Below, piece after piece: positions 1 through 64,000 of a stretch of DNA of 64,000 nucleotides. Numbering within the stretch: position 1 is the first letter of the stretch; the number at the start of each line of letters is the position of its first letter. Source of the DNA: Vulcanisaeta moutnovskia 768-28 (lineage in GTDB: Archaea > Thermoproteota > Thermoprotei > Thermoproteales > Thermocladiaceae). Location of the stretch: positions 248,001 to 312,000 of the forward strand of contig NC_015151.1 of the NCBI RefSeq assembly GCF_000190315.1, read 5' to 3'. The notes beneath the pieces were generated by a model that did not search any database, was not told the origin of the DNA, and was given only the letters and a program-made list of their open reading frames with translations. Both the position numbers and the translations under genes were made by a program.

Positions 1-514
1 CTATGGCCACAGCTAGGTCAAAATTATTCTTAATATTTATGGCCTCATTTATTAAATCCTCAATGGTTAAACCCCTACTCCTCTGAACATCAATGCCTAG
101 ATGAAGACCAACATAGTCAGGTCTCAACCCAATACTAAGCAACTCCTTAACCCTAGTAATGGGGTCCTTAACACTTATCATGTCAACTAACGACTTGCCA
201 TTAAGTCTCCTAGCCTCGTTTATAAACTCACTTATTGTTTCATTGGCTGCGGCACCCAAAACACTAACTATATTAGCACCGGAATTAATTGCCAGTCTTG
301 CTTCAAGCGCACCAACATCCATTGTTTTTAAATCAGCCATTATCTCTGCATTAGGGCAGGCAATTCTTAGTGCGCTAACTATGAATATCCCTGCTGACTT
401 TATTAATGGAGTGCCCGCCTCAACTATGTCCACAACCCTTGCAGTGCATAGTTTACGTGCCAAGTCAACAGCCAAACTAGGCTCTGTAAGGTCGAGCGCT
501 ACTTGTAATTTCAA
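1..514 (-). CDS. 3-hexulose-6-phosphate synthase, partial (C-terminus beyond the window)
   Basis: OMP-decarboxylase-fold enzyme that interconverts formaldehyde plus ribulose 5-phosphate with hexulose 6-phosphate. In archaea lacking the oxidative pentose pathway it is thought to run in reverse to supply ribulose 5-phosphate. About 171 residues are visible. The N-terminus reads KLQVALDL, followed by VDIVEAGTPLIKS and the catalytic ADLKTMD motif (Asp-Lys-x-x-Asp), which distinguishes HPS from OMP decarboxylase. The start is TTG at 514: an in-frame TAA lies immediately upstream, and a GGTGAG stretch sits at Shine-Dalgarno distance. It follows the 521-967 gene by a few bases, so it is probably cotranscribed. 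The partner isomerase (PHI) is not in view. Confidence 0.85.
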   Translation of the reverse strand, partial: MKLQVALDLTEPSLAVDLARKLCTARVVDIVEAGTPLIKSAGIFIVSALRIACPNAEIMADLKTMDVGALEARLAINSGANIVSVLGAAANETISEFINEARRLNGKSLVDMISVKDPITRVKELLSIGLRPDYVGLHLGIDVQRSRGLTIEDLINEAINIKNNFDLAVAI

Positions 515-520
515 TTAAAC

Positions 521-967
521 TCACCAACTCCTGAAAATTATCTTAATAGGAATCCCAGTCTTTAATTCAACTAGTATTGGCACTTCAGCCTTATCACCGA
601 GCTTATTCACTATAACCTCGAGTATATCCTTAACCCTGGTTAATGCAGTTAATCTATCCGCCATTGCCTTCCTACTCTCGTTAAGGGTCTCATACTCATC
701 AATTGGCCTTGGGTCAAAGATTATCTTTAGTCCCGTAAGTTCAACTGCTGTGGACAGTGGTAATTGTTGGCCCTTACCAACTATCTCCTCTATCATCTGC
801 AGTAGCGCCATGTACTTATCGGCCTTAACCTTAAGGTCGCCCATCATATCCTCAATATCCTTAATTCTCTTCTCAAGATCATTTATTTGATTATTTACAT
901 AACTAAGCAGCTCCTTAACCCCCTTGAAGGTCATTAATTCGAGATCAGGCGCAGTTGACATACCCAT
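521..967 (-). CDS. conserved-looking coiled-coil protein, function unknown
   Basis: A 148-residue protein with a predicted long coiled coil at about residues 18-65 (QINDLEKRIKDIEDMM and similar heptads). A mixed C-terminal part ends in a hydrophobic/basic strand, IPIKIIFRSW. It has no cysteine, signal peptide or membrane segment. Size and coiled coil recall prefoldin-like proteins, but the two-helix hairpin plus barrel pattern is not clear, so I do not assign it. It sits between the CCA-adding enzyme and hexulose-phosphate synthase, all on the minus strand and closely spaced, which suggests one transcript. A second Met at residue 3 could also be the start. Confidence 0.7.
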   Translation of the reverse strand: MGMSTAPDLELMTFKGVKELLSYVNNQINDLEKRIKDIEDMMGDLKVKADKYMALLQMIEEIVGKGQQLPLSTAVELTGLKIIFDPRPIDEYETLNESRKAMADRLTALTRVKDILEVIVNKLGDKAEVPILVELKTGIPIKIIFRSW

Positions 968-1024
968 TGATTAGTATCGAAGTACTTTAAAAAAATATCG
1001 CTTATGAAAAATTGAGAGAACAAC

Positions 1025-2395
1025 CTAAATCAACCACCAGGGTCTTGACCAAAGAAATTCTTCAACAATAGCTCTCTCATTCAAACTGAAAATCTCTAAA
1101 TCACTAGGTGTCTTTAACTTCATATATTCAGCATTATTTAGGGAACTTCTTAGATGCCTTAACGATACGGTAGATACTAAATACCTTATTGCATTAACGG
1201 CATCAAAAAATCTCCTACTCCTAACCACAAACCATCGTGAACCCCTTATGAATGGGCCAATAATATTTTGTTCATTAATATACTTCTTAATGAACCTCTC
1301 GGCAGCATCTGAATTCACGGGAGGTCCTTCATGTAGTTCATATTGAGGAAGTTCTAATTCGTTGAAGGATATCATTAAGAGGATTATTGATTTATCGTCA
1401 CTCCATGCCATTGATCGGATAACCTTAAAATCGAGCTTCTTGAGATTCTTAGTTAATGAAGCCATTAATTTCTTAATTTCACCCCACACAATGTCTGGTG
1501 ATGTATTTGTTGGATATGGTATTTTTATTACGACCGTTGGAAGCACGAATGTGGGTTTCACTACCTTACGTGTTCTCATAAAGAACTCTACTCGTGGATT
1601 CCTAAGGAATTCTCGCGATGCAGCTATGGCCATAGCTAAAGTATCCCTGCTTATTGATGCCGCTGCATTACGATTAGGATCTACGGGGTCTATTATTATA
1701 ACAGGTGACTTGAATTTCTTTACCGCATCCTTCTCATTGTAAGTACTTGTCATGTCTATAAATACGTGCCTTACTGACCAATTACTGATAGCCCTTATTG
1801 TATCAAGAAATGAACCATAGTGTATCACTAGAAGTTCACTCACATAACCGCTAAAACCCTGTACCCTAATCTCAGCGCCATAAACACCCACCGATTTAAA
1901 GAAAGCCTTTAACAACCTAACATCAGTATTTCTCTGACCAAGTTTTTTATTCACAAAATCAGTGTGCAATGGGGTTCTATCGGCTGCAGTTAATGGCCGT
2001 TCACCAGGATTGATACGAATACATGGCACTACGTCTATTTCGAAGTCATTAATTAGTAATTGAATGTAAGGATGCTGAGCATACTTAATACTCCAATTAA
2101 TATTATTTTCAATCGCTATATTCATTAAATCATTAATTATGCTACCATCCCTAATTTTGTTAAGATAATCCTTAGGCAATACGATGAAAATATCAATATC
2201 CCTATCACCAGGTAACCAGGTATCCTTAGCTACCGAGCCCTGTATCGTTACAGCAAAATCCCTATAATTACGTTTTAGTAACCCATCTGTAATTAACTTA
2301 ACTACTTCATTAGCCATGTTAATTACCTTGGTTTTTTCCTCAAGGTCTGGCGTGACTATCTTCACAGCCTCTGAAATTACATCCTCAATATTCAC
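1025..2395 (-). CDS. cca: CCA-adding enzyme (archaeal tRNA nucleotidyltransferase)
   Basis: Class I archaeal CCA-adding enzyme, 456 residues, normal length for the family. It builds or repairs the 3' CCA of tRNAs without a nucleic acid template. The nucleotidyltransferase signature is at about residues 52-71: QGSVAKDTW, then GDRDIDIF with the two metal-binding aspartates. The third carboxylate lies in FEIDVVPC at about residue 120. A long C-terminal region (body/tail domains) follows. It lies 45 bp downstream of the 2441-3880 gene on the same strand. The two tRNA genes seen in this window already encode CCA, so for these the enzyme would serve repair. Confidence 0.95.
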   Translation of the reverse strand: MNIEDVISEAVKIVTPDLEEKTKVINMANEVVKLITDGLLKRNYRDFAVTIQGSVAKDTWLPGDRDIDIFIVLPKDYLNKIRDGSIINDLMNIAIENNINWSIKYAQHPYIQLLINDFEIDVVPCIRINPGERPLTAADRTPLHTDFVNKKLGQRNTDVRLLKAFFKSVGVYGAEIRVQGFSGYVSELLVIHYGSFLDTIRAISNWSVRHVFIDMTSTYNEKDAVKKFKSPVIIIDPVDPNRNAAASISRDTLAMAIAASREFLRNPRVEFFMRTRKVVKPTFVLPTVVIKIPYPTNTSPDIVWGEIKKLMASLTKNLKKLDFKVIRSMAWSDDKSIILLMISFNELELPQYELHEGPPVNSDAAERFIKKYINEQNIIGPFIRGSRWFVVRSRRFFDAVNAIRYLVSTVSLRHLRSSLNNAEYMKLKTPSDLEIFSLNERAIVEEFLWSRPWWLI

Positions 2396-2440
2396 AACTA
2401 GGTTAAGTATGGAATAGTTATAAATTCACCCTCATTATTT

Positions 2441-3880
2441 TTACTGACTAACGATACTATTGAGCCTATCCTTAATTCTAAATAACAGATCCCTAACCCT
2501 ATTAAGGAAATCCTTATCTGCAATAAGGCCCTGTAGTTCATCAATCATCTCATTCACGCTCATGTCAATGGGATTTAAACCAAGCCCGGCTAAATAGGCA
2601 AGTACCTCAAGGGCTGTATCTTCACTTAATCCTTCCTCCTTAACGATATCCATAAGTATCTTACCAACAACATATAACTTAAGAGTATTAACGTCAGTAC
2701 TGAGCAGATGAGCAAGGCTTTCATAATTGCCTTTACGGAATTCCTCAATAAACGAGTTAAAGTCGCCATATTTATCCTTAATTACATTATCGAAATACCT
2801 ACTCACAGACTTAACATATTTTGAGTAGATTCTAACGGCATCATCGATCTCACTAACACCATCTATGGCGCCCCTGTAAGACATCACTGCGCCTTCTGTA
2901 GTTAATTCATCAACTAAGCCCTCGTTTATTAACTCAAGGAATTTATCGCCGGCCTCCTCATACGTCTTCCAATCACCCTCCTCAATGGCCCTACATAGTA
3001 AGTAAAAAGCTGCACACAAATCACCCTTTAACTTAACTGCATTCAAATACTCCTCGCTTAAACCCTTAATATTACTTAAAGCGCTTCTGCAGGTATCGTA
3101 GTACTGCATTGCCCTGGTTATATCACCATGCGTGAAGTAATAGTTAGCCAAAACCTCTGAGGAGTCCATCATACTCAAGACTTCATTAGCCTTAGCCTCA
3201 TCTATGCCGACGGCCTCCCTGAAATTAACCACGGATGATACGTATAATTTAGATGCATCCTCGATCATACTTTTCTCAGCGTCATGCTTACCCTCTTCGT
3301 GAAGCTTTGAAGCCTTAATCCTAAGGTCCTCAGCCCTCGCTATCTTCGACATAGCCTCCATAAAACGTGCCTTACCAACATTACCAATACCCTCATAAAT
3401 CGCTGCAGCGGCACTAAACCTAGTAATGGCATTATCATAAACAGCCACTGAATAAAGTGCTATCCCAAGTACCTCATTTATCCTAGCGCCCAACTCACCT
3501 TTTATGTTTATACCTATATTTTCATCAACCGCAATAATGCCAGGTCCCAAATCCATATTCATTAGTAATTGTACTAGGGCAGGGACATCATCTAGATCTA
3601 TGAACTTAAGAACCTTAGCAACACCATCCTTAATACTTGCTTCATCTAAATCCCTAATGAATGAGTAATTATTCACGGTTAATTTACATTCATTATTGCA
3701 AGATGCCAAGTCTCGAAATGCACTATTGCTAACTAAGTTCTTAGGCGCAAAACCCTTTAATAACTGTATGAGTACTGATGCCACAGAGTTTGTTATGCAT
3801 TCATGATCCCAATGGCAAGCATCAAGTACATTACTCACACTAATGTGATAAGGCTGCACTATTAATTTATTAATCCCCAA
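2441..3880 (-). CDS. large all-helical TPR-like protein of unknown function
   Basis: A 479-residue protein that I do not recognise. Residues 125-330 look like consecutive antiparallel helices of TPR/SEL1 type (for example AVYDNAITRFSAAAAIYEG and YFTHGDITRAMQYYDTC), suggesting a scaffold or adaptor. The N-terminus has two close cysteine pairs, CHWDHEC near residue 22 and CNNEC near residue 63, that could bind a metal or form disulfides. No signal peptide or membrane helix is visible. The start is TTG at 3880, since no ATG fits. It is first in a minus-strand run with cca, the coiled-coil gene and hexulose-phosphate synthase, divergent from the nucleotidyltransferase at 3994. Confidence 0.7.
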   Translation of the reverse strand: MGINKLIVQPYHISVSNVLDACHWDHECITNSVASVLIQLLKGFAPKNLVSNSAFRDLASCNNECKLTVNNYSFIRDLDEASIKDGVAKVLKFIDLDDVPALVQLLMNMDLGPGIIAVDENIGINIKGELGARINEVLGIALYSVAVYDNAITRFSAAAAIYEGIGNVGKARFMEAMSKIARAEDLRIKASKLHEEGKHDAEKSMIEDASKLYVSSVVNFREAVGIDEAKANEVLSMMDSSEVLANYYFTHGDITRAMQYYDTCRSALSNIKGLSEEYLNAVKLKGDLCAAFYLLCRAIEEGDWKTYEEAGDKFLELINEGLVDELTTEGAVMSYRGAIDGVSEIDDAVRIYSKYVKSVSRYFDNVIKDKYGDFNSFIEEFRKGNYESLAHLLSTDVNTLKLYVVGKILMDIVKEEGLSEDTALEVLAYLAGLGLNPIDMSVNEMIDELQGLIADKDFLNRVRDLLFRIKDRLNSIVSQ

Positions 3881-3993
3881 CGCTTGGGTCGGGGGATAAC
3901 GTGATTACATTAGCATTGGAAAACCTTGAATGAGATTAAGCACTAGTTTATGACATAATAAAATTAAAATATCCAGAAAGTGAAATACTGTAT

Positions 3994-5112
3994 ATGAAGA
4001 GTTACGATGTGATAATATTAGCCGGCGGATTAGCAACCAGGCTAAGACCCCTTAGTTATTCACGCCCTAAACCACTTCTACCAATACTCGATAAGGAAAT
4101 AATAGATTGGATTATGGAATCCATAACAAAACTACCACTAAATAGGATTTTTATATCAATAAGGTACATGGGCGATTTAATTAGGGAACACATGGAGGGA
4201 GCATGGAGCAATTTTAAGGATAAACTAATATTCGTAACGGAGAATAAGCCCCTGGGTGATGCTGGACCGATCTCATTAATTAATGAAAAATATGAATTAT
4301 CGGACACCTTCCTGGTGGTTTATGGAGATATACTTAGCGATGTAAATGCAGAATCGCTTATTAACTTCCATGAAAAGATGAATGGTGTAGCTACAATAAC
4401 CCTTACCAGAGTAGATGATGTATCTAGATACGGCGTCGCTCAACTAGATGAGACTGGTAGGATAATAAATTTCATAGAGAAGCCCAAGCAATATGTTGGT
4501 TCAAATTTAATAAATGCTGGATTTTATGTTTTTACGAAGGAAGTCGTTAAATTAATACCGAAAAATCCGGAGAATCAAATCAAGCTTGCTGTTGATATTA
4601 TACCCAGGTTATTGAGGATGGGTGAGGTTTATGGATATATCCATAATGGTCTTTGGTTCGATATAGGCACACCCGAAGACTACATGAAGGCTAACTTCAG
4701 CGTTTTAACCAGTAGGTGTAGGGATGGTAATAGTAATTGTATAAATGCTGACTTACCATCAACAGTTACCATGCAACCTCCTGTTTATTTAGGTCCAAAC
4801 GTTACTATTGGTAATAATACTGAGATTGGACCGAATGTTATAATTCATAAAAATTCGAAGATTGGTAATACGGTTAAGATAGTAAATTCATTAATTTTTG
4901 ATGGATCATTATTATGCGATGGCGTTTATGTTTCGGGAAGCATTGTTGGGAGCAATACGTATATTGGTAAGTGGGCTAGAATTGAGGATGGATCTGTGAT
5001 TGGTGATGGCGTTTATATAAAGGATTCCGTATTTGTTGCTAAAAACACGAAGATAGGGCCGTATAGGGAGATAATGGAGCCAATATATAGGGAGGGCGAG
5101 GTCATACTTTAA
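3994..5112 (+). CDS. sugar-1-phosphate nucleotidyltransferase with left-handed beta-helix domain
   Basis: A 372-residue NDP-sugar pyrophosphorylase. The N-terminal Rossmann-like domain has an intact signature, LAGGLATRLRPLSYSRPKPLLP (x20 boundary here spans about residues 9-30), plus the metal-binding VYGD at about residue 104, an EKP motif (IIEKPKQ) and NAGFY. From about residue 250 hexapeptide repeats (VTIGNNTEIGPNVIIHKNS) form a left-handed beta helix, as in archaeal mannose-1-phosphate guanylyltransferase and glucose-1-phosphate thymidylyltransferase/GlmU-like enzymes. Substrate cannot be told from sequence. It lies directly upstream of rpsM but in a different functional class. Compare the paralogue at 8947, where these signatures are degraded. 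Confidence 0.88.
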   Translation: MKSYDVIILAGGLATRLRPLSYSRPKPLLPILDKEIIDWIMESITKLPLNRIFISIRYMGDLIREHMEGAWSNFKDKLIFVTENKPLGDAGPISLINEKYELSDTFLVVYGDILSDVNAESLINFHEKMNGVATITLTRVDDVSRYGVAQLDETGRIINFIEKPKQYVGSNLINAGFYVFTKEVVKLIPKNPENQIKLAVDIIPRLLRMGEVYGYIHNGLWFDIGTPEDYMKANFSVLTSRCRDGNSNCINADLPSTVTMQPPVYLGPNVTIGNNTEIGPNVIIHKNSKIGNTVKIVNSLIFDGSLLCDGVYVSGSIVGSNTYIGKWARIEDGSVIGDGVYIKDSVFVAKNTKIGPYREIMEPIYREGEVIL

Positions 5113-5119
5113 ATTAAAA

Positions 5120-5127
5120 TTTAAATA
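5120..5127 (+). promoter_or_regulatory. TATA box of rpsM
   Basis: TTTAAATA centred 27 bp before the rpsM ATG at 5150, with an A-rich BRE-like stretch before it. The spacing predicts a leaderless or nearly leaderless mRNA, usual in Crenarchaeota. Confidence 0.6.
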
Positions 5128-5149
5128 CCCATACTGGCATTAACCCTGA

Positions 5150-5626
5150 ATGTCGCAGGAAGTTAAGCAGATAGTTAGAATTGGTGACACTGACCTGGAT
5201 GGATTTAAACCAGTAGCCTATGCCTTAACCAAAATTAGAGGTATTGGAATACCAACGGCATATGCAATATGCAGGTATTTAGGAATAAACCCATTAATTA
5301 GATTGGGACAACTTGATGATGAGACTGTTAGGAAGCTTGATTGGGCCGTGAGGAACCTATACCAATTTGCACCTGGTTGGTTTGTAAATAGACCTAAGGA
5401 CCCAGAAACTGGGCGAAACGTACATTTACTAGGCGCTGATCTAGTGCTGGCAGCTAAGAAGGATATTGATTTAATGAAGAAGCTAAGGAGCTGGAAGGGC
5501 ATTAGGCATAATCTAGGGCTTAAGGTTAGGGGCCAAAGGACAAGGACAACAGGTAGATTGGGCTTAACGGTAGGTGTGGCGAAAGGAAAGACAGCAGCTG
5601 GAGGAGCGGGTGGCGGTGGTAAATAA
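5150..5626 (+). CDS. rpsM: 30S ribosomal protein S13
   Basis: Archaeal S13 (uS13), 158 residues, part of the small-subunit head that contacts tRNA and the large subunit. Characteristic features are the N-terminal LTKIRGIGIPTAYAICRYLGI helix-hairpin-helix segment (about residues 26-46, two short pieces quoted together) and the C-terminal KGIRHNLGLKVRGQRTRTTGR rRNA-binding region (about 120-139). The C-terminal tail is Gly/Ala/Lys rich. It has its own promoter rather than sitting in the rps4/rps11/rpoD cluster typical of many archaea, at least in this window. Confidence 0.96.
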   Translation: MSQEVKQIVRIGDTDLDGFKPVAYALTKIRGIGIPTAYAICRYLGINPLIRLGQLDDETVRKLDWAVRNLYQFAPGWFVNRPKDPETGRNVHLLGADLVLAAKKDIDLMKKLRSWKGIRHNLGLKVRGQRTRTTGRLGLTVGVAKGKTAAGGAGGGGK

Positions 5627-5853
5627 TTTTTATACCAAATGAATTATTATCTAAATTATATAAATATAGATAGTAAGTTGCTCCACGATACTATTCAACC
5701 ATGAAATATTCTTGTCTATTCAATTCTATTTTATATAATGATATTCGTAATAAATCATCATTATATCTTTGTATACGATACTTCTACTGGGTGTATTTTA
5801 CACTTGAAGAGAAAGAAATTTAAAAGGTTAATAGTGGTATAACATGATCGATA
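5627..5853. other. intergenic stretch without a recognisable gene
   Basis: About 230 bp of AT-rich sequence between rpsM and the GNAT gene. I see no ORF of convincing length, no tRNA and no C/D box pattern. The last 40 bp hold the BRE/TATA-like gaaagaaatttaaaa at about 5811-5825, a candidate promoter for the GNAT gene. Confidence 0.5.
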
Positions 5854-6348
5854 ATGAGTATCGCGAAACCATTAGTTAAGCTTGAATTTAGGGAGTTGAA
5901 GGGCAATGATAGTAAGTTAGTAATTGACTTATACAATTCATTAAGTAACGAAAGTATTTATTACAGGTTCAGGGGTTTCTTTAAGGATTTCGAGAGGTAC
6001 ATCGGGTCCGTATTCTCTGACCCGCGTAATATCATTTATGGGGCTTTTATAGGTAATGAACTTGTTGGAGTTTTGGAAGCCGTTTATTTAAGTGATGGTT
6101 GTTATGAGATGGCTATTGTAATTAAAGATAACCATCAAGGCAAGGGCATCGGTACAAAACTTGTGGCATATGCCATAAATGACCTAAAGAAAAGAGGTGC
6201 TAAGACCTTAATAGCACATACCACACCTGATAATTACAGGATATTAGCCATATCTAGGAAATTCCATGGAATTATAAAGTGCATGTATGAGGAATGCACC
6301 ACAATATTTAACCTCCAAACCATAAATGTTGACCAGTTCTTAAATTAA
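5854..6348 (+). CDS. GNAT-family N-acetyltransferase
   Basis: A 164-residue acetyl-CoA-dependent transferase. The pyrophosphate-binding motif A is clear at about residues 95-110: DNHQGKGIGTKLVAYAI (Q/R-x-x-G-x-G/A). The preceding beta strand CYEMAIVIKD and the following AKTLIAHTTPDNYRIL fit the fold, close to the acetyltransferase domains associated with acetyl-CoA synthetase/PatZ-like proteins. The acceptor cannot be inferred. Its own TATA-like box sits about 32 bp upstream. nep1 follows 21 bp later on the same strand, so the two may be cotranscribed. Confidence 0.85.
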   Translation: MSIAKPLVKLEFRELKGNDSKLVIDLYNSLSNESIYYRFRGFFKDFERYIGSVFSDPRNIIYGAFIGNELVGVLEAVYLSDGCYEMAIVIKDNHQGKGIGTKLVAYAINDLKKRGAKTLIAHTTPDNYRILAISRKFHGIIKCMYEECTTIFNLQTINVDQFLN

Positions 6349-6369
6349 GCGCAGCACTAGTAAGCACTT

Positions 6370-7056
6370 GTGGAGAAAATAGTAATTCTACTTACCGAAA
6401 CAGCGCTTGAGACGGTACCCAAGGAATTACTAAATGACCCAGTAATAATTAAAGACGCAAGGAGGAGACACAAAGACGCTAGATACCTGATTCTCGATAG
6501 GGCTAGACATCATAGAGCAATGATCGATTTACCTAATGCTGAGAAACGAGGAAGACCCGATATACTTCACCAAGCGCTCCTTCTGATACAGGGTAGTCTA
6601 CTTGCACGTAATAACCTAGTTAAGACGTATGTTCACACAATAAATAATTTAGTAATTGACGTTGATCCGGAGATACGTCCACCACGCAACTATGAGAATT
6701 TCACGGGCTTAATGAGCCAATTATTCAAGGAGGGTAAGGTACCGCCCTATGGAAAACCATTATTAAAATTCGTGAATGGAATTGACTATATACTGAATAC
6801 GGAATTAACAGACCATAAAATACTACTTGATGATGTAAAGGGGAAGGAGATTTCATGGAAATCATTTATTAACTACATTAAGGAGTTCAGGAGACCTTTG
6901 ATAATGATTGGCGCGTTTCCAAGGGGTTCATTTGATGAACGCACGTATCAACTTGCTGATGATGTTTTTAGGATTGGTAAGTATGTCATGGATACGTCCT
7001 CGATTTTATGCAGGTTACTAACTATTCTTGAGATCGAGTTAGGTCTTCTTTCTTGA
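6370..7056 (+). CDS. nep1: Nep1/Emg1 rRNA pseudouridine N1-methyltransferase
   Basis: SPOUT-class SAM-dependent methyltransferase of 228 residues. Nep1 methylates N1 of a pseudouridine in small-subunit rRNA and helps small-subunit assembly. Recognisable segments are KRGRPDILHQALLL (about residues 59-72), VYVHTINN-like TYVHTINNLVIDVDPEIRPP (about 94-113), the IGAFPRGSF knot loop (about 177-185) and the terminal hydrophobic helix ILCRLLTILE. The start is GTG at 6370. Length is typical of the archaeal family. Confidence 0.95.
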   Translation: MEKIVILLTETALETVPKELLNDPVIIKDARRRHKDARYLILDRARHHRAMIDLPNAEKRGRPDILHQALLLIQGSLLARNNLVKTYVHTINNLVIDVDPEIRPPRNYENFTGLMSQLFKEGKVPPYGKPLLKFVNGIDYILNTELTDHKILLDDVKGKEISWKSFINYIKEFRRPLIMIGAFPRGSFDERTYQLADDVFRIGKYVMDTSSILCRLLTILEIELGLLS

Positions 7057-7111
7057 GTAACTAAATATTTATTAATTCTGTTTATTCTATTTAGGATTAA
7101 GTGCCTAGTTT

Positions 7112-8947
7112 ATGTGTGGTATTATTGGTATAACATCGTTACCAAATAACCTTAGGGAGCCCATTGGTAAAGTCGTTAGAAAGTGCCTTGAAAGGCTTGA
7201 GTACAGGGGTTATGACTCCGTTGGCATTGCAGTCATTAAGGGCAATTACATAGAGGTTAGGAAGGGTAAGGGTAAGATCATCGAGGTTAGTACTAGGCTA
7301 AATTTTGATGAGGTTGATGGCACGACGGCTATTGGACATACTAGATGGGCAACCCATGGTAAGCCAAGCGATGAGAATGCGCATCCACATACAGACTGTA
7401 CAGGTAGTGTTGCTATTATTCATAACGGTATAATATCAAACTTCCTAGAACTTAAGGAGGAACTCATTAAGAAAGGCCACGTCTTTAAGAGCGAGACCGA
7501 TACTGAAGTAGTCGCTCATTTAATAGAGGAGTATCTGAAGCTTGGTTATAGACCATTTGATGCATTTAAGGCAGCATTATCAAGGCTTAAGGGCGCATAT
7601 GCATTTGTCGTTACCATATCACAGGAACCCAACAGGCTTTACTTTGCCAGAAATACCTCACCTCTAGTTATTGGTATTGGTAATGGCACTAACTTTGTCG
7701 CCAGTGACATACCTGCATTTCTTGAGTTCACAAACACGGTAATTGTACTTAGAGACGGTGAGTATGGATATATTGAGCCCAACAAAGTCTATATTGAGAA
7801 GGATGGCGTACCTGTTAATATTGAGGAGAGGATTAGGCTAATTAGTTGGACACCGGAAATGGCAAGCAAGGAGGGTTACCCGCACTTCATGCTTAAGGAA
7901 ATCCATGAGCAACCCTTTGCCATAGGCTCAACATTGGCAGGTATTAATGAAAAGGAGTTTGATAACGTGGTTAATCTCCTCCTAAATTCAAGGAAAATAC
8001 TAATAGTTGGCGCTGGTACATCATACCACGCAGGCCTCGTTGGTGATTACCTACTTACGACAGTACTAGGCCTTGATACGCATGCCGTAATATCATCTGA
8101 GTACAAGAGGTATGTTAATGCCGTTAATGATAATGATACTGTAATAGCCATAAGCCAATCAGGTGAGACAATAGATACCTTAGTAGCTGTGAGAGCATTG
8201 AAGGAGAGAGGCGCTAAGGTTATTGCCATATCTAATGTTATTGATAGTGCAATACCCAGAGAGTCAAATTACGTACTTTATACAAGGGCAGGGCCCGAAA
8301 TCGGTGTTGCGGCAACAAAGACCTTTACCACACAATTGGTTATAATGACAATACTTACCTTAAGGGCTGGCATTATCATGGGCAAATTAGACGCTAATGA
8401 GTATAGGAGTATCATGGACTCACTTAATAAGTTACCTGGGCTTCTCCAAAATATTATAACTAGAACTGAAGGTAGGGTTAAGGCATTAAGTGAGTATATG
8501 AGTAGGAGACAGAACGCGTATTACTTAGGTAGGGGAATTGGTGTTCCGTTGAGTATGGAGGGTGCTTTGAAACTGAAAGAAATAGCTTACATACATGCCG
8601 AGGCGTATCCCGCTGGTGAGAGCAAGCATGGACCCATAGCATTGGTTGAGGAAGGTTATCCCGTAGTCTTTTCGATACTTGATGATGATAATGTAGATCC
8701 ATTACTCGGTAATGTAATGGAAATGAAGGCAAGGGACGCATACACAATAGGATTCGTACCTGAGAAATACATTGGTAAATTTAAAGAGTTACTAAATGCA
8801 GTGCTTGAATTGCCAAATGTTGATTATAGGATAGCTCCAATAATATATATCGTACCAATGCAACTCCTTGCTTATTATACTGCTGTTGCCCGTGGTTATG
8901 ACCCAGACAAACCAAGGAATTTGGCAAAGACAGTGACTGTGGAGTGA
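7112..8947 (+). CDS. glmS: glutamine--fructose-6-phosphate aminotransferase (isomerizing)
   Basis: Makes glucosamine 6-phosphate from fructose 6-phosphate and glutamine, the entry to UDP-GlcNAc and N-glycan sugars. 611 residues, full length. The N-terminal class II glutaminase begins Cys2 (MCGIIGI) and has RWATHG and HNGIISN. Two SIS domains follow (GAGTSYHAG and SQSGETIDT near residues 300-360; GRGIGVPLSMEGALKLKE near 470), ending in the conserved PRNLAKTVTVE tail. The stop codon TGA overlaps the ATG of the next gene, a GlmU-like protein, indicating translational coupling within an amino-sugar operon. Confidence 0.97.
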   Translation: MCGIIGITSLPNNLREPIGKVVRKCLERLEYRGYDSVGIAVIKGNYIEVRKGKGKIIEVSTRLNFDEVDGTTAIGHTRWATHGKPSDENAHPHTDCTGSVAIIHNGIISNFLELKEELIKKGHVFKSETDTEVVAHLIEEYLKLGYRPFDAFKAALSRLKGAYAFVVTISQEPNRLYFARNTSPLVIGIGNGTNFVASDIPAFLEFTNTVIVLRDGEYGYIEPNKVYIEKDGVPVNIEERIRLISWTPEMASKEGYPHFMLKEIHEQPFAIGSTLAGINEKEFDNVVNLLLNSRKILIVGAGTSYHAGLVGDYLLTTVLGLDTHAVISSEYKRYVNAVNDNDTVIAISQSGETIDTLVAVRALKERGAKVIAISNVIDSAIPRESNYVLYTRAGPEIGVAATKTFTTQLVIMTILTLRAGIIMGKLDANEYRSIMDSLNKLPGLLQNIITRTEGRVKALSEYMSRRQNAYYLGRGIGVPLSMEGALKLKEIAYIHAEAYPAGESKHGPIALVEEGYPVVFSILDDDNVDPLLGNVMEMKARDAYTIGFVPEKYIGKFKELLNAVLELPNVDYRIAPIIYIVPMQLLAYYTAVARGYDPDKPRNLAKTVTVE

Positions 8948-10140
8948 TGACCATGGCCTACTCAAGAGAAATTATTGGCGTAATACTTGGTGGTGGTAGA
9001 GGCACTAATATGGAACCATTAACGCCTTACCTCGATAAACCACTCATTAAATTACTAGGAAAGCCACTTATTTATTATCCAACAGATAACCTAGTTCGGT
9101 TGGGTTTAAAGAGTATATATGTTATTTCTAGAAATCCTGCAAAGATAGGTAATGAACTTGGTCGCTATTTTAATAATATTTCAATAGAGAATGTGGGACA
9201 AAAGGGTGATGATATTGATAGTGCATTAAGAATGATAAATGAAATTGTTGGCAAGGGCACAACAATAGTATCGTTTAGTGACGTAATACTACCCCGAGAA
9301 GCCTATGAACTTGCATTGAACAGTCATGTGAATTCAGGGAAGCCAATAACTATATTAATGACCCCATTATCAGACCTGCAAGGCTACTTTGAGGTTGAGA
9401 TAAATGATACTGTCTCAATAAATAAGATCGTAGAGCATAAATCAGGCTATGCATGGACTGGGATACTCATAACTGAAAAGGAATTTCTAATTTCACTACA
9501 AGAATTTAACGGAAATATTAACGAAGCCCTAAAGCAGTTCAAAGGCAATATCAATACAGCTTTATGGAGTGGATGGTTTGTTGATGTTAGTTATCCCTGG
9601 GACTTACTGAGCGCAATAAAATACTTAATGATTGACTTAAAGGAGACCAGGATTAGTAAGGATGCCGATATTTCACCAAGAGCAGTTGTAGAGGGCTCTG
9701 TGATAATAGACGAGGGCGCTAGGATAGACCATGGCGCAATAATAAGAGGACCTGCATATATTGGTAAAAATACTTATGTTGGCAATAATGCGATAATTAG
9801 GAACAATACATCACTGGAGGAGGAATCCGTAATTGGCGCTGATGCTGAAATAACGGAATCATTAATTGGATATAGGGCTACAGTGGGTAGGGGATCATTC
9901 ATAGGTAGTTCGATAATTGGTGATGAAAGTACCGTAGAGCCAGGTGTTGTGACATTAAACGTATTACCAAGTGGCGTTGAGGTATCGCATTTATCACCAG
10001 TTATTGTTAAGGGAAAACAGATCGCTAAACTAGGTGCTATAGTAGGGCCTAAGGCTAGAATAGGGGCTAACACCGTAATTTATCCAGGTTCGATAATAGA
10101 GCATAATAAATACGTCTCACCATTATCAATATTAAAATAA
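8947..10140 (+). CDS. GlmU-like protein with degraded nucleotidyltransferase signature and beta-helix domain
   Basis: About 397 residues; architecture and length resemble the archaeal bifunctional sugar-1-phosphate nucleotidyltransferase/amino-sugar-1-phosphate acetyltransferases. Coupling to glmS (ATG overlaps the glmS TGA) suggests a role in UDP-GlcNAc synthesis. The N-terminal signature is altered: GRGTNMEPLTPYLDKPL has Asn where the family has Arg and DKP for PKP. The metal-binding motif reads FSD instead of GD, and the later EKP and NAG motifs are EHK and WTG. The C-terminal hexapeptide helix is well formed. The His seen before the last coils in well-studied homologues (recalled, not aligned here) appears absent. 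It may have changed specificity, act only as a structural partner, or have lost one activity. ATG 8953 is an alternative start. Confidence 0.75.
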   Translation: MTMAYSREIIGVILGGGRGTNMEPLTPYLDKPLIKLLGKPLIYYPTDNLVRLGLKSIYVISRNPAKIGNELGRYFNNISIENVGQKGDDIDSALRMINEIVGKGTTIVSFSDVILPREAYELALNSHVNSGKPITILMTPLSDLQGYFEVEINDTVSINKIVEHKSGYAWTGILITEKEFLISLQEFNGNINEALKQFKGNINTALWSGWFVDVSYPWDLLSAIKYLMIDLKETRISKDADISPRAVVEGSVIIDEGARIDHGAIIRGPAYIGKNTYVGNNAIIRNNTSLEEESVIGADAEITESLIGYRATVGRGSFIGSSIIGDESTVEPGVVTLNVLPSGVEVSHLSPVIVKGKQIAKLGAIVGPKARIGANTVIYPGSIIEHNKYVSPLSILK

Positions 10141-10147
10141 TAAATCC

Positions 10148-11056
10148 ATGACACACCTAGTAATATATACCTCTAAGCAGGATTATACATTGAACCTAGG
10201 CGTGGGTATTTACATAAAGCCCAGGTGTGAGTACATGCCATGGTTATGGAATGCCTATGAACTACTCAATATTGAACCTGAGTATTGCAGTGATGATGAA
10301 CTAATGATTAAGTACTTAAGTACGTATAGAAAATTACGTGAAGAAAGGAACGTTAAGTTAATAATGAATTTAAGGAATGAAATGATGAGAATTAGGGCTG
10401 AATTAAGGAAAAGCTGTAAGGATGAATTAATATGCCTAGCAAATAGGTTGTATGAATATAATAGAGCAGTAAATGCATTATATAAATATTATATGAAGAT
10501 CCATGAGTTAGATCCCGAAAGAATATCAAAACTATCCATCGCCTTTAATAAATATAATATGCCCACAATGGGTCTCAGGGTGTTTAATGAACTATTATAC
10601 TCATCAAATGAAGAACTAAAGTATCTAACGTTCTTATCATTATTAAACCCAGTAAGGTGGCCGCTACATATTACCATGAATACAAACATAGTACCGTACC
10701 TAAACTGGATCCTTATTTACCTAGATGATCATTATATTATCCTTATGGCAAGTCTAAATCGTGCATATGTTATTAGTGATTTAAATGTTAATATAAATGG
10801 CGGTAAAGTCACGCTTGATAATGATTATGAAACCCGGTCAATAATGACCACGCATATAATCACTAGAATTGAGTCTGTAGATGGTCATGGCGTATTATTC
10901 ATAGGTAATTGGAGTGATCAGGCTATTAATCTCAACCTTGATTTTAAACCTAGGGAGGGTTCTATTAAAGGTACATCGCTTGATGCAAATATTTCCCAAT
11001 TAATACCTATAATAATACCACCGCATGACTATTTATCGATTAAATACACCATTTAA
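10148..11056 (+). CDS. unrecognised protein: helical N-terminal half, beta-rich C-terminal half
   Basis: 302 residues, no family recognised. Residues 55-125 are charged helices (KLREERNVKLIMNLRNEM). The last 120 residues are strand-rich with a pattern like a carbohydrate-active beta-sandwich (GVLFIGNWSDQAINLNLDF). Four cysteines occur in the first 105 residues. No signal peptide or membrane segment is visible. It starts 7 bp after the GlmU-like gene and probably belongs to the same operon, hinting at a link to sugar or glycan metabolism, but this rests on context alone. Confidence 0.65.
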   Translation: MTHLVIYTSKQDYTLNLGVGIYIKPRCEYMPWLWNAYELLNIEPEYCSDDELMIKYLSTYRKLREERNVKLIMNLRNEMMRIRAELRKSCKDELICLANRLYEYNRAVNALYKYYMKIHELDPERISKLSIAFNKYNMPTMGLRVFNELLYSSNEELKYLTFLSLLNPVRWPLHITMNTNIVPYLNWILIYLDDHYIILMASLNRAYVISDLNVNINGGKVTLDNDYETRSIMTTHIITRIESVDGHGVLFIGNWSDQAINLNLDFKPREGSIKGTSLDANISQLIPIIIPPHDYLSIKYTI

Positions 11057-11068
11057 ATTTTAATGGGA

Positions 11069-11980
11069 TTAAGCTACCCTGGGCGCTAAATAGAATTGTA
11101 CTGAACCTATTGCAAAATCTATTGTTAATTTCAACGGTTTATTATTATCAAACTCTATTGTCACAGTCTCACTTATTTGCTTCATAGGTTTAATAAAATC
11201 GAGGAGTAATTCTACGGAGTACATAGCATCATGTGAACCCTGCACTGAATATTCATAAAATACTTCATCACTACTCGTATATGTTGTTTCAATTGCCTTA
11301 CCACCCTCGCTCTCGGCCATTATGGAAAAGGTATCTTCCTTAGCTATAAATCTCACGGAGTCAGAAAACTCATTAGCTGAACTTAATACATCAATAAACA
11401 CATCCATATCCATCCTAATCCTAACAGGGTACTCAAGCTTAGGTTCAGGAACCTCCTCCTCGGCTATATTAATTATTGGAAGACCAAACCTCCTGTAAAA
11501 ACCACCCTCCCTACCTTTTTTCGTGTATATTGTTACGAAGAACCTATTCCTACTGGTGTCAACACCAAGCTCAACCTTTTCTCTCGCCTTAACTCTCTTT
11601 AATATCTTTTTAATCAGGTCAAAGCTTATTCCTATCTTTAGTTCCTTAGTCACTGTGTATTCCTCAAGGCCTGAACCAGGTATGTTTAAAATCACCAGGG
11701 AAACCTTGCTCGGGTCTATGGACTTCATCTTAATACCCTCAGAATCAATAATAAGATTCGACTCCTGGAGTAAATTAGCAAGGGCTGTAAATATGTATCT
11801 AAACTCCTTACCCTTCGGGAACATTATTCTATAATATTCCTCAGTCTCAACAACACCACCTGCACCGCCCTCTTCGCCCTCACTAACCTCCTCACCCGTA
11901 CCCTCTGCCTCAACCCCTTCAGTCTCCTCTTCCTCACCTTCTTCACGCTCCTCCCTCTCCGGCTCTTCACTCTCAGCCAT
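11069..11980 (-). CDS. pcn: PCNA sliding clamp with long acidic N-terminal extension
   Basis: DNA polymerase processivity clamp. The canonical clamp begins near residue 48 (EYYRIMFPKGKEFRYIFTAL) and runs about 255 residues to FYLAPRVA; DSEGIKMKSIDPSKVSLV and the second-domain elements are clear. In front of it is a 45-48 residue low-complexity tail with 23 glutamates among the first 48 residues, absent from ordinary PCNAs. Translation from the ATG at 11980 is supported by a TATA box 28 bp upstream, so the tail is probably real. Internal Met (before FPKGKE) would give a truncated clamp. Crenarchaea usually have several PCNA paralogues; which one this is cannot be told here. Confidence 0.93.
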   Translation of the reverse strand: MAESEEPEREEREEGEEEETEGVEAEGTGEEVSEGEEGGAGGVVETEEYYRIMFPKGKEFRYIFTALANLLQESNLIIDSEGIKMKSIDPSKVSLVILNIPGSGLEEYTVTKELKIGISFDLIKKILKRVKAREKVELGVDTSRNRFFVTIYTKKGREGGFYRRFGLPIINIAEEEVPEPKLEYPVRIRMDMDVFIDVLSSANEFSDSVRFIAKEDTFSIMAESEGGKAIETTYTSSDEVFYEYSVQGSHDAMYSVELLLDFIKPMKQISETVTIEFDNNKPLKLTIDFAIGSVQFYLAPRVA

Positions 11981-12003
11981 AATTAACTGGGATTATGCAA
12001 TTT

Positions 12004-12011
12004 TCTTTAAA
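12004..12011 (-). promoter_or_regulatory. TATA box of the PCNA gene
   Basis: On the minus strand, TTTTAAAG preceded by a GAAAGC BRE-like element, centred about 28 bp before the PCNA ATG at 11980. Its position inside the 5' part of the longest ORF facing right argues that tiaS starts further downstream, at 12103. Confidence 0.6.
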
Positions 12012-12102
12012 AGGCTTTCATCGCTTTAATATCAAAGTAATCCTAACAAGGAATTATGGGAAAGAGATAATTGCCTCTTCTCTAAAATTATGCCTAAGCC
12101 TA

Positions 12103-13371
12103 ATGCCTTACTTAATGATTGGTATTGATGACACTGATTGGGAAGGTGGTGGATGTACGACATATGTTATGTATTCATTTATAAAATACCTAGTTAGAGA
12201 GAACCTTACTAGGAGTGTTATTGGATTACCACGCCTAACCAGGTTAAATCCCTACGTACCATTTAAAACAAGAGGTAATGCATCTTTGTCAGTAATTATT
12301 TACGTTGAATCTGAGGATGATGCTAAGGATCATGTTGAGCTCATGGAATCATTAATCAACCAAATGGTTAAGAGAGTTGGTAAGACAAGCCCTGGTATTG
12401 CATACCTAGTAATAAGAAATATGCTTAAGGTTGATGAGAGATTAACGTGGTTTTATAGGAAGAGTGTTAGGGATATTGTTACGTTAGACCTCGCACGTAA
12501 AGTCGCTAGCAAAGTAAATGCAAAACTTATGGGTGGTAGAGGAACTATTGGCGCATTGGCATCGTTAGGTTTCATACCAATTGATGCCACGTACGAATTC
12601 ATAGCATATAGACCTGAGGATGAGGATAGGCCCATGATTAATCCCATTGACGTGAAGCACTGGGACCATACAACAAGACCATTCACTTTCTTAAATATAA
12701 ATGAAGATCAAGTACTCATTGAACCTCATGGACCTGACCCAGTATTATTTGGTGTTAGGGGTGATTCACCGTATCATGTGCTTGCCATGGGTAATTACCT
12801 AGCCAATAAGTATAATGCTATTGGGTGGATCATCTACGTGACAAACCAGGGAACTAACGACCATAGGTCACGAGCAAGCGAATACATCCCTTATAGGAAT
12901 GTTGATCTTATAGGTATTTTAATGAATGCGGTATTTGATGATAAAGGCCATGTGCACCTTACCTTAGATGATGCTCATAAGGCAATAGCGTATAGACATC
13001 TCGGTGTTTCTAAGGAGTTGGCGAATTGCGTGGGATGCATGGTAGAGGCGTGGGGTGGAGTTAAGCCGAATGAGAAACTTGATCTGTATATCGAGGGTAT
13101 GAGAGTACTCCATGATAGGTATGTCGAGGTGAGAAATCCGAGGTGCCCTAGGTGTGGTGGCCCTATGGAGTCTATGGGAAGATCAGGATTACTACGATGT
13201 AAGCGATGTGGATTTGAGGGTAAATTACCGAGAATAATTATACCACGAAATAATTGGTTTCTAATAAATCCGAAAGCAAGTGAGTATAGGCATTTAATGA
13301 AGCCTAACGAGAGGGTTGGTCTTGAGGGTCTTGCACTCTATATGCCTAAACCATATTTGTGGGTTTATTGA
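12103..13371 (+). CDS. tiaS: TiaS, tRNA(Ile2) 2-agmatinylcytidine synthetase
   Basis: ATP-dependent enzyme that attaches agmatine to C34 of tRNA-Ile2 so that it reads AUA. 422 residues from the ATG at 12103. The N-terminus IGIDDTDWEGGGCTTYV is the family hallmark (phosphorylating domain). TNQGTNDH in the middle and a C-terminal zinc ribbon, CPRCGG...CKRCGF (about residues 345-370), complete the architecture. An upstream in-frame ATG at 11995 would add 36 residues, but it would leave no room for the PCNA promoter, and family members begin near the DDTD motif. The required agmatine may come from the pyruvoyl decarboxylase at 32433. Confidence 0.94.
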   Translation: MPYLMIGIDDTDWEGGGCTTYVMYSFIKYLVRENLTRSVIGLPRLTRLNPYVPFKTRGNASLSVIIYVESEDDAKDHVELMESLINQMVKRVGKTSPGIAYLVIRNMLKVDERLTWFYRKSVRDIVTLDLARKVASKVNAKLMGGRGTIGALASLGFIPIDATYEFIAYRPEDEDRPMINPIDVKHWDHTTRPFTFLNINEDQVLIEPHGPDPVLFGVRGDSPYHVLAMGNYLANKYNAIGWIIYVTNQGTNDHRSRASEYIPYRNVDLIGILMNAVFDDKGHVHLTLDDAHKAIAYRHLGVSKELANCVGCMVEAWGGVKPNEKLDLYIEGMRVLHDRYVEVRNPRCPRCGGPMESMGRSGLLRCKRCGFEGKLPRIIIPRNNWFLINPKASEYRHLMKPNERVGLEGLALYMPKPYLWVY

Positions 13372-13382
13372 TTACTATAGAG

Positions 13383-13397
13383 AAAGGTTTTTAATAT
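13383..13397 (+). promoter_or_regulatory. strong BRE/TATA element before a 46-codon ORF
   Basis: GAAAGG followed by TTTTTAATATA, the same layout as the thermosome promoter of this window, centred about 32 bp before the ATG at 13424. The only plus-strand reading frame that close downstream is the small ORF 13424-13564. Confidence 0.45.
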
Positions 13398-13423
13398 ATC
13401 TAATTACGGCACTCAAGAAGCAT

Positions 13424-13564
13424 ATGAATGTTGAAAGTATTATAGAGTCTAGGGTTATGAATTCTCTTAGAATTGATTTAAAAGTGAGTAATAACTATGA
13501 GGTTAAATTACGACGGCTAAGTAAATTAATTAGGCTCCGGAAATTAATGAACCTTGGATTTTAG
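13424..13564 (+). CDS. possible small basic protein, 46 residues
   Basis: Short ORF, MNVESIIESRVMN..., rich in Arg/Lys and Leu in its second half (KLRRLSKLIRLRKLMNL), compatible with an amphipathic basic helix. Support comes from the good BRE/TATA element about 30 bp upstream. It overlaps the end of the convergent HAD phosphatase by 21 bp. No homologue is known to me, and a non-coding transcript or chance ORF cannot be excluded. Confidence 0.35.
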   Translation: MNVESIIESRVMNSLRIDLKVSNNYEVKLRRLSKLIRLRKLMNLGF

Positions 13565-14311
13565 GGCCGTTAATAAGTAATCAAGAAAGATTGGTAGTTC
13601 ATTCTCATGAACCCACAATAATACTGGTAGATCAAGACCCTCATTATACCTATGCCTAATACCGATGGGATACTCAACGATTCTCATTGCGGGAATGTCA
13701 TTTTCTGAATCACCCATATACATTATTGACCCCTTTATACCCATAAGCTCCCTGAGCCTCATTACAGCATAACCCTTATCGATTTGTATCCCTGGATATA
13801 TATCTATGAATGGATGACCCCTATACTTAATGACTTTAAATCCTGATTCACTCGCCGACTTAATAATTTGATTAAGAACCTTCATGTTTATTGAACCCTT
13901 GGTTCTCCAATCAATTCCCAATCCACCAATCAAATTACCAACACGCTTCACTTCTAAATAAATGCCTTTTAACTCGTTGATACTATTTATGGCATTAATC
14001 AGAGATTCAAATTTATCTTGCCATTTAGGTAAATCCTCATGTATATGATGAGACCCTCCAATTCTTATCTCAAGACCATTTGTGCAGGACCACGCTCTGG
14101 CAAAGTCGGTTCTTGGAATTAAGAAGTCGCAATCCTTGGTACTTATTACGGCTATTGGTATGTATTTACTTATTTCATTCAGTTTTTCATAAATAGCCAC
14201 AGGGGGTTTACTCAATTGCCTTGCCACGTCTATTGGCGCTATTGTACCATCATAGTCAGTAAATAACGCAGAAACGTTCCTAAATAAATCGATTTTACTG
14301 TTATTGAGCAT
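13544..14311 (-). CDS. HAD-superfamily (Cof/trehalose-6-phosphatase-like) phosphatase
   Basis: 255 residues. HAD motif I is FTDYDGTIAP (nucleophile Asp about 18), motif II is VISTKDC, motif III is DKGYAVMRL (Lys), and motif IV is MYMGDSENDIPAM. The large cap between motifs II and III places it in subclass IIB, which includes sugar phosphatases such as mannosyl-3-phosphoglycerate and trehalose-6-phosphate phosphatases. The substrate is not determined. It is divergent from the aconitase X gene. Confidence 0.82.
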   Translation of the reverse strand: MLNNSKIDLFRNVSALFTDYDGTIAPIDVARQLSKPPVAIYEKLNEISKYIPIAVISTKDCDFLIPRTDFARAWSCTNGLEIRIGGSHHIHEDLPKWQDKFESLINAINSINELKGIYLEVKRVGNLIGGLGIDWRTKGSINMKVLNQIIKSASESGFKVIKYRGHPFIDIYPGIQIDKGYAVMRLRELMGIKGSIMYMGDSENDIPAMRIVEYPIGIRHRYNEGLDLPVLLWVHENELPIFLDYLLTALKSKVH

Positions 14312-14378
14312 TACCGAGTTCGTGTAAAATAATAATCTATTTAAGATTTATTTTCTCCACCTAGATCTAAGGTGCTGA

Positions 14379-15572
14379 ATGTACCTTAGTAAGTATGAGG
14401 AAGCCATGCTTCATGGTGATTATGGAGATGCCATTGCAAGGGCAATGCAGGTCGTAGTTAAGGTCGGCGATGTATTAAAGGCTGATAGGCTCATTGAGAT
14501 AGAGACAGCGCATATTGCAGGTGTCTCCTACTTAACAATAGGTGATCCAGGTCTCGAGTACCTAGAGGATTTGGCAAAATCCAGTGCTAGATTTCACGTA
14601 TTTACAACGGTAAATCCTGTGGGCATTGATGTACTTAATGATTGGGGAATAGATAAGGAGTTCATTGACAAGCAATGGAGAATAATAAATGCATTAAAAA
14701 GTATGGGCGCTAGTCTATGGCTTACATGTACCCCGTACGAGTACCTACGGATTAGACCAAGGACTTACCATGCATGGGCTGAATCAAATGCAATTGCCTA
14801 TATAAATGCCGTTCACGATGCTTGGACCGAAAAATTACCGGGACCTTTCGTTGTTTTGTCGGCATTAGTTGGTAGGGTTCCAAGGTATGGGCTATACACA
14901 CTGAGTGGTAGGGTACCAACGCATGTAGTTAGGGTTAAGGGAGGGCAGGCAATTAATAATCCATTAATCGCGGGGCTCCTAGGTAGGAAAATTGCTGAGG
15001 AGGTCGGTGATGGAAAGCCATATCTGGTGGCTAAGTTTGGTGGCAATGCTGTAATTAAGCAATTACTGGCTAGCTATGCAACGTACTCACCCCATGCATT
15101 CATGGTAATCGATGGAGTAACACCAAATCATAAGGAGTACTTAGCAATGATGGATAAGCCTGAGGAAATTAATCTAGACATTAACGATATAATTAAGGAT
15201 TCCGGAGTAGAAAAACAAAATTTTGATGCCATATTTCTCGGGTGTCCCCATTATGGTATTGACGAGGTAATGTCAGTCATTAATTACGTAAGAAGCAAGG
15301 GATCCAGAAGGGCTAAAAAGCCCGTTTACATAACCACAACGCCCTTCGTAATAAACTCACTAAGTCAAGACGAACTTAATCTACTTGAGAATTCCAACAT
15401 ACACTTGGTATTAACCACATGTCCTGTTGTGTCACCTTTCCTCAAAAGCGTTGGGGTTAATACCGTAGCCACGGAGTCAGTTAAGCAAATGTATTACTTA
15501 CCTAAGATGATTGGCATTAATTATATAAGCTGCAATGGCATTAAGTGCCTAGACCTTGCATTTGATGAGTAA
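14379..15572 (+). CDS. aconitase X large subunit, probable phosphomevalonate dehydratase
   Basis: 397-residue AcnX catalytic subunit. In the archaeal modified mevalonate pathway, the AcnX large plus small (DUF126) subunits dehydrate mevalonate 5-phosphate to trans-anhydromevalonate phosphate. Features are the start MYLSKYEEAMLHG, LTIGDPGLEYLEDLA near residue 60, LTCTPYEYLRIRP near residue 115 with the cluster-region cysteine, DGVTPNHKEY, and LGCPHYGIDEV near 288 with another cysteine. A third conserved cysteine is in LTTCPVVSPFL. The small subunit gene is not adjacent: the next gene is a HAD protein. Assignment to the mevalonate route follows the characterised archaeal family; other AcnX substrates, such as cis-hydroxyproline, are unlikely here. 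Confidence 0.88.
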   Translation: MYLSKYEEAMLHGDYGDAIARAMQVVVKVGDVLKADRLIEIETAHIAGVSYLTIGDPGLEYLEDLAKSSARFHVFTTVNPVGIDVLNDWGIDKEFIDKQWRIINALKSMGASLWLTCTPYEYLRIRPRTYHAWAESNAIAYINAVHDAWTEKLPGPFVVLSALVGRVPRYGLYTLSGRVPTHVVRVKGGQAINNPLIAGLLGRKIAEEVGDGKPYLVAKFGGNAVIKQLLASYATYSPHAFMVIDGVTPNHKEYLAMMDKPEEINLDINDIIKDSGVEKQNFDAIFLGCPHYGIDEVMSVINYVRSKGSRRAKKPVYITTTPFVINSLSQDELNLLENSNIHLVLTTCPVVSPFLKSVGVNTVATESVKQMYYLPKMIGINYISCNGIKCLDLAFDE

Positions 15573-15575
15573 GGG

Positions 15576-16022
15576 GTGATACTCATTAAGTACGTATCCT
15601 TTGATATCGATGGAGTCCTGGTTAATTCGGAGAGCAGGTTAAGGCTTTGCCTTAGGCCTAATAACGAAGTTGATTGGGATTGCTTTCTTGATTGCAAAAA
15701 GCTGTTCATGGATAAACCTAAACCAAGGATTATAGATATTCTTAAACAGCTAAGGAATAGGGACTTCGGCATAATAATCGTTACAGGTAGGAGAGAATCA
15801 ATGAGGGAATGCACAATAAATCAATTAAGGAGTTTTGGTGTGAATGAATTTGAGGAATTATTTATGAGACCTGATAATAATACTGACCCGGACCCTATTT
15901 ATAAGTCATGGACAATTAAGAGCTTATTGAGAAGGTATGAAATATTGGTTCATTTTGATGATAATGCTGATACTGTATCAACTTTGGTAAGTAATGGTAT
16001 TGACGCTGTGGTAATATCATAG
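15576..16022 (+). CDS. small HAD-family phosphatase
   Basis: 148 residues from a GTG start 3 bp after the aconitase X stop. Motif I is VSFDIDGVLVNS (DxDG), motif II is IIVTGRRES, a Lys lies near 113, and motif IV is HFDDNADTV. There is no large cap, a size and pattern like polynucleotide-kinase-3'-phosphatase-type or LNS2-like HADs acting on larger substrates. The biological substrate is unknown. It is probably cotranscribed with the aconitase X subunit and with the amidotransferase fusion 9 bp downstream. Confidence 0.8.
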   Translation: MILIKYVSFDIDGVLVNSESRLRLCLRPNNEVDWDCFLDCKKLFMDKPKPRIIDILKQLRNRDFGIIIVTGRRESMRECTINQLRSFGVNEFEELFMRPDNNTDPDPIYKSWTIKSLLRRYEILVHFDDNADTVSTLVSNGIDAVVIS

Positions 16023-16031
16023 TGATTAATA

Positions 16032-17447
16032 ATGATTAAGATAGGGGTATTAAGTATTAGAGGCGCAATGCCTTATTATGAAGAATTGCCATTTAACCTA
16101 CGTATTAATGAACCAAGCATCATTAAGGATCTTGATATGTTAATATTACCACCTGGAACCTTGGTGGAGTCCCAGATATTGCAACGTTATAATTGGATTG
16201 AAAAGGAAATTTGGGAATATGCTGAAAGGGGTGGGCTTACCATAGGTGTTTGTTCAGGTACTCAATTATTGTCAAGAGCCGTAAATCTCAATGTTAGAGG
16301 GCTACCTGGGTACTCTAAGGGACTTGGCATCCTAGACGTTATTTTTGAACCATTAATTGTTACAGGACCTGTGAGGGTTAGTATCGTTAATGAATCATGG
16401 GTAACCAGGAATATTGTAAATACTGAATTAAAGGGCTGGCAAGCACATACATATGGTAGAATGAGGATTCTATCGGATAATGTGCAGGTCGTTGGAGTAT
16501 CGCAAGTGCCAAGGCATAATTATAGGAATGCCGAGATTAACGTACCTACGTTAATCATATCACGCAAGTACAACGTATTTGGTACCATGGTTCATGGATT
16601 ACTAGGACCTAGATCTCCAATAACGAGGAATATACTTAGTGAAATTGGGGTTTATAATGAAAATGAAATTTCTAATTACTACAGAAGTTACCGCGAGAAT
16701 GAATGGATGAGTAGAGAAGGTGGTAATCCTGGAATGAGCACTAGAATAATCACCGTCGTGTCCACAATGACTGGCGAAGGTAAGACATTAATAACAAGTG
16801 CATTGGCCCTCTGCTTAAGCAGGGCTGGTTATTACGTAGGTATTGCCAAATTGGCAGGTGATATTAGGGACTTACACCCAAGTCTCTATATCCTTAATAG
16901 ACCATTTAAGCCATGGATGAGCATAAAATTAAGGTGGGGAAGTAAATCACTTGGTTGGATCGACTGGAAGGAGACACTGAGTACAGTCAGGAGTATTGGA
17001 TTAGATATATTGATTATTGAGGGTGTTATGGGACTCTTGACAGGCTCATCTAGAAGATATAAGCGTGGCTTTTCATCCACATTAGACTTCATAAGGCAAA
17101 CAAACACTGATACTGTGTTGATAGTTTCCGCGAACCTTGATGGTATTGAGGGTGCATTATTCAGGTTAAGATCATACATTAACCTGTTAATTAGGAATGG
17201 TAAAAAACCAATCCTGACAATCCTTAATAATGCATATGATGGCACCCATGAAAATAGAAAATTAAGGAAATTCGAGAGATACGCCAATAGGTTAAGCATA
17301 CCGTTTGTGGTGGTTAATTCATTGGCCATATCATCAAAACCTGAGGAGTTAATAGATCTTGAGGATTATAAGGACTCAGCAATCAATATTTCAAGTATTT
17401 TATGTAGCGCCTTAATTAATGCATTAGGTAAATCACGGTTATTATAG
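16032..17447 (+). CDS. CbiA/CobQ-like protein with swapped domain order (amidotransferase first, P-loop ATPase second)
   Basis: 471 residues. Residues 1-225 are a class I glutamine amidotransferase domain of the CobB/CobQ type: catalytic Cys in GVCSGTQLL and His in FGTMVHGLLGP. Residues 236-471 are a dethiobiotin-synthetase-like P-loop domain: STMTGEGKTLITSAL (Walker A) and IIEGVMGLLTG, which matches the CbiA acidic motif. In CobQ, CbiA and related a,c-diamide synthases the P-loop domain precedes the amidotransferase, so here the order is reversed. Likely chemistry is ATP- and glutamine-dependent amidation of a carboxylate on a tetrapyrrole or other acid; the substrate is not inferable. No other cobalamin gene is in the window. 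Confidence 0.8.
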   Translation: MIKIGVLSIRGAMPYYEELPFNLRINEPSIIKDLDMLILPPGTLVESQILQRYNWIEKEIWEYAERGGLTIGVCSGTQLLSRAVNLNVRGLPGYSKGLGILDVIFEPLIVTGPVRVSIVNESWVTRNIVNTELKGWQAHTYGRMRILSDNVQVVGVSQVPRHNYRNAEINVPTLIISRKYNVFGTMVHGLLGPRSPITRNILSEIGVYNENEISNYYRSYRENEWMSREGGNPGMSTRIITVVSTMTGEGKTLITSALALCLSRAGYYVGIAKLAGDIRDLHPSLYILNRPFKPWMSIKLRWGSKSLGWIDWKETLSTVRSIGLDILIIEGVMGLLTGSSRRYKRGFSSTLDFIRQTNTDTVLIVSANLDGIEGALFRLRSYINLLIRNGKKPILTILNNAYDGTHENRKLRKFERYANRLSIPFVVVNSLAISSKPEELIDLEDYKDSAINISSILCSALINALGKSRLL

Positions 17448-18174
17448 ATAAGTAATCGTTAATCCAATGAATTACGATGTCAGGTATAACATTTCTCGTA
17501 GAGATAAATACAAGGCCTGCTATTACCCCGTAAATAAATATATAACTAAGCGTGTAAAGAACCGATAATAGATTATTAAGTCCATAAACGGCAAGGTAAA
17601 CTGGCACATGTGCCGCTGTGAAGTAAATGGCACTTATTATTATGGCGGGTAATGAAGTAATAATGCTTACGGAATCATGCCTTGGCAATAATCTACTAAG
17701 TATGAATCCTCTAAATACGAATTCCTCACTAACTGCAATTGGATATAATGTGTAAATAAGGAGAAGCATGTTTACTGATGGTATTTGAGGTATCAATATC
17801 GTGATAGGTAACAACCCACTTAGTAAAAACCATATTACTGCTAGAATTATCACCACTGGTATTGTAAGTTTGCCGAATAATGGTATCCAGGATAGACCAA
17901 GTTCATTACGTAGTTTATAAGTTCTCTGTCGATGAACAATGAATAAGGCCGCAATGACTATGTACAGATATGGAGCAAGATCCCCAAGTAGGTATGTTGA
18001 TAGGAGACTTATTGGATTTTTCATGGCGTTACTTAATGTTTGCGTAATTGATGAAGATATGGTATAATGGGTGTTTGTTAATATGTATGGTTCGTACGTA
18101 ATAAATACTGGAATAACTATTGCAATTAATAATATTGTTGGCCAAACAATATCGCCCAGGTATTTACTCATCAT
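17416..18174 (-). CDS. CPBP-family intramembrane metalloprotease
   Basis: 252 residues with about seven hydrophobic segments. The CPBP/Abi motif 1 is SEEFVFRGFIL (Glu-Glu-x3-Arg, about residue 152), motif 2 is the AHVPVYLAVY histidine (about 188), and motif 3 is HWINDYLS near the C-terminus. The family includes Rce1-type CAAX proteases and bacteriocin immunity proteins; its archaeal role is mostly unknown. It is convergent with the swapped CbiA-like gene, overlapping its 3' end by about 30 bp. Confidence 0.85.
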   Translation of the reverse strand: MMSKYLGDIVWPTILLIAIVIPVFITYEPYILTNTHYTISSSITQTLSNAMKNPISLLSTYLLGDLAPYLYIVIAALFIVHRQRTYKLRNELGLSWIPLFGKLTIPVVIILAVIWFLLSGLLPITILIPQIPSVNMLLLIYTLYPIAVSEEFVFRGFILSRLLPRHDSVSIITSLPAIIISAIYFTAAHVPVYLAVYGLNNLLSVLYTLSYIFIYGVIAGLVFISTRNVIPDIVIHWINDYLSIITVIYLMH

Positions 18175-18302
18175 TAATTGTCTAACACGTTTTACTTAAA
18201 TAATTCACTCACACGGGAAAGTGTAGTTGTGATTCATAGTATTTGAGACAAGGAGGCGGCGGTTTAATAAGTTAGTTATTATATCTAGAGTTTGTTAAGG
18301 CA

Positions 18303-20918
18303 ATGAGGAGTAAGGAGGATGAGGAAGAGGAAGAGATTGAGGAAGAAGAATTTGAAGAACGTGAGGAGGAAGAAGAGGAAGAGATCACCATAAAGGCCGA
18401 GACGCCACAAAATACGCCACCATCAATAGTACTTACTGTAACATATGATGGAAAGATGGGAAAAGCCCTCATTAAATTATACGATCCTGTCAATGATAGG
18501 ATCTACTTTTGGTATGACAATACCGGCCATAAACCTTACTTACTAACTAATGTAAAACCTGAGGAATTAACTTCAAAGTTTACAAAGGTAATTCTTCATC
18601 CAGGGTTTAGCAATATTGAAGCTGTTGAGAAATATGATCCGTTAGATGATAGGAAGGTGGTGCTTACGAAGATAAATGCTAAGGACCCACTGAGTATTGG
18701 AGGTAGGGCTGACTCAATAAGGGAATTATTACCAAGGACTTGGGAATCAAGAATTAGATATCACCTATGTTATATATATGATAATGAGATTATACCTGGA
18801 ATGTTTTATAGAATTGAGGATGGAAAGTTAGTACCAGTACCTATTGAGATACCTACTGAGATTGAGGGATTCATAAATAAATTATACGTAAATGATAGGG
18901 AGTTCCTCGAGGAAGCAAGGAGGTGGATACCGCTATTTCAAGCACCTGTACCGAATATTAAGAGATTATCCCTTGATATCGAAGTATTCACACCGCAAGA
19001 GAATAGAGTACCTAACCCGAGGGAGGCTAATTACGAGATTATAGCCATAGGTCTCGCTGGAAGCGATGGATTGAAAAAGATACTTGTACTTAGGAGACCA
19101 GATATAGAGTTAAGACCTGAAGAGCTTGAGGATCTCATGTATGATGATGTTGAGGTGGAGTTCTTCGATAGTGAGTATGATATGCTGAAGGAATTATTCT
19201 CAATAATCCTGCAATACCCAATATTAATTACATTCAACGGTGATAACTTTGACCTGCCCTACATATACCATAGAGCCTTAAAGCTTGGTTTCAAGAAGGA
19301 GGAGATACCAATAATACTGAGGAGAAATGAGGCTTCCACAGCCCTTGGAATACATATTGACTTATATAAGTTCTTCAACATTAGGGCAATTGAAGTATAC
19401 GCATTTGGCGGTAAATATAGGGGTATGGATAGAACACTTGATACAATAGCCCATGCAATAATAGGTATGTCGAAAATAAGTAGAGAGAAAACCGTATCGC
19501 AAATGAGCTACGTTGAATTAATAAATTATAACTTTAGGGATGCTTTTCTGGGACTTTATCTAACGACATACGATGATAACCTTGTATTAAGATTAATAAT
19601 ATTAATGTCAAGAATATCCAAAACACCACCAGATGACCTAGTTAGGAGCCAAATATCTGCCTGGATAAGGAACATGCTTTATTACGAGCACAGAAGGAGG
19701 GGTTGGTTAATACCGGAGAAGGAGGATATAGTCAAGGCTAAAGGGGACATTGCCACCAAGGCAATAATTAAGGGTAAGAAGTATGCGGGTGCCATAGTTC
19801 TTGAACCAATCCCAGGCATATTCCCAAACGTTTACGTACTAGATTTCGCAAGTATGTATCCCTCAGTGATAAAGCGGTGGAACATATCATACGAAACCGT
19901 TAAGTGCCTAAATGAAAAGGAACAAAATAATAAGCCAATTCCAGAATTACCTCACTGGGTATGTAATGATAGGAGAGGATTAACAGCCCTTATCGTTGGA
20001 CTATTAAGGGATTTAAGGGCTTATGTATATAAGAAATTGGCGAAATCAGCACCAAGCGAGCTATTAAGGAGCTATTATAATGTTGTACAAAGCGCTTTGA
20101 AGGTTTTCATAAATGCATCATACGGCGTACTAGGAGCTGAGGTATTCCAATTATACTGCCCACCAGCTGCTGAATTAACAACGGCCCTCGCTAGGTATAT
20201 ACTATCTAAAACCGTATTAAAGGCGCTTGAGCTTGGGTTAGTACCAATCTATGGAGATACCGATAGTCTCTTCATATGGAATCCTGATGAGAATAAACTT
20301 AGGGAATTAATTGGATGGGTGGATAAGGAGTTTGGTATTGAGATTGAGCTCGATAAAGTCTATAGATTAGTTGCTATGAGTGGTAGGAAAAAGAATTACG
20401 TTGGTATACTACAAAGCAGTGAGTTAGATATAAAGGGATTAGTTGGTAAGAAACGAAATACCCCTGACTTCGCTAAGGAGGCTTTTAATGAAGTTCTAGG
20501 TCTTCTCTCGGATATACAGGGTCTTGAGGATGTTAGTAAGGTTGTTGAGGAGGTAAGAAGTAGAGTTAGAGACTACTATAGAAAACTGCAAAGGAAGGAG
20601 ATACCACTTAATAAATTGGCGATAAGGACCGCACTTACTAAGCCTCTTGAATCATATACAAAGAATACGCCACAGCATGTAAAGGCTGCGTTGCAATTAA
20701 AGAACCTGGGTTATAAGATTGGGCCTGGCGATATAATAATCTACGTAAAGACCACAGGTAAGGATGGAGTTAAGCCGATACAGTTGGCTAGGATTGATGA
20801 AATTGATCCCAATAAGTATATTGAGTACCTAAGGACCTCGCTGGAGCAGGTTCTTGATGCGTTCGGGATTGAGTTTGAGGGTGTGATGGGTTCGTCAATA
20901 ATAGATAATTACTCGTGA
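18303..20918 (+). CDS. family B DNA polymerase (PolB1 type) with acidic N-terminus
   Basis: Main replicative polymerase candidate, 871 residues. Exonuclease motifs are LDIEVFTP (Exo I, about 224), TFNGDNFDLPYI (Exo II, about 310) and TYDDN (Exo III, about 425). Polymerase motifs are LDFASMYPSVIKRWN (A, about 518), VFINASYGVLGAEVF (B, about 600) and YGDTDSLF (C, about 650). Crenarchaeal PolB1 is the best fit. The first 27 residues hold 20 acidic residues, before the conserved sequence starts near residue 38 (PSIVLTVTYD). A convergent neighbour, 20931-21380, also carries an acidic tail. Confidence 0.94.
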   Translation: MRSKEDEEEEEIEEEEFEEREEEEEEEITIKAETPQNTPPSIVLTVTYDGKMGKALIKLYDPVNDRIYFWYDNTGHKPYLLTNVKPEELTSKFTKVILHPGFSNIEAVEKYDPLDDRKVVLTKINAKDPLSIGGRADSIRELLPRTWESRIRYHLCYIYDNEIIPGMFYRIEDGKLVPVPIEIPTEIEGFINKLYVNDREFLEEARRWIPLFQAPVPNIKRLSLDIEVFTPQENRVPNPREANYEIIAIGLAGSDGLKKILVLRRPDIELRPEELEDLMYDDVEVEFFDSEYDMLKELFSIILQYPILITFNGDNFDLPYIYHRALKLGFKKEEIPIILRRNEASTALGIHIDLYKFFNIRAIEVYAFGGKYRGMDRTLDTIAHAIIGMSKISREKTVSQMSYVELINYNFRDAFLGLYLTTYDDNLVLRLIILMSRISKTPPDDLVRSQISAWIRNMLYYEHRRRGWLIPEKEDIVKAKGDIATKAIIKGKKYAGAIVLEPIPGIFPNVYVLDFASMYPSVIKRWNISYETVKCLNEKEQNNKPIPELPHWVCNDRRGLTALIVGLLRDLRAYVYKKLAKSAPSELLRSYYNVVQSALKVFINASYGVLGAEVFQLYCPPAAELTTALARYILSKTVLKALELGLVPIYGDTDSLFIWNPDENKLRELIGWVDKEFGIEIELDKVYRLVAMSGRKKNYVGILQSSELDIKGLVGKKRNTPDFAKEAFNEVLGLLSDIQGLEDVSKVVEEVRSRVRDYYRKLQRKEIPLNKLAIRTALTKPLESYTKNTPQHVKAALQLKNLGYKIGPGDIIIYVKTTGKDGVKPIQLARIDEIDPNKYIEYLRTSLEQVLDAFGIEFEGVMGSSIIDNYS

Positions 20919-20930
20919 TATTTTATGAAA

Positions 20931-21380
20931 CTACTCCTCAAGAAATTCTTCACCTTCCTCCTCACCCTCAGGTGCAAGTGATGATAATATGTTATTCACC
21001 ACTTGGTTTATAACGTCATCATTTATGTAGGGCATTATTACGACAAATCTGTCGGCCTCCATGTCCTCACCCATCCATCTATTGCTATATATTATTTCAT
21101 AAGTCGGTATCTCAACCTCGGCCTTATTACCAACCCTCTTAACACCGAACTTCTCGACCTTCTTATAAAGCTCCTTACTCAGCGGTAGATTTAGACTTAT
21201 TGTTTGAGGAACCTTAAGAACTATGAAGTCTGATTCATCGGGGTTCCACTTATCTAATAGTTTCTTCACGTAATTCTTTACTGCATCCGTTAGGTTGGAC
21301 TTAACAATCTCCTTATTGGCTATACTCTCATTCTCTATATAAATAGCTATATTCTCGCCCTCCTCAGACATACTCAACAA
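20931..21380 (-). CDS. unassigned small protein with acidic C-terminal tail, next to PolB1
   Basis: 149 residues. A compact alpha/beta core (ESDFIVLKVPQTISLNLPLS; YSNRWMGEDMEADRFVVIMPY) is followed by an acidic tail (PEGEEEGEEFLEE). No membrane segment or cysteine is present. It resembles small crenarchaeal domain-of-unknown-function proteins. It ends 13 bp from the convergent polB1 stop. In Sulfolobus the PolB1 holoenzyme includes a small subunit, PBP1, with an acidic C-terminal tail that restrains strand displacement. This protein could be an equivalent, but that rests on tail and position only. Start ATG at 21380, or the ATG at 21371 (MSEEGEN), which looks more natural. Confidence 0.7.
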   Translation of the reverse strand: MLSMSEEGENIAIYIENESIANKEIVKSNLTDAVKNYVKKLLDKWNPDESDFIVLKVPQTISLNLPLSKELYKKVEKFGVKRVGNKAEVEIPTYEIIYSNRWMGEDMEADRFVVIMPYINDDVINQVVNNILSSLAPEGEEEGEEFLEE

Positions 21381-21446
21381 TTACTATACCTGGGATTATT
21401 AATAAAGCTTAACTTTTCCCTGCTATTAAAATGATAACCAAAAGAA

Positions 21447-22079
21447 TCAACGCCCAGTAGAGTTACTTAAGGACCTAATTACGATAACTATCCTTTCTAT
21501 AGCGGTGATATTTGTTAATAAAGCGAGGAGAGCTAGGCCATACACCATCACCGCGTTTATGCCCGTAATTATAAATATGAGAAGAATGAGGAGAATAATA
21601 ATTAATCTTTCCTCCCTTTCAAGGAGCCCAATACCCATCATTTTAACGCCAAGTGCCTCCGCCCTAGCCCTAGCATAGCTGGTCATTAATGAACCCAGTA
21701 TTGCAAGTAATAATGAAATAATACTCAATAAGCCCCTATCACTAGCTATCCAAATATCAATAAGTGCTATAAAATCAACATACCTGTCTAATGTTGAATC
21801 CAAGAATGCACCGAGTTTGGAGGTTCTTCCCCAATACCTGGCAATTAAGCCATCGAGCATATCAAGTGCGCTTGCTAGGATTAATAATACAAATGTTAAT
21901 ATGTATGCCCAATAATGATGCAGCCACATTAAGTAGGGTGTTGGTAATGCAATAATTAGGGATAATATGGTTAATATATTGGGATTTCGAGGCATAATCT
22001 TCGCAAGACCTTTTTCAAGAATATCCTTGCCTATCCTTTCCACCTTATCCTTAAGTTTTCCCAGAACCACAATCAACAC
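21447..22079 (-). CDS. CDP-alcohol phosphatidyltransferase (archaetidylinositol-phosphate synthase-like)
   Basis: 210-residue membrane enzyme with about six transmembrane helices. It carries the full CDP-alcohol phosphotransferase signature DGLIARYWGRTSKLGAFLD (D-G-x2-A-R-x8-G-x3-D) followed by STLDRYVD, near residues 70-95. It transfers a phospho-alcohol headgroup to an archaeal CDP-lipid. The closest archaeal role is archaetidylinositol-phosphate synthase, but the headgroup is inferred. Its GTG start overlaps the end of the PadR-type regulator gene by about 29 bp, so the two are cotranscribed. Confidence 0.88.
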   Translation of the reverse strand: MLIVVLGKLKDKVERIGKDILEKGLAKIMPRNPNILTILSLIIALPTPYLMWLHHYWAYILTFVLLILASALDMLDGLIARYWGRTSKLGAFLDSTLDRYVDFIALIDIWIASDRGLLSIISLLLAILGSLMTSYARARAEALGVKMMGIGLLEREERLIIILLILLIFIITGINAVMVYGLALLALLTNITAIERIVIVIRSLSNSTGR

Positions 22080-22392
22080 CGCAATTAAAAACCTCTTTAA
22101 GGATTGAGGATATGAAATCCCTGGCCTTTAACCAAAGCTCGATGGTCTCTGGCCTTAGCCTATACATCTTAGACCCATCGCTCATGAATGTCTCCACTAA
22201 ACCGTCTCTCTCCATTTTATAAAGCACAACATAAACACCAACGTTTGTTATGCTAATGCTAAAGCGTTCCTTAATTTCCTTAGCTATCTCATAGCCATAC
22301 ATTGGCCTCTCCATTAATAGTTTAACTATGTAAATCCATAGATTCTCCTTGGTCAACTTAACTATGAGCCTATTGAGCGCCTTTTGGCTCAT
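22051..22392 (-). CDS. PadR-family transcriptional regulator
   Basis: 113 residues with a winged helix. Typical PadR sequence is LLMERPMYGYEIAKEIKERF (about residues 25-44), then VGVYVVLYKMERDGLVET in the recognition helix/wing, ending with a short helical extension and two cysteines, CGVDC. It likely regulates its own operon with the CDP-alcohol transferase. The ligand is unknown. Confidence 0.88.
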   Translation of the reverse strand: MSQKALNRLIVKLTKENLWIYIVKLLMERPMYGYEIAKEIKERFSISITNVGVYVVLYKMERDGLVETFMSDGSKMYRLRPETIELWLKARDFISSILKEVFNCGVDCGSGKT

Positions 22393-22489
22393 GTGCTCTC
22401 GGAAATAGACATTATTAATAATTTTATAATGCTAACCTAGGTCTTAATACATATGCGATGCTCGTATTACATAAGCTAATAGAGAAAGA

Positions 22490-22496
22490 TTTAATA
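22490..22496 (+). promoter_or_regulatory. TATA box of the glutamate dehydrogenase gene
   Basis: GAAAGA BRE-like sequence then TTTAATA, centred 26 bp before the ATG at 22519; predicts a leaderless transcript. Confidence 0.6.
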
Positions 22497-22518
22497 ACCC
22501 ATCACTTACATAGTCTCG

Positions 22519-23784
22519 ATGTCGCTAAAGGGAACTACATTCCTAGAAAGTGTGTTACAAACACTAAAGAGAGCTATAGAGCTAGGTGGATATCCGCAGG
22601 AGACCTATGAAATCCTGAGCAGGCCTCAAAGAATAATAACCGTTAGCATACCCGTTAAGATGGACAATGGAAAAATGCAAGTATTCACGGGTTATAGAGT
22701 GCAGCACAACAATGCCCTAGGACCCTACAAGGGTGGAATAAGGTTCCATCCCGAGGTTACACTCGAGGAGGACATAGCACTGGCAACAGTAATGACCTTT
22801 AAGAACGCACTAAACGGCTTACCATATGGTGGAGGCAAGGGCGCTATTGCGGTTGATTATAAGAAATTGAGTAAGAGGGAACTTGAGGAGTTAAGCAGGG
22901 GCTATGCAAGGGCATTAGCACCCTTCATAGGTCCCGAAGTTGATATTCCAGCACCTGATGTTGGTACAGATCCTCAAGTAATGGCTTGGATGGTTGATGA
23001 ATACAGCAAAATAGCTGGTCACAACGTACCTGGTGTATTCACGGCTAAGCCAGTCGTTTTATGGGGCAATCCAGTTAGGGAGTACTCCACTGGTTTTGGT
23101 GTGGCTGTTTGGGCCAGGGAGGCAGCCAAGAAATTATGGGGTGGTATTGAGGGTAAGACCGTGGCTGTCCAGGGATTTGGCAACGTAGGTTACTGGGGAG
23201 CATATTGGCTGGAGAAGATGGGTGCTAAGATCGTTGCGGTAACAGATAGCAGGGGTGGTGTTTACAATCCGAATGGTCTTAAATTAGCCGAGGTTAAGGC
23301 GGTTAAGGATAAAACAGGTACGGTGATGAACTACGACACATCTGGAACTAAGAAGGTAACTAATGAAGAAATTCTTGAGCTACCAGTCGATGTATTAGTA
23401 CCTGCGGCATTAGAAAACGTTATACATAAGGGTAATGCTAACAACATAAAGGCAAAGCTAATAGTTGAGGGCGCAAACGGCCCGACTACAGCAGATGCCG
23501 AGAAGATACTACACTCAAGGGGTGTTTGGATATTGCCTGACCTAGCAGCTAACGCTGGCGGTGTTGTGATGTCATACCTAGAATGGGTTGAGGACCTGCA
23601 GTGGTACTTCTGGGATGAGGAGGAGACAAGGAACAAACTAGAGAGAATATTGTTAGATGCATTCAATAGAGTGATGAACAGGTGGAACAAACTAGGTACA
23701 AGCCAGGTCACAATAAGAGAAGCAGCATATGTGGAGGCTGTGGACAGGATCTACAATGCAATGAAGGTTAGGGGCTGGATCTAA
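22519..23784 (+). CDS. gdhA: glutamate dehydrogenase
   Basis: 421-residue hexameric-type glutamate dehydrogenase, interconverting glutamate with 2-oxoglutarate and ammonia using NAD(P). Substrate-binding and catalytic segments are [21 protein letters not shown] (catalytic lysine) and PAPDVGTD. The nucleotide-binding Rossmann motif is [12 protein letters not shown] near residue 218. Full length. It is monocistronic in appearance, with an unusual AT-rich region holding direct repeats and a 38-bp palindrome downstream. Confidence 0.97.
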
Positions 23785-23786
23785 GG

Positions 23787-23817
23787 AAAATCAATATTGA
23801 AAAATAAAATCAATATT
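23787..23817. repeat. 12-bp direct repeat pair AAAATCAATATT
   Basis: Two exact copies at 23787-23798 and 23806-23817, 19 bp apart start to start, right after the gdhA stop codon. Together with the palindrome further on they fill the gdhA-fprA intergenic region. They could bind a regulator or mark a 3' processing or termination zone. Confidence 0.6.
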
Positions 23818-23833
23818 TTAGTATCTTTACCTT

Positions 23834-23871
23834 TATTTTATTTTCATAAAATATTTTATGAAAATAAAATA
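23834..23871. repeat. 38-bp perfect palindrome between gdhA and the flavodiiron gene
   Basis: Every base from 23834 to 23852 pairs with its mirror from 23853 to 23871, with no spacer. The sequence is almost only A and T, with one C/G pair. As RNA it would be a weak A/U hairpin at high growth temperature, so a dimeric DNA-binding site or cruciform-prone terminator is as likely. Confidence 0.7.
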
Positions 23872-23945
23872 TTAATTGAAGTAAGCCTACTATTTTATAT
23901 AAACAAGACAACCTTATTATTAAATATTTAATAACAAGAAGGAGT

Positions 23946-25175
23946 ATGATGATGAGAGAACAAGATCGTAAGGTGATTATAGATAAGGTAAGTGGAGATT
24001 TAATGATACTTAGGTATAATGACAATGAAACAAATTACTTCGAGGCTCTGTGGGAAATACCCGAAGGAGTTACGTATAATGCATATTTACTAATTGACAA
24101 TGACACAGTAATACTTTTTGACACGTGGAAGAGGGGTCTAGAAAATGACTTCCTCAACGCCTTAAATTCAGTAATCGATATCCGTGACTTAGACTATGTG
24201 ATTATTCATCACATGGAATCGGACCATAGTGGTTCAATAAAGGCCCTGTATGACAAGAACTCGGACATTACCTTCATTGGACATCCCATGGCTAATAAAT
24301 TAATAAGAAACCTTTATGGGATTAATCCCAAATTTAAGGCCGTTAAAGATGGCGAAACCTTAAGCACGAAGAATTATCAGTTAACGTTTATTCACGTGCC
24401 GTGGCTCCACTGGCCCGAGACCATGTTCACATACATACCTCAAATAAGGACTTTATTGACTTGTGATGTCTTTGGTGCGTACACAATACCTAAGTCAATA
24501 TTTATTGATGACTTAAATGATGATTACATATCATCAATGAGAAAGTACTTTGCAAACATCATCGGGTTTTACAGGGATAATGTAACCAAGAACCTTGATA
24601 AGGTATTAACAATGACAGGAGGCAATATTGACATAATTACACCTGCACATGGTGCTGTGATTAAGGGTAATATTGTGAAAAGATACATAGATCTTTATAG
24701 GGAGTTTGCACTTAAAACGCCAGTTAATAAGAAAATAGTGATTACATACTCCTCAATGTATGGTTTTGTCGATAGTATAATGAACCACATAACTCACGTA
24801 CTTAATGAGTGGGGATTCAATGTTAGTGTTTATAGGTTTACAGATAAGGAGAGAGCAAGTATTGGTGATTTAATTGGAGACGCCAATAATGCACTTGGTA
24901 TAATTCTTGGAGTATCCACATATGATACTGAACCATTCCCACTAATGGACTACGTAATTAACCTATTAATAAAGAAATTAAAAGGAGGAAAACCAATACT
25001 GCTAATAACGGACTACGGCTGGGGTGACGTCGTACTTAAACACGTAAAGGCAAGGCTTGAGAAGGTGGGCTTCACTATAATAGACGCAATAAGCGTAAAC
25101 GGAATACCAACAAAGGAAGATCTAAACAAAATAGATATAGCACTGCAAAACTTCAAGCAAGCAATGGTCCAATAA
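23946..25175 (+). CDS. A-type flavodiiron protein
   Basis: 409 residues: metallo-beta-lactamase-like diiron domain plus C-terminal flavodoxin domain, reducing O2 to water and/or NO to N2O. Diiron ligands are visible in HHMESDHSG (H-x-E-x-D-H, about residue 90), the later His in VPWLHWPETMF, Asp in TCDVFGAY and His in PAHGAV. The flavodoxin FMN loop is ITYSSMYGFVDS near residue 263. Three consecutive ATG codons occur. A GGAG sequence just upstream is best spaced for the third (23952). Probably protects an anaerobe or microaerobe from oxygen. Confidence 0.92.
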   Translation: MMMREQDRKVIIDKVSGDLMILRYNDNETNYFEALWEIPEGVTYNAYLLIDNDTVILFDTWKRGLENDFLNALNSVIDIRDLDYVIIHHMESDHSGSIKALYDKNSDITFIGHPMANKLIRNLYGINPKFKAVKDGETLSTKNYQLTFIHVPWLHWPETMFTYIPQIRTLLTCDVFGAYTIPKSIFIDDLNDDYISSMRKYFANIIGFYRDNVTKNLDKVLTMTGGNIDIITPAHGAVIKGNIVKRYIDLYREFALKTPVNKKIVITYSSMYGFVDSIMNHITHVLNEWGFNVSVYRFTDKERASIGDLIGDANNALGIILGVSTYDTEPFPLMDYVINLLIKKLKGGKPILLITDYGWGDVVLKHVKARLEKVGFTIIDAISVNGIPTKEDLNKIDIALQNFKQAMVQ

Positions 25176-25232
25176 AAATATAACTTGGTAAAGTCAAGAA
25201 AGATAGTTAATATTAAAATCCAGGAACAAAAA

Positions 25233-25240
25233 CTTAAAAA
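25233..25240 (+). promoter_or_regulatory. TATA box of tRNA-Asn
   Basis: CTTAAAAA centred about 27 bp before the first base of the tRNA at 25264. Confidence 0.5.
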
Positions 25241-25263
25241 GCCATAAGCCTCACTCCTTACCA

Positions 25264-25340
25264 GCCGCCGTAGCTCAGCCCGGTAGAGCGGCGGGCTGTT
25301 AACCCGTAGGTCCCGGGTTCAAATCCCGGCGGCGGCGCCA
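25264..25340 (+). tRNA. tRNA-Asn (anticodon GTT)
   Basis: Complete cloverleaf: acceptor GCCGCCG pairs with CGGCGGC, and the anticodon stem GCGGG/CCCGT closes loop CTGTTAA with anticodon GTT. The T arm is CCGGG/TTCAAAT/CCCGG, with discriminator G and encoded CCA. No intron. A T-rich tract follows as likely terminator. Confidence 0.97.
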
Positions 25341-25430
25341 AGTTTTGTTTTGGCCCGTGGCCGTGTTACAAACCAATGTTTTCCTGTTGTATGTTTTATA
25401 CCTACCCGTTATAATGATTAGAGCGGTCGT

Positions 25431-25982
25431 TTACCACTTATGTGGTTCTGCTTCGCCTGTGGCTATTGTCTTTAATCTTTCTATTCCGTTTATCCTCCTT
25501 ACTATCTCAACTACGGACTTTGGTACTAATTCCTCCCACCTTGAGTCGTCTTTCAGCATTAATTCTCTGATTCTTGTGGAGTTGTATTTCTGTCTGTCGT
25601 AGAGTGGTTGTTGCCTTACCTCAATTCCTGCCTCCCTAAGTAGCATGGCCACGAATGGATTTCCCGTATAGGCTACCTGGAATGGTGGTACGTATGACCT
25701 TAAGTAACCGAACCATGCCGCGTTATTCTCAATGTTGGGTATTGGCACAATGACTATTCTCGATAAATCAACACCGCCCTCCCTTAAAGCTTCCCTTAAC
25801 ATCCAAATCCTCTCGCCAATTGTAAACGGATCCTTAATTATGTAATTGAATTGTGCTGAACCAATCACTATTATTAACTCATTAATTTCATTAAGTATAT
25901 CCCTTATGGCCCAAACGTGTCCCCAATGGGGTGGTTGAAATCTACCAATGAAGAGACCCCTAATCATTGAGCCCATAAGCAC
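25431..25982 (-). CDS. nadM: nicotinamide-nucleotide adenylyltransferase
   Basis: Archaeal NadM, about 178-183 residues, forming NAD from NMN and ATP. The nucleotidyltransferase signature GLFIGRFQPPHWGHVWAI (H-x-G-H) is near the N-terminus, and the second motif, YNSTRIRELML (S/T-x-x-R), is near residue 145. ATGs at 25982, 25976 and 25967 are all possible. The TATA-like box at about 25996-26003 fits the second best, and the family start fits the third. Divergent from citrate synthase. Confidence 0.93.
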   Translation of the reverse strand: MLMGSMIRGLFIGRFQPPHWGHVWAIRDILNEINELIIVIGSAQFNYIIKDPFTIGERIWMLREALREGGVDLSRIVIVPIPNIENNAAWFGYLRSYVPPFQVAYTGNPFVAMLLREAGIEVRQQPLYDRQKYNSTRIRELMLKDDSRWEELVPKSVVEIVRRINGIERLKTIATGEAEPHKW

Positions 25983-26106
25983 ATTTAACTAGTGGTATTA
26001 AGCTTTTAATTGCATAGGATCGTAATATTACTTTTACATTTATTTATTAAGAATTCGTTATTTGACTAATATCATAAATATAGTTAAACTATATATTAGG
26101 ATAGTA

Positions 26107-26114
26107 TTTAAATA
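26107..26114 (+). promoter_or_regulatory. TATA box of citrate synthase
   Basis: TTTAAATA centred 27 bp before the ATG at 26137, embedded in an AT-rich spacer divergent from nadM. Confidence 0.55.
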
Positions 26115-26136
26115 AGTGCGCATTAATTAGAGGCGT

Positions 26137-27330
26137 ATGAGCGAAGAGGTTAAAGAAGTAAAAATTGAGACAAGTGGTAAGGTTATTCAAAGTCCCTGCG
26201 GGCCCATAATTCATGGTCTTGAAGACGTACTGGTAAAGACCACTACAATAAGTGATATTGATGGCAAGAATGGCATTCTCTGGTATAGGGGCTACAGAAT
26301 TGATGAATTGGCTAAGTACTCAACGTTTGAGGAGGTAGCATACTTAATACTGTATGGTAAATTACCTAACAGGAAGGAACTTGAGGACTTTAAGGCATTA
26401 CTAGCCTCGTACAGGGACTTACCCAGTGAGGTCTATTCCGTAGTAACTACACTGGGTAAGGTTAAGGCGCATCCAATGCTTGTCCTTGAGGCTGGTGTGG
26501 CAGCTTTGGGTGCATTTGATGAGAACCCGAATGATTATAGTAAGGAGGCTAATCTCAGGAGGGCTATCAAGTTAACGTCGGCACTACCAATAATGATGGC
26601 GGCGCATTACAGAGCAAGCAGGGGTCTGGACCTAGTTAAGCCTAGGAAGGATCTAAGTCATGCCGCTAACTTCCTCTATATGATGTTTGGGAAGGAACCT
26701 GATGAAACATCAACTAAGGCAATAGATTTATACTTGGTTCTTCATATTGATCATGAGGTACCTGCTTCAACATTTGCAACACTTGTGGCGATATCAACAT
26801 GGACAGATCTGTATTCTGCGATCGCGGCGGGCATAGCTACATTGAAGGGACCACTTCACGGTGGTGCTAATGAAGCCGCCATGAAGCAGTACCTGGAGAT
26901 TGGGAAGCCCGAGAGCGCTAGACCATATGTGGAGAAATTACTTGCTGAGGGTAAGAGATTAATGGGCGTGGGGCATAGGGTGTACAAGGCGTACGATCCA
27001 AGGGCTAGGATATACAAGGAGCTCGTGAAACAATTAAGTGAGGCTAAGGGTGACATGACTTGGTATAGGATTGCTGAGGAGGTGGAGAAGGTTGTCCTTG
27101 AAAAGCTAGCCCCTAAGAAATTATATCCAAACATTGACTTCTGGAGCGGCATAGCCATGTACCTACTCGGAATACCCTACGAATACTACACACCAATATT
27201 TGCGATGTCAAGGGTAGTTGGATGGTCTGCACATGCAATAGAGTATCTAGATCAACACAGGTTATTCAGACCCAGGGCGTGCTATACAGGACCTCATGAT
27301 GTACCTTATATACCCATTGATAAGAGATAG
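26137..27330 (+). CDS. citrate synthase / 2-methylcitrate synthase family
   Basis: 397 residues, condensing acetyl-CoA (or propionyl-CoA) with oxaloacetate. Catalytic residues are recognisable: His in GPLHGGANE (about 247), His in MGVGHRVYK (about 282) and Asp in YPNIDFWSG (about 335). Tail KxxRPRACYTGP is typical of the archaeal type. An MmgE/PrpD protein occurs at 55594, so methylcitrate activity is possible, but the genes are far apart and citrate synthesis is the default reading. Confidence 0.93.
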   Translation: MSEEVKEVKIETSGKVIQSPCGPIIHGLEDVLVKTTTISDIDGKNGILWYRGYRIDELAKYSTFEEVAYLILYGKLPNRKELEDFKALLASYRDLPSEVYSVVTTLGKVKAHPMLVLEAGVAALGAFDENPNDYSKEANLRRAIKLTSALPIMMAAHYRASRGLDLVKPRKDLSHAANFLYMMFGKEPDETSTKAIDLYLVLHIDHEVPASTFATLVAISTWTDLYSAIAAGIATLKGPLHGGANEAAMKQYLEIGKPESARPYVEKLLAEGKRLMGVGHRVYKAYDPRARIYKELVKQLSEAKGDMTWYRIAEEVEKVVLEKLAPKKLYPNIDFWSGIAMYLLGIPYEYYTPIFAMSRVVGWSAHAIEYLDQHRLFRPRACYTGPHDVPYIPIDKR

Positions 27331-27391
27331 TAATGCTTCCTCGTTATAAAAAGTATTAAAAACGCTTATTTTCATTAAATCTTCGGTTTCA

Positions 27392-27622
27392 ATGAATGGT
27401 GTTGAATTGTTAGAGGAATTGAAAAGTATGCGCAATAACCTAAAAGGCTTAGCCGCTAGGGCCGTAATTAATTATATAATGACAGAACTTAATGAGATTA
27501 ATTCAATAAGTGAAGAGGAACTTAACAATATATTGTCTAATGCATTAAGTCTCGTAGAGATTGAGGAAAATGATATTCATAGAATTAAGGAATTTATTAG
27601 GAAAAAGATGATGCATTCATGA
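27392..27622 (+). CDS. small helical protein of unknown function
   Basis: 76 residues, almost entirely charged helix, ELKSMRNNLKGLAARAVINY then acidic helices, with no cysteine. Its stop overlaps the start of the 27619 gene, so the two are translationally coupled. A TATA-like ATTAAAAA lies upstream. I recognise no family. NucS follows the pair, suggesting but not proving a DNA-related role. Confidence 0.6.
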   Translation: MNGVELLEELKSMRNNLKGLAARAVINYIMTELNEINSISEEELNNILSNALSLVEIEENDIHRIKEFIRKKMMHS

Positions 27623-27993
27623 ACTTTGTTTATCTGATTAAGTGGAAGGATTGTCTCAATAACGTTATTAAGGAGAACCGTACGAGCATAGTTAATAATA
27701 GTGATAACGGCATGCTCATAACCACAGACGATGATACTGACTTAATAAATAAGGCAGTGGATAACGGCTGTACAGCATATGCCAGGTACTATAGGTTTAG
27801 GCTGATTAAGACAGGTAATCTAAATGAGGTTTTAAAGATCATTAGACCTCTTGATTTGTGGATTGAAAATAATGTGCTTAATATGGTTATTAATCCATTA
27901 AAGCTCAGTACGCTTGACCTTGCTAGGATCCTTTACAGATTAAACTTTGAGTTGGAGTTAATAAGTGAGGATGATGTTGAATATACGAAGTAA
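27619..27993 (+). CDS. small alpha/beta protein of unknown function
   Basis: 124 residues coupled to the preceding gene by a 4-bp overlap (ATGA). Strands MNFVYLIKWKDC and TAYARYYRFRLIKTG alternate with helices, ending ELISEDDVEYTK. No motif is recognised. It lies 47 bp before nucS on the same strand. Confidence 0.6.
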   Translation: MNFVYLIKWKDCLNNVIKENRTSIVNNSDNGMLITTDDDTDLINKAVDNGCTAYARYYRFRLIKTGNLNEVLKIIRPLDLWIENNVLNMVINPLKLSTLDLARILYRLNFELELISEDDVEYTK

Positions 27994-28040
27994 CGAGTAA
28001 AGGGAAAATTCTTATGTTTAAATGAGGATATAATGCCGTA

Positions 28041-28796
28041 ATGAGTATCACTAATTTCATCGGTAGAGAGACAACGCCTGACCTTGAATACTTAGTGGAT
28101 CCAACACCAGCTGAGGCTCTTCGACTCATAAACCTCAGGAAGAGCACGCATGTAATACTTATTTATGGAGATATGACAGCATCATACGAGGGCAGGGCTA
28201 AATCTCAGCTTGAGGATTTAATGCCCAGGCTCATCATTTCTAAACCAGATGGAACTTTTATGGTTCATGAATCCAATAAAGAGAGACCACGGTTATGGAA
28301 CCCACCACCATCCACATTATATGCATCAATTAATCTAGGGATATTAACTCTGAGAAGCGTTAGGCAGAGTCCTAGGGAAGTAGTTGTTGTGGACATTCCT
28401 GTAATCAGGTTTGTTAGTGCCGTGAGACTTGGCGTTACGCTGAATTATAGAGTGTTTGGTAGGGAGGAGGATGTTGTTAATGCCATTATTAGTAATCCGA
28501 GTATTATTGAGGATAGCCTACAAATAATTGCCAGGGAATATCACACAATCGTTGGCGACATAGACCTACTGGGTAAAGACTCCAAGGGTAACCTGGTGGT
28601 TATTGAATGCAAGAGAAGCCAGGCCGGTCCAGAGGCCGTTAACCAGCTTAAGCGCTATGTCGAGCACCTGAGTCAGAAGGAGGGCAAGAATGTTAGGGGC
28701 ATTCTCGTCGCACCTTCTATCTCATCCGCAGCTTACCATTACCTAAGGCAATACGGCCTCGAATTCAGGCGTGTTGAACCTAAAGAATTGGTTTGA
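28041..28796 (+). CDS. nucS: endonuclease NucS (EndoMS)
   Basis: 251 residues, full length. The N-terminal DNA-binding half contains the GRAKSQL and RPRLWNPP segments. The C-terminal RecB-like nuclease has GDIDLLGKD (Asp), VVIECKRSQAG (E-x-K) and AVNQLKRYVEHL (QxxxY). NucS/EndoMS cuts mismatched or branched DNA and in archaea and actinobacteria acts in non-MutS mismatch repair, usually with PCNA. No obvious PCNA box is visible at its C-terminus. Preceded by two unknown small genes. Confidence 0.93.
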   Translation: MSITNFIGRETTPDLEYLVDPTPAEALRLINLRKSTHVILIYGDMTASYEGRAKSQLEDLMPRLIISKPDGTFMVHESNKERPRLWNPPPSTLYASINLGILTLRSVRQSPREVVVVDIPVIRFVSAVRLGVTLNYRVFGREEDVVNAIISNPSIIEDSLQIIAREYHTIVGDIDLLGKDSKGNLVVIECKRSQAGPEAVNQLKRYVEHLSQKEGKNVRGILVAPSISSAAYHYLRQYGLEFRRVEPKELV

Positions 28797-29348
28797 TTAC
28801 GGCATTGCCGCGAATAATATAAGGAATACTATGCCTAGTATAACTGACATTATATACCAGCGCAGGGAGAGAACCGCTAATTCCCTAAATTCCCTGTTTC
28901 TTCCATAATTAATTAACAATAGTGTTAGGAGTAAGCCGTCGGTTGAGGGTATTGCTATTATTAGTGATAATAGTATTGTTTCGGCCATTATTGACATAGC
29001 CACGTTACTAGAAACAGCATTTGTGGCGATTCCCGTATATACCCACTGCTCTGCCGTATTCCATATACCAAATAACGGTATTAATGATGGACCTAATGAC
29101 ACCATTATGCCAGTTAATTTATAGGAGAAAACAGCCACCTGAGATACTGATGATAATTTCTCCATTTCTGACTGTTCCTGGTTAATTTCCTGGTTAACCT
29201 GTGCCGCAAATTGTTGACTGGGTTTTACGGCATAACCGAGAAAATAAGCCGCTAAATAAAGTAGCAGTAGAATTAAATAAAGGTATATTCTAAATCTTCC
29301 TAACCTACCTATTATGGAAGCTCTTATCCTCTCTTCCTGTGTTAGCAT
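28797..29348 (-). CDS. multi-pass membrane protein, function unknown
   Basis: 183 residues with hydrophobic segments at about 22-42, 85-105, 118-140 and 160-182. A charged extracellular or cytosolic loop (QQFAAQVNQEINQEQSEMEKL) follows the first helix. No catalytic motif is seen. It is convergent with nucS with zero spacing. Confidence 0.7.
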   Translation of the reverse strand: MLTQEERIRASIIGRLGRFRIYLYLILLLLYLAAYFLGYAVKPSQQFAAQVNQEINQEQSEMEKLSSVSQVAVFSYKLTGIMVSLGPSLIPLFGIWNTAEQWVYTGIATNAVSSNVAMSIMAETILLSLIIAIPSTDGLLLTLLLINYGRNREFRELAVLSLRWYIMSVILGIVFLILFAAMP

Positions 29349-29397
29349 TAATGACTCATTATTCGTAGACTTTAAAAATGATTACTCTCTCACTATT

Positions 29398-30093
29398 TTA
29401 CGCTCTAAGTAGTATATGCTCAATACCATCCTTATAAGTCCTGGTAATTATATTCTGCTTCTCGAGACTCCTGAGAGCTAAGTCTATGTAGGTAATCTTA
29501 ACCTTAAGTATTTCATCACCGTACCAATCAATCATCCTGTTAATTATCTCATTCAAGGTCCACTCTCTCTTACCATTCTTTGACTCTTCAATTAGTATTC
29601 TCTTTATGAAGTTTGTCATATCCTCAGTGATATTCCATGGATAAACAAACCAAACCCAATCCTTAACCTCAATTGCCCAATAATCAGGTTTAAACTTAGC
29701 AACCGTCGATATCCATTGTAGAGCTGCCGTCCTCACATCCACATTCCTGCTATTCCGTTCTATGTGCTCCTTAGCCAATTGTATTGAGTCCCCAGTATCA
29801 ACGATATCATCAATTACGAGAACCTTCTTACCACTTAAGTCAACAGACAATGGATACTTAATATACGCCTTCTCAGCTGCTTGAGCCGTAGATGGCCAAT
29901 GAACAACCTGAACACTGATTAAGTCAGAAATTCCTAGGTAATCGCAAATAAGTCTTGCCGGTGCATAACCACCCCTTGCTATTGCAACTACAATGTCAGG
30001 TAGCCATCCAGAGTCCTTTATCTTCATTGATAATACCCTAGCCCACTCGGCTATTTCGTCCCAACTAACAAGCCTTATCGGTACTCTAACCAC
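29398..30093 (-). CDS. purine-type phosphoribosyltransferase with C-terminal winged-helix-like region
   Basis: 231 residues. The PRPP loop is VLVIDDIVDTGDSI at about residue 91, and the upstream ARGGYAPARLICDYLG segment is typical of the xanthine/hypoxanthine phosphoribosyltransferase type in Crenarchaeota. After about residue 165 an extra domain (WTLNEIINRMID... SLEKQNIITR) looks like a winged helix, hinting at an autoregulatory or structural addition. Nucleobase salvage is the likely role. It precedes the membrane protein at 28797 on the same strand. Confidence 0.85.
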   Translation of the reverse strand: MVRVPIRLVSWDEIAEWARVLSMKIKDSGWLPDIVVAIARGGYAPARLICDYLGISDLISVQVVHWPSTAQAAEKAYIKYPLSVDLSGKKVLVIDDIVDTGDSIQLAKEHIERNSRNVDVRTAALQWISTVAKFKPDYWAIEVKDWVWFVYPWNITEDMTNFIKRILIEESKNGKREWTLNEIINRMIDWYGDEILKVKITYIDLALRSLEKQNIITRTYKDGIEHILLRA

Positions 30094-30198
30094 GTTTTTT
30101 GGTAATACTCATGACTGATTTATAAATTTCATGCTCATATTCAGGAATAGTACTATTTTTATTTGAATTTTTGAACCATATTAACCTAGAAGTAATTT

Positions 30199-31071
30199 AT
30201 GGTACTTAAGTACTATGTAATACTCACAATTGCAGTGGTAGCAATATCCTGGGCATCAATACTAATATTACTATCTGGTGCTCAACCAATAGCCGTAGCC
30301 TTCTGGAGAACTGCCATAGCCGCAGCAGTACTATCACCATTGTTAATCACCGAGAAAAGAAGCAATGCCTACATACCATCAAAAAACGACTTTATTCTAA
30401 TGGTAATTAGTGGCATTGCATTGGCCACGCACTTCATGACGTGGATTCAAAGCCTATATTTGACAACGGTGGCGGCAAGCACAACGCTGGTCTCCACATA
30501 CTCAATATTCACGTTAATAATGGGTAAGTTAATAGGGGAGAGGGTTGGGATAAGGTCAATAATTGGCACATTAACTGCCTTCCTAGGTATTGTATTAATC
30601 ACGGTACCCGAATTCTACATAAGCCTAAAGGCATTAGTTGGTGATTTACTCGCGTTGGTCGGAGCCATGTCCGGCGCCGTGTACTTCCTAATAGGCAGGT
30701 TCATTAGGACCAAGGCATCATTAGCAACATACACAGTACCTGTTTACAGTATTTCAGCCCTCACAACATTGTTTGTTGGATTAGTATTACGTACAAGGTT
30801 TTGGCCGTACCCACCGTATACCTGGTTTTATATATCAATGATCGTGCTTGGTCCTATGCTACTTGGCCATACATTACTAAATTACTCCCTTAGGTATTCG
30901 AGGGCCATAACCGTAACAACATCGACATTAGGCGAACCCATCGGAGCATCATTACTCGCATTACTAATATTTCACCAGATCCCCCAGGCATTAACTATTG
31001 TTGGTATTTCAGTGACATTATTGGGAATATATATGGTTATTTCTGAGGAGCCCCATGGAGAGGAAACTTAA
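30199..31071 (+). CDS. EamA/DMT-superfamily transporter
   Basis: 290 residues with ten predicted transmembrane helices in two EamA repeats. The first repeat has AVAFWRTAIAAAVLSP and the second GHTLLNYSLRYSRAI. The GEPIGASLLALLIF segment is typical of drug/metabolite transporters. The substrate is unknown; exporters of amino acids or other metabolites are common in the family. Confidence 0.88.
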   Translation: MVLKYYVILTIAVVAISWASILILLSGAQPIAVAFWRTAIAAAVLSPLLITEKRSNAYIPSKNDFILMVISGIALATHFMTWIQSLYLTTVAASTTLVSTYSIFTLIMGKLIGERVGIRSIIGTLTAFLGIVLITVPEFYISLKALVGDLLALVGAMSGAVYFLIGRFIRTKASLATYTVPVYSISALTTLFVGLVLRTRFWPYPPYTWFYISMIVLGPMLLGHTLLNYSLRYSRAITVTTSTLGEPIGASLLALLIFHQIPQALTIVGISVTLLGIYMVISEEPHGEET

Positions 31072-31111
31072 GTATGGATTAGGTAAATTAAGCAGTTCCT
31101 AGTTCTTAAAA

Positions 31112-31906
31112 TTGGGGAATCCTGTGGATTGCACTATAATAGTTGATTCACGGGAATACGAGACAGCAGAAGAAGTTATTAAGTGGATTAAGAGACTTAG
31201 TTGCAATATCATTCCTCGTAAATTAGATATCGGTGATTATGTGTTACCTAATAATATGGGTATTGAACGTAAAAAGGCCATGGACTTTATCTCATCAATA
31301 GTTGATGGTAGATTATTCGAACAAAGTAAGGAGTTATTGCACGCATTTAATAGGGCTTATGTAATTGTTGAGGGTGATTTATGGAGAGCCTTAAATAGGA
31401 GGAATGTTCATAAGCACTCCGTACTCGGCGCACTAGGTACATTAATCGATATGGGTATTAGAGTGCTATATACACCTGATGAGGAGGGTACGGCTTATGT
31501 CATGAAATCACTTGTAGAAAGAATAGGTAACAAGAGCATTAAGTCAATACCAATTAAAAGGGGCGAGACGATAAGGGATACCCAAATTCAATTTTTATCA
31601 TCATTACCCGGTATAGGCCCAAAAAGGGCGGAGGCCTTATTGAGAGCATTTGGAACACCTCTTGATGCCTTAAATAATCTAGGGCAATGGACTAGGAAGG
31701 TTGATAATATTAATGAAAATATAGTGGGTCTCGTTAGGAAGGTATTAACTACAAAGTATGGTGATGAAATAAATAATGTCGTTATTTCAATTGATGAGGC
31801 AATTAGGGAGGTGAATGAGAAAGAAAATGATGATAAAAGGAATAGGAAAGATGCAGATAATGTTAATAATAAGCATAATATAATGGATTTTCTTGGTGAT
31901 AGGTAA
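31112..31906 (+). CDS. XPF-type structure-specific endonuclease (short crenarchaeal form)
   Basis: 264 residues. The ERCC4 nuclease domain has VDSREYE, DIGDYVLP and the catalytic IERKKAMDF (ERKxxxD) motif near residue 52. A helix-hairpin-helix domain (LSSLPGIGPKRAEALLRAFG) starts near 165. The helicase domain of euryarchaeal Hef is absent, as in Sulfolobus XPF, which needs PCNA. The C-terminal KHNIMDFLGDR resembles a PCNA-interacting box. It cuts flaps and 3' branched DNA. The start is TTG 31112 or GTG 31124. The stop TAA abuts the ATG of a zinc-ribbon ORF. Confidence 0.93.
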   Translation: MGNPVDCTIIVDSREYETAEEVIKWIKRLSCNIIPRKLDIGDYVLPNNMGIERKKAMDFISSIVDGRLFEQSKELLHAFNRAYVIVEGDLWRALNRRNVHKHSVLGALGTLIDMGIRVLYTPDEEGTAYVMKSLVERIGNKSIKSIPIKRGETIRDTQIQFLSSLPGIGPKRAEALLRAFGTPLDALNNLGQWTRKVDNINENIVGLVRKVLTTKYGDEINNVVISIDEAIREVNEKENDDKRNRKDADNVNNKHNIMDFLGDR

Positions 31907-32086
31907 ATGGTAATTACATGCCCATACTGCGGCATGAATAATTGGGCAATGGTGCAATTCCTGAGTAGGAGAGGAAGCGAAAACTTCATAATTGTATGTC
32001 GTTGTAATAATTGCGGTAAAATCTTTTACTTATACAAGACAAAATTCTCAACATTAACATATAAATTAGAGGATATTGGTCTTTAA
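31907..32086 (+). CDS. 59-residue zinc-ribbon protein
   Basis: The ATG directly follows the XPF stop codon (TAAATG), so it is probably translated from the same message. The sequence has CPYCG at residues 5-9 and CRCNNCG at 31-37, a classic four-cysteine zinc ribbon with an extra cysteine, spaced like the ribbons of RNA polymerase subunits and elongation factors. The C-terminal strand KTKFSTLTYKLEDIGL completes the fold. Function is unknown; a nucleic-acid-linked role is suggested by fold and context. Confidence 0.65.
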   Translation: MVITCPYCGMNNWAMVQFLSRRGSENFIIVCRCNNCGKIFYLYKTKFSTLTYKLEDIGL

Positions 32087-32125
32087 TACACACGTAATTT
32101 CTTGTGTGTAGAAAGAGGAAAAATC

Positions 32126-32133
32126 CTTAAATA
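32126..32133 (+). promoter_or_regulatory. TATA box of the histone gene
   Basis: CTTAAATA centred 27 bp before the histone ATG at 32157, preceded by an A-rich BRE-like GGAAAAAT stretch. Confidence 0.55.
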
Positions 32134-32156
32134 TTAATTCCTAAAGAGCAACATTA

Positions 32157-32387
32157 ATGCCTGAATTACCACTGGCACCAATAGATAGAATTTTCCATAA
32201 GGCAGGTGCTGAAAGAGTAGGTGAAGATGCAATACAAGCATTGAGAGATATCCTTGAATATATTGCGTTTGATATAGCTACAAAGAGTATAGAATTGGCG
32301 AGACATGCTGGTAGAAAGACGGTAACAGCTGACGATGTTAAAACAGCAATTAGAATTCTTAGATGTATACCTGCACCGACATCATAA
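32157..32387 (+). CDS. archaeal histone
   Basis: 76 residues, one histone fold. Segments RVGEDAIQALRDILEYIA (helix 2), SIELARHAGRKTVTADDVKTAI (loop 2 and helix 3, quoted in parts) match HMf-type histones, including the RKT DNA-contacting loop. The N-terminus LPLAPIDRIFHKAGAERV is also typical. A short C-terminal CIPAPTS extends beyond the fold. Histones occur in a minority of Crenarchaeota, notably some Thermoproteales. A lysine methyltransferase of the aKMT type lies 500 bp downstream. Confidence 0.96.
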   Translation: MPELPLAPIDRIFHKAGAERVGEDAIQALRDILEYIAFDIATKSIELARHAGRKTVTADDVKTAIRILRCIPAPTS

Positions 32388-32432
32388 TAATGCATAATTA
32401 AAGAATTACACCTATTTAAAATAATTATCTAA

Positions 32433-32849
32433 TTATTCACTTGACCGATCAGCATAATTAACAATGTATCTCCTAGGCTTGAGGACACCTACTATATAAT
32501 TAAACGCCTTATCTGGCATGCTCTGATCCCCGCATGTATATATATCAACAGTTGCGAACCTATAAATAGGCCATGTGTGTATTGCTAGGTGGCTCTCAAC
32601 GATTAGCGCCAAGACACTTATTCCTTCCTTATCACCATTTACAAATCTCCAGGACCTAACTTCGACCAAATGTACATTGGCTATCTCAGCAGCTTTTGTT
32701 ATTAATGATCGTAAAAAATTTTCATCACTTAAAAGACTTGGATCAACATCGTATAAATTACCATATACGTGCTTACCAACCACCTTACTTATTTTTTCAT
32801 ATTCCAATTGGGACATTATGGACATGGCTTCGGACTCCGAAACCCACAT
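32433..32849 (-). CDS. pyruvoyl-dependent decarboxylase of the SpeD family (AdoMet or arginine decarboxylase)
   Basis: Up to 138 residues. The self-cleavage site is LIVESHLAIHTWP (Glu-Ser), the Ser becoming the pyruvoyl group; VDIYTCGD and the tail NYADRSSE are family features. Crenarchaea carry two paralogues: AdoMet decarboxylase for propylamine transfer and a SpeD-derived arginine decarboxylase making agmatine. VVGKHVYGNLYDVD resembles the arginine form as I recall it, but I cannot separate them securely. A TTTTAAAA box at about 32861-32868 lies only 14 bp before ATG 32849, so translation may start at ATG 32825 or 32816. Confidence 0.87.
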   Translation of the reverse strand: MWVSESEAMSIMSQLEYEKISKVVGKHVYGNLYDVDPSLLSDENFLRSLITKAAEIANVHLVEVRSWRFVNGDKEGISVLALIVESHLAIHTWPIYRFATVDIYTCGDQSMPDKAFNYIVGVLKPRRYIVNYADRSSE

Positions 32850-32898
32850 AAGGCATGCATTTTAAAATCTTTCTTTAGGTAAAGAAAGGATACGAAGC

Positions 32899-33357
32899 AT
32901 GTCGGCGCCCTACGTACCTACACCACGTGATATTGCCTTTGAAATGCTTAAGCTAGCTAATGTAAAGCCTGGAGAGATTGTTGTAGATCCGGGTGCTGGT
33001 GAGTGCGGTATCATCACATTAGCTGTTACCATATTTAATGCTATTGGCATTGGTATTGAAATTAATCCAGCGCTCGTTAGATCATGCATTGAATCCTTTG
33101 AGAAACTAGGATTGAGGGGCAGAGCGTACATTGTGTGGGGTGATCTTTTCGATTTTGATTATTCGATAGCTGATGTCGTGACACTATACCTCGGTAGTGA
33201 TATTAATGAGAAACTGAAATCAAAACTGAACAAAGAACTTAAGCATGGCGCTCGCGTGGTTTCTCACGATTTCGAGGTACCTGGTTGGCAACCCATAAAT
33301 TCCATGATCATTAACGGACCATTTAGAACGCACAGAATTTATTTATATATTATCTAG
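32899..33357 (+). CDS. aKMT-like protein lysine methyltransferase
   Basis: 152-residue Rossmann methyltransferase close to the crenarchaeal aKMT/Dot1-like lysine methyltransferases, which modify many chromatin and other proteins with broad specificity. Shared features are the N-terminal PYVPTPRDIAFEML, the SAM motif VVDPGAGECG, the Asp/Glu in IGIEINP, and the C-terminal RVVSHDFEVPGWQP. Motif I is slightly unusual (PGAGECG for LGCGDGR). The gene is divergent from the pyruvoyl decarboxylase and precedes dph2. Its neighbour is a histone, a possible substrate. Confidence 0.82.
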   Translation: MSAPYVPTPRDIAFEMLKLANVKPGEIVVDPGAGECGIITLAVTIFNAIGIGIEINPALVRSCIESFEKLGLRGRAYIVWGDLFDFDYSIADVVTLYLGSDINEKLKSKLNKELKHGARVVSHDFEVPGWQPINSMIINGPFRTHRIYLYII

Positions 33358-33371
33358 GGAAAATTAAGTTA

Positions 33372-34403
33372 ATGAGTTATAATGGCGAATTGACGGAGAT
33401 ATTAGACACATACTTATTGCCACTTAAAAGTATAGAGGAAGTGATAAATGAGAATAGAAATGCTAAGATTCTTATTGAAACACCTCTTGGATTTAAAAAT
33501 GTTGGATTAGAGGTAGTACGATATTTAAGTAACAAAGGTTTCAGGGCATATTTAAGCGGTCAAAATGTTTGGGGTACCTGTGATTTCTCGGTTTCAAATG
33601 ATTATCAGTACATAATTCACTTAGGACATGCTCTACCTCCTAATATTTTTCGTATTATAAATAATAACTATAGGTTAGAAAGACAGGAACTTAATGATGC
33701 GGTAATTATTAGAATTAAGAATGGACCCACTGTATTATTCTCAGCGATTTACTATGAACCTAAGCCTGATTTATTGGATAAACTTAGGGAACCAGTAAAT
33801 AATATTATTAAGTCGAATCCTAATGCCCTCATAACCTATGCACTACCATATAAATTATATGCATATAGTATTGCGAAGACACTTAATGCACGGATTGCCC
33901 CGGGCCCTATAACTGGCTGTTTTGTTCAATTTCCAATACCAAACACAATCCTATTCATAGGCTCAGGTTACTTTTATCCATTAACGTTCAAGTTATTAAA
34001 ACCTCAAACAACCGTCTACTCAATCGATATTTTCAGAGGAATTATTGAAGATGTTGATTACATATATCGTAAATACTTAACCATGAAGGTTAAGGCAATT
34101 CACGAATTTAATAATGCAAAGTTTGTGGGTATTGTAATATCGAGAAAGCCGGGCCAGTATAGATTGGATTTAATTGAACCATTAATTAACAGGCTGAAAA
34201 AGTTAGGTAAGGGTTATGTTATTATTGATTTGAATGAGGTTTCACCTGATTACATTAATAACCTACCTGTGGATGCTGTAATAAATACTGCATGTCCAAG
34301 AATTGGTATTGATGATTTAGATAGGTTCATAAAACCTGTCGTTAATGCTGGCGATATCCTTAAATTGAATGTTCTCGACTTAAATAATTTATTAGTGTGG
34401 TGA
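33372..34403 (+). CDS. dph2: diphthamide synthase Dph2
   Basis: 343 residues. The archaeal Dph2 homodimer is a noncanonical radical SAM enzyme that transfers the aminocarboxypropyl group of SAM to a histidine of EF2, the first step of diphthamide. The three cluster cysteines lie in GTCDFS (about 70), TGCFVQF (about 179) and NTACPRIGIDD (about 311), one in each domain as expected. It starts 14 bp after the aKMT gene and is likely cotranscribed. Confidence 0.94.
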   Translation: MSYNGELTEILDTYLLPLKSIEEVINENRNAKILIETPLGFKNVGLEVVRYLSNKGFRAYLSGQNVWGTCDFSVSNDYQYIIHLGHALPPNIFRIINNNYRLERQELNDAVIIRIKNGPTVLFSAIYYEPKPDLLDKLREPVNNIIKSNPNALITYALPYKLYAYSIAKTLNARIAPGPITGCFVQFPIPNTILFIGSGYFYPLTFKLLKPQTTVYSIDIFRGIIEDVDYIYRKYLTMKVKAIHEFNNAKFVGIVISRKPGQYRLDLIEPLINRLKKLGKGYVIIDLNEVSPDYINNLPVDAVINTACPRIGIDDLDRFIKPVVNAGDILKLNVLDLNNLLVW

Positions 34404-34432
34404 TACGTATATTGTTTATCATCCGTAAAAAA

Positions 34433-34446
34433 GAAAGGTTTTTATA
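34433..34446 (+). promoter_or_regulatory. strong BRE/TATA promoter of the thermosome gene
   Basis: GAAAGG (BRE) at 34433-34438 joined to TTTTTATA (TATA) at 34439-34446, centred 26 bp before ATG 34469. A near-consensus archaeal promoter giving a leaderless message, fitting a highly expressed chaperonin. Confidence 0.65.
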
Positions 34447-34468
34447 GAAGTGCTTTACGGACTCGCCG

Positions 34469-36148
34469 ATGAGTAGCGGTACACAGGCATATCTGGCACA
34501 GATCGGTGGAGTACCAGTTCTCGTATTAAAGGAGGGCACGCAGAGAGCCTTTGGCAAGGAGGCAATGAGGATAAATATAATGGTCGCCAAGGCCGTAGCC
34601 GAGGTAATGAAGTCAACACTTGGCCCTAAGGGTATGGATAAAATGCTCATTGATAGTCTTGGTGACATAACAATTACGAATGATGGAGCAACAATACTTA
34701 ATGAAATGGATGTTCAGCACCCAATTGGTAAGTTGCTAGTTGAGATTGCTAAGACCCAGGATGATGAGGTTGGTGATGGAACGACAACAGCAGTAATACT
34801 GGCGGGGGCATTACTTGAGGAAGCAGAGAAATTGCTGGATAAGAACATACACCCGACTGTTGTGGTTTCAGGATTTAAGAAGGCGCTTGATGTAGCTACG
34901 GAGCACCTAAGGAAGATTGCAGTACCCGTGAAGAGAGATGATATATCAATGCTTAAGAAGGTAGCGGCTACATCAATGCATGGAAAGATAAGCGAGACCG
35001 TCAAGGACTACTTCGCAGAGTTAGCCGTTAAGGCTATGCTACAGGTTGCTGAGGAGAGAAATGGAAAGTGGATTGCGGACTTAGATAATGTCCAAATTGT
35101 TAAGAAGTATGGAGGCGCTCTTGAAGATACACAGTTAGTGTATGGTATAGTGGTTGATAAGGAGGTTGTTCATGCAGCCATGCCCAAGAGGATTGTTAAT
35201 GCCAAGATTGCCCTACTAGATGCACCACTTGAGGTTGAGAAGCCTGAGATTGATGCTGAGATTAGGATCAATGACCCTAATCAAATAAGGGCGTTCCTCG
35301 AGGAGGAGGAGAACATTCTGAAGTCCTATGTTGACAAGTTTAAGGCCCTTGGAGTAAATGCTGTCTTCACAACGAAGGGCATTGACGACATGGCCCAGTA
35401 CTACCTTGCTAAGGCAGGTATTCTAGCAGTTAGGAGGGTTAAGAGAAGCGATATCGAGAAGCTCGTTAGGGCAACTGGCGGTAGATTAGTGACTAATATT
35501 GAGGATATGACCGAGGCGGACCTAGGCTTTGCAGGTCTCATCGAGGAGAGAAGAGTTGGAGATGAGAAGATGGTGTTCGTTGAGCAGTGCAAGAATCCGA
35601 AGGCCGTTAGTATACTGATTAGGGGTGGATTTGAGAGGCTTGTTGATGAGGCTGAGAGGAACCTCACAGATGCGCTTAGTGTGGTTTCTGATGTTATTGA
35701 GGAGCCATACGTATTACCCGGTGGTGGAGCGCCTGAGATGGAGGTTGCTAAGGTTGTTAGGCAGTTCGCGGCCAAGGTTGGCGGTAGGGAGCAGTACGCA
35801 GTGGAGGCCTTTGCAAATGCCGTTGAGGTAATACCAAAGACACTTGCCGAGAATGCCGGCCTTGATGCAGTTGATGTTTTGACTGAGCTTAGGCACATAC
35901 ATGAGAGTAAGGAGGATGGATGGAAGTTCGGTATTAATGCATTTTCAGGAAAGGTTACAGACATGTGGACTCTCGATGTTATAGAACCATTAACTGTTAA
36001 GTTGCAGGCGCTTAAGGCTGCAGTTGAAGCTACAACAATGGTCCTAAGAATTGATGAAATAATTGCTGCAAGCAAGATGGAGGGAGGAAAGAAGGAGCAG
36101 AAGGAGGAAGGAGCTGGCGAGGGCCCATCAAGCCCCTCATTTGAATAA
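34469..36148 (+). CDS. thermosome (group II chaperonin) subunit
   Basis: 559 residues. The ATP-binding signature is VKSTLGPKGMDKML-like MKSTLGPKGMDKML (about 50), DDEVGDGTTTAVILAG (about 92) and GGGAPEMEVAK (about 415), with the apical-domain and helical-protrusion regions between. The C-terminal tail is polar (KEEGAGEGPSSPSFE) instead of a GGM repeat. Several opposite-strand frames here are only shadows. One subunit is in the window; Thermoproteales usually encode at least two. Confidence 0.97.
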   Translation: MSSGTQAYLAQIGGVPVLVLKEGTQRAFGKEAMRINIMVAKAVAEVMKSTLGPKGMDKMLIDSLGDITITNDGATILNEMDVQHPIGKLLVEIAKTQDDEVGDGTTTAVILAGALLEEAEKLLDKNIHPTVVVSGFKKALDVATEHLRKIAVPVKRDDISMLKKVAATSMHGKISETVKDYFAELAVKAMLQVAEERNGKWIADLDNVQIVKKYGGALEDTQLVYGIVVDKEVVHAAMPKRIVNAKIALLDAPLEVEKPEIDAEIRINDPNQIRAFLEEEENILKSYVDKFKALGVNAVFTTKGIDDMAQYYLAKAGILAVRRVKRSDIEKLVRATGGRLVTNIEDMTEADLGFAGLIEERRVGDEKMVFVEQCKNPKAVSILIRGGFERLVDEAERNLTDALSVVSDVIEEPYVLPGGGAPEMEVAKVVRQFAAKVGGREQYAVEAFANAVEVIPKTLAENAGLDAVDVLTELRHIHESKEDGWKFGINAFSGKVTDMWTLDVIEPLTVKLQALKAAVEATTMVLRIDEIIAASKMEGGKKEQKEEGAGEGPSSPSFE

Positions 36149-36913
36149 TATTAAAAAGCCCAGGCTCATTAAAATGCTTAAAATAATCACCGTAAAAAGT
36201 ACTCGTGTATCAACACCAACATTAAATTCCTTATTAATTATTCTTGCGAAAATAAGTAGTGTTATTGATATTATTATTTGTATCGAAACGACAAACAATG
36301 CGTTCCAGTGAATACCGAGGAATTGAAGGGATTTCGCCACTGCAGGTACGGCAAATAAAAGTATGTAGTAACCGAACATTATTGTCCTTATACCCCTACT
36401 TAATGCGCTAATTGTTAATCTATCACTTGAATACCTGATGGCAAGTATGTACCTAGCAAGGCTAATTTCATTCTTTGATAAGTCGCCCTGTAATTCCTCG
36501 GATAATAATGAATCAAGTATATCATTATGCTCGTCATATAAGGCTCTTAATAGGTAAAACCATTTACGGGAATCATTAATCCCAAGAACGTTCATGATTA
36601 ATGACCCATTACTATTCAGGATCTCATCTATAAAACCCTCTCGAGCATTCATTGTATTTAATAATTCACTATTAAGTCTATTCTTAAATCGAAGGAAAAT
36701 TCTTCTGACAATAATTACTGTGGTTGTTACGAAGATTGGTATGATTAATGACAGGTAGGGATTTACGAGAGTTGAGAATACGAATAATGCAATTGGGCCT
36801 ACTGATACTATTCCAACCATTATAGTTAGTGACTTTTCTAACGAGTCAATTGTTTCCTGTGCCTTAGCCTTAACATTACCTAGTAAGTATTCATTGAGAC
36901 TCATTATAATCAC
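36137..36913 (-). CDS. short TadC/FlaJ-like membrane protein of a type IV pilus-type machine
   Basis: 258 residues, with predicted membrane segments near 32-75 and in the last 80 residues, separated by a soluble helical part (FIDEILNSNGSLIMNVLG...). This is the T2SSF/TadC arrangement, but about half the length of a typical archaeal FlaJ-type protein. It starts inside the end of the upstream ATPase gene (23-bp overlap), so the two form one unit. It would be the membrane platform the ATPase acts on. No pilin-like gene follows. Its 3' end overlaps the thermosome end by 12 bp. Confidence 0.7.
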   Translation of the reverse strand: MIIMSLNEYLLGNVKAKAQETIDSLEKSLTIMVGIVSVGPIALFVFSTLVNPYLSLIIPIFVTTTVIIVRRIFLRFKNRLNSELLNTMNAREGFIDEILNSNGSLIMNVLGINDSRKWFYLLRALYDEHNDILDSLLSEELQGDLSKNEISLARYILAIRYSSDRLTISALSRGIRTIMFGYYILLFAVPAVAKSLQFLGIHWNALFVVSIQIIISITLLIFARIINKEFNVGVDTRVLFTVIILSILMSLGFLILFK

Positions 36914-38453
36914 CGATGTTGTTTAGGGTATTGTTTAATTGAATGGAATAATTAACGTAATTATCAATATCATGATTAAGTTTCATAATCCCATTAATAA
37001 TGGCATTAATTTCTTGCTTATCAGGATCAAAGGATGGAGGGAAAATAACGGCTTTAACTCTACGCATTGTACCTATCTTCTCCATGATTATTAGCACGAA
37101 CTTGTTTAAATCTATGAGATCGATTAACGAAAATACTCTTAGCCTATTTGTTAAAGATTCAATACTATCTGCATGTGTTGTGGCTAATACCTGGAGTCCT
37201 GCATTAATTCCATGAATCAATGCCTCAAAGTGCTCCCTCTCCCTTAACTCGCCAATTATTAATATACCATAACCTCTATGCAATGATTTTAGGACTTCCT
37301 CGGTCTTACCGATTATTGACTTAACCTTAACGCTGGGTGTTGGTAATTCCAGGGATTCGTCGGTCTCATCAATGTATATTCTCCTTACGTTCAGAGGTAG
37401 CACCATATCCAGTGCATTTAATAGCGTAGTTTTACCACTTGATGGAGGACCCATTATTAAAACACTATAGCCATTGCGTAGCGCTATAGTTAATTTTCCA
37501 GCTTCTATAATGTTTATTGAACCTTCATTAATTAATTCATTAATTGTAAATGGTTTCTTATGAAGTCTTACATGTACGGATATACCCTCGACCAGAGGCC
37601 ATCTATCTACGGATATCCTGAGCTTTTTATTCCCAAGTGTAATTGAAAATTTCCCACTGGGATTATCTACGGAAACCTTAACACCACTGATATTGGCCAT
37701 CTTAAGAAATTGCCTTACAATAGCCTGCGTATCAATATTTATAACCCTACAAGTACCATACTTACTATGATTAATGTACATGGAATCCTGAGTCATGAAA
37801 ATATCCTCAATATCCTGATTTAGAATTATGGGCGCTAAATCGCCTAAACCAAAGCTAGCAAGTAATAATGCTGCCCTAAGTAACTCATCATTAATAAACA
37901 TTGATAGGAATTTTTCTCTGGATGATAATAATGAGGATAATGAATAATCATTACCAGGAACAATCCTTCTTGTTAAATCAATTAAATAGCTCAAATATTC
38001 ATTATTAATTTTATGAAGCTCAAATAGGCAATTACCGTCCTTAATTATAAATTCAGATGATGATATTGTGAATATACCATTCATTGATTGATTATTATCG
38101 ATTACCAATGAGAGACCATCCATGACTATTATGGAGCCTTCTTTAAATGATTCTATTCTTATGGAAGACCTATCACGATTTTTAATCAATAAATTAAGAA
38201 GCCTGTTAATGAAGTCACGATGATTTGATTTACGTACAATATCGAGAAGCTGCTTTATATCCACTGATTCACAGGTACTTAGTGTTTCAATAGCGTCTGG
38301 ATCGATTTTATTTTCTATGGCCATATTTGAAAGATCCTTTATGAAGGTGCAACTATTGAGTGATGAACATTTAATGCAGTTCAGGATTTGATGAGCAATT
38401 ATTAACTTAGTTAATGGAGATTCTTTATTGTTATGGGAACTTAATGAGGGCAT
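36891..38453 (-). CDS. type II/IV secretion (pilus-type) ATPase
   Basis: 520 residues. The C-terminal GspE/TadA-like motor has Walker A IMGPPSSGKTTLLNAL (about 323), an Asp box YIDETDESLEL, Walker B GILIIGELRE (about 395) and the His box TTHADSIESL. N-terminal residues 15-32 hold a cysteine cluster, CIKCSSLNSC, with a further Cys at about 60, possibly a zinc or FeS site. It powers assembly of an archaeal pilus or secretion fibre together with the membrane protein at 36137. No prepilin or prepilin peptidase is nearby, so what it assembles is unknown. Confidence 0.88.
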   Translation of the reverse strand: MPSLSSHNNKESPLTKLIIAHQILNCIKCSSLNSCTFIKDLSNMAIENKIDPDAIETLSTCESVDIKQLLDIVRKSNHRDFINRLLNLLIKNRDRSSIRIESFKEGSIIVMDGLSLVIDNNQSMNGIFTISSSEFIIKDGNCLFELHKINNEYLSYLIDLTRRIVPGNDYSLSSLLSSREKFLSMFINDELLRAALLLASFGLGDLAPIILNQDIEDIFMTQDSMYINHSKYGTCRVINIDTQAIVRQFLKMANISGVKVSVDNPSGKFSITLGNKKLRISVDRWPLVEGISVHVRLHKKPFTINELINEGSINIIEAGKLTIALRNGYSVLIMGPPSSGKTTLLNALDMVLPLNVRRIYIDETDESLELPTPSVKVKSIIGKTEEVLKSLHRGYGILIIGELREREHFEALIHGINAGLQVLATTHADSIESLTNRLRVFSLIDLIDLNKFVLIIMEKIGTMRRVKAVIFPPSFDPDKQEINAIINGIMKLNHDIDNYVNYSIQLNNTLNNIGDYNESQ

Positions 38454-38511
38454 ATTGAACCGACAAATTATCTCATCAAGGTATAAAAGGGGATTTCATA
38501 TTCATCTTGGT

Positions 38512-39339
38512 TTAATTACGGCATAGTTTACGTGCATAATCTCTCAGAGTATACGGACTTACTTGAACGGCCTTAGCTATGTCCTCCACCCTTAACTTAT
38601 AACCAAGTCTCTTGCTTACGCAGTATATAATGGCTGCTGCGAGGATTGGGGGACTTCTTGATTGTATCACGGACTTTCTTAATGAGTCGAGGTACTTCTC
38701 GGCTTCAGGGTATATGGTAACCCATGAGTCATTAAATAATCTAGTTAGTCCTGATTTAATATGCGATAAGACCCTATCTCTTAAATTATACCTAACCTTA
38801 ATGTTGATCAGGGAATCCCTTATTGATTCAAAGGTAAGCTTATGCCCTCTTAATCTACATAGGTTTATAACCTGTTTAGTACTTATTGGTAAATTATGTG
38901 AAAGTACTACGTATAAAACAGCAGCGACTGCTGCTTGGTAATAGGTTGTCGATGACGAGCCCTCTTTATTCAATATCTTTCTAAATACGTGCTTAGCCTC
39001 CTCGACGTATTCATTGCTAATACCAAAAGCCCTCGCTATGAATAATATACAATCATAAGCTCTATAAATCGAGTAACTCTCACGCCTTGTCCTGAAAATG
39101 TCATTTATTACCTTCAATCTTCTATAGACACCTAACCTTGTTTCATCTCTCTTTCTAACGTTTTTCTCTACTGATTTCCATATTGGTGTTAAGTCTATTT
39201 CCTCGCCATCTAGTAATGGTGATGATTGCATATACGTATCGTAAACGTATACAGAACCAAGAACAGTACCACAGTCTATGCATATGTATTCTCCATCTCT
39301 CTCAATTATTCTTGAACTTCCACAATAAGGACATTTCAT
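38512..39339 (-). CDS. tfb: transcription initiation factor TFB (TFIIB homologue)
   Basis: 275 residues. N-terminal zinc ribbon CPYCGSSRII...CIDCGTVLG (residues 3-27) recruits RNA polymerase. A B-reader-like linker is followed by two cyclin folds (about 85-180 and 185-275) that contact TBP and the BRE; the end VSPYTLRDYARKL is the typical second-repeat helix-turn-helix. Crenarchaea often have several TFBs; this may not be the main one. A TATA-like GCCTTATATACC sits abnormally close, about 6 bp, before the ATG, while another AT-rich box lies about 27 bp upstream. Confidence 0.94.
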   Translation of the reverse strand: MKCPYCGSSRIIERDGEYICIDCGTVLGSVYVYDTYMQSSPLLDGEEIDLTPIWKSVEKNVRKRDETRLGVYRRLKVINDIFRTRRESYSIYRAYDCILFIARAFGISNEYVEEAKHVFRKILNKEGSSSTTYYQAAVAAVLYVVLSHNLPISTKQVINLCRLRGHKLTFESIRDSLINIKVRYNLRDRVLSHIKSGLTRLFNDSWVTIYPEAEKYLDSLRKSVIQSRSPPILAAAIIYCVSKRLGYKLRVEDIAKAVQVSPYTLRDYARKLCRN

Positions 39340-39447
39340 GGTATATAAGGCTTCTTTTTCGTTATTAATAAGTCCAGTGTTTATATGGTATATAGCTCAG
39401 GGTTACTAGACTCCAGTGGAGTGTGTGAGTTTACTGAAAGTTTTAAT

Positions 39448-39798
39448 TTACTTTATCACCCTTAAACCAATATAGACCTTCTCGCCAACCTTAACATTGT
39501 TTTTAAAATTATTAATGTCCATTATTAAGCCTCCTATCGATATTTTTACTATATTTTCACCAACATAGTAAACAATACCGTTCATGTAGACGTCCCAATT
39601 CAACGTATAGTTCGGATCCTTTTCATTACTTATATTAATCCTAACATTATCTCCCTGTTTAATATCAACACCAACAGCATTCTTCGGGTACTCAAGAGCC
39701 AGGGATATACCCGAGCTACCCTCCATTTCAAGCCTAACTACGCCCTTATAATCCGTTTCCTTAACATTGACAACCCTGAAATCACCACTTAATTGCAT
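39448..39798 (-). CDS. probable RNA polymerase subunit RpoG (Rpb8-like)
   Basis: 116 residues of beta-rich sequence: FRVVNVKETDYKGVVRLEME, WDVYMNGIVYYVGENIVKISIGGLIMDI (short parts) and the C-terminal VGEKVYIGLRVIK. Size, OB-fold-like strand pattern and the YISIGGxL...VGDKVYVGL signature fit the archaeal Rpb8 homologue found in Crenarchaeota and Korarchaeota. It lies on the same strand upstream of the TFB gene. Similarity is judged by eye, so confidence is moderate. Confidence 0.65.
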   Translation of the reverse strand: MQLSGDFRVVNVKETDYKGVVRLEMEGSSGISLALEYPKNAVGVDIKQGDNVRINISNEKDPNYTLNWDVYMNGIVYYVGENIVKISIGGLIMDINNFKNNVKVGEKVYIGLRVIK

Positions 39799-39855
39799 TG
39801 GTGTACGGTAAGGAAAAATACTAAAAAAGCTTATCTTATGTAATCCCGATTGATT

Positions 39856-40278
39856 ATGTCATTACTTGCTGACGCAGCCAGGAGGTTTAATGCAGAATTG
39901 CTTAACATGGTTAATAAGGAGGTCAGGATAACCACAAGCACGGGCACTACGTATCAAGGAATGCTCGTGGGTATAGACAGTTCATTAAACATAATGCTCG
40001 TGGATGCCGTTAACAACAAGAACGAGAGGTTCTCCCGAGTCTTAGTAATGAGTCATGCTATTGTCGATATAGTGCTTGTTCAGGAATTCGTGGATCTCAG
40101 GGAATTCGCTAAGTACATTGATAAGTACTTCCCTGGCATGGTTAAGTATGTTGAAGAGGCCAACATAGTTCAGGTAGGCAATGTGAAGGTGACCACCGCA
40201 GGTGTTGAGGGTTCTGGACCTCTGGCGAAGCGTGTTAAGGAGTTGTTTGATGAATTTATGTCAAAGCGAAAGTCCTAA
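39856..40278 (+). CDS. Sm-like archaeal protein with C-terminal domain (SmAP3 type)
   Basis: 140 residues from ATG 39856 (a TTG at 39850 is an alternative). The Sm1 motif is VRITTSTGTTYQGMLVGIDSSLNIML and the Sm2-like segment SRVLVMSHAIVDIVLV (quoted parts). An additional 70-residue C-terminal alpha/beta domain ends in a basic helix. This two-domain layout matches Pyrobaculum SmAP3, which forms ring assemblies; RNA binding is assumed. Divergent from the RpoG-like gene. Confidence 0.85.
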   Translation: MSLLADAARRFNAELLNMVNKEVRITTSTGTTYQGMLVGIDSSLNIMLVDAVNNKNERFSRVLVMSHAIVDIVLVQEFVDLREFAKYIDKYFPGMVKYVEEANIVQVGNVKVTTAGVEGSGPLAKRVKELFDEFMSKRKS

Positions 40279-40373
40279 GCACAAGGGCGAAATTTATTCT
40301 ATATAATTATGTAAAAACCACGGAAAGATAAGGTATATTTAAAGTACTCATTGTTTTGTAGTAATTGTCAAGG

Positions 40374-42002
40374 ATGTCCTTTGAGATATTAGACAAGGAT
40401 TTAGCTGGAAGGATTGGTAAATTAAGGACTAGGTCAGGTATTATTGAGACTCCTGCATTATTTCCTGTTATAAATCCCATAAAACAGGTAGTGACATTAA
40501 ATGAAATAAGCAATATTGGTTTTAACCAGGTAATAACCAATGCTTACCTACTTAGGAGGCACTATGGTGACTTAGTTAAGGAAGTTAGTATACATAAATT
40601 ACTCAATTGGGATAAACCAATTATGACTGATTCAGGTGCCTATCAATTATTGATGTATGGTAAGGTTGACGTATCGCCTGAGGAGATTCTTAAATACGAG
40701 ATTGAAATAGGTACCGACATAGGCGTAATACTCGACATACCAACTCAATGGGGTAGGCCTAGGAATATTGTATTACTCGAGGTTGAGGAGACCCTAAGGA
40801 GGGCTAGGGCAGCGCTTGTAAAGGCCAGAATGTGGGATCCTGATCATAAGATGTTAATTGTCGGCCCAGTACAGGGGGGTGATAAACTAGGTATACTTAG
40901 TTATTCGGCAGAGAAAATTGGTGAATTAGGTTTTGATATCTATGCCATAGGAAGTCCAACAACGTTGCTTGAGGAGTATGATTTCTCAATGATAATGAGG
41001 ATGATAGCCACAGTAAAGGCTAGGTTACCACCAGGTAAGCCCGTTCATCTTTTTGGGGCTGGGCATCCATTAATACTACCCTTTGCCGTAGCCATGGGCG
41101 TTGACTTCTTCGATTCTGCCAGTTATGTTCTCTATGCTCGTGATGATAGGATAATCCTTAGGGACAGGACTGTGAGACTTAATGAGATTAAGGTTGATAG
41201 AATACCCTGCAACTGCCCCGTGTGTAGGAAGTACAGTGTTAAGGAGTTGATGAGTATGAATAAGGCTGAGCGTGAGAGGTTGTTAGCAATTCACAACCTA
41301 TACGTGCTTTGGGAGGAGATTCAGGAGATTAAGGCTAGGATTAAGGAGGGAACCCTTTGGGAGTATCTCGAGGAAAAAGCCGGCGGTGATGCCAGGGTTA
41401 AGTCAGCATTACTGGCCTTAAGGAAGGGATTAAGGGCTTTGCTAAAGGTAATCCCGGATGAGTCAGGGCGTGTGAGGGCACTGCACATAACATCCGTGGA
41501 ATCCCTGTACAGGCCTGAAATTGTTAGGCACGTTGAGAGACTTCTCAATAATTATGAGCCACCCCAGGGATGCATAGTCTTAGTATTACCAGGTGAGCTC
41601 CTTGATAGACCATACATAAGGGATTCAATAGTTTACTGGCTAATAGACCAATTATCAACCAACAACCTACTTAGTAAGGTTCATGTGGTGATAAATAACC
41701 CGGTCCTAGGGCCAATACCATATGAAATAAGCGAGATATACCCATTATCGCAGCATGAGTATCCTGAACCAATCCCAGGTTATTTACGATTATTCTCGTA
41801 TCATTTATTACGTAAATACTTAGTTAAATTACGTGAGAGGGGCTTTACTGATATAATGGTAATTATGAAAGAGAATTATGGGAAGATAATTAATGAATTA
41901 ATGAACATAGGTTTCAAGGAAGTAACAATACTCGAGGCTAAGTCAAGGCAGGAACTATATGCATTAATACCCTGGGTCATTAGAGAAATAGGAAATATTT
42001 AA
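40374..42002 (+). CDS. tgtA: archaeosine tRNA-guanine transglycosylase (ArcTGT), apparently without PUA domain
   Basis: About 542 residues. Exchanges G15 of archaeal tRNAs for preQ0, the precursor of archaeosine. Catalytic domain landmarks are MTDSGAYQLL (about 83, nucleophile region), the second Asp in ILDIPTQWG, GPVQGGD, and the zinc site CNCPVCRKYS with a later His. The C-terminal C1/C2 extension is present, but the terminal PUA domain of euryarchaeal ArcTGT is not evident; the protein ends ALIPWVIREIGNI. TTG 40365 fits the TATA spacing better than ATG 40374, so the start is open. QueC at 54792 makes the preQ0. Confidence 0.92.
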   Translation: MSFEILDKDLAGRIGKLRTRSGIIETPALFPVINPIKQVVTLNEISNIGFNQVITNAYLLRRHYGDLVKEVSIHKLLNWDKPIMTDSGAYQLLMYGKVDVSPEEILKYEIEIGTDIGVILDIPTQWGRPRNIVLLEVEETLRRARAALVKARMWDPDHKMLIVGPVQGGDKLGILSYSAEKIGELGFDIYAIGSPTTLLEEYDFSMIMRMIATVKARLPPGKPVHLFGAGHPLILPFAVAMGVDFFDSASYVLYARDDRIILRDRTVRLNEIKVDRIPCNCPVCRKYSVKELMSMNKAERERLLAIHNLYVLWEEIQEIKARIKEGTLWEYLEEKAGGDARVKSALLALRKGLRALLKVIPDESGRVRALHITSVESLYRPEIVRHVERLLNNYEPPQGCIVLVLPGELLDRPYIRDSIVYWLIDQLSTNNLLSKVHVVINNPVLGPIPYEISEIYPLSQHEYPEPIPGYLRLFSYHLLRKYLVKLRERGFTDIMVIMKENYGKIINELMNIGFKEVTILEAKSRQELYALIPWVIREIGNI

Positions 42003-42141
42003 TGTGGTAATCAATAGTTTTTCACGGAACATTATCGTTATCTTCTCCCTGATATTCTCGTATTTTAATACTTCGAGATCCAAGGGAACTTATGATGATA
42101 TAGTAATAAAGATATCGCGAAAATCAGCAATAATTATTGCT

Positions 42142-42870
42142 TTATATAATATATGGTGCTCCCTCCCTTCTTTTGATGCTTTCCTGCAATTCCTTAAGCT
42201 CCTTATCGATCATTTCAGCCAGCTCCCTTAGTTTGCTGACGTCAACCTCAATGCCTGTTAATTCCTTTAGAAACTGAATAGCAACTATAGCCGCATTGGG
42301 GTCGGCACGGAACGGCTCAGCATATGGTAATATAGAAATGGCAGGCATACTTAACCTTTCGAATTCATTCATTAGTAATGCCAAGGGTCCAACTATTGCG
42401 TAGTTCAATTCCATAAGCTTAACCCTACCCAAAGAATGCTTATTTCTATACTCAGTGGTTACGGCAATTCTCAATTGATCCAGGTCTTCACCCCTTAATC
42501 TATTGTCAAGTCCTCCAAAGAGTATGGCCTCCTTAAATCCATTAACGTAAACCCAACGGGCAATAGCCCCAACGACGTCATGGGCATACTTCGTCATGAA
42601 ATCACCATCCCAATGAATAATAGATATCGTGAACTCGGTTTCCGGGCAATAATAAATCTCTCCGGGTGTAGAGAGCATGTTTGCACTAATGATGTAGGCG
42701 CTTAACGGTGGTTCCCTGGGCATCTTTATGAACCCGATTCTACGGCAATTCAATGCATTAGAAAGGTGCTGTACAACTAAGTAACCAACCATACCAAGGC
42801 CAGCGAATCCCGTTAAAAAATACACAGGCCTTAACACCGGTTCCATAATATTAATTTTTACATTGCTCAC
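42142..42870 (-). CDS. PAC2-family (proteasome assembly chaperone-like) protein
   Basis: 242 residues. Typical PAC2 features are YFLTGFAGLGMVGYLVVQHL near the N-terminus, ILFGGL (about 118), and YAIVGPLALLMNEFERLSMPAISILPYAEPFRADPNAA (about 150-190, quoted in parts), with a charged C-terminal helix KELKELQESIKRRE. Archaeal PAC2 homologues bind proteasome-related chaperones, although an ATP-grasp-like role has also been discussed. GTG start. The interval 42003-42141 upstream of its end shows no gene. Confidence 0.85.
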   Translation of the reverse strand: MSNVKINIMEPVLRPVYFLTGFAGLGMVGYLVVQHLSNALNCRRIGFIKMPREPPLSAYIISANMLSTPGEIYYCPETEFTISIIHWDGDFMTKYAHDVVGAIARWVYVNGFKEAILFGGLDNRLRGEDLDQLRIAVTTEYRNKHSLGRVKLMELNYAIVGPLALLMNEFERLSMPAISILPYAEPFRADPNAAIVAIQFLKELTGIEVDVSKLRELAEMIDKELKELQESIKRREGAPYII

Positions 42871-42965
42871 GGCAATAGCACTATCTAAGCAGTTATTAAA
42901 AGCATTAGCTCTGCGTATTTTATCATAAGGTCAGACTTTAAAGGGGGTAGTATTACGATTAGTCA

Positions 42966-43196
42966 ATGGGACGAGTAAGGCCAAGATACATAAAGAGCCT
43001 TGCTAGGAGATTGCTTGAGGTTTACCCAGGCAGGTTTAGTGATGATTTTGAAAGCAATAAGAAGGTGGTTGCTGAGTTGGCAGATATACCGAGTAAATCT
43101 GTTCGTAATAAGGTGGCTGGTGAAATAACAAGGGTAATGAAGAGAATGAAGGCTGGCGCTGAGGAGAAGCCCGAAATCGAATTAGAGGAACAGTAA
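42966..43196 (+). CDS. rps17e: 30S ribosomal protein S17e
   Basis: 76 residues, eS17. The start [29 protein letters not shown] (first 20 are diagnostic) and [20 protein letters not shown] are family hallmarks. A short acidic tail ends ELEEQ. hsp20 follows 35 bp later with its own TATA box overlapping the S17e stop region. Confidence 0.95.
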
Positions 43197-43199
43197 AGG

Positions 43200-43207
43200 T
43201 TTATAAG
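43200..43207 (+). promoter_or_regulatory. TATA box of the Hsp20 gene
   Basis: TTTATAAG, preceded by GTAAAGG, just after the S17e stop. It is 28 bp before ATG 43232 and only 22 bp before ATG 43226, which favours the second ATG (protein starting MSWFED). Confidence 0.55.
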
Positions 43208-43231
43208 GCCCATTAAAATTAATCAATGGTT

Positions 43232-43774
43232 ATGTCATGGTTTGAAGATATTGATAATTGGTTTAAGAGAATTCAAAAGTATTTTGAGGAGCTTGAGCGA
43301 GAAATGGAGGAGGAAATGGATAGAATGATGAGAGGGGTTACGCCAGAGGAAGAGGAGAAACGTAGCAGTAGGGCAAGACCTAAGTATTACTATTACGGTT
43401 TTGAAATATCAATAGGTCCTGATGGTAAACCAAGGATTAAGGAGTTTGGTAATGTGAGACCCAAGGGCGAGAGACCAATTATTGAGGAGGACATCGAACC
43501 ATTGACCGACGTCATTGAGGAGGAGGACTCTGTTAAGGTTATAATGGACATGCCGGGTGTTGATAAGGATAAGATTAGTATTAAGATTAGTGAAGATGGT
43601 AGAAAATTGATCATTAGTGCCAGGGATAGTGATAGAAAGTACTATAAGGAGGTTGACTTACCGACTGAGGTTGACCCAAGCCAGTCAAAGGCCACGTATA
43701 GGAATGGTGTATTAACCGTGGAGTTGAAAAAGAAGAGCACGGGCCGAAAAGGATTTGAGATTAAGGTTGAGTAA
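43232..43774 (+). CDS. Hsp20/alpha-crystallin small heat shock protein
   Basis: 180 residues. An N-terminal acidic amphipathic helix ([18 protein letters not shown]) is followed by the alpha-crystallin domain from about residue 88: [23 protein letters not shown], then the conserved A-x-x-x-N-G-V-L motif as [12 protein letters not shown] near residue 160. An ATP-independent holdase that prevents aggregation. It lacks the usual C-terminal I-x-I tail, ending GFEIKVE. Confidence 0.92.
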
Positions 43775-43818
43775 TTTCTCTTAGTAAATCCTTAAAACTT
43801 AAATTTCTGAACTTCGTT

Positions 43819-45573
43819 GTGCCCTTTGGTGATGAGAGTGACCAACCTGGAAATGCTAGGAGAAGGTGGGTTATAGGGTCTGCATGGCCGTATATATACG
43901 CAGTGCCTCATTTAGGTAATTTAATTGGTTCTGTATTATCAGCAGATGTTTTTGTAAGGTACCTAAGGCTTAAGGGTGATGACGTCGTTTTTGTATCGGG
44001 CTCTGATGAGCATGGTACACCAATAGAGGTTGAGGCGCTGCAATTGGGCATAAGGCCTAGAGAACTAACGGATAGAATGCATGAAATAATAAAGAAATTA
44101 TTCGAGTTCTGGGAGATTGGTTTCGATAATTATACAAGGACCGAGTCACCGGTGCATAGGGAATTTGTTAGAGAGTTCTTTATGAAGCTTTATAATAATA
44201 GTTACATATTTACTAAGGAGGATGAAGTACCCTACTGCCCGAAGGATAAGATCTACCTTCCCGACAGGTTCATAATAGGTACATGCCCTTACTGTGGTTA
44301 TGATAAGGCACGTGGTGATCAGTGCGAGAATTGCGGTAGATTACTTGAACCGAAGCTTCTAATAAACCCGAGATGCGCCATATGTGGTTCTAAACCTATT
44401 TGGGTTAGGACGGCACATTGGTATCTAGACTTAACGAGACTTGAGGATAGAGTTAAGAAGTATGTTGAGGAGAATACTGCATTACCAGAGAATGCTAAGC
44501 AAATGAGTCTTGGTATGTTGAAGGAGGGATTAAAACCAAGAGCCATAACAAGGGATAATAAGTGGGGTATTGAGGCTCCATTCCCTGGTGCCGATAATAA
44601 GACGATATACGTGTGGTTTGAGGCGGTGCTCGGCTACATATCGGCGACGATCGAGTATTTCAGGAACAGGGGCAATGAGGATGAATGGAAGAGGTACTGG
44701 TTCGACCCAAACACGCGGGTTGTGTTCTTTGTGGGTAAGGACAACATACCATTTCACGTAATACTACTACCCGCAATGCTCATAGCATCCGGTGACCCAT
44801 ATGTAATGCCCTACACCACGGCATCAACCGAGTACCTATTATTTGAGGGTAAGAAATTCTCCAAGAGTCAGAGGATTGGTATTTGGATAGACGAGGCGCT
44901 TGCCCTAATGCCTGTTGATTACTGGAGGTTCGTATTAATATACCAAAGACCCGAGAGTAAGGATACAAGCTTTGCCTGGCATCAGACCCTTGATGTTATA
45001 AACTCAATATTAAATGATATAATCGGCAACTTCATACATAGAGTCTTAACATTCATTAGCACTAGGTTTAATGGAGAAATACCTAGTGGATCATTAAGAG
45101 ATATAGACATTAAATATAGGGATGAAGCGTTGGATCATTTTAAGAATTCTGAGGGGTATTATGAGAAGATTGAACTCAGGGACGCCTTATTGGAGGCCAT
45201 AGAAATAGCCAGGGTTGGTAACAGGTATTTAAATGAAAGACAGCCCTGGGAATTAATAAAGGGTAATAAGGATGAGGCTGGTGCCGTTATACTCAATGCC
45301 CTACATATAGTTAAGATATTATCCATTGACTTATGGCCCATTATGCCGAAGTCCATGGAGAGTCTATGGACTATGGCTGGCTTCAGCAAATTAAACTGGA
45401 AGGATGCCTATGAGCCACCCAAATCAGGGATTAGAGTTAGTAATGTGAGACCATTGTTCAAGAAGATCAGTCATGAAGAGTTTAAGGAAATGATGAAAAA
45501 ACTAGACGATATAAGGAACACTAAGGATAAGAATAAGTATCCATGGCAACAAGTGTATTTACCTGGTCAATGA
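43819..45573 (+). CDS. metG: methionyl-tRNA synthetase
   Basis: 584 residues, GTG start. Class I signatures are PHLGNLIGS (HIGH variant) and [10 protein letters not shown] (KMSKS variant). The zinc insert CPKDKIYLP...CPYCG...CENCG...CAICG carries two knuckles. The anticodon-binding domain includes [13 protein letters not shown]. No C-terminal EMAP/tRNA-binding domain is fused, so that part may be a separate gene elsewhere, as in several archaea. Confidence 0.95.
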
Positions 45574-45646
45574 TGAAATAATACGTGAGGAATACCTGTG
45601 GTGTTTCATGGTAATAAAAATAAATTGCGAAGTTCGTTAGTAATTG

Positions 45647-46186
45647 ATGGCCGTACTAGCGAGGGATGAAATACTAAAGCTTGTTAAGGGCGGAGTTCTA
45701 TCAATCGAGCCCTTCAGTGAGGACGTTGTTAGGGAGAATGGGCTTGACCTAAGGGTCGGCACTGAGTACGCAATATATGCCTTCGACGGGCAGGTAATAG
45801 ACCCATGTGAGCTAGAGAGCGCAAGGCACTTATTCAGCATTGTTGAGGCTAAGGATGGTAGAATCGTAATACCACCAAGAAGCTTCGCGCTATTAACCAC
45901 AATGGAATACGTGAAATTCTCAAAGGACATAGTAGGCTTCTGCAACCTGCGCTCAACTCTGGCCAGATACGGCCTAAGTGTGCCGCCAACAATAATTGAC
46001 ACAGGCTTCGAGGGCAACGTAACAATAGAAGTCATAAACAACAGCGGTAACTACATGGTCCTTAGGCCAGGTATGAGGTTCCTACACGTAGTCCTCGTAA
46101 AGGCAATTGGCGAGGCGAAGTACCTGGGCAGGTACCTAGGCCAGAGAGGGGTCACACCGCCAAAGGGCATGAAGGGTGAGTGCTAG
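45647..46186 (+). CDS. dcd: dCTP deaminase
   Basis: 179 residues. Converts dCTP to dUTP, feeding dTTP synthesis. Family motifs are ENGLDLRVG, CNLRSTLARYGL (about 105), DTGFEGNVTIEV with the catalytic glutamate (about 125) and the C-terminal YLGRYLGQRGVTPPK lid. Some archaeal members also hydrolyse dUTP, which cannot be decided here. ATG 45647 chosen over the TTG just before it. It is convergent with the isomerase-like gene with one base between stops. Confidence 0.92.
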   Translation: MAVLARDEILKLVKGGVLSIEPFSEDVVRENGLDLRVGTEYAIYAFDGQVIDPCELESARHLFSIVEAKDGRIVIPPRSFALLTTMEYVKFSKDIVGFCNLRSTLARYGLSVPPTIIDTGFEGNVTIEVINNSGNYMVLRPGMRFLHVVLVKAIGEAKYLGRYLGQRGVTPPKGMKGEC

Positions 46187-46187
46187 T

Positions 46188-47369
46188 TTACTGTGTGTAC
46201 TTAACGACTTCCATACCAAGGACGCCAGCTATTGTCTCTAATTCCTTGATTACATTGTCTGGTATTATGACGTGATGATTGTATGGCGCTAACCTAAGGA
46301 CTACCGAGGAGTTAACCCCAAGGTCAAGTATCGCCTGCGTTCTGCACATACTATTACTCAATAACCCTGACTCAACGACCTTTGCATTGAATATACTCAT
46401 CCTCCTAAAATCACTTGAGACTGAAACCCCAGTCACCTCATTGAATAGTAACTTACCTGTTAAGCCATAGCTAAACCCTGACTCAAAATGCGTAACTACT
46501 CTAGCATCACTGATCATGCTAAGGGCTATGGTACAATGAGCCATTGTGACCTTACTGCCTTCAATGTGATTCGTATTTGCGATCCAACCGCTATAGCCTG
46601 TTAACTCCCTGGCAATAACCATGGAGAACAAAGCCCTTAGGTCAGCCTCGCACGCCACTATCAACCCCTCCTCATTAAGCCTAGCCAATGCCAAACATGG
46701 TGTGACCTTGTGCTTAATTAGGTATGGGAAGCAATTAATTGTGAGGGCATCGTACTTACCATAAAGACCACGCATGGCAGCGTAGATCCTACCAACATCC
46801 CTAAGCCTATCATCACTAACCTCAAACTTAACCCTACCCCTGATGTAATTCATGAACTCGGTGACTACTCTCTCATCGGCATTATTAATTATCTCCTCAA
46901 GACTCTCCATGGGTATGGCATCAACCCTAGCCTCAAACCTATCCTCAAAGGTCCTGGCCACACTATCCTTAACCCCAACACCAAGCAGAGCAACCCTAAT
47001 ACCGAGTATGGAGGCTATGGCCCTGGCAATCCTAAGCGCATGGTCAATATGGCCCAAGTCTTCGAGGTGAAGTACCCCTGAGTCAATCCCAACCTCACTA
47101 AGTAGAGCTCTTGTGTCAAGGGCTGAGGCGAGGCTATTAAGACCTGGGTGAGAAACAAGCAGTAACCTGCGTAGGCCATAATCCTCGGCGAACTCCCTAA
47201 CGAGGCGACTAACACCACCTGACAGTATTAAGGCAACGACGAATGCATCATTAATGCTCAATCCCCTTAATTCATCAGTACTTGATATGACCCTATCAAC
47301 ACCCTCAATAGCGGGTAGTCTATCCTTATGCAGTGGTGAGACAAAGCCCAGTACAATGATCCTCCTCAT
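46188..47369 (-). CDS. L-fucose/L-arabinose isomerase-like protein
   Basis: About 393 residues. N-terminal Rossmann-like region (RIIVLGFVSPLHKDRL), then the C-terminal isomerase-type region DALTINCFPYL, VACEADLRALFSM, ANTNHIEGSKVTMAHCTIALSM (quoted in parts) and VVTHFESGFSYGLTGKL. These match the FucI/AraA-like fold of COG2407, which includes sugar isomerases and proteins of unknown activity. ATG 47369 is preferred because it lies 4 bp after the stop of the upstream dehydratase remnant. The longer ORF would start inside it. Confidence 0.82.
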   Translation of the reverse strand: MRRIIVLGFVSPLHKDRLPAIEGVDRVISSTDELRGLSINDAFVVALILSGGVSRLVREFAEDYGLRRLLLVSHPGLNSLASALDTRALLSEVGIDSGVLHLEDLGHIDHALRIARAIASILGIRVALLGVGVKDSVARTFEDRFEARVDAIPMESLEEIINNADERVVTEFMNYIRGRVKFEVSDDRLRDVGRIYAAMRGLYGKYDALTINCFPYLIKHKVTPCLALARLNEEGLIVACEADLRALFSMVIARELTGYSGWIANTNHIEGSKVTMAHCTIALSMISDARVVTHFESGFSYGLTGKLLFNEVTGVSVSSDFRRMSIFNAKVVESGLLSNSMCRTQAILDLGVNSSVVLRLAPYNHHVIIPDNVIKELETIAGVLGMEVVKYTQ

Positions 47370-47373
47370 ACAC

Positions 47374-48294
47374 CTAGTAATTCTCAAGGGCCTTCATAAA
47401 CAGTTCTGGGTCAATATTACCGCCAGTAACCATGACAACGACCTTCTTACCCACTAACTGACTTCTTGACTTCATGGCAGCGGCCAATGCGACGGCACCC
47501 GCCGGCTCCGCGACCTGCCCAGCATTAAGGCTAATTCCTTAATAGCCCTGAGCATCTCATCATCACTAACGAGAACCACATCATCAATCCTACCCCTCAA
47601 TATGCTGAACGGCAACTCATAGGCCCTAGCCGTGGTCAAGCCCTCGGCGATAGTCCTAGCATAACCCGTGGAAATCAACCTACCCTCCTTAAGCGATAGG
47701 TAAACACTCGGCGCGCCCTCCGCCTGTACGCCTATGACCTTAATTGATGGGTTAACGGATTTATAGACTATCACGGCACTCGACGCTCCCGAACCACCGT
47801 CTATTGGGTTAATCACCACATCAACATAAGATAGGTCATCAACAACCTCTAGGTGTATTGTACTAACCCTGGGATAGAGCAGTGGCTCATTGGTGCTATG
47901 CACGAATAGCAAGTCCTCCCTGTTGGCGAGACTCATTGCGTAGTCCAGGACCTCATCAAATACCTTACCGTGAAATATAATCTCGGCACCTAGATTCTTC
48001 AGAGTCTCAACCTTAACCCTAGATACGCTCTCAGGCATTACGATCACGGACCCTGGCGCCTATTAACTTACCGGCGTAGGCAACAGACTGCGCGTGATTG
48101 CCCGTGGACGCCGCAATTAATCCTCTCCTCTGCGCCTCATCTCTCATAACCATCACGAAATACGCACTACCCCTAACCTTAAACGCCCTAGTTGGCTGAA
48201 GATTCTCAAGCTTCAGGTAAACATCAAAGCCAAGCAACCTAGATAACTGACGTGAATAGACAAGAGGCGTCCTTGGCAAGTACCTACTAATCAC
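47374..48294 (-). pseudogene. threonine/serine dehydratase, broken by two frameshifts and lacking its normal start
   Basis: PLP-dependent threonine dehydratase (type II fold). The N-terminal piece YLPRTPLVYSRQLSRLLG...KLENLQPTRAFKVRGS (PLP lysine in AFKVRG) and STGNHAQSVAYAGKLIGAR runs to about 48048. There one extra C (GGTCC) shifts the frame to MIVMPESVS.... Near 47518 a base is missing, and the frame continues as AGQVAEPAGAVALAAAM...VVVMVTGGNID to a TAG at 47374. Homology (ARQVISRYLP) also extends upstream of GTG 48294 without a start codon before a stop. Three separate defects favour a real pseudogene over sequencing error. Confidence 0.85.
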
Positions 48295-48362
48295 CTGCCT
48301 AGCCCTATAAACGTCTACGCAGGTAAAATCCTAAGCTAGCGATAAAGGAAAAAGAATTGAAT

Positions 48363-48439
48363 TGGTGGACCGGCCGGGATTTGAACCCGGGATCTCCCGC
48401 GTGCGAGGCGGGCATCCTTCCAGGCTAGACTACCGGCCC
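48363..48439 (-). tRNA. tRNA-Ala (anticodon CGC)
   Basis: Read on the minus strand: acceptor GGGCCGG with CCGGTCC, giving the G3-U70 wobble pair that marks alanine tRNAs. The anticodon stem CCCGC/GCGGG encloses CTCGCAC (anticodon CGC). The T arm is CCGGG/TTCAAAT/CCCGG, with discriminator A and encoded CCA. No intron. Confidence 0.97.
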
Positions 48440-48460
48440 AGGAAAAACCGTAAGTAAGGA

Positions 48461-48469
48461 AATTTAAGC
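48461..48469 (-). promoter_or_regulatory. TATA box of tRNA-Ala
   Basis: GCTTAAATT on the minus strand, centred about 26 bp before the tRNA's first base at 48439. Confidence 0.5.
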
Positions 48470-48533
48470 TTTTAGCCGGACTGACGCAGTAATGACTTCT
48501 TATTTTTGAGCAGGTTATTAATCTACGCGTGCC

Positions 48534-49022
48534 TTACATTACGGGGGAGTACTTCCTGCTTAGTTCATCAACTATACGTATTACCTCCTCATAAGGTGGC
48601 TCAATGCCTGGGTTGTCACTGACCCACTTATAGACTATTAAGCCCTTTGGATCGAGTATGAAGACCGCTCTCTTAGCCACGCCCTTAAGTCCGAGTAGGC
48701 TCTCGTGGACGACCCCGTACTTCGTAATTACCTCCTTATTAAAGTCACTCAACATTGTGAAGTTCAGCCTATTTGCCTCTTTAAACGCCTTGAGTGTAAA
48801 TGGCGTGTCCACACTTATTGCTATGACCTCGGCATTGGCCTTATTTAGCAATGCCATCCTATCCCTGAAGGTGCACAACTCCTTTGTACATACTGGCGAG
48901 AAGGCCGCTGGAAAGGTTAGTATGACTACGAACCTCTTACCGAGGAATTCGGACAACCTCCTTGGTTTCAACTCCGTGTCTAAGAGCTCAAAGTCCGGGG
49001 CTCTTTCCCCAACCTCAACCAT
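48534..49022 (-). CDS. peroxiredoxin, PrxQ/Bcp type
   Basis: 162 residues from ATG 49022 (VEVGERAPDFELLD). Thiol peroxidase with the peroxidatic cysteine in FPAAFSPVCTKELCTF and a second cysteine five residues on (C-x4-C), the resolving position in PrxQ/Bcp enzymes. DTPFTLKAFKEAN and RAVFILDPKG are also typical. A longer frame to 49076 exists, but a TATA-like TTATTTAAG at about 49050-49058 lies inside it, supporting the shorter form. Divergent from the exported molybdoenzyme. Confidence 0.92.
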   Translation of the reverse strand: MVEVGERAPDFELLDTELKPRRLSEFLGKRFVVILTFPAAFSPVCTKELCTFRDRMALLNKANAEVIAISVDTPFTLKAFKEANRLNFTMLSDFNKEVITKYGVVHESLLGLKGVAKRAVFILDPKGLIVYKWVSDNPGIEPPYEEVIRIVDELSRKYSPVM

Positions 49023-49049
49023 GATGGTCGAGTAACCATGGCGTCTCAA

Positions 49050-49058
49050 CCTTAAATA
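49050..49058 (-). promoter_or_regulatory. TATA box of the peroxiredoxin gene
   Basis: TTATTTAAG on the minus strand, about 32 bp before ATG 49022. Confidence 0.45.
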
Positions 49059-49068
49059 ACTAGGGCTA

Positions 49069-49166
49069 TAATTCATAAATTAGTAATAGCCATTGGGGTT
49101 GTTACAAAATTATGAATAAATTAGGGTATGGAGATTAGTAATAAGTTTGTAAGGGATTATGAATAA
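49069..49166. repeat. three ATTATGAAT-like elements in the peroxiredoxin/molybdoenzyme divergent region
   Basis: ATTATGAATAA occurs at 49109-49119 and 49156-49166, and an inverted near-copy (ATAATTCATAAAT) at 49069-49080. They flank the start regions of both divergent genes, as operator half-sites might. No regulator can be named. Confidence 0.4.
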
Positions 49167-49199
49167 GCATTATTTAACGGTCCGATTACATACTCACCG

Positions 49200-50105
49200 A
49201 TGCCAAGTAACACTGAGGGCGGGAGGTCAAGGAATATGGGCATTAGTAGTAGGAGGAGGTTCCTAACCATGTTACTAACCGCCGGTGCTGCCGCAATGCT
49301 CGCAAGTATGATACCCAATGCAATAACCAATAATGGTCAGGGCATTGAAAGCACTACCGCCAATAATTCCGCAATTTCTTCCGTAATTAATGAGCCCAGG
49401 GCAAATCAATTAATCACTAATGGGTCCACGGTCAACATAACCGTACCAACCGTATCGCATATATCGGCCATTAAGACCTTCCCCACAAACAAGACGCAGC
49501 AGGTAAACGTCGATGCGGTTGCGGTAAGCAATGCCACAAATAACACGGGTAGCACTAGTAATGTTACTAACGTAAGTTTAACACCACTGGACGATTGGTA
49601 TATCGTGCAAATAGGGCCTACACCCCAGGTAAATATCGGCAATTACATGCTGGTGGTTGATGGGCTCGTGAATAATCCATTAAACCTAACATACTCTGAA
49701 CTGACGAGTATGCCGACCACGACGATCATAGACACACTACAATGTGTCTCAGACCCATACTTCCTAAAGGCGATGGTTAAGTGGATCGGAGTACCCCTGA
49801 AGTACGTGTTAAATGCCGCGGGTGTTCAATCGGGTGCGACTAAGGTAATACTCTATGGTGCTGATGGGTACACAAGTGATTTACCGTTGTGGAAGGCGAT
49901 GGAGGATGACACGTTAATCGCGTTTATGGCTGATGGGCAACCATTACTGGCGACTCACGGTTACCCCGTTAGGTTAGTCGTGCCTAGGTGGTGGGGCTAT
50001 AAATACGTTAAGTGGTTGGTTAAGATCACGGTGACTAACGAGAATTACCTGGGCTATTGGGAGTCGAGGGGTTACCCAGACGTTGCTAGGAAGAACGGTG
50101 ATTAA
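49200..50105 (+). CDS. Tat-exported molybdopterin-dependent oxidoreductase (sulfite oxidase/MsrP-like)
   Basis: 301 residues. A twin-arginine signal, ISSRRRFLTMLL then an Ala-rich hydrophobic stretch, covers about residues 15-40. A Thr/Asn/Ser-rich linker (about 45-130) follows, then the oxidoreductase molybdopterin domain: LNLTYSELTSMP, TLQCVSD with the molybdenum-ligand cysteine, GADGYTSDLPL and VVPRWWGYKYVKWL. It acts outside the membrane; the substrate could be sulfite or another S/N-oxide. It is 2 bp before a membrane protein that may be its electron-transfer partner. A TATA-like TATTTAA lies 26 bp before ATG. Confidence 0.88.
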   Translation: MPSNTEGGRSRNMGISSRRRFLTMLLTAGAAAMLASMIPNAITNNGQGIESTTANNSAISSVINEPRANQLITNGSTVNITVPTVSHISAIKTFPTNKTQQVNVDAVAVSNATNNTGSTSNVTNVSLTPLDDWYIVQIGPTPQVNIGNYMLVVDGLVNNPLNLTYSELTSMPTTTIIDTLQCVSDPYFLKAMVKWIGVPLKYVLNAAGVQSGATKVILYGADGYTSDLPLWKAMEDDTLIAFMADGQPLLATHGYPVRLVVPRWWGYKYVKWLVKITVTNENYLGYWESRGYPDVARKNGD

Positions 50106-50107
50106 CA

Positions 50108-50611
50108 ATGCAGTCCCTGCGTATTAGTGATTTACGCATCAACAAGACCACTCTGATATACCCCGGCATCCTAACGATGGCTTTAGCGATGTATCTCAAG
50201 TCATGGTTCATCGCAGTGCCTGGTATTGTGATGGCGGTTTACCCAGCCCTCGGCATCGACATTGCTAACTCAATCTACTCACCGAGTTTTCAGAGGAGGA
50301 CTGCATGGATATTACTTGCGTTGTCCATTGCCGAGGCAATTACGGGATTTGGTGCTGGGCCCGCGACTTCGTCTATAGTGTATTCCCTAACGTTCGGCGC
50401 CTTGACTAGGGGGTTAGCCCTTCAATTGCACATACTATTAATCGCACCATTATCGCTCTTCTTCATACTACATATAGCCAGTGGCATCGGTCTTGCATTG
50501 ATAAGGAGGAGAATTACCTGGAGACCGCTTTATACCTACGTCATACCCTCAGTGCTCATAGTGCTCTTCCTAATCACCATGTACCTCTATAGCCTATTAG
50601 TGATTATTTAA
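50108..50611 (+). CDS. membrane protein coupled to the molybdoenzyme, possible haem-bearing anchor
   Basis: 167 residues with five or six transmembrane segments. Two histidines one turn-rich helix apart (ALQLHILLIA and LFFILHIASG, about 16 residues between them) are placed as haem ligands would be in cytochrome b-type subunits. It begins 2 bp after the molybdoenzyme stop, so it is cotranscribed and probably delivers or accepts electrons. No clear MsrQ similarity can be claimed by eye. Confidence 0.7.
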   Translation: MQSLRISDLRINKTTLIYPGILTMALAMYLKSWFIAVPGIVMAVYPALGIDIANSIYSPSFQRRTAWILLALSIAEAITGFGAGPATSSIVYSLTFGALTRGLALQLHILLIAPLSLFFILHIASGIGLALIRRRITWRPLYTYVIPSVLIVLFLITMYLYSLLVII

Positions 50612-50694
50612 TTAAGCACAGCATTGACGCCACCCCGCACTCCCGCTTGGGATAATACATAGGTTTTTAACCCATTGATTTAATGAGTATGTTA

Positions 50695-50994
50695 ATGAGT
50701 AATGACAAGCAATCTGTGCAGGCAGGGCAGGTTATTAACCAGGAGATGCTCGTGACCGGGATACTAACGTCTATCAAGCCATTAATACAGGTGGTACTGG
50801 CGGACCTGGTTAATGACCCAAACCTCAGGAAGATAGTCATTTCATCAATGTTGTCTGTCATAAATGATAGGGAATTCAGGTCATCGCTCAAGGCCTTAAT
50901 AATCGAGATCCTGCGCGATGAGAATGTTAGGCGTGAACTCCGCGACTTCCTAAGGGATGTCGGTAACCCACTGCGTCTTCTACTGCCTCCGTAA
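50695..50994 (+). CDS. small helical protein of unknown function
   Basis: 99 residues from ATG 50695, chosen because the TTTTTAA box centred at 50667 is 28 bp upstream; ATGs at 50683 and 50689 are closer than promoter geometry allows. The sequence is a run of amphipathic helices (LTSIKPLIQVVLADLVNDP, EFRSSLKALIIEIL) with no cysteine. Unrecognised. It precedes another small helical gene and the PP-loop fusion. Confidence 0.6.
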   Translation: MSNDKQSVQAGQVINQEMLVTGILTSIKPLIQVVLADLVNDPNLRKIVISSMLSVINDREFRSSLKALIIEILRDENVRRELRDFLRDVGNPLRLLLPP

Positions 50995-51074
50995 AACCGG
51001 GATTAATTTGGGTTTTGTTATTTTTACTGGTGTGCCGGGATTCATTTATTTTGGCAATACATTAACAATAGTCA

Positions 51075-51443
51075 ATGAGTTCGCAGGTAGACCCAATACA
51101 GATAGCCCGATTACCCGAGAACCAGCGTGAGCAACAAATAAGGTCAATACTACAAATGCTATTCACGCTAAAGGAGGACCAGGCATTCCAGGCACTTCGA
51201 GGAGTCATTGAGACCCTCGCCAAAAGGGCCGCTGATGATGAGTACATTAATTGGTGCAAGACAACTATGAAGATCCTGGCCTCGTACCCAGACGAGGTTG
51301 TTAAGGCGGGGCTGGCATTAAGGAGCAGGGTAGTCTCAAGCCTAGATAAGAACCTGCAAAACAGAGACCAGGCAATTGTGGGCAGAGTGTTACAACTACT
51401 TGATGAGGGATCACGGCAGAAGTTAATGAGGAACATGAAGTGA
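51075..51443 (+). CDS. helical protein of unknown function
   Basis: 122 residues, all helix: REQQIRSILQMLFTLKEDQAF, RGVIETLAKRAADDEY, VGRVLQLLDEGSRQKLMRN. A HEAT/TPR-like or ribonucleoprotein-adaptor character is possible, but no family is recognised. A TATA-like TTTATTTT lies about 26 bp upstream. Confidence 0.6.
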   Translation: MSSQVDPIQIARLPENQREQQIRSILQMLFTLKEDQAFQALRGVIETLAKRAADDEYINWCKTTMKILASYPDEVVKAGLALRSRVVSSLDKNLQNRDQAIVGRVLQLLDEGSRQKLMRNMK

Positions 51444-51504
51444 GTGCTTCCGGCTTCGTCAAAAGAATTAAATTTATCTTCCTTATCCTTAAACCCGCTG
51501 TAAG

Positions 51505-53343
51505 ATGCCCTCAGTGATTTATTGGTGTGATGACTTAAACGTGCCAGTACTTAGTAAGGACTTAGGGGCTAGGCGATGCTCATCAATGAGTATCGTCAGT
51601 ATTACCAAGCCTGGCGATGTTAGGCCTGCCTTTCCTGCCGATGTCGAGATTACTAGGAGGGCTGTGATTAATGAGTTTGGAAATGAAGAGTTGGCTAAAT
51701 TATTAATACCCGATAATGAGGTCATCCTTCTCAATAAAATACCTGGCTATGCAGACCAAGCTGATGAGGTCATCACGAGAGGTAGGGTGATCGGTCATAG
51801 GTTTTATGATATAGGGAGGAGAATGTGGAGGTTCAGGCCGTTGTACGAGGGCGTTACTGAGATGATTAATAGGGGCCTTGGTTACTGGGCCATAATTAGA
51901 TTAAACAAGCTTCCCGGGAGGTATGATGTTCATAAGGAGTTAATCACCAGGGGTAACCTACCCAGCGAGAGGTATGTGCACGTTGCGGTGTCCACGGAGG
52001 ACGGTAGATACCACGGCATTGCTAAGTCAATGAGGGGTAGCAGGCTCAGGATAATCAAGAGCTGGTTAGCAAAGGGACCACTGCCAAGCCCCAAGCCCAG
52101 CACGCTGAAGGATTTCATCGAGTTAAATAGGGATTACATAGAGCATAAGGCCGAGAAAGCCATAGAATTCCTAAGGAAGGTCTTCAGCGAGTATAAGAAG
52201 CCAGTTGTGGTTTCGTACTCAGGCGGTAAGGACTCGCTGGTAACCCTCGACCTTGTGTCAAAGACAGGCGTTAAATTCTACGTATTATTTAATGACACGG
52301 GTCTCGAACCACTAGAGTCCTATGGCAATGTTAGGGAGGTTACGAAGCTCTACAATGCCGAGTTAATCATAGCCTCGGCAGAGGATATGTATTGGAAGGC
52401 GATTAGGGAATTCGGACCACCAGCCAGAGACTACCGCTGGTGCTGTAAGGTGATAAAGCTTGGGCCAATAACCGATGAAATGCTGCGCAGGTTTCCAATG
52501 GGTTTCATAAGTGTTGTTGGCCAGAGGGCCCTTGAGTCGTTCCAAAGGGCTAGGTTACCCAGGATCTCGGTTAGTAAGTGGGTTACTAGGGATATTGTTG
52601 TTGCTCCAATACAAGACTGGACAGCGCTCGAGGTCTGGGGTTACATATTGCTGAGGAACCTGCCTTATAATAAGGCCTATGAGTATGGCTTTGATAGGCT
52701 CGGCTGTGTTATATGCCCGGCGAATGAGTTGGGAGAGTTTGAGATTGTGCGTGAGAAATACCCCGGTATTTACACGAGGCTTATCAAGGTACTCAGGGAA
52801 TTCTCGACCAGCCAGGAATTACCAAGCGAATTCATTGATTACGGCCTCTGGCGCTGGAGGAGGAGCTGGCCAGGCGATATCCGTAGCCGGGTTAGGGTGA
52901 GTTTCAGGGTTAAGTACCCAGTCAGGTTTAGTGGTGATGGTGAGTCACTGATAGTTGATGTTAACAAACCCATCAATCTGGACACCTTCATGGAGTTCTT
53001 AAAGATGCTCGGCACTGTGGAGAGCGTTAATGGTTCATACATTGTGAGGGGCAAGTTCGGAGAGGCCGAGGCCAAGGTTGAGCAGGGTAATAACAAAGTG
53101 GTGATTTCCTCAGTCAATAAGGAATTGAGAGTTCACATTGCAGGCTTTGTGGCTAGGGCATCAATATGTGGTGAGTGCAACCTATGCATCAACTGGTGCC
53201 CAACAAAGGCCTTAAGGAGGATTGGTTCAGGTCCCTCATTCATAGTTGATGAGAACAGGTGCATAAACTGCCTGCTTTGTTCTAAGGCCTGTCCGTCAGC
53301 TCAGTACTTGGTCTATCGTCGTTCTGAGGTTCGTGGCGCCTGA
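51505..53343 (+). CDS. PUA / PAPS-reductase-like PP-loop / ferredoxin fusion protein
   Basis: 612 residues. Residues 1-190 hold a Cys pair (WCDDL...RRCSS) and a PUA-like region (VITRGRVIGHRFYDIG). From about 230 a PP-loop ATPase domain starts VVVSYSGGKDSLVTL, with the RWCCKV and GCVICPA cysteines placed like the [4Fe-4S] ligands of APS reductases. After an extra domain (about 460-545) come two ferredoxin motifs, CGECNLCINWCP and CINCLLCSKACP. Archaeal members are annotated as phosphoadenosine-phosphosulfate reductases, but the PUA region hints at RNA, for example thiolation. True function is unproven. Confidence 0.85.
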   Translation: MPSVIYWCDDLNVPVLSKDLGARRCSSMSIVSITKPGDVRPAFPADVEITRRAVINEFGNEELAKLLIPDNEVILLNKIPGYADQADEVITRGRVIGHRFYDIGRRMWRFRPLYEGVTEMINRGLGYWAIIRLNKLPGRYDVHKELITRGNLPSERYVHVAVSTEDGRYHGIAKSMRGSRLRIIKSWLAKGPLPSPKPSTLKDFIELNRDYIEHKAEKAIEFLRKVFSEYKKPVVVSYSGGKDSLVTLDLVSKTGVKFYVLFNDTGLEPLESYGNVREVTKLYNAELIIASAEDMYWKAIREFGPPARDYRWCCKVIKLGPITDEMLRRFPMGFISVVGQRALESFQRARLPRISVSKWVTRDIVVAPIQDWTALEVWGYILLRNLPYNKAYEYGFDRLGCVICPANELGEFEIVREKYPGIYTRLIKVLREFSTSQELPSEFIDYGLWRWRRSWPGDIRSRVRVSFRVKYPVRFSGDGESLIVDVNKPINLDTFMEFLKMLGTVESVNGSYIVRGKFGEAEAKVEQGNNKVVISSVNKELRVHIAGFVARASICGECNLCINWCPTKALRRIGSGPSFIVDENRCINCLLCSKACPSAQYLVYRRSEVRGA

Positions 53344-53383
53344 ATTTATTGCCTTATTAATTATTTAGTGAGTGTTATTATTG

Positions 53384-53596
53384 ATGGATAGGGAGGAGAC
53401 TGTTAAGGCCATTTACCACCTAATTGATTGGTTGGTTAACCCAAGTGAGGAGTTTAGTACCGTGCTTCAGTACCTGGATGAGTTGTGCATAGAGTTTGGT
53501 ACCTGTGTTAAGGTTGATGAACCGACCAGGGTCTCCGTCATGAAGGCCATTATCGAGGTAATAATGGAGTTATTGAGTAGATGCGATAAAAATTAA
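53384..53596 (+). CDS. small acidic helical protein of unknown function
   Basis: 70 residues from ATG 53384 (MDREETVKAIYHLIDWL), about 27 bp after an AT-rich TATA-like stretch. GTG 53372 would add four residues. It contains three cysteines and no recognised motif. Sits between the PP-loop fusion and the aminotransferase. Confidence 0.55.
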   Translation: MDREETVKAIYHLIDWLVNPSEEFSTVLQYLDELCIEFGTCVKVDEPTRVSVMKAIIEVIMELLSRCDKN

Positions 53597-53620
53597 TTCC
53601 ACTTATTACTTACCTAATTA

Positions 53621-54802
53621 ATGGGTTGGCTTGAGGAACTCAGGAATCGAATAGAAATAACCAGAAGAAAGGTATACCTTGATAATGCGGGAGCTGGTCC
53701 TTTAACGAAGGATGCTGCTGAAGCGGTCAATAACTTCCTTAATCTGTGGCAGGAGGAGGGTGAACCATGGGAATTAGCACTTGATCACATTGTTGAGGCC
53801 AAGAGGGTCTTTGCGCAATTAATCAGTGCGTCATCATGGCAGAATATTGCTGCCGTACCCAGTGCAACCTACGGACTCAATGCATTATTATCAGCCATGG
53901 AATTTAAGCCAGGTAGTAACGTAGTTATTAGTCCACTCAACTTTCCAACAGGTGTCTTCTCATTTCACGCACTTAAATCCCGAGGATTAATCAGGGAGGT
54001 TAGGATTGCAAAGTCCGTTAATGGTTATGTACCTTTGGAGGATTATGAGAGGCTCATTGATGATAATACTGCGGTAGTCTTCGTTGATTATGTATCATGG
54101 ATAACGGGGTATAAGGAGAGGATTAGGGAAATATCTGAGATTGCCCATGCAAGGGGTGCTGTGTTTATAAGTGATGCGTTTCACGCAGTCGGTGTTTTAC
54201 CAATTGATGTTGCTAGGGATGATGTTGATGCTCTAATTACGGGTTCATACAAATGGTTACTTGGGCCTCATGGCGCTGGCTTCGTCTATGTAAATGATGA
54301 ATTACTAAGTAGGCTTAAACCATCATTCTCAGGGTGGATGGGGATTGATGATAACCAGGTAAGTAGGAGGTTGAGGAATGAGAAATTGTTTAAGAGACCA
54401 ATAGACATAAACACGTACATACCAGCCAGAGACGCTGCAAGGCTTGAATGGGGTACTTGGCCAATAATAGCCTTCGAAGGAACACTAGCATCAATGAAAC
54501 TACTACTCAAGTACGAAGTACCGCATAGATTTGAGGAACATACCAACAAATTAATTGGACGCTTAGCGAATTCACTAGGGGATTTAGGGCTTAAGGTAAC
54601 GACACCGCTTGGCAGTCACTCATCAATACTAACCTTCGAGTATTCGAACCCCTACGATCTAGCGGAGTTCCTTAGCAGGAATAATATTGTTGTTTCTCCA
54701 AGACCTGGAACCATTAGGATTTCTCCACATGGTTATAATACCACCGATGAGATCGATAAATTCATCGAGGTATTGAAGACGTATATTAAGTCTAGGGCTT
54801 GA
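53621..54802 (+). CDS. class V aminotransferase-fold PLP enzyme, not a cysteine desulfurase
   Basis: 393 residues. The start KVYLDNAGAGPLTKDAAEAV, the Asp in ISDAFHAVGVLPIDV and the PLP lysine in TGSYKWLLGPHGAGF (about 210) fit the class V family (kynureninase, isopenicillin epimerase-like, desulfurases). The protein contains no cysteine at all, so the catalytic cysteine of desulfurases is missing. The C-terminal arginine region is SPRPGTIRISPHGYNT. Substrate unknown. Its end overlaps the convergent queC gene by 11 bp. Confidence 0.85.
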   Translation: MGWLEELRNRIEITRRKVYLDNAGAGPLTKDAAEAVNNFLNLWQEEGEPWELALDHIVEAKRVFAQLISASSWQNIAAVPSATYGLNALLSAMEFKPGSNVVISPLNFPTGVFSFHALKSRGLIREVRIAKSVNGYVPLEDYERLIDDNTAVVFVDYVSWITGYKERIREISEIAHARGAVFISDAFHAVGVLPIDVARDDVDALITGSYKWLLGPHGAGFVYVNDELLSRLKPSFSGWMGIDDNQVSRRLRNEKLFKRPIDINTYIPARDAARLEWGTWPIIAFEGTLASMKLLLKYEVPHRFEEHTNKLIGRLANSLGDLGLKVTTPLGSHSSILTFEYSNPYDLAEFLSRNNIVVSPRPGTIRISPHGYNTTDEIDKFIEVLKTYIKSRA

Positions 54803-55499
54803 GTAATGATTTCTTCTTCAATAACCACCAATCCCTTCCGCTATTTATCGCTTCCTCGAGTGGGTCCTTAACGCCCAACTCATCAAATGCTCTCTTCCTT
54901 GCTAGACACCCACTGCATTGGCCACATGGCTTATCATAATTGTTGTGGCAGGACCACGTGTATTCAAAGGGCACACCTAGCTTGAGGCCTAACTTAACGA
55001 CCTCCGTCTTATTTAGTTTTGATAATGGTGCAATAACCCTTAGTCCCTTGGTTTTACCTATGTGGGTCCCTATTGTCAATGCCCTTGATATTATTTTCCT
55101 GAACATTCTTGATGTGTCTGGGAAGTACTTCGTGTCATCGGCATTATGGCCAGCCACTATGATGTTTATTCCCAGTATCTCAGCGTAATATGCGGCGACT
55201 GCGTATATTATCGCATTCCTGGCAGGTATTGTACTTGGATGTGCATCCCTTAGGTGTTCAGGTCTCTCCTCTTTATTGTTCCATAGCTCCACGATTTCTT
55301 TCATGAACGGTATATCAACCTCTATTAACCTAGTATTTGTTAACTTAGCGAGTATCCTCGCTGACTCTCTTTCGCGTTCTCCTCTTCCTGGATAATTTAT
55401 TGATATGGCAACTACATCATAATTCCGCGATTTGAGTAGGTATAGCGCTACAGCCGAGTCAATACCACCGGATAATAATAAAATGGCTCTTTTCTTCAC
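54792..55499 (-). CDS. queC: 7-cyano-7-deazaguanine (preQ0) synthase QueC
   Basis: 235 residues. PP-loop ATPase motif LLLSGGIDSAVALYLL at the N-terminus, STIPARNAIIYAVAAYYAE (about 92), VAGHNADD, and the C-terminal zinc-binding CHNNYDKPCGQCSGCLARKRAF. QueC converts 7-carboxy-7-deazaguanine to preQ0, which ArcTGT (40374) inserts into tRNA for archaeosine. Other pathway genes (folE-type, queD, queE) are not in the window. Confidence 0.93.
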   Translation of the reverse strand: MKKRAILLLSGGIDSAVALYLLKSRNYDVVAISINYPGRGERERESARILAKLTNTRLIEVDIPFMKEIVELWNNKEERPEHLRDAHPSTIPARNAIIYAVAAYYAEILGINIIVAGHNADDTKYFPDTSRMFRKIISRALTIGTHIGKTKGLRVIAPLSKLNKTEVVKLGLKLGVPFEYTWSCHNNYDKPCGQCSGCLARKRAFDELGVKDPLEEAINSGRDWWLLKKKSLLKP

Positions 55500-55593
55500 G
55501 TATTAATGCCTTAACATTATGATTAATAAGTAGTTTTGTGGTTATTCATTAAGGTTAATGCATTAAAACCAAGGCAATACTGCATTAAGTAAT

Positions 55594-56979
55594 ATGGCTA
55601 GGGATTCCCTGGGTGAGGCCATAATACGTTACTCCCTCAATGTTAAGTTTGAGGATCTGGATCAACAAGTTATTAATGAGGTTAAGCGTAGGATTCTCGA
55701 TGGCCTTGGAGTTGCCCTGGCGGCATTTATGGCCGAGCCCATTAAGATAGCCAGAGGTGTTGCTAAGAATCATCGATCAAATGTCGAGGCCACGCTATGG
55801 GGCACATTGGATACTTCATCAATTGAGTGGGCGGTATTTACTAACGCCCTGATGGTTAGATACCTTGATTATAACGATACTTACCTGGGTAAGGAGCCGC
55901 TTCATCCAAGTGATATGATTCCTGCGTTATTTGCGGCCGCGGAGCATAAGGGATTGAGTGGTAAGGATTTGATAACGGCTATAGCCACATCGTATGAGAT
56001 AGGCATTAGGCTTTGTGATGCGGGTAGTCTCAGGCTTCATGGTTGGGACCACGTTAACTACATAGGCATAGCAGTGACGGCAGGTCTTGCGAAACTCATG
56101 GGCCTTAATGAGAATGAGGCATTAAACGCTCTATCAATTGCTACTGTACCGCATGCGGCCATGAGACAGTCGAGGGTTGGTGAGTTGAGTCATTGGAAGG
56201 CAGCGGCAACAGCTAACTCCTCAAGGAACGCCGTGTTTGCCGTGTTATTGGCTAAGGAGGGTTTTACAGGACCTGACGCGCCGTTAAAGGGTGAGATGGG
56301 TTTTGTAAAGCAATTGTTGGCGGGGGACTTCAATGATAAGATTATTCTCGAATTAAGCTCAATGCCGAGCCCAAAGAGGATCCTCGACACGTACATAAAG
56401 CCGTACCCCGTGGAATACCATGCACAGTCAGCGGTTGATGCGGCCAGAATGATTAGGCAGGAGTATGGCAAGACCGTTGGGCCTGATGATGTTGAGTCAA
56501 TAACCATAGACACCTTTAAGGCTGCTTACGACATAATAGTTAAGGACCCTGAAAAGTGGGATCCGAAGACGAAGGAGACTGCGGACCACAGCCTAATGTG
56601 GGTAACGGCGGTGGCGCTACTTTACGGTACCGTTGAGCTATACCACTACAAGCCCGAGAATATACGCGACCCTAGAGTTCTTTCATTAATAAGGAAGATG
56701 AAGGTTAATGTGGATCCAGAGCTTGATAAGCTATACCCATCGGCAATACCCAATAGGATAACCGTGAAGTTCAGAAACGGTAAAGAATTAACTGCGCAGG
56801 TTGATCATCCCAGAGGTCATCCAAAGAACCCAATGACCGATGAGGAGGTTGAGGATAAGTTCAGGAGGTTAACTGATGGTTTATTAACACTGAGTCAAAT
56901 GAGTACGGTGATAAACCTCGTGAGGAACCTCGAGAATTTAAAGGATATTAAGCAAATTCTCAAGGCAATAGTCATATAA
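55594..56979 (+). CDS. MmgE/PrpD-family protein (2-methylcitrate dehydratase-like)
   Basis: 461 residues. Family segments are DGLGVALAAFM, MVRYLDYNDTYL (about 90), HPSDMIPALFAAAEHKGLSG, IATSYEIGIRL, and later KPYPVEYHAQSAVDAA and TADHSLMWV-like ETADHSLMWVTAVAL. Members dehydrate 2-methylcitrate or isomerise itaconate/aconitate. With a citrate-synthase-family enzyme in the same window, methylcitrate metabolism is possible but not shown. Confidence 0.9.
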   Translation: MARDSLGEAIIRYSLNVKFEDLDQQVINEVKRRILDGLGVALAAFMAEPIKIARGVAKNHRSNVEATLWGTLDTSSIEWAVFTNALMVRYLDYNDTYLGKEPLHPSDMIPALFAAAEHKGLSGKDLITAIATSYEIGIRLCDAGSLRLHGWDHVNYIGIAVTAGLAKLMGLNENEALNALSIATVPHAAMRQSRVGELSHWKAAATANSSRNAVFAVLLAKEGFTGPDAPLKGEMGFVKQLLAGDFNDKIILELSSMPSPKRILDTYIKPYPVEYHAQSAVDAARMIRQEYGKTVGPDDVESITIDTFKAAYDIIVKDPEKWDPKTKETADHSLMWVTAVALLYGTVELYHYKPENIRDPRVLSLIRKMKVNVDPELDKLYPSAIPNRITVKFRNGKELTAQVDHPRGHPKNPMTDEEVEDKFRRLTDGLLTLSQMSTVINLVRNLENLKDIKQILKAIVI

Positions 56980-56995
56980 ACACGTGCAGTGATAT

Positions 56996-57160
56996 TTATA
57001 ATAAAATCTCAGGTAAAGGATGCATAGATTTCATGTTATACTCACGTAATCTATCCAAGGCATTAGTGGTCCATTTCCTTTTTGACTCAAGGCTTACTTT
57101 TCCGTAAATTACATTTAGCACAAAGAATATTATTATACCCATTATCATTGTCATGAGCAT
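56996..57160 (-). CDS. possible single-span membrane protein, 54 residues
   Basis: Minus-strand ORF in the 430-bp gap between the PrpD-like gene and top6B. It begins MLMTMIMGIIIFFVLNVIYG, a clear transmembrane segment, followed by a basic cytosolic part (KVSLESKRKWTTNALDRL). Positive charges just after the helix suit an N-out/C-in topology. Upstream in-frame codons continue to a TAG, with no better start. The rest of the gap, 57161-57370, shows no gene. Confidence 0.4.
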   Translation of the reverse strand: MLMTMIMGIIIFFVLNVIYGKVSLESKRKWTTNALDRLREYNMKSMHPLPEILL

Positions 57161-57370
57161 CGCCTTTGGTATCTCAATTACTGTGACTATGATTGCCTAA
57201 ATAATGGTGCTTAGGACCTGTGGCGCTGTAAGCATTATCCACGTAATTAGGTATTTTATTACTTAAGATTTTATTTTAGGCGTCGTTTTTATGTAGCTTA
57301 ATGAGGTAGTGAGGGTTTATGTATCGTGGGCCTTGTTGATTATTAATAATCTTCGCATATTATAGAATGC

Positions 57371-57384
57371 AAAAAGTTTAAATT
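57371..57384 (+). promoter_or_regulatory. BRE/TATA promoter of top6B
   Basis: AAAAAG then TTTAAATT, centred about 31 bp before ATG 57411. Confidence 0.55.
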
Positions 57385-57410
57385 GGTTCTCGTTTCCTAG
57401 GCTCTAGATC

Positions 57411-59021
57411 ATGGGTACTAACGATATTGTTAAGTTTGAGGCTTTATCGCCGGCTGAGTTCTTTAGGCGTAATCGAGAGATAGCGGGATTTAGCAATCCG
57501 ACTAGGGCTATTTATCAGACTATTAGGGAGCTCGTTGAGAATAGTCTCGATGCCACTGAGACATTTAAGATACTGCCGAGCATAAAGATATACATTGATT
57601 ATGCAAATCAATCTAGGAGTTGGATTAGTATTTACGTTGAGGATAATGGCATTGGTATACCTGGGGATGAAATACCGAACGTCTTCGGCAGGGTATTCTA
57701 CAGTAGTAAGTATAGAATTAAGCAGCATAGGGGTATATTTGGGCTTGGAGCCAAGATGGTGGTCCTATATGCCCAATCAACTACTAATACGCCAATCCTA
57801 GTTAGAAGCGCACCTTTGAGGAGTAATGTTATTTATGAGTATCAACTGATGATAGACATTACAAAGAATGAGCCTGTAATCATGTCTCAGAGAACCATGG
57901 AGAATAAGTATGGGTGGCATGGCACAGCAATAAGGGTAGTGCTTGAGGGCGATTGGTCTAAGGCAAAGCGGAGGGTTGAGGAGTATCTGAGGAGAACCGC
58001 CATGGTAGCGCCGTATGCGGAGTTTGTTCTTAGGGGACCTGATGAGGACGATGCCATAAAAATACCGAGGGTAACGACTAAAATGCCCGACCCACCTAAG
58101 GAGGGTCTCCCTCATCCCAAGAGTGTTGATGTGGAATTGATAAAGCAATTAATACAGAAAAATCCAGACCTGCCGCTGCTTGAGTTTCTTACTGAGAATT
58201 TTGATGGTGTTGGTGAGACCATTGCAAAGACGTTTATAGATTTCGTGGGATTGCAACCAGACATGCCCGTGGGTAAGCTCATTAATGATGAATTAATTAA
58301 TTTCGTAACTAAGATGAGGGAGTTTAATGGGTGGAGGAGACCGAGGGCTGATTGGTTATCACCAATAGGTGAGGACATACTTGCTGAGGGTGTTAAGTTT
58401 GTGCTTAGGCCTGAGGTTGTGTTTACCGTGACTAGGAAGCCGAGTTCATACATGGGTAATCCATTCATTGTCGAGGCTGCCCTTGCATGGGGAGGCGCCA
58501 TTGAACCGAGTGACAACCCAATCATTTATAGATTCGCTAATAAGGTCCCGTTAATATATGACGAGGGTAATGATGTTATTAGGAAGATCGTTGATGAGAT
58601 AGATTGGACGCAGTATAAGGTTAAGTTCCCAGCCCCTCTGGCCATTGTGGTCCACATATGCTCAACGAAGATACCATACGCAAGTGCGGGTAAGGAGGCA
58701 ATTGCGGAAGTCCCTGAGATAGAGTCCGAGGTAAGGAATGCCATTAGGGAGGTGGCTAGGAAGCTCAGGCTTTACATAACGAGGAAGGAGAAGGAGCAAG
58801 AACTCCTCATGAAATACGCAATATTTAGTATGTATGCTGAGGAAGTCGTCAACGCCCTATCATACGTAACCAAGGCCGACATTGAAGAGTTAAGGAGTAG
58901 CATGACTACCCTAATAAAGGAGAAACTGAAAATTAGGCGATTCGAAGATTTACTTAACAACTCATTATCTAGTGAGGATGAGAATAACAGTGAAGCTCAG
59001 GATCACGAGCCATCATCATGA
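57411..59021 (+). CDS. top6B: DNA topoisomerase VI subunit B
   Basis: 536 residues. GHKL ATPase motifs are RELVENSLDAT (N box), VEDNGIGIPGDEI (G1), and GIFGLGAKMVVLYAQ (G2), preceded by FSNPTRAIYQTI. The helix-two-turn-helix region and transducer domain with PLIYDEG follow; the C-terminus is acidic (SSEDENNSEAQDHEPSS). With the A subunit it passes DNA duplexes and relaxes supercoils. top6A, usually adjacent, is not found on either side. Confidence 0.95.
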   Translation: MGTNDIVKFEALSPAEFFRRNREIAGFSNPTRAIYQTIRELVENSLDATETFKILPSIKIYIDYANQSRSWISIYVEDNGIGIPGDEIPNVFGRVFYSSKYRIKQHRGIFGLGAKMVVLYAQSTTNTPILVRSAPLRSNVIYEYQLMIDITKNEPVIMSQRTMENKYGWHGTAIRVVLEGDWSKAKRRVEEYLRRTAMVAPYAEFVLRGPDEDDAIKIPRVTTKMPDPPKEGLPHPKSVDVELIKQLIQKNPDLPLLEFLTENFDGVGETIAKTFIDFVGLQPDMPVGKLINDELINFVTKMREFNGWRRPRADWLSPIGEDILAEGVKFVLRPEVVFTVTRKPSSYMGNPFIVEAALAWGGAIEPSDNPIIYRFANKVPLIYDEGNDVIRKIVDEIDWTQYKVKFPAPLAIVVHICSTKIPYASAGKEAIAEVPEIESEVRNAIREVARKLRLYITRKEKEQELLMKYAIFSMYAEEVVNALSYVTKADIEELRSSMTTLIKEKLKIRRFEDLLNNSLSSEDENNSEAQDHEPSS

Positions 59022-59179
59022 CACTCAGACGCACCAGCAACATCATTAATAAACATAACCGTATAGAGATTATAAACTTAAGCCTTTATGCTCTATTTGC
59101 CTTTATTATTTTCAATTCTGATCGGCTCACTTTCACTGAACAGCCGGAGTAAAAAAATCCGTGCATAAGAAAGAACTTA

Positions 59180-60922
59180 ATGACTATGTACACGACCTTA
59201 AGAAGGTTATTAATTATCGCAATACTAATTATGGCTATAACCGCAATAATTACGTTGGCAGCATCATCAGCGAGTCAATTCACAACCCAATTAAGGCCTT
59301 TTAAGGTAATTAAAACTCCGTACTCGATAATCGAGTACTTCAACTATAGCTCGGTAAGCGAGCCACAGCTCATCATTAGGGCGTATTTCCAGAATAAACC
59401 CATTAATATTACCGTTAGCCTATTCGCAATTACGCAGAGGTACATAATACCCATTGGATATTACAGAGGGTTCGGCTTAGTTAGCATCGCATTAGATAAC
59501 TCATCGGTAATTAATGCCTCAGAGGCATGGTTTAGTCATTATGGAGATGCGGTATGGCCATCATTACTCGCCATAGTTACGTATATAAACAACGACGAGG
59601 TCTATAATGCGTTTATAGCAATACCGTACCCACCAAGCTACATAACCTGGAATAAACCATTAACAATAGTATCAATAGTAAATATGAGTAGTATCAAACC
59701 AATAGTTATAAGAGGTAAGGGCTCAATGCCAAGCTCAGCATTGTATAATTCAATAAAAGACCCAGTTAATACTCCCCAGGTTAATACTTCGCCAGGCAGT
59801 GGCGGTGGTAATTATGGCTATACGTATGTGGGTAGCTGTGAAATTAGTGATACATACGCGCCAGAGCCAGGCAGTGGTTGGGTCCTTGAGGATTGCCAGG
59901 AATATCAGGGACCTCTCGTTCAATTCTTCATAGGTTGGAGCGAGAATGCGCTGTCAAACTCAGGTATAGAGTTATTCAGCTTTTGGGATGTGTATGGTGG
60001 GGTTCCATCAGGTAATGGATTTTATGGGACGGTTAACGAGACGAACCCATCAACGGGGTACTCCTTCATTAATTTGGTAGGACCGTTAATCACCTTCAAC
60101 CAAAATATGAATATTGAGTTGGCAAATGGTTGGTCGTTTGTTGAGGTTCAACCTGACCTATCATTATCCGAAGGCACGTATCAGGAGAGTACGCAGAATG
60201 GCGGATTGATATACCAGGTAAATGGCCCTGGTTTCGTCTATCTATACTTCGATAGCTACGTAGCGTTTGTCTCGTGGTACCAACCCTCAACGGGCATCTG
60301 GGCTAACGGTACTTACGTGCTAGGGTTGGCATCCGATTCCTACCCAGGAAGTGGCAATACCCTTTATCTACTGCCCGGCATTGACATGGGTAATGGACCC
60401 GTGAGTGGCATGTTCAATGGGTACTTTAGTACGGGCTATAGCATCTCGCAATTGATAACTGATGGGTCGTGGTTTAGCTCATCTAACGGCGTAAGTACTC
60501 AGTGCAATATTGAGTACAGCGGTGTAACATCTAATGAGATTGCGTACTTCTTTGATAACGTTATTAGTTCATATGGTCCAACACCAGCCGGCATAGCCTA
60601 TGCTGTAGGTTCAGTGCTCGCTAGTATTTTTATTTCCTTTATTAGCCCACCCGCTGGGGTAGCATTAAGTACTGTGTTCAGTATAGTGGATACTGCCGTG
60701 GGCTTCATGATACCAACTACGGCACAGCAGGTTCAATTCTACGAAAACGCCAACGTAGCCATTGAATTTAACCCCAATAATTACAACTTCTATACCACGT
60801 TCCTAGGCGTTGAGGCCTACAATCCGAGCACCGGCAATACTTATTACTGGCCCATGGGCATGATAATAAACTACACCAGTTACTATCTACAGCCTGAGTA
60901 TGGTTATCAATGTAATTCATAA
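59180..60922 (+). CDS. large exported protein of unknown function with internal hydrophobic helices
   Basis: 580 residues. An N-terminal signal or anchor (LRRLLIIAILIMAITAIITLAASSA) is followed by beta-rich, Tyr/Ser/Gly/Asn-rich sequence with many N-glycosylation sites (NIT, NMS, NGT) and few charges, typical of secreted proteins of acid-hot-spring archaea. A Gly/Pro linker near 205-215 splits two parts. Cysteines at about 220, 242, 448 and near the very end (YQCNS) could pair. Residues about 475-530 form two long hydrophobic helices (AYAVGSVLASIFISFI and VALSTVFSIVDTAVGFMI) inside the mature protein. No protease or glycosidase motif is seen. Confidence 0.75.
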   Translation: MTMYTTLRRLLIIAILIMAITAIITLAASSASQFTTQLRPFKVIKTPYSIIEYFNYSSVSEPQLIIRAYFQNKPINITVSLFAITQRYIIPIGYYRGFGLVSIALDNSSVINASEAWFSHYGDAVWPSLLAIVTYINNDEVYNAFIAIPYPPSYITWNKPLTIVSIVNMSSIKPIVIRGKGSMPSSALYNSIKDPVNTPQVNTSPGSGGGNYGYTYVGSCEISDTYAPEPGSGWVLEDCQEYQGPLVQFFIGWSENALSNSGIELFSFWDVYGGVPSGNGFYGTVNETNPSTGYSFINLVGPLITFNQNMNIELANGWSFVEVQPDLSLSEGTYQESTQNGGLIYQVNGPGFVYLYFDSYVAFVSWYQPSTGIWANGTYVLGLASDSYPGSGNTLYLLPGIDMGNGPVSGMFNGYFSTGYSISQLITDGSWFSSSNGVSTQCNIEYSGVTSNEIAYFFDNVISSYGPTPAGIAYAVGSVLASIFISFISPPAGVALSTVFSIVDTAVGFMIPTTAQQVQFYENANVAIEFNPNNYNFYTTFLGVEAYNPSTGNTYYWPMGMIINYTSYYLQPEYGYQCNS

Positions 60923-60936
60923 AATTGATCGCGATC

Positions 60937-61365
60937 TTAATACTTAAAATTTCGTGCTTTACTGTTTAAGGTCTCGTGAATTACCACATTTAATACGTGT
61001 AAGGCCTTAGTGATATCTTCATTACTTGGACCTATCCTAAATAGGTGCGTCTTATTCTCCTTCTTATCACTATTTCCGAAACCTAAGATTCCAGAGAACC
61101 TGCTGAGCAATGCCTTAGCAACATCATCTTCCTTAAAGGGTAGTACCATGACGGCAACTTCATTGCATATGTCATGTAGGTAATCAACATGCCAAAACCT
61201 ATTAACGACCTTACCAAGGTGCCTAACTATGCGTGCTGCGCATGCATTACCACATGAACCCACGTACGCATAAAGTCCATTACCTATTGCAAATTTCCTA
61301 CCCCTCGTAATTACATAACCACCTCTGCATTTGAATAGGGCTACATAACTTAATGCCTTCACCAT
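60937..61365 (-). CDS. GIY-YIG-like DUF123 protein
   Basis: 142 residues. Matches the archaeal DUF123/GIY-YIG family that is sometimes fused to endonuclease III: RKFAIGNGLYAYVGSCGNACAARIVRHL (quoted in part, about 25-50) and RFWHVDYLHD with the conserved HxDYL. Nuclease activity is not established for stand-alone members. It begins inside the end of the 61359 gene (7-bp overlap), so both are cotranscribed. Confidence 0.82.
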   Translation of the reverse strand: MVKALSYVALFKCRGGYVITRGRKFAIGNGLYAYVGSCGNACAARIVRHLGKVVNRFWHVDYLHDICNEVAVMVLPFKEDDVAKALLSRFSGILGFGNSDKKENKTHLFRIGPSNEDITKALHVLNVVIHETLNSKARNFKY

Positions 61366-62042
61366 ACGTAGGTCACATTAATAACGGCACTCTCCGGGAT
61401 CTCGCTATTAACTATCGTGCCTGCGTTCGTTGGCGGATAATACTCGGTGGTGTAGCACGTGAATCCGATGTTGAGGGTGTATGTTGAGTTTGGCAGGACT
61501 GGAATAATTAATTGTCCATATTGACCAGCCTCATAGGCATACGTCGAGCTCTCATAAGTGTATACAGCAGTTATTGGAATTGATGGCATTGCCTGGGCCA
61601 TTATGTATACGTAGTATGAGACAGAGCCTGAAATCACCTGGGGATTTGATAACCTATACGTTATTTCTAGATAGCCGGGTCCCTTTGTTTCAAAGTAGAG
61701 TTCCTTTGCTGATTGAAGTGAATAGCTATTGCAGTTCACTATTGATAATGTGGTATTTAGGACCAGGTTACTTGCAATGGTAATCCTATGGCTTAATGAA
61801 CCCTGGTATTGTACCGAGCTCTCATTGGCCATGCACTCATTTAATTCCTGAAGTAATACAGTATACTTAACCAGTAAGTTTGTATAATTATTTAGTAATT
61901 CATTATATTTAACTGTGTTAACGTAGATATTATCTACAGCAGTCCCATTCTTAATCATATATAACGAATGTACCAAATACACAAGTACTATCGCGAGTAT
62001 CAACACTAAGATCACTATAATTAATGTTTTTATGTTGGGCAC
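61359..62042 (-). CDS. membrane-anchored extracytoplasmic protein of unknown function
   Basis: 227 residues. A single N-terminal hydrophobic helix (about 6-28), a short coiled coil (KYNELLNNYTNLLVKYTVLLQEL), then a beta-sandwich-like domain rich in Ser/Thr/Tyr with N-glycosylation sites (NTT, NST, NVT). Cysteines at about 70, 103 and 199. Predicted to face outside. No family recognised. Divergent from cbf5. Confidence 0.7.
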   Translation of the reverse strand: MPNIKTLIIVILVLILAIVLVYLVHSLYMIKNGTAVDNIYVNTVKYNELLNNYTNLLVKYTVLLQELNECMANESSVQYQGSLSHRITIASNLVLNTTLSIVNCNSYSLQSAKELYFETKGPGYLEITYRLSNPQVISGSVSYYVYIMAQAMPSIPITAVYTYESSTYAYEAGQYGQLIIPVLPNSTYTLNIGFTCYTTEYYPPTNAGTIVNSEIPESAVINVTYVW

Positions 62043-62130
62043 TCGTGAATAATAATGTGGGGTAAAATAAAAGTTAATTTATCGTAATTCGGAGATAGGC
62101 TTTTATAATTTCATAACATTCGTAATATGA

Positions 62131-63183
62131 TTGAGCGTGTCATTACCGAGCTATTGTAATGAAACGGAGGTTCTCGTTAGGATAGCTAATGAGCAAACAA
62201 ACCCAGAGTGGGGCGTACCGCCAGAGAAGAGGCCCATGGATCTTTACCTCAAGTATGGTTTTGTGGTTATTGATAAGCCGAGGGGACCAACAAGCCATGA
62301 GGTTGCTGCTTGGATTAAAAAGATGCTTAATCTTGATAGGGCAGGTCATTCTGGTACGCTTGATCCAGGGGTTTCTGGAGTATTACCTATAGCGCTTGGA
62401 GAGTCTACGAAGGCTATGCCTGCAATTAATACGTTGGATAAGGAGTACGTAATGGTTATGAAGATGCATGGGGATGTTAATGATGAGAAGTTGAGGGCTG
62501 TACTTAGGGAGTTCACCGGCGCCATTTATCAAAGGCCGCCATTGAGGAGTGCGGTTAAGAGACAGTTGAGGGTTAAGCATGTTTATGAGCTTGAGCTTCT
62601 CGAGAGGGATGGTAAGTACGCATTAATAAGGATGAATGTGGAATCAGGGACATACGCAAGGAAGCTTGCTTATGATATTGGTGAGGTTCTTGGAGTTGGC
62701 GCAAACATGAGGGAGCTCAGAAGAATTAGGGTTGGTTGCTTCACTGAGAAGGAGACAATTACACTGCAGGATCTTAAGGATGCATACACGCTCTATAGGG
62801 ATTATGGCATTGAGGATCTCCTGAGAACTTATGTAAAACCTGTTGAGTACATGGTTAGGCATTTACCCAAGGTCTGGATCAGGGACTCCGCAGTCGATGC
62901 GGTTTGTCATGGAGCCGCATTGGCTGTTCCTGGCATTGTTAAGTTAACGAATAATATAAAGAGGAAATCATTAACGGCAATCATGACTTTAAAGAATGAA
63001 CTAGTGGCTCTAGGCTATGCGGAAATGACAAGCGATGAAATAATGAATGCCCAGCGCGGTATTGCAATTAAGACTACCAGAGTAATTATGAAAAAAGGCA
63101 CGTATCCATCAATGTGGAAGAAAAAGAAAGCAGAGGGTAAGGTTGAGGAGAAGCAGCAAGACAATACCAAGGGGAAGGAGTAG
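62131..63183 (+). CDS. cbf5: Cbf5, catalytic subunit of H/ACA RNP (tRNA/rRNA pseudouridine synthase)
   Basis: 350 residues. TruB-type signature VIDKPRGPTSHEVAAWIKK and the catalytic Asp in GHSGTLDPGVSGVLPIAL (about 75). YQRPPLRSAVKRQLRVK and the ESGTYARKLAYDIG segment also belong to Cbf5. A C-terminal PUA domain (about 245-325, TLKNELVALGYAEM) and a lysine-rich tail close the protein. With Nop10, Gar1, L7Ae and guide RNAs it makes pseudouridines. The start is TTG 62131 (27 bp after a TTTTATAA box) or GTG 62137. A C/D box sRNA gene lies just downstream. Confidence 0.95.
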   Translation: MSVSLPSYCNETEVLVRIANEQTNPEWGVPPEKRPMDLYLKYGFVVIDKPRGPTSHEVAAWIKKMLNLDRAGHSGTLDPGVSGVLPIALGESTKAMPAINTLDKEYVMVMKMHGDVNDEKLRAVLREFTGAIYQRPPLRSAVKRQLRVKHVYELELLERDGKYALIRMNVESGTYARKLAYDIGEVLGVGANMRELRRIRVGCFTEKETITLQDLKDAYTLYRDYGIEDLLRTYVKPVEYMVRHLPKVWIRDSAVDAVCHGAALAVPGIVKLTNNIKRKSLTAIMTLKNELVALGYAEMTSDEIMNAQRGIAIKTTRVIMKKGTYPSMWKKKKAEGKVEEKQQDNTKGKE

Positions 63184-63216
63184 TAATAGCTTTATTACTT
63201 CAATTATAATCAAGAT

Positions 63217-63276
63217 GTTGATTGATGAAAATCAGGAATCGCTGATCGATGAGGAACAGCGGATCACCTGATTTTC
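63217..63276 (+). ncRNA. C/D box methylation guide sRNA
   Basis: In the spacer after cbf5 the four boxes occur in order with archaeal spacing: C box TTGATGA (63222-63228), D' box CTGA (63242-63245), C' box CGATGA (63247-63252), D box CTGA (63268-63271). The guide intervals are 13 and 15 nt. The D guide, GGAACAGCGGATCAC, is complementary to GTGATCCGCTG, a stretch I recall from conserved domain V of archaeal 23S rRNA; the fifth base rule would place 2'-O-methyl on the U of GUGAU. The D' guide target is not recognised. Ends are approximate; the AT-rich 63203-63210 region may be its TATA box. Confidence 0.75.
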
Positions 63277-63336
63277 TTTCCCTCTAAAGTCTGCAATTTA
63301 AATTGGAGTACATAGAGTTAGGAATTAGGCGATTAA

Positions 63337-64000
63337 GTGATTAATGAAATGGAGATCTTCCTGGATGAATGCCCAGCATCCCCACTTAGCCACATACTGG
63401 CTCTGCGAGGTAGTGTTGAGGACAATAACGAACTTCCATACCTAAGCATGAACTTCATTAATGACGTAACTATTTACCTAACCCATGCATGCAACCTAGA
63501 ATGTAGACACTGCTACTTATTAGCGGGTAAGCCATTAAGTAATGAATTAAGTATCGATGATTGGTTACTCATACTTGATAAATTAAGGGATCTTGGGGCT
63601 AAGTATGTCTACCTATTGGGTGGTGAACCAATGCTATTAATCAGAAGGGGCTTATTGAAAATAATAAGTCATGCGAAGGACCTTGGTCTTTACATATCGA
63701 TGAGTACTAATGGTACGTTAGTTAATAGAGAAAGTGCACTTCAACTTAAGAGGGCTGGGCTTGACCAGGTTCAGGTGAGTCTCGATGGCCCAAATCCAGC
63801 AGTCAATGATGTTATTAGGGGCATTGGCAGTTTCGATAAGGCTGTTAGGGCTGTTAATGTGTTTAGGGAGGTTGGTATTGCTGTGTCGCTGTCGTATACG
63901 GTAATACCTGACAATGCTTATTACGTTGTGGATATGGTTAGGTTAACGGAAAAATTGGGTGCCCCAGTGCTCACCTTCATACGTGTTCAGGAGTTTGGTA
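63337..64000 (+). CDS. radical SAM protein, partial (C-terminus beyond the window)
   Basis: About 221 residues visible from GTG 63337 (in-frame stop directly upstream; ATG 63349 also possible). The cluster motif is THACNLECRHCYL (C-x3-C-x2-C, about residue 51), followed by LLGGEPMLL, the SMSTNGTLV segment and QVSLDGPNPAVND, all typical of SPASM-type or haem-biosynthesis/PqqE-like radical SAM enzymes. Whether a C-terminal SPASM domain with more cysteines exists cannot be seen. Substrate unknown. Confidence 0.9.
   Translation, partial: MINEMEIFLDECPASPLSHILALRGSVEDNNELPYLSMNFINDVTIYLTHACNLECRHCYLLAGKPLSNELSIDDWLLILDKLRDLGAKYVYLLGGEPMLLIRRGLLKIISHAKDLGLYISMSTNGTLVNRESALQLKRAGLDQVQVSLDGPNPAVNDVIRGIGSFDKAVRAVNVFREVGIAVSLSYTVIPDNAYYVVDMVRLTEKLGAPVLTFIRVQEFG

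Follow-up and report, generated by a model that had tools for sequence, protein, structure and literature searches.

What does an enzyme do when its two halves are those of the CbiA/CobQ-type amidases but stand in the opposite order? This question is raised by a gene of Vulcanisaeta moutnovskia 768-28, which lies in a 64,000-nucleotide stretch of DNA (contig NC_015151.1, positions 248,001 to 312,000; hereafter, the window) from a genome assembled as one contig of 2,298,983 bp. A first-pass annotation, made from the window sequence, suggested that the gene might represent a separate amidase family with its own substrate. Here, we examine this possibility alongside the possibility that the protein takes the place of CbiA.

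Domain order and conserved residues

The gene is a single intact open reading frame of 471 codons, running from ATG to TAG (Table 1). Within the protein, the Pfam GATase_3 family matches residues 25 to 193 (42 bits; cut-off, 27) and the CbiA P-loop family matches residues 240 to 418 (27.7 bits; cut-off, 25.4). Because both matches exceed their curated cut-offs, the order recognized at first pass (amidotransferase first and CbiA-type P-loop second, opposite to normal CbiA and CobQ) is real and above chance. An AlphaFold2 model of the protein, based on 26 sequences, is of high confidence, with a mean pLDDT of 90.7 and a pTM of 0.90. Fold searches of the PDB with each half returned single-domain enzymes only, with no two-domain Cob structure among the matches. 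The amidotransferase half matched the class I amidotransferases GatD, HisH, and PdxT, and the P-loop half matched dethiobiotin synthetase (BioD) and HypB.

The gene is carried by 11 of the 12 genomes of the genus (the window genome included), the exception being one 54%-complete assembly. Nine of the other copies are full length, share the same order, and are 54 to 78% identical to the window protein, while the tenth is frameshifted in a draft assembly. Full-length relatives outside the genus occur in one sister genus (34 to 37% identity) and in Bathyarchaeia and Methanobacteriaceae (about 30%). A scan of named genomes found 126 relatives, the best 80 of which are spread over Bathyarchaeia, Methanobacteriaceae, and a small number of other archaea. 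Plasmid searches gave partial matches only, all under 40% identity. Apart from the unusual domain order itself, nothing suggests that a frame error or misassembly joined two adjacent genes, and the recurrence of the same fused order in nine further genus genomes and in other archaeal groups makes the chance of this practically negligible. The gene is under purifying selection, with a dN/dS of ~0.09 relative to its nearest relative (dN 0.143, dS 1.62). In sister genus g3, an AsnC/Lrp-type regulator lies immediately 3′ of the reversed gene at two loci (L188, 11719 to 12165; L189, 6280 to 6726).

Table 1. Features of the reversed-order gene, its protein, and its upstream neighbors, in window coordinates.
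Feature	Position	Strand	Basis
Aconitase X large subunit	14379–15572	+	PF04412, E 1e-101; synteny in L190–L192
Small HAD phosphatase (PNKP-like)	15576–16022	+	PF25109, E 1e-11
Reversed-order amidotransferase/P-loop ATPase, 471 aa, putative CbiA equivalent, PRK06278-like	16032–17447	+	Intact ORF; NF004921, residues 3–454; full-length relatives
N-terminal class I glutamine amidotransferase domain, CobQ-like, about residues 1–212	16032–16667	+	GATase_3, residues 25–193; domain profiles; AlphaFold2 model
Predicted nucleophile Cys74 (GVCSG)	16251–16253	+	Column at least 90% conserved; corresponds by motif to GatD C94
His139 (QAHTYG)	16446–16448	+	Invariant in alignment of relatives
Predicted catalytic His188 (GTMVHG)	16593–16595	+	Invariant; corresponds by motif to GatD H189
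Interdomain linker, about residues 213–236	16668–16739	+	AlphaFold2 pLDDT, lowest at residues 231–233
C-terminal CbiA-type P-loop (dethiobiotin-synthetase-like) ATPase/amide-ligase domain	16740–17393	+	Pfam CbiA, residues 240–418; domain profiles
Walker A, residues 244–252 (STMTGEGKT)	16761–16787	+	G250, K251, and T252 invariant
D-I-R-D motif, residues 277–280, replacing CbiA D-[YF]-I-D	16860–16871	+	D277, R279, and D280 invariant
EGVMGLLTG, residues 330–338, replacing CbiA EGVMGLYDG	17019–17045	+	E330, G331, M333, T337, and G338 invariant

By motif, the N-terminal half has both the nucleophile Cys and the catalytic His of a class I glutamine amidotransferase (Cys74 and His188), the counterparts of C94 and H189 in GatD (PMC5871853). 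GatD thus shares with this half a Cys/His dyad as well as a place among its top structural matches; GatD itself, however, is a stand-alone subunit of MurT/GatD that acts on peptidoglycan. The amidotransferase halves of the reversed family have the motif G[IV]C[SA]G.Q and a G...H motif. One reversed-order protein from Bathycorpusculum (G280, locus L048) has Gly in place of the nucleophile Cys (GIGSG), either through loss or through an assembly error.

The P-loop halves of the family have the motifs K.[GA][GP]D[IV]RD and EG[VA]M..[FL]TG, as against KxGPD[YF]ID and EGVxG[LI][YF]D[GS] in normal CbiA and DsrN. Where normal CbiA has GPD[YF]ID and [YF]D[GS], the window protein has GD-I-R-D and LTG, although it retains both Asp residues and the Glu. 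In total, the window protein departs from the CbiA motifs at three positions, as does the reversed family throughout. We take these positions to be Y46, L47, and D97 of Salmonella CbiA, and the residues that are kept are presumably D45, D48, and E90 of the same enzyme.

Family membership and ancestry of the two halves

The protein aligns along its full length, and in the same domain order, with the NCBIfam model NF004921 (PRK06278), with residues 3 to 454 matching model positions 2 to 446 of 482 (E 1.1e-75). Its score of 255.4 bits does not reach the equivalog cut-off of 354 bits, which is exceeded by Methanobacteriaceae (608 to 615 bits) and Bathyarchaeia (440 to 533 bits). Of 300 Thermoproteota genomes surveyed, 20 have a protein above this cut-off, while the Vulcanisaeta-like genus and g3 score below it. 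We thus assign the window protein to a divergent lineage that is sister to the NF004921/PRK06278 family and lies outside the equivalog itself. It shares with that family its domain order and motifs, and groups with it in both domain trees, but differs in score, in sequence (about 30% identity), in gene neighborhood, and in its shorter C terminus. The architecture is already known to databases, and the function that we predict agrees with the family's automatic name. Being named in NCBIfam goes some way toward an assignment to a characterized enzyme, which was the outcome that the first-pass annotation named as refuting its proposal; no characterization was found, however, nor did our literature searches, which covered PRK06278, the cobalamin genes of Bathyarchaeia, and reversed domain order, turn up a paper on the family.

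The two halves have different affinities. Against domain profiles built from the normal-order CobQ and CbiA-like proteins of the examined genomes, the window amidotransferase half scores 32.8 bits with CobQ and 3.8 with CbiA, while the P-loop half scores 37.1 bits with CbiA and 10.7 with CobQ. The same holds for all 21 reversed proteins: the amidotransferase half favors CobQ (21/21; mean, 44 versus 9 bits) and the P-loop half favors CbiA (21/21; mean, 70 versus 27 bits). Judged by these profiles, the reversed protein is a hybrid of a CobQ-like amidotransferase and a CbiA-like P-loop domain, more than a permuted CbiA. A simple circular permutation of CbiA is ruled out by the halves scoring to different parents.

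Comparison with each presumed parent gives a similar picture. The amidotransferase half resembles the cobyric acid synthase CobQ/CbiP (NF001989) in its G-[IV]-C-x-G-x-Q and GTxxHG motifs. The domain order is opposite, however, and the P-loop has neither of the CobQ-type motifs KAQNMSLN and EGAGS. Both the P-loop motifs and the presence of a separate, normal CobQ in the genome rule out identity with CobQ. With normal CbiA, the protein shares a CbiA-type P-loop and the conserved D..D and EG motifs, and the same reaction is proposed for both, but the order is opposite, D-I-R-D and TG stand for D-[YF]-I-D and D-[GS], and the amidotransferase is of the CobQ type.

In trees of the separate domains, all reversed proteins fall on one side of a single branch, with SH-aLRT support of 99 for the P-loop and 97 for the amidotransferase. 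The siroheme amidase DsrN and the Ni-sirohydrochlorin a,c-diamide synthase CfbB belong to the same superfamily and share its chemistry on tetrapyrrole acetate side chains, but both have the normal order and lie in a separate clade in both trees. The trees were rooted by midpoint, so placing the P-loop nearest to CbiA leans on the profile scores over the tree. Of the original proposal of a distinct family with its own substrate, the distinct lineage is borne out by both trees; a substrate of its own is not favored, for the reasons given below.

Gene neighborhoods and the CbiA slot

The neighbors named at first pass, an aconitase X and a HAD protein, are confirmed by matches to PF04412 and PF25109. 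Gaps of 3 and 9 bp separate the three genes, whose order is constant in the genus, and because the HAD gene ends 9 bp before the reversed reading frame, these two are probably cotranscribed. Aconitase X, HAD phosphatase, and reversed amidase (14379 to 17447) appear functionally unrelated. No aconitase X neighbor was seen at reversed homologs outside the genus. That no corrin genes surround the gene is correct locally, as none adjoin it within the window, but does not extend to Bathyarchaeia, where the homologs lie inside a hem/cbi corrin cluster. There, one side of the ortholog carries an adjacent, divergent hemA-cbiX-cbiC gene, followed by cbiD, a CbiT-like methyltransferase gene (cbiT), cbiG, and several tetrapyrrole methylase genes; the other side carries a met8-like gene, hemB, hemL, hemC, SUMT, and hemD. 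About 31 to 38 of 41 loci keep this context, several of the loci being on truncated contigs. At one locus (L059, 7650 to 10199), glutamyl-tRNA reductase, CbiX, and CbiC form a single 849–amino acid reading frame, which is split into two in other Bathyarchaeia.

The window genome has no CbiD or corrin methylases, only three tetrapyrrole methylase–family matches, so there is no evident de novo corrin synthesis; it retains CobQ, CbiB, and CobS. A sister genus (g2), which we take to be Caldivirga-like, shows the same losses and the same retained genes, together with a normal CbiA. Most simply, both would finish an early corrinoid that they acquire.

The genome does contain normal-order CbiA/CobQ-type proteins, a point on which the first-pass annotation had called for a check: CobQ and a CbiA homolog of 461 amino acids. 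The latter is encoded next to SUMT, sat (ATP sulfurylase), and aprA-like genes in the genome G000, with dsrAB about 12 to 16 kb away in each of the four near-complete genus genomes (G000, G007, G010, and G011). It is therefore DsrN-like, DsrN being a siroheme amidase (PMC10504309). All four have CobQ, the DsrN-like protein, and the reversed protein, with no other normal CbiA. Conversely, in five sister-genus genomes (G012, G014, G015, G018, and G021), CobQ and a DsrN-like protein are accompanied by another CbiA-like protein, of 440 to 448 amino acids, with no reversed copy. This complementary pattern may reflect one evolutionary event and is therefore not to be treated as a set of independent observations. 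Since the CbiA homolog of the genus is DsrN-like, the reversed protein is left in the CbiA slot, which speaks against a substrate of its own. Furthermore, G007 and G010 need a CbiA, since both have a cbi cluster (CbiG, CbiX-CbiC, CbiD, a CbiT-like protein, and four methylases); the strongest candidate for it is the reversed protein. About 3.5 kb from this cluster in G007 is a gene for a Mg-chelatase–like ATPase with a VWA domain (L181, 1714 to 3657), possibly part of a metal chelatase.

The roles of the two proteins could in principle be swapped, with the reversed enzyme as siroheme amidase and the DsrN-like protein as the true CbiA. Both are CbiA-superfamily amidases, and DsrN-type and CbiA-type proteins alike exceed the cut-off of TIGR00379, the model for normal-order CbiA/CobB. 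We consider this very improbable, given the sulfur-gene surroundings of the 461–amino acid protein in the four genomes, its position in a starred clade with sister-genus proteins of 457 to 490 amino acids, apart from their second CbiA-like copies, and the occurrence of reversed homologs in corrin clusters and in methanogens.

A shift of the genus enzyme to a non-corrin acid substrate, perhaps tied to its aconitase X and HAD neighbors, would fit the conserved synteny, the long genus branch below the NF004921 cut-off, and the presence of the gene in genomes without CbiD. Such a shift is nonetheless unlikely: the family-wide catalytic and P-loop residues are retained, and G007 and G010 make corrin with no other CbiA candidate bar the DsrN-like protein. 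Moreover, sister genera without CbiD still have normal CbiA, CobQ, CbiB, and CobS; in them, too, the late part of corrin synthesis is kept without the early part.

The CbiA role receives further support from distant relatives. Methanobacteriaceae hold three amidases: CobQ; CfbB, at 653 bits against a cut-off of 560; and the reversed protein, at 615 bits against a cut-off of 354. This leaves the reversed protein as CbiA by elimination. Weak clustering in this family says little, because methanogen cobalamin genes are reported to be unclustered (PMC3087415). In six Bathyarchaeia genomes that are 90 to 99% complete (G207, G212, G217, G237, G258, and G264), there is neither a normal CbiA nor a CobQ above cut-off, and the reversed protein is the sole full-size CbiA/CobQ-type protein. 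In the four of these that were searched for other pathway genes (G207, G217, G237, and G264), CbiD is present, and CbiB and CobS occur in two copies each. Either the reversed enzyme has a wider role in Bathyarchaeia, or their CobQ has diverged past detection. It is improbable that the enzyme performs the amidations of both CbiA and CobQ (up to six side chains), even in some lineages. The Bathyarchaeial gene content and the CobQ-like amidotransferase half would suit such a role, but normal CobQ occurs in both the window genome and the methanogens, and a highly diverged Bathyarchaeial CobQ could escape detection. Another member of the group, Bathyarchaeum G124, has a normal-order CbiA-like protein (L193, 9861 to 11333) with EQGSS for ECGG and GNDFR for GHEFH. 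The loss of these Cys and His motifs makes its amidotransferase half look inactive, a probably dead glutaminase; the protein may use free ammonia or a partner.

Proposed reaction and significance

We propose that the reversed protein is probably an alternative cobyrinate a,c-diamide synthase, acting in the role of CbiA where normal CbiA is absent. The N-terminal CobQ-like domain would hydrolyze glutamine via the Cys74/His188 dyad, and the ammonia would pass, presumably by channeling, to the C-terminal CbiA-type P-loop domain. Using Mg-ATP, this domain would convert the a- and c-acetate groups of cobyrinic acid (or of a closely related corrinoid) to acyl phosphates, the activated form in which they would be amidated, after which CobQ would complete cobyric acid. 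In the window genome, without early corrin genes, the enzyme would act on an acquired corrinoid. Several observations count against this assignment: the absence of de novo corrin genes, the non-corrin neighbors, the sub–cut-off NF004921 score, and the three motif changes. DsrN could also be bifunctional. More speculatively, the swapped hybrid might be an independent archaeal invention of corrin amidation, responsible for all side-chain amidations in CobQ-less Bathyarchaeia and for finishing a scavenged early corrinoid in Vulcanisaeta; we regard this as rather doubtful.

The hybrid origin, the evidence from the CbiA slot, and the Bathyarchaeial gap appear to be undescribed in the literature searched. 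For annotation, domain calls that ignore order would mislabel the reversed protein, and the existing NCBI model (NF004921) misses the Vulcanisaeta branch by score. The family shows that the halves of these amidases can be joined in reverse order and drawn from different parents, with a bearing on ammonia transfer between the domains. It also provides a testable candidate for a B12 step that is missing from three archaeal groups: Bathyarchaeia, Vulcanisaeta-like Thermoproteales, and Methanobacteriaceae, in which CfbB serves F430.
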